Assembly: GCA_947372365.1 (NCBI GenBank)
Contig: CANBTK010000004.1
Span: 1 to 15,117, forward strand
From: Flavipsychrobacter stenotrophus
GTDB taxonomy: Bacteria > Bacteroidota > Bacteroidia > Chitinophagales > Chitinophagaceae
Direction: 5' to 3'
DNA length: 15,117 nucleotides
This document shows positions 1 through 15,117 of the stretch, in pieces. The notes beneath the pieces were generated by a model that did not search any database, was not told the DNA's origin, and worked only from the letters and a program-made list of their open reading frames with translations. A program made the translations under genes and the position numbers. The first letter of the stretch is position 1; every line of letters starts with the position of its first letter.

Positions 1-1263
1 AATAACGATAATGCCGCCAATGTGCGGTTGGGTATCAGCAATTTCGGGGTAGTATTTACCGATGCGCCCAAGGGCAAGCGCTACGAAAGGCGCGACTGGA
101 AGGCGGTATCTTTCGCTATGGGCATGAACAGGGTGGCCGACTTTAACCACGACTACACTTACAATGGCAATAATAAGACAGGCTCGGCATCTCTGGCATT
201 TGAATCAAGCGCCAATCAGGACTCCAACAATGTAAACGACCCCTCAACACTGGCATACATGGGCTACTACAGTGGCTTGCTGAATGGCTACCTGCCCGGG
301 TCTTACACTACAAGGGTGCCCCTTGCGGGCGGCATCAACCAGCTGAATTCAGTTAAAGAGCGAGGCTCTATTAATGAATACGTCTTTTCGCTTGGTGGCA
401 ACTACAAAGAAAAACTTATGCTTGGCGCGACACTGGGCATACCCAGCATTAAATACAGCCGGGTATCGGACTATACCGAATCGTTACTGCCGGGCAACAC
501 AAATAACCCCTACCACTTTCAGTCGCTTACCTACAACAATAATTTGACTATCACCGGCACTGGCGTAAACCTGAAAGTTGGTGCTATATACAAGGTAGCT
601 GACTATTTCAGGGTAGGGCTGGCTATACACTCCCCTACTATTTACAATTTGCATGATGTTACCGACTATGGCCTAAGTACAGCAGTTGAAGGTGCGCTGC
701 ATAACGTTTCTACAGGCAACGACCTTTCACAGATTGTATTTGACTATCAATTCGTTACCCCCATCCGTAGCGTAGCCAGCGCCACTTTCATACTCAAAAA
801 ATTTGGCTTCATTACTGCCGACTATGAATATGTAAGCTACAGCACTATGCGCTTCATATACCCCGATGGCATGGATGGTATGTACTCTTATGCCTACGAA
901 GCCAAGCAAATTAATAATGCTATAAAGGATATGTACCATGGCGCATCTAACCTGCGGATAGGCGCTGAAGCTAAAATAACCAGGTATTTTATGCTGCGTG
1001 GCGGCTTTGGCTATTATGGCAACCCATACAAAACGCCTTATGTGCCTTCCGAAAGGATAGATATCTCCGGCGGTGTTGGGTACAGGAAAGCAGATTTCTT
1101 TGCAGATTTCGCCTTTGTAAACAGCCATTACCAGTTTGCCGAGCAGCCTTACAACAACATTGACTACACTTACGTAACATCGGCAAAAGCTACCGCTGTA
1201 CCTGTAGCCACCATCAAGCAGATGGTGAATAATGTTGCGTTTACAGTAGGCGTGAAGTTTTAA
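1..1263 (+). CDS. OmpP1/FadL-family outer-membrane transport protein, C-terminal part
   Basis: Frame 1 is open from the first base to the TAA at 1261-1263, giving 420 residues with the N-terminus outside the window. The GTG at 22 lies inside the open frame and is probably an ordinary Val codon, not a start. The protein is rich in alternating hydrophobic/aromatic strands separated by Asn/Tyr/Gly-rich loops and ends in F-T-V-G-V-K-F with a terminal Phe, the usual signal of an outer-membrane beta-barrel. The pattern R-L-G-I-S-N-F-G near the left edge and the later N-L-K-V-G-A-I-Y-K and F-R-V-G-L-A-I-H-S-P segments resemble Bacteroidota proteins of the FadL/TodX hydrophobic-compound transporter family, to which PorV also belongs. 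The substrate cannot be told. It could be another 14-strand barrel family; the barrel assignment is firm, the FadL label likely. Confidence 0.8.
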   Translation, partial: NNDNAANVRLGISNFGVVFTDAPKGKRYERRDWKAVSFAMGMNRVADFNHDYTYNGNNKTGSASLAFESSANQDSNNVNDPSTLAYMGYYSGLLNGYLPGSYTTRVPLAGGINQLNSVKERGSINEYVFSLGGNYKEKLMLGATLGIPSIKYSRVSDYTESLLPGNTNNPYHFQSLTYNNNLTITGTGVNLKVGAIYKVADYFRVGLAIHSPTIYNLHDVTDYGLSTAVEGALHNVSTGNDLSQIVFDYQFVTPIRSVASATFILKKFGFITADYEYVSYSTMRFIYPDGMDGMYSYAYEAKQINNAIKDMYHGASNLRIGAEAKITRYFMLRGGFGYYGNPYKTPYVPSERIDISGGVGYRKADFFADFAFVNSHYQFAEQPYNNIDYTYVTSAKATAVPVATIKQMVNNVAFTVGVKF

Positions 1264-1324
1264 AAAAGCGCAGCCTCGCAAAAAATTGCCTTCTTCAGCG
1301 CTACAACCCATTATAGCAAACCCT

Positions 1325-1332
1325 TACTTTTG
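1325..1332 (+). promoter_or_regulatory. Bacteroidota -7 promoter element (TACTTTTG)
   Basis: This is an exact match to the TAnnTTTG element recognised by the Bacteroidota housekeeping sigma factor. It lies 16 bases before the ATG at 1349 of the glycosyltransferase, which implies a leader of about a dozen bases. No TTG was found at the usual 17-23 base distance upstream, so only the -7 half is supported. Confidence 0.5.
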
Positions 1333-1348
1333 CCCGAAATAATTATTG

Positions 1349-2527
1349 ATGCTCAGGCTTATCTCCGTATTCCTACGCGCCCTACAGAAGAGAAAAGAAA
1401 CTAAACGCACGCTGGCGCAGTTTGAGCAATGGAGGCAAGCGATAGCAGCTATGCCTGCCCCGGCAGCCAAAAGCAAGAGGCTGCTGATTATTCGCCTGGA
1501 CGATATTGGCGACTACCTCCTTTTCAGGAACACCCTGTCTGAATATAAACGCAAATGGCCGGGCTACGAAATAACCCTCCTCGGCTTCAGCTTGTGGAAA
1601 GAGCTTTTTGAGTTTGCCGATAGCCAATTTGTAGATAAAACCATTTGGATAAATAAGCATGAAGCCCTGCGCGATGAAACCACACTCAGGCAATTGTGGC
1701 AAAAACTGCGCAATGAGGGGTTTGAAATAGTGGTTTGCCCATCGCGGGTACGCCCGCTGCTACTGGACGACCTGTTTATGCTGGCCGCCGCGCCACAGGA
1801 AAGCATAGCCACCAACAACGACTTTAGCCACAGGCAATGGAATGAAGTTTCCGACAAGCTATACTCAAAGCTATTCATATATAAAGAATTAAGCCACGAA
1901 TTCAGTTACAACCAGGCATTTGCCCAATGGCTGTTTCCCGGCTACACCCCAATGCTGCGCCCTGCCTTCCCTGCACCGCAGCTGCCCGGGCCGTGCGCTG
2001 AGCCGTATGTCGTTTGTTTCATAGGGGCATCATTTAAAAGCCGCCGCTGGCCACCCGAAAGGTGGATAGAGTTTATTAATACATGTAAAGCCACAGCTGG
2101 CTATAAAGTAGTAATAGCCGGAGGAAAAAACGACCTGCCAGTGGCCGAAAAAATAATAGCCTCCACCAACGTAGAAAGCATCACAGGCAAAGTAAGCCTT
2201 GTAGAAATGGTGAACTGGCTGGCACATTCACAAGCTACAGTGAGCAATGACACCATGGCTGCACACCTTTCTGTGGCCTTGGGCAAACCCACTGTTATTA
2301 TTGCCAGTGGCGACAACTTCTACAAATTCAGCGAATACAAAATGCAGTCAACCACCACCCTGTACCCTGAGGTTTTCTACAAAAAATGGAAAAAAGGAGG
2401 CTTTAAGCCATTCCGTAATTACGTTGCTGTGACCAAGGATATAAGCACTATAGCCCCGGCCAGTGTTTTTGAGCATTTAGATGAAATGATTAACCCCACG
2501 AACCCGGGTTATCATTCCACGCATTAA
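1349..2527 (+). CDS. Glycosyltransferase family 9 (heptosyltransferase-like)
   Basis: The product is 392 residues, counted from the ATG at 1349; a TTG directly before it could extend it by one residue. It has the two-domain GT-B layout of family 9. The N-terminal domain opens with L-I-I-R-L-D-D-I-G-D at residues 46-55, the characteristic family motif. The C-terminal domain has a G-A-S-F-K-S-R-R-W-P-P-E-R-W segment that contacts the nucleotide sugar in relatives, then S-N-D-T-M-A-A-H-L-S-V-A-L-G-K-P-T-V starting at residue 299. Family members add heptose or other sugars to the lipopolysaccharide core or surface glycans at the cytoplasmic face of the inner membrane. Donor and acceptor here are unknown. 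The basic residues before the first motif (K-R-K-E-T-K-R) may favour membrane association. No other glycan genes are in the window, so it appears as a lone transferase with its own promoter. Confidence 0.85.
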   Translation: MLRLISVFLRALQKRKETKRTLAQFEQWRQAIAAMPAPAAKSKRLLIIRLDDIGDYLLFRNTLSEYKRKWPGYEITLLGFSLWKELFEFADSQFVDKTIWINKHEALRDETTLRQLWQKLRNEGFEIVVCPSRVRPLLLDDLFMLAAAPQESIATNNDFSHRQWNEVSDKLYSKLFIYKELSHEFSYNQAFAQWLFPGYTPMLRPAFPAPQLPGPCAEPYVVCFIGASFKSRRWPPERWIEFINTCKATAGYKVVIAGGKNDLPVAEKIIASTNVESITGKVSLVEMVNWLAHSQATVSNDTMAAHLSVALGKPTVIIASGDNFYKFSEYKMQSTTTLYPEVFYKKWKKGGFKPFRNYVAVTKDISTIAPASVFEHLDEMINPTNPGYHSTH

Positions 2528-2643
2528 CAGGCCGGCTACCGCCGAATAAGTAAAGAATGAGGCTTTACCCCGGGCATATGCTATTGTTTATTATAATTTA
2601 CAAAATTTTAAACAAAATACGCCGCCATTCTCATTATAAAAGG

Positions 2644-2651
2644 TATTTTTG
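2644..2651 (+). promoter_or_regulatory. Bacteroidota -7 promoter element (TATTTTTG)
   Basis: This is an exact TAnnTTTG match, 26 bases before the ATG at 2678 of the TonB-dependent receptor gene. The bases following it (TTTTTGCAC) are shared with the candidate birA promoter on the other strand near 13658. The AT-rich stretch at 2580-2640 lies just upstream; no clear -33 TTG is seen at standard spacing. Confidence 0.55.
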
Positions 2652-2677
2652 CACCCTGAAATGTGCAAAATACTGTT

Positions 2678-5113
2678 ATGAATAAATCATTACTTACAAT
2701 TTTCCTGGTGCTGCTTGCAGCCTCTGCCTTTGCCCAAACCGGTAAAATATCTGGCCGCGTAAGGGATAAAAAAAACGACACCACCATTGCCGGGGCTGCG
2801 ATAGCTATAGAAGGTACTGCATTGGGCTGCTATTCCGATAGCACAGGGCACTTTGAAATAAGCAACATCCCTGCCAAGTCTTACAACATTATAGCTCAGG
2901 CTTTCGGCTACGGCACTGTTACCTTGTACAACGTTGTAGTTTCATCGGGCAACGAGCAGGTGCTGCTCGTGGAGCTTGATGGCAGCGAGCCCTCTACGCT
3001 TAAAGAAGCTGTGGTGCGCCGGAACCCGTTTACTAAAAGCGCAGAAACGCCACTATCCATCCAAAACCTCTCGGCGCAGGAAATTAAAAGTAATCCCGGT
3101 GGCAATTTCGATGTATCCCGCGTTATACAGGCTTTCCCTGGCGTGGGCGGCACATCAGGCTCGGTGGGCGGCTACCGGAACGACCTCATAATTCGCGGCG
3201 GCGCACCTAACGAGAACGTTTACTACCTCGATGGCATAGAAGTACCCGTTATCAACCACTTCGCAACGCAAGGCTCGGCAGGCGGTCCCACGGGCATAAT
3301 CAATATTTCATTTATACAGGATGTAAACCTTTACACAAGTGCCTTCCCCGCCAAATATGACAACCCTTTGTCGGGCGTGCTACAGCTCAAACAAAGGGAA
3401 GCCAACCCGGATAAAATACAAAGCAATTTCCGCTTGAGTGCCTCTGAGCTTGCCTATTCTGCCGACGGCCCTTTAAGTGATAAAGTATCATTTCAGGCAT
3501 CTGTGCGTAAATCATACTTACAGTTTTTATTTGCGGCGCTGGGCTTGCCTATTTCGCCAGAGTACTACGATTTTCAGTATAAAGTCAATTGGAAAATCAA
3601 TAAGAAACTGTCGTTTTACACATTGGCTATAGGCGCTATAGATAAGTTCAGCTTCCTTACGCCTAAAGACCTTACGCCTGAAAATGTCTATATCCTGCAC
3701 TCTAACCCACTCATAAAGCAGTGGAGCTATACCAACGGCTACGGGCTTAAAAAACTCATTGATAAAGGCTTCTGGAACCTCACTTTCAGCCGCAATATGC
3801 TCAATAACCAACTGGACAAATACCTGGATAACCAGAACCCAAGCGAGGCAACCCGGGTACTCAAACAACATGCGGTAGAAGCTGAAACAAAAATAAGGTT
3901 TGATGTAAACAAGTACGTGGGCAACTGGAGCTATAGCTATGGTGCTATGCTGCAAAATGACGACTACAGCAACGACTTATTTGTACAATACCGCAATGCA
4001 GTGAAAGACTCCAACGGCAACGTACTGCAACCTGCTATTGCGCTAAACAGCAACACGGCCATTAACTTTATTAAGTATGGCGCTTTTGGCCAGGTTGCAG
4101 GCAGTTTCTTTGACAGGAAGCTGAACGTATCATTGGGGCTGCGTGTGGATGGCAATACGTTTATGGCTGACGGCAATAATGTGCTGAAACAGCTATCACC
4201 AAGGCTTTCGGGCTCTTATGCTATAACAAACAGCGTCAAATTCAACGCTTCTATTGGCACCTACTACAAAATACCCACCTACACCTTGCTGGGCTATACC
4301 GACTCTACTGGCAAATATGTAAACAAGAATTCCAGCTACATACAATGCGGCCACTATGTTGCAGGTTTTGAATACCAGCCAAAATGGAAGGGCGCACGCT
4401 TTACACTGGAAGGCTTTTATAAGACCTATAGCGGCTACCCTGTTTCCCTGCTTGATGGCATTTCACTAGCCAACAAAGGCGGCGACTTTAATGTACTGGG
4501 CAATGAACCTGTCGCCACCAATGGCAAGGGCAGGGCTTATGGCACTGAGTTCCAGTTCCAGCAGAAGCTTACTAAAAACGTTTTTGTGATATTGTCTTAC
4601 ACCTACTATAAAAGCGAGTTTACCAATGCCGATAGCAAATACACCCCGGCATCCTGGGATAACGGGCACCTGCTGTCCTTCATAGGCGGCTACAAATTCA
4701 AGCGGAATATAGAGCTGGGTGTAAAATTCCGCTACCAGGGCGGCGCGCCATACTCCCCATTCAACATGGCAGCATCGCAGGCCAACTACAACACACTAGG
4801 TACGGGCGTCATAGACTATACCCAGTTTAACACGCTTCGCCTGGCTGCATTTAACTCAATGGACATCAGGCTGGATAAAAAATGGAACTTTAAAAAATGG
4901 AGCTTTGACTTGTACATGGATATAACCAACGCCTATGCCAGCAAGCAGCCTGCATCGCCTAAATTCACCTTCAAACGCACCACCGACAATAAGGATTTCC
5001 TTACTACCGATGGCAAGCCACTAAAAGCCGATGGCAGCAATGGCATACCTTTAATACTGGATAATAGCAGTGCCGTGGTAATACCTACTATTGGCTTTAT
5101 CGTTGAGTTTTAA
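2678..5113 (+). CDS. TonB-dependent outer-membrane receptor with N-terminal CarboxypepD_reg-like domain
   Basis: The product is 811 residues from the ATG at 2678, chosen over a GTG five codons upstream because it begins a clean signal peptide (M-N-K-S-L-L-T-I-F-L-V-L-L-A-A-S-A-F-A-Q, cut near residue 20). Residues about 22-105 form a carboxypeptidase-regulatory-like beta-sandwich (G-K-I-S-G-R-V-R-D to V-V-V-S-S-G). Residues about 115-225 are the plug (S-N-P-G-G-N-F-D-V-S-R-V-I-Q-A-F-P-G-V, then I-I-R-G-G-A-P-N-E-N-V-Y-Y-L-D-G-I-E-V-P). The rest is the 22-strand barrel, ending in G-F-I-V-E-F with the terminal Phe typical of barrels. Such receptors use TonB energy to import metal chelates, oligosaccharides or peptides. 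No SusD-like lipoprotein or enzyme neighbours are present, so the substrate cannot be predicted; the lack of SusD argues against a SusC-type glycan importer. Confidence 0.92.
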   Translation: MNKSLLTIFLVLLAASAFAQTGKISGRVRDKKNDTTIAGAAIAIEGTALGCYSDSTGHFEISNIPAKSYNIIAQAFGYGTVTLYNVVVSSGNEQVLLVELDGSEPSTLKEAVVRRNPFTKSAETPLSIQNLSAQEIKSNPGGNFDVSRVIQAFPGVGGTSGSVGGYRNDLIIRGGAPNENVYYLDGIEVPVINHFATQGSAGGPTGIINISFIQDVNLYTSAFPAKYDNPLSGVLQLKQREANPDKIQSNFRLSASELAYSADGPLSDKVSFQASVRKSYLQFLFAALGLPISPEYYDFQYKVNWKINKKLSFYTLAIGAIDKFSFLTPKDLTPENVYILHSNPLIKQWSYTNGYGLKKLIDKGFWNLTFSRNMLNNQLDKYLDNQNPSEATRVLKQHAVEAETKIRFDVNKYVGNWSYSYGAMLQNDDYSNDLFVQYRNAVKDSNGNVLQPAIALNSNTAINFIKYGAFGQVAGSFFDRKLNVSLGLRVDGNTFMADGNNVLKQLSPRLSGSYAITNSVKFNASIGTYYKIPTYTLLGYTDSTGKYVNKNSSYIQCGHYVAGFEYQPKWKGARFTLEGFYKTYSGYPVSLLDGISLANKGGDFNVLGNEPVATNGKGRAYGTEFQFQQKLTKNVFVILSYTYYKSEFTNADSKYTPASWDNGHLLSFIGGYKFKRNIELGVKFRYQGGAPYSPFNMAASQANYNTLGTGVIDYTQFNTLRLAAFNSMDIRLDKKWNFKKWSFDLYMDITNAYASKQPASPKFTFKRTTDNKDFLTTDGKPLKADGSNGIPLILDNSSAVVIPTIGFIVEF

Positions 5114-5168
5114 GCAAATACGCTGGCGCGACAAATTGGGTTCGGAGAGGCCTGCGCTTTTAAGCCCA

Positions 5169-5197
5169 TTGGTTTGCCTATTGTTTTCGTATATTTG
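5169..5197 (+). promoter_or_regulatory. Promoter: TTG (5169-5171), 18-bp spacer, TATATTTG (5190-5197)
   Basis: An exact TAnnTTTG element is preceded at 18 bases by TTG, the best two-part match to the Bacteroidota consensus in this window. It ends only four bases before the ATG of the haem-binding protein gene at 5202, so the transcript would have almost no leader. Confidence 0.55.
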
Positions 5198-5201
5198 ATA
5201 G

Positions 5202-5756
5202 ATGAATAGTTTCAAGGTAAAAAGCATAATCAAGCGTACATTCATTGTCCTTTCGGTAGCTGCTGTAGGCATCCAGTTCTTTCATCCTGCAAAAAACAAC
5301 GATGCAACTATCGGCGCCAACCACATAAGCAAAATGTACACTGTTCCTGCTAATGTGGATGTAATCTTGCAGAAAGCTTGTTACGACTGCCATAGCAACT
5401 ATACTAAATACCCATGGTACAATAATATACAACCAGTAAACTGGTGGCTGAACGACCATATTGTGGAGGCAAAGGATGAACTTAATTTTTCAGAATTTGG
5501 CACTTATAAGTTACTGAGGCAGTCCAAGAAACTTAAGAAATCGGCCAAAGAAATTGAAGAAGGCGAAATGCCCCTTAGCAGCTATACGCTCATACACAGG
5601 GATGCCATACTAACCCCTGAAGAAAAACAAGCCGTTATAGGTTGGCTTAATGCCCTTTCGCAGGAAATATATGCCAAAGTAACCCCTGCCGAAATAGAAG
5701 AAGACCGCAAAAGGCAAGAGGAACGTAAAAAGCAAAGGGAACAACAAGGCAAGTAA
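5202..5756 (+). CDS. Membrane-anchored haem-binding domain protein (mono-haem c-type)
   Basis: The product is 184 residues. Basic residues (K-V-K-S-I-I-K-R) precede one hydrophobic segment at about 13-28, which would be an uncleaved anchor or signal, placing the rest in the periplasm. C-Y-D-C-H at residues 60-64 is a covalent haem attachment motif, followed by S-N-Y-T-K-Y-P-W-Y-N-N-I-Q-P-V-N-W-W, typical of the haem-binding domain family (PF14376, from memory) common in Bacteroidota. E-G-E-M-P at 121-124 offers Met123 as a likely second axial ligand. The last 25 residues are highly charged (Glu/Lys/Arg/Gln) and probably helical. The redox partner and role are unknown. It has its own promoter directly upstream and no cytochrome-related neighbours. 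Confidence 0.88.
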   Translation: MNSFKVKSIIKRTFIVLSVAAVGIQFFHPAKNNDATIGANHISKMYTVPANVDVILQKACYDCHSNYTKYPWYNNIQPVNWWLNDHIVEAKDELNFSEFGTYKLLRQSKKLKKSAKEIEEGEMPLSSYTLIHRDAILTPEEKQAVIGWLNALSQEIYAKVTPAEIEEDRKRQEERKKQREQQGK

Positions 5757-5792
5757 ATAAGGTATTTGCCTACGGCTCAAATACTACAGAAA

Positions 5793-5881
5793 CTTTGCGC
5801 AGCCGCAGTAGCTCCCAGCCAGTAAAACCCAGGCAAAACCCTTCCTTTGCGATACTTTGCGCCATCTTTGCGTACTTGGCG
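5793..5881. repeat. CTTTGCG short periodic repeat in convergent intergenic region
   Basis: CTTTGCG occurs at 5793-5799, 5845-5851, 5855-5861 and 5866-5872, with a variant CTTGGCG at 5875-5881. The last four copies are spaced 9-11 bases apart. The stretch lies between the end of the haem-protein gene (5756) and the end of the minus-strand NHL gene (5929). From memory, similar CTTTGCG strings are scattered between genes in many Bacteroidota genomes, so this looks like a member of a dispersed non-coding repeat; copies elsewhere in this genome cannot be seen here. No stem-loop or coding content is evident. Confidence 0.55.
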
Positions 5882-5928
5882 TTGAAAGCTACATGCCGAA
5901 AGGCCTTGCCTCACTGCACCAAACACGC

Positions 5929-7866
5929 TTACTGCTTCGTTACCATTTTAGCTGCAAACTTCTTCTGCGCTGTATAGGCTGATATGAAATAAACGCCGGC
6001 CGGATAGTTTTCCTGTATTTCTATTGGCATGTTAGTAGCCGCAGTAAACTCCATCACCTTCTCGCCCAGCAGGTTGGTAATAACAACCTTTACATCCTCT
6101 TGCGTAGCCGATGTTATGTTTAGCATTACTGCCCCATAATTAGGGTTAGGGTAGGCCAGTATTTCATCGGTAACTACTGCCATAGGTACAATACCCGTAT
6201 GGCATACGGCATAAGAACCAACCCTGATTGGGAAAAGCGTAGTGAACGTGCCGCAAGGGTTAGTGTAAGTATATTTAACTGTGTCATGCCCCGGGGTAAG
6301 CGCCGTAACCAGGCCTGCACCCGAAATATTGGTAATAGAGGGGTGAAGGGTTGACCATGTGCCGCCCGGCACAATGTAGCTAAGGGTTGTGGTATCGCCC
6401 GGGCAAATGCTATCCCTGCCTATAATGCTGTAAGTAGCCGTAGGGTTAACATTAACGTGTATTACTGTAGTATCGTAGCCCGTGCCATCAAATACCCTTA
6501 CACTAAATGAATCGGGGCCAAAGTAGCTGGCGAAGGGCGAATAAGTAAGGCCCGAAGGTATCATAGTAACGCCAGTAGATGTAGTGGTATAGCCCACTAC
6601 CAGCGCCCCATGGCCTGCAGCAGTAACTAAAGTCCATATTTCGGTCTGCCCTACATCAATATCATCAACCGCAAGCACAGTATCCAGGTTTACGGTAGCA
6701 GCACCCTGGCATGCCTGCATTGACTGGCTGTGCCCATTTGTAAAAAAGGGTTTATGCAGTGTACTGATAACCCTTACGCGGTCATTGCCATGGTCAGATA
6801 TATAAATCTTGCCCAGTGCCGGTTTAACACAAACCACTGATGGCTGGTTAAGTTCTGCTGAAACAGCAAGGCCGCCATCGCCACTAAAAGCGCCTGAACC
6901 AGTACCTGCCAGGTAGCCGTTACCGGCTATAGTAGATATAATGCCAAAGGAATTTATTTTACGGATAACATTATTGTTTTGGTCGGCAATATAAACGTTG
7001 CCGGTAGAATCAGTAGTAACATCAACCGGGTAATACACCTTAGCTGCCGATGCAGGGCCGCCATCGCCTGTATAGCCGTAAGTGGATGTTGTGGTAGGAT
7101 TGGTAACAGTAGAGATATTACCCGCTGTGTTTATTTTACGAATGCGGTTATTGCCATAGTCGGCAAAATAAATAACGCCAGTACTAGCTACTGAAATGCC
7201 GTGTGGGTATTGTATAATAGCTGCCGTTGCGGGGCCGCCGTCGCCGCCCAGGCCCACCGTGCCAATGCCAGCGATAGTGCTGATAATGCCGGTTGACATA
7301 TTCACTTTACGAATCCTGCAATTTAACTGGTCTGCAATCAGCAGGTCGCCCGAAAGGTCAAAAGCGACGCCCCATGGGTAGTTCAGCTTTGCCGCAGTAG
7401 CTTGTATGCCATCGCTGTTAAAACCAATAGAGCCATTTCCTGCTACCGTAGTAATGATGCCTGTTGACAGATTGATTTTACGCACAACGCTGTGGTCTTC
7501 AGTAAAAAAGAGGTTGCCTGCAGCATCCAGCGTAAGGTAATTAGGCCTTAGTATCTGAGCCGAAACGGCAGGGCCGCCATCGCCTGTATAGCCTGTGCCA
7601 CCTGTGCCGCCTATAGTAGTAATAACGCCCGATGCATCAATTTTCCTTATCCTGTTATTATTCCAGTCTGCGATGTAAACATTGCCCACGCCGTCAGCAG
7701 CAATGCCGCCGGGCTGATTAACTTTTGCGCTTGTGGCTGCACCACCATCACCGCTGAAACCTGCTGTGCCCGTACCAGCAAAAGTATTTATGTTCTGGGC
7801 ATTAGAAACTAATGAAGATACAAGCAAAACTACTAAAGCCGTATAACGTGAAAACCGCGTTGCCAT
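5929..7866 (-). CDS. Secreted six-bladed NHL-repeat protein with Ig-like domains and T9SS type A sorting domain
   Basis: The product is 645 residues and the ATG at 7864-7866 begins a signal peptide (hydrophobic residues 8-22, cut after about 24). Residues 25-366 contain six repeats of about 56-62 residues, marked by G-D-G-G or its variant at 39, 95, 151, 208, 267 and 329. Each is followed by a blade with Y/F-x-A-D-x-x-N-N-R-I-R-K-I, the NHL signature, so a six-bladed beta-propeller is expected. Residues about 370-475 look like an Ig/cadherin-like domain (F-G-P-D-S-F-S-V-R-V-F-D-G), and 476-550 like a second Ig-like domain with S-I-C-P-G-D-T-T-T. Residues about 570-645 form the T9SS type A sorting domain (Y-P-N-P-N at its start, G-V-Y-F-I at its end). 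The protein is predicted to be exported and attached to the cell surface or released. NHL propellers bind proteins or glycans; the ligand is unknown. Confidence 0.9.
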   Translation of the reverse strand: MATRFSRYTALVVLLVSSLVSNAQNINTFAGTGTAGFSGDGGAATSAKVNQPGGIAADGVGNVYIADWNNNRIRKIDASGVITTIGGTGGTGYTGDGGPAVSAQILRPNYLTLDAAGNLFFTEDHSVVRKINLSTGIITTVAGNGSIGFNSDGIQATAAKLNYPWGVAFDLSGDLLIADQLNCRIRKVNMSTGIISTIAGIGTVGLGGDGGPATAAIIQYPHGISVASTGVIYFADYGNNRIRKINTAGNISTVTNPTTTSTYGYTGDGGPASAAKVYYPVDVTTDSTGNVYIADQNNNVIRKINSFGIISTIAGNGYLAGTGSGAFSGDGGLAVSAELNQPSVVCVKPALGKIYISDHGNDRVRVISTLHKPFFTNGHSQSMQACQGAATVNLDTVLAVDDIDVGQTEIWTLVTAAGHGALVVGYTTTSTGVTMIPSGLTYSPFASYFGPDSFSVRVFDGTGYDTTVIHVNVNPTATYSIIGRDSICPGDTTTLSYIVPGGTWSTLHPSITNISGAGLVTALTPGHDTVKYTYTNPCGTFTTLFPIRVGSYAVCHTGIVPMAVVTDEILAYPNPNYGAVMLNITSATQEDVKVVITNLLGEKVMEFTAATNMPIEIQENYPAGVYFISAYTAQKKFAAKMVTKQ

Positions 7867-7976
7867 TGATAAAACTATTAAAATTTCGTGCTAAGTTATT
7901 AAAAATAAACTTCTAAACCTGCCAGTCAAACCCCTTGGAACTAAACACCCAAAAACATTAACCGGGTATTAATAAA

Positions 7977-8001
7977 GCAGCCCGGCTAATACCGGGCTTG
8001 C
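7977..8001 (-). terminator. Hairpin terminator after the large barrel gene
   Basis: AGCCCGG (7979-7985) and CCGGGCT (7992-7998) form a perfect 7-bp GC-rich stem with a 6-base loop; with one bulged base the stem extends by three pairs to 7976-8002. On the minus strand it lies about 40 bases beyond the stop of the 8043-11108 gene and is followed by a weakly T-rich run (TGCTTTATT). It probably ends the sigma-factor operon before the NHL gene. On the plus strand the hairpin is also followed by TATATTTTT, but no plus-strand gene ends nearby. Confidence 0.6.
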
Positions 8002-8042
8002 TATATTTTTAATATTCAATTTAATGGTAACGGCAACCGCAA

Positions 8043-11000
8043 CTATTGAAACAATTTATAACCCACAGTAAAGCGGAAATAGGTTGATGAAATAGCAGTG
8101 TTAACATTATAGCCACCTTGCATATTTACTTTAGCGCTGCCTTGTTGCAGCAGCACATCGGCCAGCCACCTCTTGTTAAACTGGTAGCTAAAGCCTAGCA
8201 TGTAACCCAGCCTGAAGCTGCCGCCGGTAGGCGATGGGTATAGCGGGCCTTTATAACCTGACAAAGGCGTACCTGAATACTGCATAATGCTGGCTATGGA
8301 AGGGTGTGCCTGTACAACCCCCGCACGCACCATATAAGTGGTATCCATTGTTGCCGATATCTGGTTGCTTGTCAAGGTGCTTTCGTGGATGCCCACCAGT
8401 TTTGAATAGCTGATGTTAACCCCACCATAAGCCGAAAGCTTCTTGGTGATGTTGTATTTAATCAGCAATGGCAGTTCAAACTCCAGGTAACGGCCACCGG
8501 CTGCATATGTTTTAACAACCGACTGGTGCGACTGGGTTACTGTATCGTGGTGTACCCAGAAGTCAACAATGCCATTTTGGTTATATATAGGTATTGAGTC
8601 CATCCGCACCTGCGTACTGCTGTTATTCACTTCGTAATAAGATTGTGAACCATCCAGTGTTTTAGATTTTACACCCGCATACTTTATGCCGGGCTGAATC
8701 AGCAATGAGAATTTATTCGACAGCTTGCGCTCCAGGAACGGCGTTATAACAAACTTCTGTGCTGTACCATTGTTAAAGCCACCTTCAAAACCCGCCTTTA
8801 CCCCTACTTCAAAACCGAAGAAAGTACGTGCTGGTTTTCCGGCAGGGTTTTCTGTAGCAGCAGTTGCAGGTGTACTATCTGCTTTAGCCACCTTAGCTAC
8901 CGCAGCACTATCATGCTTAACAGCAGTTGCTGCCTTCGCAGCTTCTGTGACCTTTGCCTGTGCCACAACCGGTTTTACTTCGGCCGCAGCAGGTACGGCC
9001 TTAGCTGGCTGTGCTGTAGCCGTTGCCGCTTCTTTTGCAGGCTGTGTTTTGGCTTCTGGCTGCTTGCTTGTTTTTTTACTGTTGAGTGCCAGCTTAGCAA
9101 CTTCGGTTTTCTCAGCCTTTGTTGCAGCGGCTATGCTATTCCCGGCTTCGCCAGTTTTCTTAGCTGGCTTTTGCTTAGTAGCATGCTTTTGGTTAGCAGC
9201 TACTGGCGGTGCAGCAGCCTCTTCGTTAGCGTCGCCTGCATTATCAGCTGCTTGCTTTACATGCGCAACTGGCTTTGCAGAAAGGCTTGCTTTTGTTGCC
9301 GCAACCTTAGCCACTTTAGCCATTGTTGGTTTGCCAGCGGCAGCTATAGGCTGTTCCTCTGCAATAGTGTTAGCAGGCGAAGCCACGGCTACATGCTTAG
9401 TTGCGCCAGCCTTTTTAGCCTTTGCTTTAACCGCAAGGCCTTCGCCCTGGGTAGTAGCAATCGTTGTTGCCTGCCCTGTTGGCTTAATAGCCAGGCCTTG
9501 CTTTGGCGCAGCTACTGCCGTGCTTCCGGTTTTTGCCATAGCAACTGGCGTATTGCCTGTTACTACTGCCTGCGCAGGCACTTTTGTACCCTTCGCATGG
9601 CTGGTTGCAGCTGTGTTGCCAGCGGTTGCTTTTGCATTTGTTGCTGAAGCAACCGCTTTGGTGATGGCAGGCAGGTTATTCCCGGCTGCATAAGAAGTGA
9701 TAGGGGCAATTACAGGGGCTGAAACGTTTTTAGTTGAATTTGAAGTTGGTGCAGCACTACCCTCTTTAACCTGGGCTGTTGCTGGTATTTTTTGTCCTTT
9801 AGTTACTGTATTTAAATTTGTAGCCTTACCATTTGTGCCTGCAATAGCGGCTGCACTTGTTTTCTCGTTGCCCTTCTGAATACTTGCAGCATTGGTAGCT
9901 TCTTTATTGGCTACCGCCTTATGTGCTGTTGTAGCATCATTTGCAACTACTATTGCAGGCGCTGATTTAGATTTAACAGTGTTGGCTGCTACGCTTTTGC
10001 TTGCAGTAGGCACATTATCAGGTACAATAGCAGTTTCGGCCTTAACCTTTTTGCTGCCAGTTGCCACGTTGCTGTTATTACTGCCTGCAACTTCGCTTTT
10101 AGCCGTTGGCATAGCCTTAGCGCTTACGTTATTGGTAGCCACACTGCCATTCGCCTGTTTGCCTGAAGCACTTCCTGCTGGTGTCAATCTAATGCGTGTG
10201 TTGCGTCCTATAGGTGCTGCTTTAGCAGTAGTATTGTTATGAATGCTGTTAGTTGTTGCCGTTGCTTTGCCTAAAGCCGCTGCGGGCTTACTGCTAACCC
10301 GGGTAGCTGATGCGTAGTTGCTGGCATGTGGGGTAGCCTTTGTGGCCGCCTTGGCACCAAAAACGACATCGTCTTCATCATCACCCACAGGGTTAGAAAT
10401 TGTATTGTCCCTGTGCTCTTCCCTTACATTTACTACTACAGGCTCCGACTCTGCAACCTGTATATTGTTATGTGTGCTGTTCTTTACTATATATTTAATT
10501 ACAGTGGCCTTTACCGATGGTTGTGCTTCTACACTACCCAAGTCGTTATTTACAGGGGCCATCGCCATTGCATTATCCATTGCTATCTTCTTGCCTGTGG
10601 CAGGCTCAGTTACCGGGCGTTCATTTTTCCCCGCCAATGGCTGTGCAGGGGTAACGCTTGCTATAGCTTGTGCAGTGCTATTGGCTGCAATTGCAGGCTG
10701 GCCTTCGTTTTTGTTACTGTGGCGTGTTTGGCCCTTGCCAGCATTAGCTTGTTTCGCCGCAGTACTTTCAGCGGTTGTGTTAACTGTAGTGGCAGCAACT
10801 GCATCCTTGTCCGTATCAAGTGCAGTTTTAGGTTGTGGGGCGGTTGCCTCCGTGTTAGCCTTGGGGGCATAGGCGGTAGCCGCACCATCGCCTGACATTC
10901 GCCATGCAAGCAATGAGCCGCCGCCTACTCCGATGAAGGCAAGCAAAATAATAAACCAAGGCCAGCGATAGTAGATGCCGGGGCGTTTTTTGTCATTATT

Positions 11001-11108
11001 GTCTAACCTTTCCTCTAGAGAATCCCATACGGAGGGAGGCGGGGTTTCGGTATAGCTACCGAGCCCCTCTCTAAAAAGATTATCAATATGTTTTAAGTTT
11101 TGTTCCAT
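8043..11108 (-). CDS. Dma-like dual membrane-spanning putative anti-sigma factor with C-terminal outer-membrane beta-barrel
   Basis: The product is 1021 residues; the ATG at 11106-11108 lies six bases after the sigma-factor stop. Residues 1-48 are cytoplasmic in the model and carry P-P-P-S-V-W-D-S-L-E-E-R-L (23-35), a motif seen in Bacteroidota anti-sigma-like N-termini. Residues 50-69 are a single membrane helix preceded by K-K-R and Y-Y-R, giving N-in topology; there is no cleavable signal. Residues about 73-757 are low-complexity Ala/Lys/Thr/Val/Asn sequence with few aromatics. Residues about 762-1021 form a small barrel of the PorT / OMP_b-brl type, beginning F-F-G-F-E-V-G-V-K-A-G and ending F-R-F-T-V-G-Y-K-L-F-Q. 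I see no cysteine anywhere. Known (from memory): dual membrane-spanning anti-sigma factors paired with ECF21 sigma factors in Bacteroides control envelope functions. Inference: this protein does the same for the upstream sigma factor. Alternatively it could be a barrel tethered to the inner membrane without an anti-sigma role. Confidence 0.8.
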   Translation of the reverse strand: MEQNLKHIDNLFREGLGSYTETPPPSVWDSLEERLDNNDKKRPGIYYRWPWFIILLAFIGVGGGSLLAWRMSGDGAATAYAPKANTEATAPQPKTALDTDKDAVAATTVNTTAESTAAKQANAGKGQTRHSNKNEGQPAIAANSTAQAIASVTPAQPLAGKNERPVTEPATGKKIAMDNAMAMAPVNNDLGSVEAQPSVKATVIKYIVKNSTHNNIQVAESEPVVVNVREEHRDNTISNPVGDDEDDVVFGAKAATKATPHASNYASATRVSSKPAAALGKATATTNSIHNNTTAKAAPIGRNTRIRLTPAGSASGKQANGSVATNNVSAKAMPTAKSEVAGSNNSNVATGSKKVKAETAIVPDNVPTASKSVAANTVKSKSAPAIVVANDATTAHKAVANKEATNAASIQKGNEKTSAAAIAGTNGKATNLNTVTKGQKIPATAQVKEGSAAPTSNSTKNVSAPVIAPITSYAAGNNLPAITKAVASATNAKATAGNTAATSHAKGTKVPAQAVVTGNTPVAMAKTGSTAVAAPKQGLAIKPTGQATTIATTQGEGLAVKAKAKKAGATKHVAVASPANTIAEEQPIAAAGKPTMAKVAKVAATKASLSAKPVAHVKQAADNAGDANEEAAAPPVAANQKHATKQKPAKKTGEAGNSIAAATKAEKTEVAKLALNSKKTSKQPEAKTQPAKEAATATAQPAKAVPAAAEVKPVVAQAKVTEAAKAATAVKHDSAAVAKVAKADSTPATAATENPAGKPARTFFGFEVGVKAGFEGGFNNGTAQKFVITPFLERKLSNKFSLLIQPGIKYAGVKSKTLDGSQSYYEVNNSSTQVRMDSIPIYNQNGIVDFWVHHDTVTQSHQSVVKTYAAGGRYLEFELPLLIKYNITKKLSAYGGVNISYSKLVGIHESTLTSNQISATMDTTYMVRAGVVQAHPSIASIMQYSGTPLSGYKGPLYPSPTGGSFRLGYMLGFSYQFNKRWLADVLLQQGSAKVNMQGGYNVNTAISSTYFRFTVGYKLFQ

Positions 11109-11114
11109 TTTCTC

Positions 11115-11711
11115 TTATTGGGTAATAATAAATTGTAGTTTCTCCCTTAGCCTTCTCCTCGCATCATTCAGGTACCACCTACTATTGTTTTCATTTATAT
11201 TTAGTAATGCTGCTATTTCTTTGTGTGGGTAATTTTCAAAAACAAAAAGGTTAAAAACTGCAAGCTGAGCCTCCGGCAGCGTATTTACAAGTACTAATAG
11301 CTCCTTATACGAAAGGTTTTGTACCGAACTGCTCTCAACAAAGCCATCATCGGGCTCTACCTCCTTGTGGTATTGCTCCTCCTTTATATTCTTCCTCAGG
11401 TAATCCGTAACAGTGTTTACAACAATCCTCCTTATCCACCCTTCAAACGCACCCTGAAAAGAATATTGCCCCAGCTTGCTGAAAATCTTATAAAACGAAT
11501 CATTTAGCAATTCCTTGGCAGCCTGCTCGTTATTATACATGTACCGTTTTATAACACCATAGGCTGCGGGGGCATACATATCATACAGCTTTTTCTGCGC
11601 ACTCCTTGACTGGGCTATGCATTCCTTCACCAGCAAATGAAGCCCTTCCTCCTTAGGATGGCCCGCCTGCTGTGTTGGTAAAAAACCCTGTATGGATATT
11701 GCGTCAGTCAA
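11115..11711 (-). CDS. ECF-type RNA polymerase sigma factor (sigma-70 family, ECF21-like)
   Basis: The product is 198 residues. Region 2 spans about 33-107, with the core-binding segment A-K-E-L-L-N-D-S-F-Y-K-I-F and the promoter-melting segment E-G-W-I-R-R-I-V-V-N-T-V-T-D-Y-L-R-K (90-107). Region 4 spans about 137-192, with L-P-E-A-Q-L-A-V-F-N-L-F and a helix-turn-helix Y-P-H-K-E-I-A-A-L-L-N-I-N-E-N-N-S-R. The start is taken as TTG at 11709-11711. The first Met inside is residue 45, within region 2, and the upstream frame meets a stop before any ATG, so a non-ATG start is needed. The stop codon is six bases from the next gene, implying translational coupling. The protein should direct RNA polymerase to a small regulon when released by the adjacent membrane protein. 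The ECF21 subgroup is assigned by resemblance and by the partner, not by alignment. Confidence 0.9.
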   Translation of the reverse strand: MTDAISIQGFLPTQQAGHPKEEGLHLLVKECIAQSRSAQKKLYDMYAPAAYGVIKRYMYNNEQAAKELLNDSFYKIFSKLGQYSFQGAFEGWIRRIVVNTVTDYLRKNIKEEQYHKEVEPDDGFVESSSVQNLSYKELLVLVNTLPEAQLAVFNLFVFENYPHKEIAALLNINENNSRWYLNDARRRLREKLQFIITQ

Positions 11712-11787
11712 GTTTTGATATAATTTAATTACTATATTTATCGTACCGATTCATCAACCCTCAACTACCATGACGAGGTTGCAAGGC

Positions 11788-11796
11788 CAAACGTTA
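11788..11796 (-). promoter_or_regulatory. Possible -7 element for the sigma-factor operon (near-consensus)
   Basis: The minus strand reads TAACGTTTG, one base longer than TAnnTTTG, with a minus-strand TTG (11819-11821) 22 bases upstream of it. It would give a leader of roughly 75 bases before the TTG start at 11711. This is a weak match, and the operon may instead be transcribed by its own ECF factor. Confidence 0.2.
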
Positions 11797-11901
11797 GTGT
11801 TTAAAAAAAATATTTTTCCAAGTTACTAACATTTACCTTTGAAACTGCGTCTGATAAGTAGCGGAAAAGTAAAATATCGTTATACCATTGTAGAAAAACG
11901 T

Positions 11902-11909
11902 TAAATTTG
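11902..11909 (+). promoter_or_regulatory. Possible -7 element (TAAATTTG) for the secreted protein gene
   Basis: This is an exact TAnnTTTG match 105 bases before the ATG at 12015. A second exact match, TACCTTTG, is at 11834-11841. Neither has TTG at a standard distance, and in this AT-rich stretch chance matches are expected. Confidence 0.3.
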
Positions 11910-12014
11910 AATAAAAATGCCTAATATTATTGCTCGATTTTTGAAATAAATAGTTAAGAAAAACATTGCTGTCATTAACTCACCCTAAATACAGGCACAC
12001 AAAAATAATTCCCT

Positions 12015-12893
12015 ATGAAATTGATTTTTCCTTTCTTCATACTTCTACTTATTTCAGCATCAGGCAGTGCCCAGGTATCAGCACTGAATGAAAATTTCGA
12101 TATTTCATGTGCTACAAGTACCGGCCCCAGCTATCCTACATATTGGTCAGGTTTTTGTATGTACTCACCGGCTAGCGCACTTGGCTGGAACTGCTCACCG
12201 CTAGGTGGCAGGGGCTCTACACCAGGCTTTGACTGCAATAGTTACATTGCAGGTGTACATTATACCGATACTGCATGGCTCTTTACCCCAATTCTTAACC
12301 TTTCAGGCAATTCCGACAACATCTTTATCCGTTACGACTCTAAATACGAATTTGCAGCTTCCAAATTAAAAGTACTGGTTTCCAGCGATTACGTTAAATA
12401 TACAAGGCCTGACTCTAATGGCGTGGACTGGAATGAAATAAGCACTACTGCAATGCCAGAGATAGGCCATGATGATTCGCTGGACTGGGTTACACACTTT
12501 ATTGACCTTACTTCTTTTAAAGCCACTCCTTTTATTGTTGCATTTAAATATACATCTACCAATGTATCTGGCGGCCGCTGGACGATAGACAACATCATGA
12601 CTACCCCATGGGGTTTAAATGTTACTAACCTCAGTAAGGAAGCATTGCCTATCTCTATTTTGGGTACCCCTAACAGTTCTCAGATTAATGTTTCCTGTAC
12701 ATTCGCTTTAGCAGGTGCCTACAAACTGGCCATATATGACCTCATGGGCCGTGTAGCTTATTCGCAAGAGCTGCACACCCGCAGTGGCACTCAGGATTTT
12801 GTACTGGATGGCCTGTCGCTTAACAAGGGTATGTATTTCGTAAAAATAAGCAACAACAGCACTTACGGCGCTGCAAAAGCTATGGTGGAGTAA
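12015..12893 (+). CDS. Secreted choice-of-anchor-J-like protein with T9SS type A sorting domain
   Basis: The product is 292 residues. The signal peptide is M-K-L-I-F-P-F-F-I-L-L-L-I-S-A-S-G-S-A-Q, cut near residue 20. The central part (about 23-200) starts with L-N-E-N-F-D and runs through W-L-F-T-P-I-L-N-L, V-D-W-N-E-I-S and G-G-R-W-T-I-D-N-I. These are hallmarks of the choice-of-anchor-J jelly-roll fold seen in Bacteroidota secreted adhesins and peptidase partners. Several Cys residues in the first 80 positions could form disulfides. Residues about 210-292 form a T9SS sorting domain (Y-K-L-A-I-Y-D-L-M-G-R-V, then G-M-Y-F-V-K-I). The protein would be exported by T9SS and anchored on the surface. 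It is divergent from the sigma-factor operon, making it a positional candidate for control by that system. No catalytic domain is visible. Confidence 0.82.
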   Translation: MKLIFPFFILLLISASGSAQVSALNENFDISCATSTGPSYPTYWSGFCMYSPASALGWNCSPLGGRGSTPGFDCNSYIAGVHYTDTAWLFTPILNLSGNSDNIFIRYDSKYEFAASKLKVLVSSDYVKYTRPDSNGVDWNEISTTAMPEIGHDDSLDWVTHFIDLTSFKATPFIVAFKYTSTNVSGGRWTIDNIMTTPWGLNVTNLSKEALPISILGTPNSSQINVSCTFALAGAYKLAIYDLMGRVAYSQELHTRSGTQDFVLDGLSLNKGMYFVKISNNSTYGAAKAMVE

Positions 12894-12902
12894 AGCCAAC
12901 GC

Positions 12903-13646
12903 TTAAGCATACACCCAGGCAACCTGCCCATGGGTATAATTCACAATCTTTCCATCTTCAAGCTGAACCTGCAATGTGCCATCGGGCATTGCATTGAGAA
13001 TAGTGGCATACCAGGTGTCGGGCCCGTCAGTAAAAGCCTGCAACCTGCCCTGCCTGTACAAGTAACTGTTGTATAGCTGCATCTGCCCGTTTTCGGGTAA
13101 TGGCACCGATGTAGCAGCTATAACCTCGCTGCAAATGGCCTGAAGTAGCGCCTGCATATCAAATTCAAGCCCCGAAGCTATTTTTAAAGATATGGCAAAT
13201 GGCAAATCGGCAGAAAAACCTGCCTGCCTGACATTTAGCCCAAACCCTATAATACTGTAAGCCCACGTACTGCCACGCAACACATTTTCTATGAGTATGC
13301 CCCCTGCCTTTTTGTCATTAATAATAATATCGTTAGGCCACTTTATGGCCACATCCCAACCAGTGTGCAACTTTCGCAAAACATTGGCAATTGCTACTGC
13401 AACAGCCGCATTAAACAGGAATTGGCAATTTAATGTATGTACAGGGGCTATAATCATGCTCATTAACAGGCTTTCGCCTGGCTTGTCAGCCCATGCTTTG
13501 CCCCTTTGCCCCTTGCCCCCTGTCTGCGACCCGGCTACTATTGTCATGCCCGGCTGTGCCGTATTGCCATCTATTAGCCTCATGGCATAGTTATTGGTAC
13601 TATCTACCGAATCAAGCTCTATAATTTGGGCTTTTAAATAAGACAT
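12903..13646 (-). CDS. birA: Biotin--[acetyl-CoA-carboxylase] ligase
   Basis: The product is 247 residues from the ATG at 13644-13646. The open frame extends 18 codons further up, but this start is preferred because it matches the family N-terminus (Y-L-K-A-Q-I-I-E-L-D-S-V-D-S-T-N) and lies just downstream of a promoter-like element. The enzyme joins ATP and biotin to biotinyl-AMP and transfers biotin to the carrier protein of acetyl-CoA carboxylase in the cytoplasm. The adenylate/biotin loop is G-G-K-G-Q-R-G-K-A-W (43-52), followed by K-W-P-N-D-I (102-107) and K-A-G-G-I-L-I-E (113-120). There is a small C-terminal SH3-like domain. It lacks the DNA-binding N-terminal domain of the E. coli protein, so it is a ligase only (class I). 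It is divergent from rsfS, and its stop lies nine bases from the convergent upstream-numbered gene. Confidence 0.95.
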   Translation of the reverse strand: MSYLKAQIIELDSVDSTNNYAMRLIDGNTAQPGMTIVAGSQTGGKGQRGKAWADKPGESLLMSMIIAPVHTLNCQFLFNAAVAVAIANVLRKLHTGWDVAIKWPNDIIINDKKAGGILIENVLRGSTWAYSIIGFGLNVRQAGFSADLPFAISLKIASGLEFDMQALLQAICSEVIAATSVPLPENGQMQLYNSYLYRQGRLQAFTDGPDTWYATILNAMPDGTLQVQLEDGKIVNYTHGQVAWVYA

Positions 13647-13657
13647 GTGGTTTAGTG

Positions 13658-13665
13658 CAAAAAGA
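13658..13665 (-). promoter_or_regulatory. Candidate -7 element of birA (TCTTTTTG)
   Basis: This is one mismatch from TAnnTTTG on the minus strand, 11 bases before the birA ATG. The string TTTTTGCAC matches that at the TonB-receptor promoter (2644). It sits back to back with the rsfS element at 13670-13677. Confidence 0.4.
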
Positions 13666-13669
13666 TTTA

Positions 13670-13677
13670 TAATTTTG
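13670..13677 (+). promoter_or_regulatory. -7 element for rsfS-ftsH (TAATTTTG)
   Basis: This is an exact TAnnTTTG match about 50 bases before the likely TTG start of rsfS at 13727. It is preferred over TAAATTTG at 13722-13729, because transcripts from the latter would begin inside the coding sequence. No -33 TTG is visible at standard spacing. Confidence 0.4.
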
Positions 13678-13726
13678 ATAAACCATAAAGGTATCATCAA
13701 TCAGCAAAACTGAAAAAAAATTAAAT

Positions 13727-14119
13727 TTGGAGAAAATATTAGCTGCCCTACAAGAAAGGCAAAAACCTATAGCGAAGCTCAGTAAAAACAGTAAGCTTTT
13801 CAAAACGATAATCAATACCATCAAGGAAAAAAAGGGCGAAAGTATTGTAGTGCTTGACCTGAGGAAAATACACGAAGCAGTTGCCGATTATTTTATCTTA
13901 TGCGATGCAAGGTCGCACATTCAGGTAAAAGCAATAGCCGATAATATTATTGATGAAGTAGATACGGAGTGCGACGAAAAACCTTACCATAAAGAATATG
14001 GCGAAAAATGGACTTTGGTTGATTATGTAAATGTAGTAGTACACATTTTCCAGGGCGAGCAAAGGCAGTTTTATAGCTTAGAAAGCCTTTGGGCTGATGC
14101 GGCACGGACTGAATATTAA
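13727..14119 (+). CDS. rsfS: Ribosome silencing factor RsfS (Iojap family)
   Basis: The product is 130 residues, slightly long for a family usually near 105-125. RsfS binds ribosomal protein L14 (uL14) on the large subunit and blocks joining to the small subunit, saving energy when nutrients are low. The family core begins at L-F-K-T-I-I-N-T-I-K-E-K-K-G and continues V-V-L-D-L-R-K-I-H-E-A-V-A-D-Y-F-I-L-C with S-H-I-Q-V-K-A-I-A-D-N-I, and later W-T-L-V-D-Y-V-N-V-V-V-H-I-F. The start is taken as TTG at 13727. The deduced protein contains no internal Met, and no GTG, TTG or ATG appears between this codon and the conserved core. Upstream in frame there is no ATG before the TAA at 13679. It lies 28 bases upstream of ftsH in the same direction, a common pairing in Bacteroidota, and is probably co-transcribed. 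Confidence 0.93.
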   Translation: MEKILAALQERQKPIAKLSKNSKLFKTIINTIKEKKGESIVVLDLRKIHEAVADYFILCDARSHIQVKAIADNIIDEVDTECDEKPYHKEYGEKWTLVDYVNVVVHIFQGEQRQFYSLESLWADAARTEY

Positions 14120-14147
14120 ATACAACATATAATTATCACAACGCAGA

Positions 14148-15117
14148 ATGGAAGATCAGATAAAACAAACTCCTGGCCCAAAACCCGGAAATAATGACCC
14201 GAATCAAAGAAAAGGCCCTAAGTTCAATATATACTGGGTGTACGGGCTTATAGTCCTTATCATACTTGGGGTGCAGTTTTACGGGGGCAATTTCAACCCA
14301 CTAGGTGCAGAGCGCAGTTTCCAGGACTTCAAAATGTATAACGACAGCGGCAAAGTCGCCAAGTTAAAAGTCATCAACAACGACCATGTTGAAGTATACT
14401 TTAAAAACAACGTAGCGCTTCCGCAGGTACCCGGCTCCAAGCCGCCTATGGTTGCAGTAAGCAACGACAAAACACCTGCATTCGAGTTTAAAATCGGCAC
14501 TATTGAGCAGTTCAGCAAAGAACTGTCAGAGTACGAAAAAAACACGCCTACAGCAGGGCATGTACCGGTATTTTATGACCAGCAACCCGATTACATACAT
14601 GTAATCATGCAGTTCCTGCTGCCAATCATCTTCCTCGTGGCAATATGGTTCCTCATATTCCGCAAGATGGGCTCAGGCGGCGGCGCAGGTGGCGCAGGCG
14701 GTATTTTCAATATCGGCAAATCAAAAGCGCAGTTGTTTGAAAAAGGCACTCGCGTAAACATCACATTTAACGATGTCGCTGGCCTGGACGAAGCTAAAGT
14801 GGAAGTAATGGAAATCGTTGACTTTCTGAAAAACCCTAAAAAATATACCGCACTGGGTGGTAAAATACCTAAAGGTGCTTTGTTGGTAGGCCCTCCGGGT
14901 ACAGGTAAAACCCTGCTTGCCAAAGCAATGGCAGGCGAAGCGCAGGTGCCTTTCTACTCTATGTCAGGCTCAGATTTCGTTGAGCTTTTTGTGGGTGTAG
15001 GTGCAAGCCGCGTTCGTGATTTGTTCAAACAGGCAAGGGAAAAAGCGCCATGTATCGTATTCATTGATGAAATAGACGCAATAGGCCGCGCAAGGGGCAA
15101 AAACGTGATGATGAGCA
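14148..15117 (+). CDS. ftsH: ATP-dependent zinc metalloprotease FtsH, N-terminal part (cut by window end)
   Basis: The window holds 323 codons from the ATG at 14148; the protein continues past the edge. FtsH is a hexameric inner-membrane AAA+ protease that extracts and degrades membrane and cytoplasmic proteins. A Pro/Asn/Lys-rich cytoplasmic tail (1-27) precedes membrane helix 1 (about 28-46). A periplasmic domain follows (about 47-148), then helix 2 (about 149-171) and a Gly-rich linker. The AAA domain begins near [15 protein letters not shown]. Walker A G-P-P-G-T-G-K-T is at 248-255, and Walker B V-F-I-D-E-I-D at 304-310. The pore-loop motif falls between them in [14 protein letters not shown]. 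The zinc-binding HExxH site would lie beyond the window. No defect is visible in the part present. Confidence 0.97.

Follow-up and report, generated by a model that had tools for sequence, protein, structure and literature searches.

The window, the whole stretch of 15,117 nucleotides of DNA that was analysed, carries an ECF sigma factor gene and a long partner gene which, to judge from sequence and structure prediction, constitute a Chitinophagales member of the known Dma class, and T9SS cargo is probably a main output of this pair. The predicted T9SS output is the new part, the layout being already known from the Dma family. Dma proteins are dual membrane-spanning anti-sigma factors, with Dma1/Das1 and Dma2/Das2 (BT_1558/BT_1559) of Bacteroides thetaiotaomicron as examples, and their order is given, in the available part of PMC13088901, as an N-terminal anti-sigma domain, a TM helix, a long disordered tether and a C-terminal barrel, with an adjacent sigma factor. 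The pair was placed in this class because both its gene order and its domain order match that published layout; its ECF sigma factor is called Das here, after the Bacteroides Das1/Das2. The features of the locus are compiled in Table 1.

Table 1. Features of the Dma-type locus (positions in the window)
Feature	Position	Strand	Details or basis
ECF sigma factor gene	11115..11711	-	198 aa, TTG start
Dma-type protein gene	8043..11108	-	1021 aa
Dma-type residues 1-48, conserved Trp/PPP module, presumed anti-sigma domain	10965..11108	-	sequence
Dma-type residues 49-71, transmembrane helix	10896..10964	-	structure model, hydropathy
Dma-type residues 72-762, disordered Ala/Thr/Lys-rich linker	8823..10895	-	model, conservation
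Dma-type residues 204-225, low-confidence beta-hairpin within linker	10434..10499	-	model, local conservation
Dma-type residues 763-1021, 8-stranded OmpA/OprF-like barrel	8046..8822	-	model, structure comparison
ECF-type promoter TAACGTTT-N13-CGTCA, facing sigma gene	11771..11796	-	genus alignment, motif match
ECF-type promoter TAACATTT-N13-CGTCT, facing divergent gene	11827..11852	+	genus alignment, motif match
Divergent secreted protein: choice-of-anchor J and T9SS type A sorting domain	12015..12893	+	domain matches

The source genome comprises 3.0 Mb in 568 contigs and is 71% complete; a second sigma/Dma-like pair in it (L002:1474-3100) runs off a contig end. An earlier note on this DNA had described a sigma gene followed, after a gap of 6 bp, by a long partner, and the gene coordinates agree. 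The sigma factor is recognised by both Pfam and NCBIfam models, with a score of 79.7 bits against TIGR02985, below the model cut-off of 126.4, and its nearest named relatives include Flavipsychrobacter and other Chitinophagales assemblies. Its TTG start (window 11709-11711, minus strand) is the same in all ten aligned loci of the genus, where TTGAC is invariant. The divergent T9SS gene adjoins the pair in 10 of the 10 genus genomes that have the pair. On the other side, 3' of the Dma-type gene, window 5929-7866 (minus strand) encodes a T9SS-sorted NHL-repeat protein that has no promoter motif match, and an NHL-type protein also lies behind the Dma-type gene in L007 and L009.

The partner gave no Pfam or NCBIfam match above cut-off, and no FecR domain was found among Pfam matches examined up to an E value of 1; a TonB-receptor/FecR scheme was discarded on this ground. 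Modelled by AlphaFold2 as a single chain from a 49-sequence alignment, the partner shows predicted helices at residues 9-15, 25-36 and 49-71, modest confidence over residues 1-50 (pLDDT 52-70), pLDDT below 50 over most of residues 73-754, and a C-terminal block at pLDDT 82-97, which structure comparison (VIA-align) assigns to the OmpA/OprF kind, OmpA-type barrels being among the matches listed. The note's sequence of N-terminal module, single helix, long disordered linker and C-terminal barrel is thus borne out by the model and by the relatives, and its proposed modelling of the C-terminal region did return a barrel. Conservation is high at residues 1-40 and 761-1021 and low between them, except near 201-220. 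The beta-hairpin predicted in the linker coincides with a locally conserved YIVKNSTHNNIQVAE-like stretch; as a mark of the family the linker motif was abandoned, its strict regular expression having matched just 6 of 109 proteins. An N-in orientation of the helix is suggested by the positive charges that precede it. Across the 49 aligned proteins the linker measures 173-745 residues, with ≈ 691 in the window protein.

The layout recurs among relatives, for which 80 sigma homologues from named assemblies were collected. A partner of at least 360 aa follows the sigma gene in 73 of the 80, and 70 of these 73 carry the Trp module and the helix (the call was missing in L060, L061 and L063); by hydropathy the helix passes in 71 of the 73 and a second segment in none. 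Used on its own as a database query, the barrel returned 28 proteins, 27 of them with the N-terminal module and helix, and a search with partner residues 1-80 returned 11. Profile alignment with hhalign over 68 columns matched the N-terminal module to that of the distant sigma partners (E 2.8e-16), profile comparison matched the barrel to that of Flavobacterium partners (E 5.9e-16), and the model of the Flavobacterium tructae partner repeats the published Dma order with helices at 3-11, 22-33 and 42-62, then disorder, and a barrel at 363-597. Among the 71 long partners scanned, the Pfam barrel models PF13568 and PF13505 match 38 and 7, so that the barrels of the remaining long partners rest on the two modelled proteins and the alignment. 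The seven short partners (160-182 aa; L062, L064, L066, L085, L103, L113, L117) have the Trp module and helix and no room for a barrel; their sigma relatives are mostly titled Bacteroidales or Bacteroidetes, and several share an INPDTI-like C-terminal tail. That the partner is no more than an exported barrel of the usual kind, without any signalling, its helix being a cleaved signal peptide or its barrel never reaching the outer membrane, is hardly credible, given that 48 conserved residues precede the helix, that 79 of the 80 partners sit -65 to +60 bp from the sigma gene, and that the seven short partners retain module and helix without the barrel, as would be expected if these two parts act on the sigma factor.

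The gap upstream of the sigma gene contains two opposed putative ECF promoters of the form TAACRTTT-N13-CGTCW. In the aligned loci of the genus (n = 10; L007 spans the sigma side only) CTAAC and CGTCA are invariant towards the sigma gene, and a mirrored pair points towards the divergent gene. The window holds two motif matches, a number reached in 0 of 200 shuffles. Of 20 close sigma genes (L038-L059, two of which were excluded for too little upstream DNA), 16 have the shorter form TAAC-N17-CGTC in front of them (L046, L047, L050 and L051 lack it), versus 0 of 58 distant ones, one of which had just 126 bp upstream (Fisher p 3e-13). Within the genus (11 genomes), 60 motif sites were counted against 33 for the reversed pattern, and the spacer is N13 in 53 of the 58 sites examined, though 12-14 were allowed.

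Across the genomes of the family the putative promoter motif follows the presence of the predicted Das sigma factor. The scan covered 147 genomes, 20 of them with the sigma at E 1e-45 or better, and found 42 strict sites in these 20 (0.54/Mb) versus 56 in 126 genomes without it (0.10/Mb; p 6e-7). The contrast persists without two congeners (p 8e-6), after removal of 13 sigma-locus sites (p 0.002) and after both removals (p 0.014), the last two being conservative as they subtract solely from the sigma-bearing side. Genome G122 was left out of the counts because its 83 motif copies represent one dispersed repeat; in this 2.3 Mb genome the motif lies inside the repeat (L293-L300) by chance or descent, and many copies sit at contig ends. 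In G124, which was kept in the group without sigma despite a truncated sigma match, a motif is found 111 bp before that truncated, 56% identical sigma gene (G124:C109:3755-4193).

The genes behind the motif point to T9SS cargo. In the genus 58 of the 60 sites were examined, the remaining two being sigma promoters that the genus alignment had covered: 6 lie before the sigma gene, 5 before the divergent T9SS gene, 8 before a second ECF sigma gene and 26 before another gene; 3 fall inside frames, and 10 have no frame of 150 aa behind them. Five of the 26 were left out of the protein scan (three contig-end cuts, one N12 site, one antisense frame), and a T9SS type A sorting domain was found in 18 of the 21 complete downstream proteins scanned. 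With 109 to at least 150 T9SS domains per genus genome, this is far above a rough background of 5-10%, a comparison that is itself rough because the cargo families are few. Behind a scrambled motif T9SS proteins stood at 1 of 20 sites (20 of 32 taken, the 4 with a frame of at least 150 aa scanned). In the other genera with the sigma, 7 promoters facing the sigma gene and 2 sites at the second sigma gene were set aside and all 19 others examined; T9SS proteins follow 16 of the 19, three of them being the divergent neighbour and one (L263) falling below the curated cut-off. In genomes without the sigma, T9SS was found behind 1 of 20 sites (L289 in G121), these 20 having been taken by hand from 56 and proteins scanned at 10, the rest showing short frames only. 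The difference is significant (Fisher p 4e-7) and remains so without the three sigma-locus neighbours (13/16 vs 1/20, p 3e-6), with the reservation that the counts are not independent because the cargo proteins fall in few families. For the incomplete genome that contains the window, the predicted cargo link is thin: the first pattern gives four sites outside the locus, three without a downstream gene and the fourth (L123) before a metalloprotease-like gene that is cut by the contig and in which no T9SS domain was seen; three further sites from a second pattern lie outside the four examined.

The second ECF sigma factor, whose gene is present in 122 of the 147 family genomes and which we take to be SigP-like, is another possible reader of these promoters. 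The layout would then still be of Dma type, while Das would control its own operon only, perhaps together with the divergent gene. For this speak the motif upstream of the second sigma gene in 8 of the 11 genus genomes, a related CAACG...CGTCT site that 3 of 20 Das-less genomes (L191, L195, L197) have in the corresponding position, and the control of T9SS machinery genes by SigP in P. gingivalis, as given in the available text of PMC7712824. Against it, the second sigma is near-universal, yet both motif density and the T9SS genes behind the motif track Das, and the regions upstream of the second sigma gene reach higher scores where Das is present (p 2.5e-5). Reader and target are not cleanly separable by sequence, because the second sigma gene has a similar upstream site even in some genomes that lack Das, and its listing as an undisputed Das target was withdrawn owing to these related sites. 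On balance, the reading of the cargo promoters by the second sigma appears unlikely, and Das is preferred.

In the mechanism proposed for the Dma-type pair, residues 1-48 would hold the ECF sigma factor at the inner membrane, the predicted uncleaved helix would anchor the protein, the disordered linker would cross the periplasm, and the OmpA-like barrel is predicted to reside in the outer membrane. The sigma factor would be freed in response to some condition that the barrel encounters at the surface or in the outer membrane, or to a failure of barrel assembly. Regulated proteolysis would be the favoured route of release, because a slack linker that ranges from 173 to 745 residues among relatives makes a poor lever; a mechanical lever was disfavoured in view of this fourfold variation between two conserved ends. 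Free sigma may then read the TAACRTTT-N13-CGTCW promoters of its own operon, of the divergent T9SS protein gene and of T9SS cargo genes elsewhere. The earlier note had interpreted the pair as a distant Dma/sigma system, of the kind that influences vesiculation; its layout part is supported, and as the output the promoters point instead to T9SS-exported surface proteins. That vesiculation is the main output, with direct signalling and no proteolysis, is very improbable. In its favour, the layout is shared with Dma1 and Dma2, whose mutants overproduce vesicles; against it, those two act through different routes, as far as the available text of PMC13088901 goes, and no NigD-like or PUL gene was conspicuous in the scan of downstream proteins. 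A more speculative extension of the cargo reading, to which we give only a small chance, is that the barrel reads the choice-of-anchor J protein, which is encoded divergently and exported by the T9SS, or else T9SS output as a whole, such that cargo transcription tracks export and anchoring. If true, such a cargo switch with surface feedback would parallel PorA of P. gingivalis, and one spanning anti-sigma factor would replace a two-component system in T9SS feedback.

In this context the pair should be compared with known systems. FecI/FecR/TonB-receptor surface signalling employs three separate proteins; there, as in the present proposal, outer-membrane information reaches an ECF sigma factor, whereas the pair here consists of sigma and one polypeptide in which no FecR domain was found. 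Dma proteins are a recent discovery, described chiefly in gut Bacteroides. A clade whose predicted targets form one coherent class, T9SS cargo, would furnish a hypothesis, open to test, on what is sensed by an anti-sigma factor that spans both membranes; with linkers running from 173 to 745 residues, the relatives also provide a natural experiment on lever function. As in B. thetaiotaomicron Dma1/Dma2, a sigma factor stands beside one protein of the same four-part order, a likeness by the layout described in the available part of PMC13088901 and not by direct sequence alignment; unlike them, the present pair has a Chitinophagales host, a 691-residue linker and a predicted output of T9SS cargo in place of vesicles or PULs. 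Phocaeicola vulgatus M0N98_03761/03760 comprises an anti-sigma factor predicted to span the periplasm and to have an outer-membrane barrel, downstream of its sigma factor, and a similar pair in B. fragilis is cited; the Phocaeicola pair differs in mediating a protective response to toxins with longer O-antigen, envelope stress being the suggested signal in the available text (PMC9308784). In the open-access literature no Dma-T9SS link was found, and the closest report concerns Flavobacterium psychrophilum, where the SM6 promoters, of ECF type with a CGT box, are located at genes for T9SS components and at a sigma/anti-sigma operon; they differ in marking T9SS machinery rather than cargo, and the text available leaves the responsible sigma open and gives no architecture for the anti-sigma factor (PMC9723704). 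In P. gingivalis, PorXY-SigP resembles the proposal here in that an ECF sigma factor governs T9SS genes, and PorA, a T9SS C-terminal-domain protein, relays a surface signal; that route differs in its two-component system and its T9SS machinery targets, with no spanning anti-sigma described in the accessible portion of PMC7712824. The Dma-type pair thus represents a candidate T9SS cargo regulator, separate from the machinery-level PorXY-SigP route.
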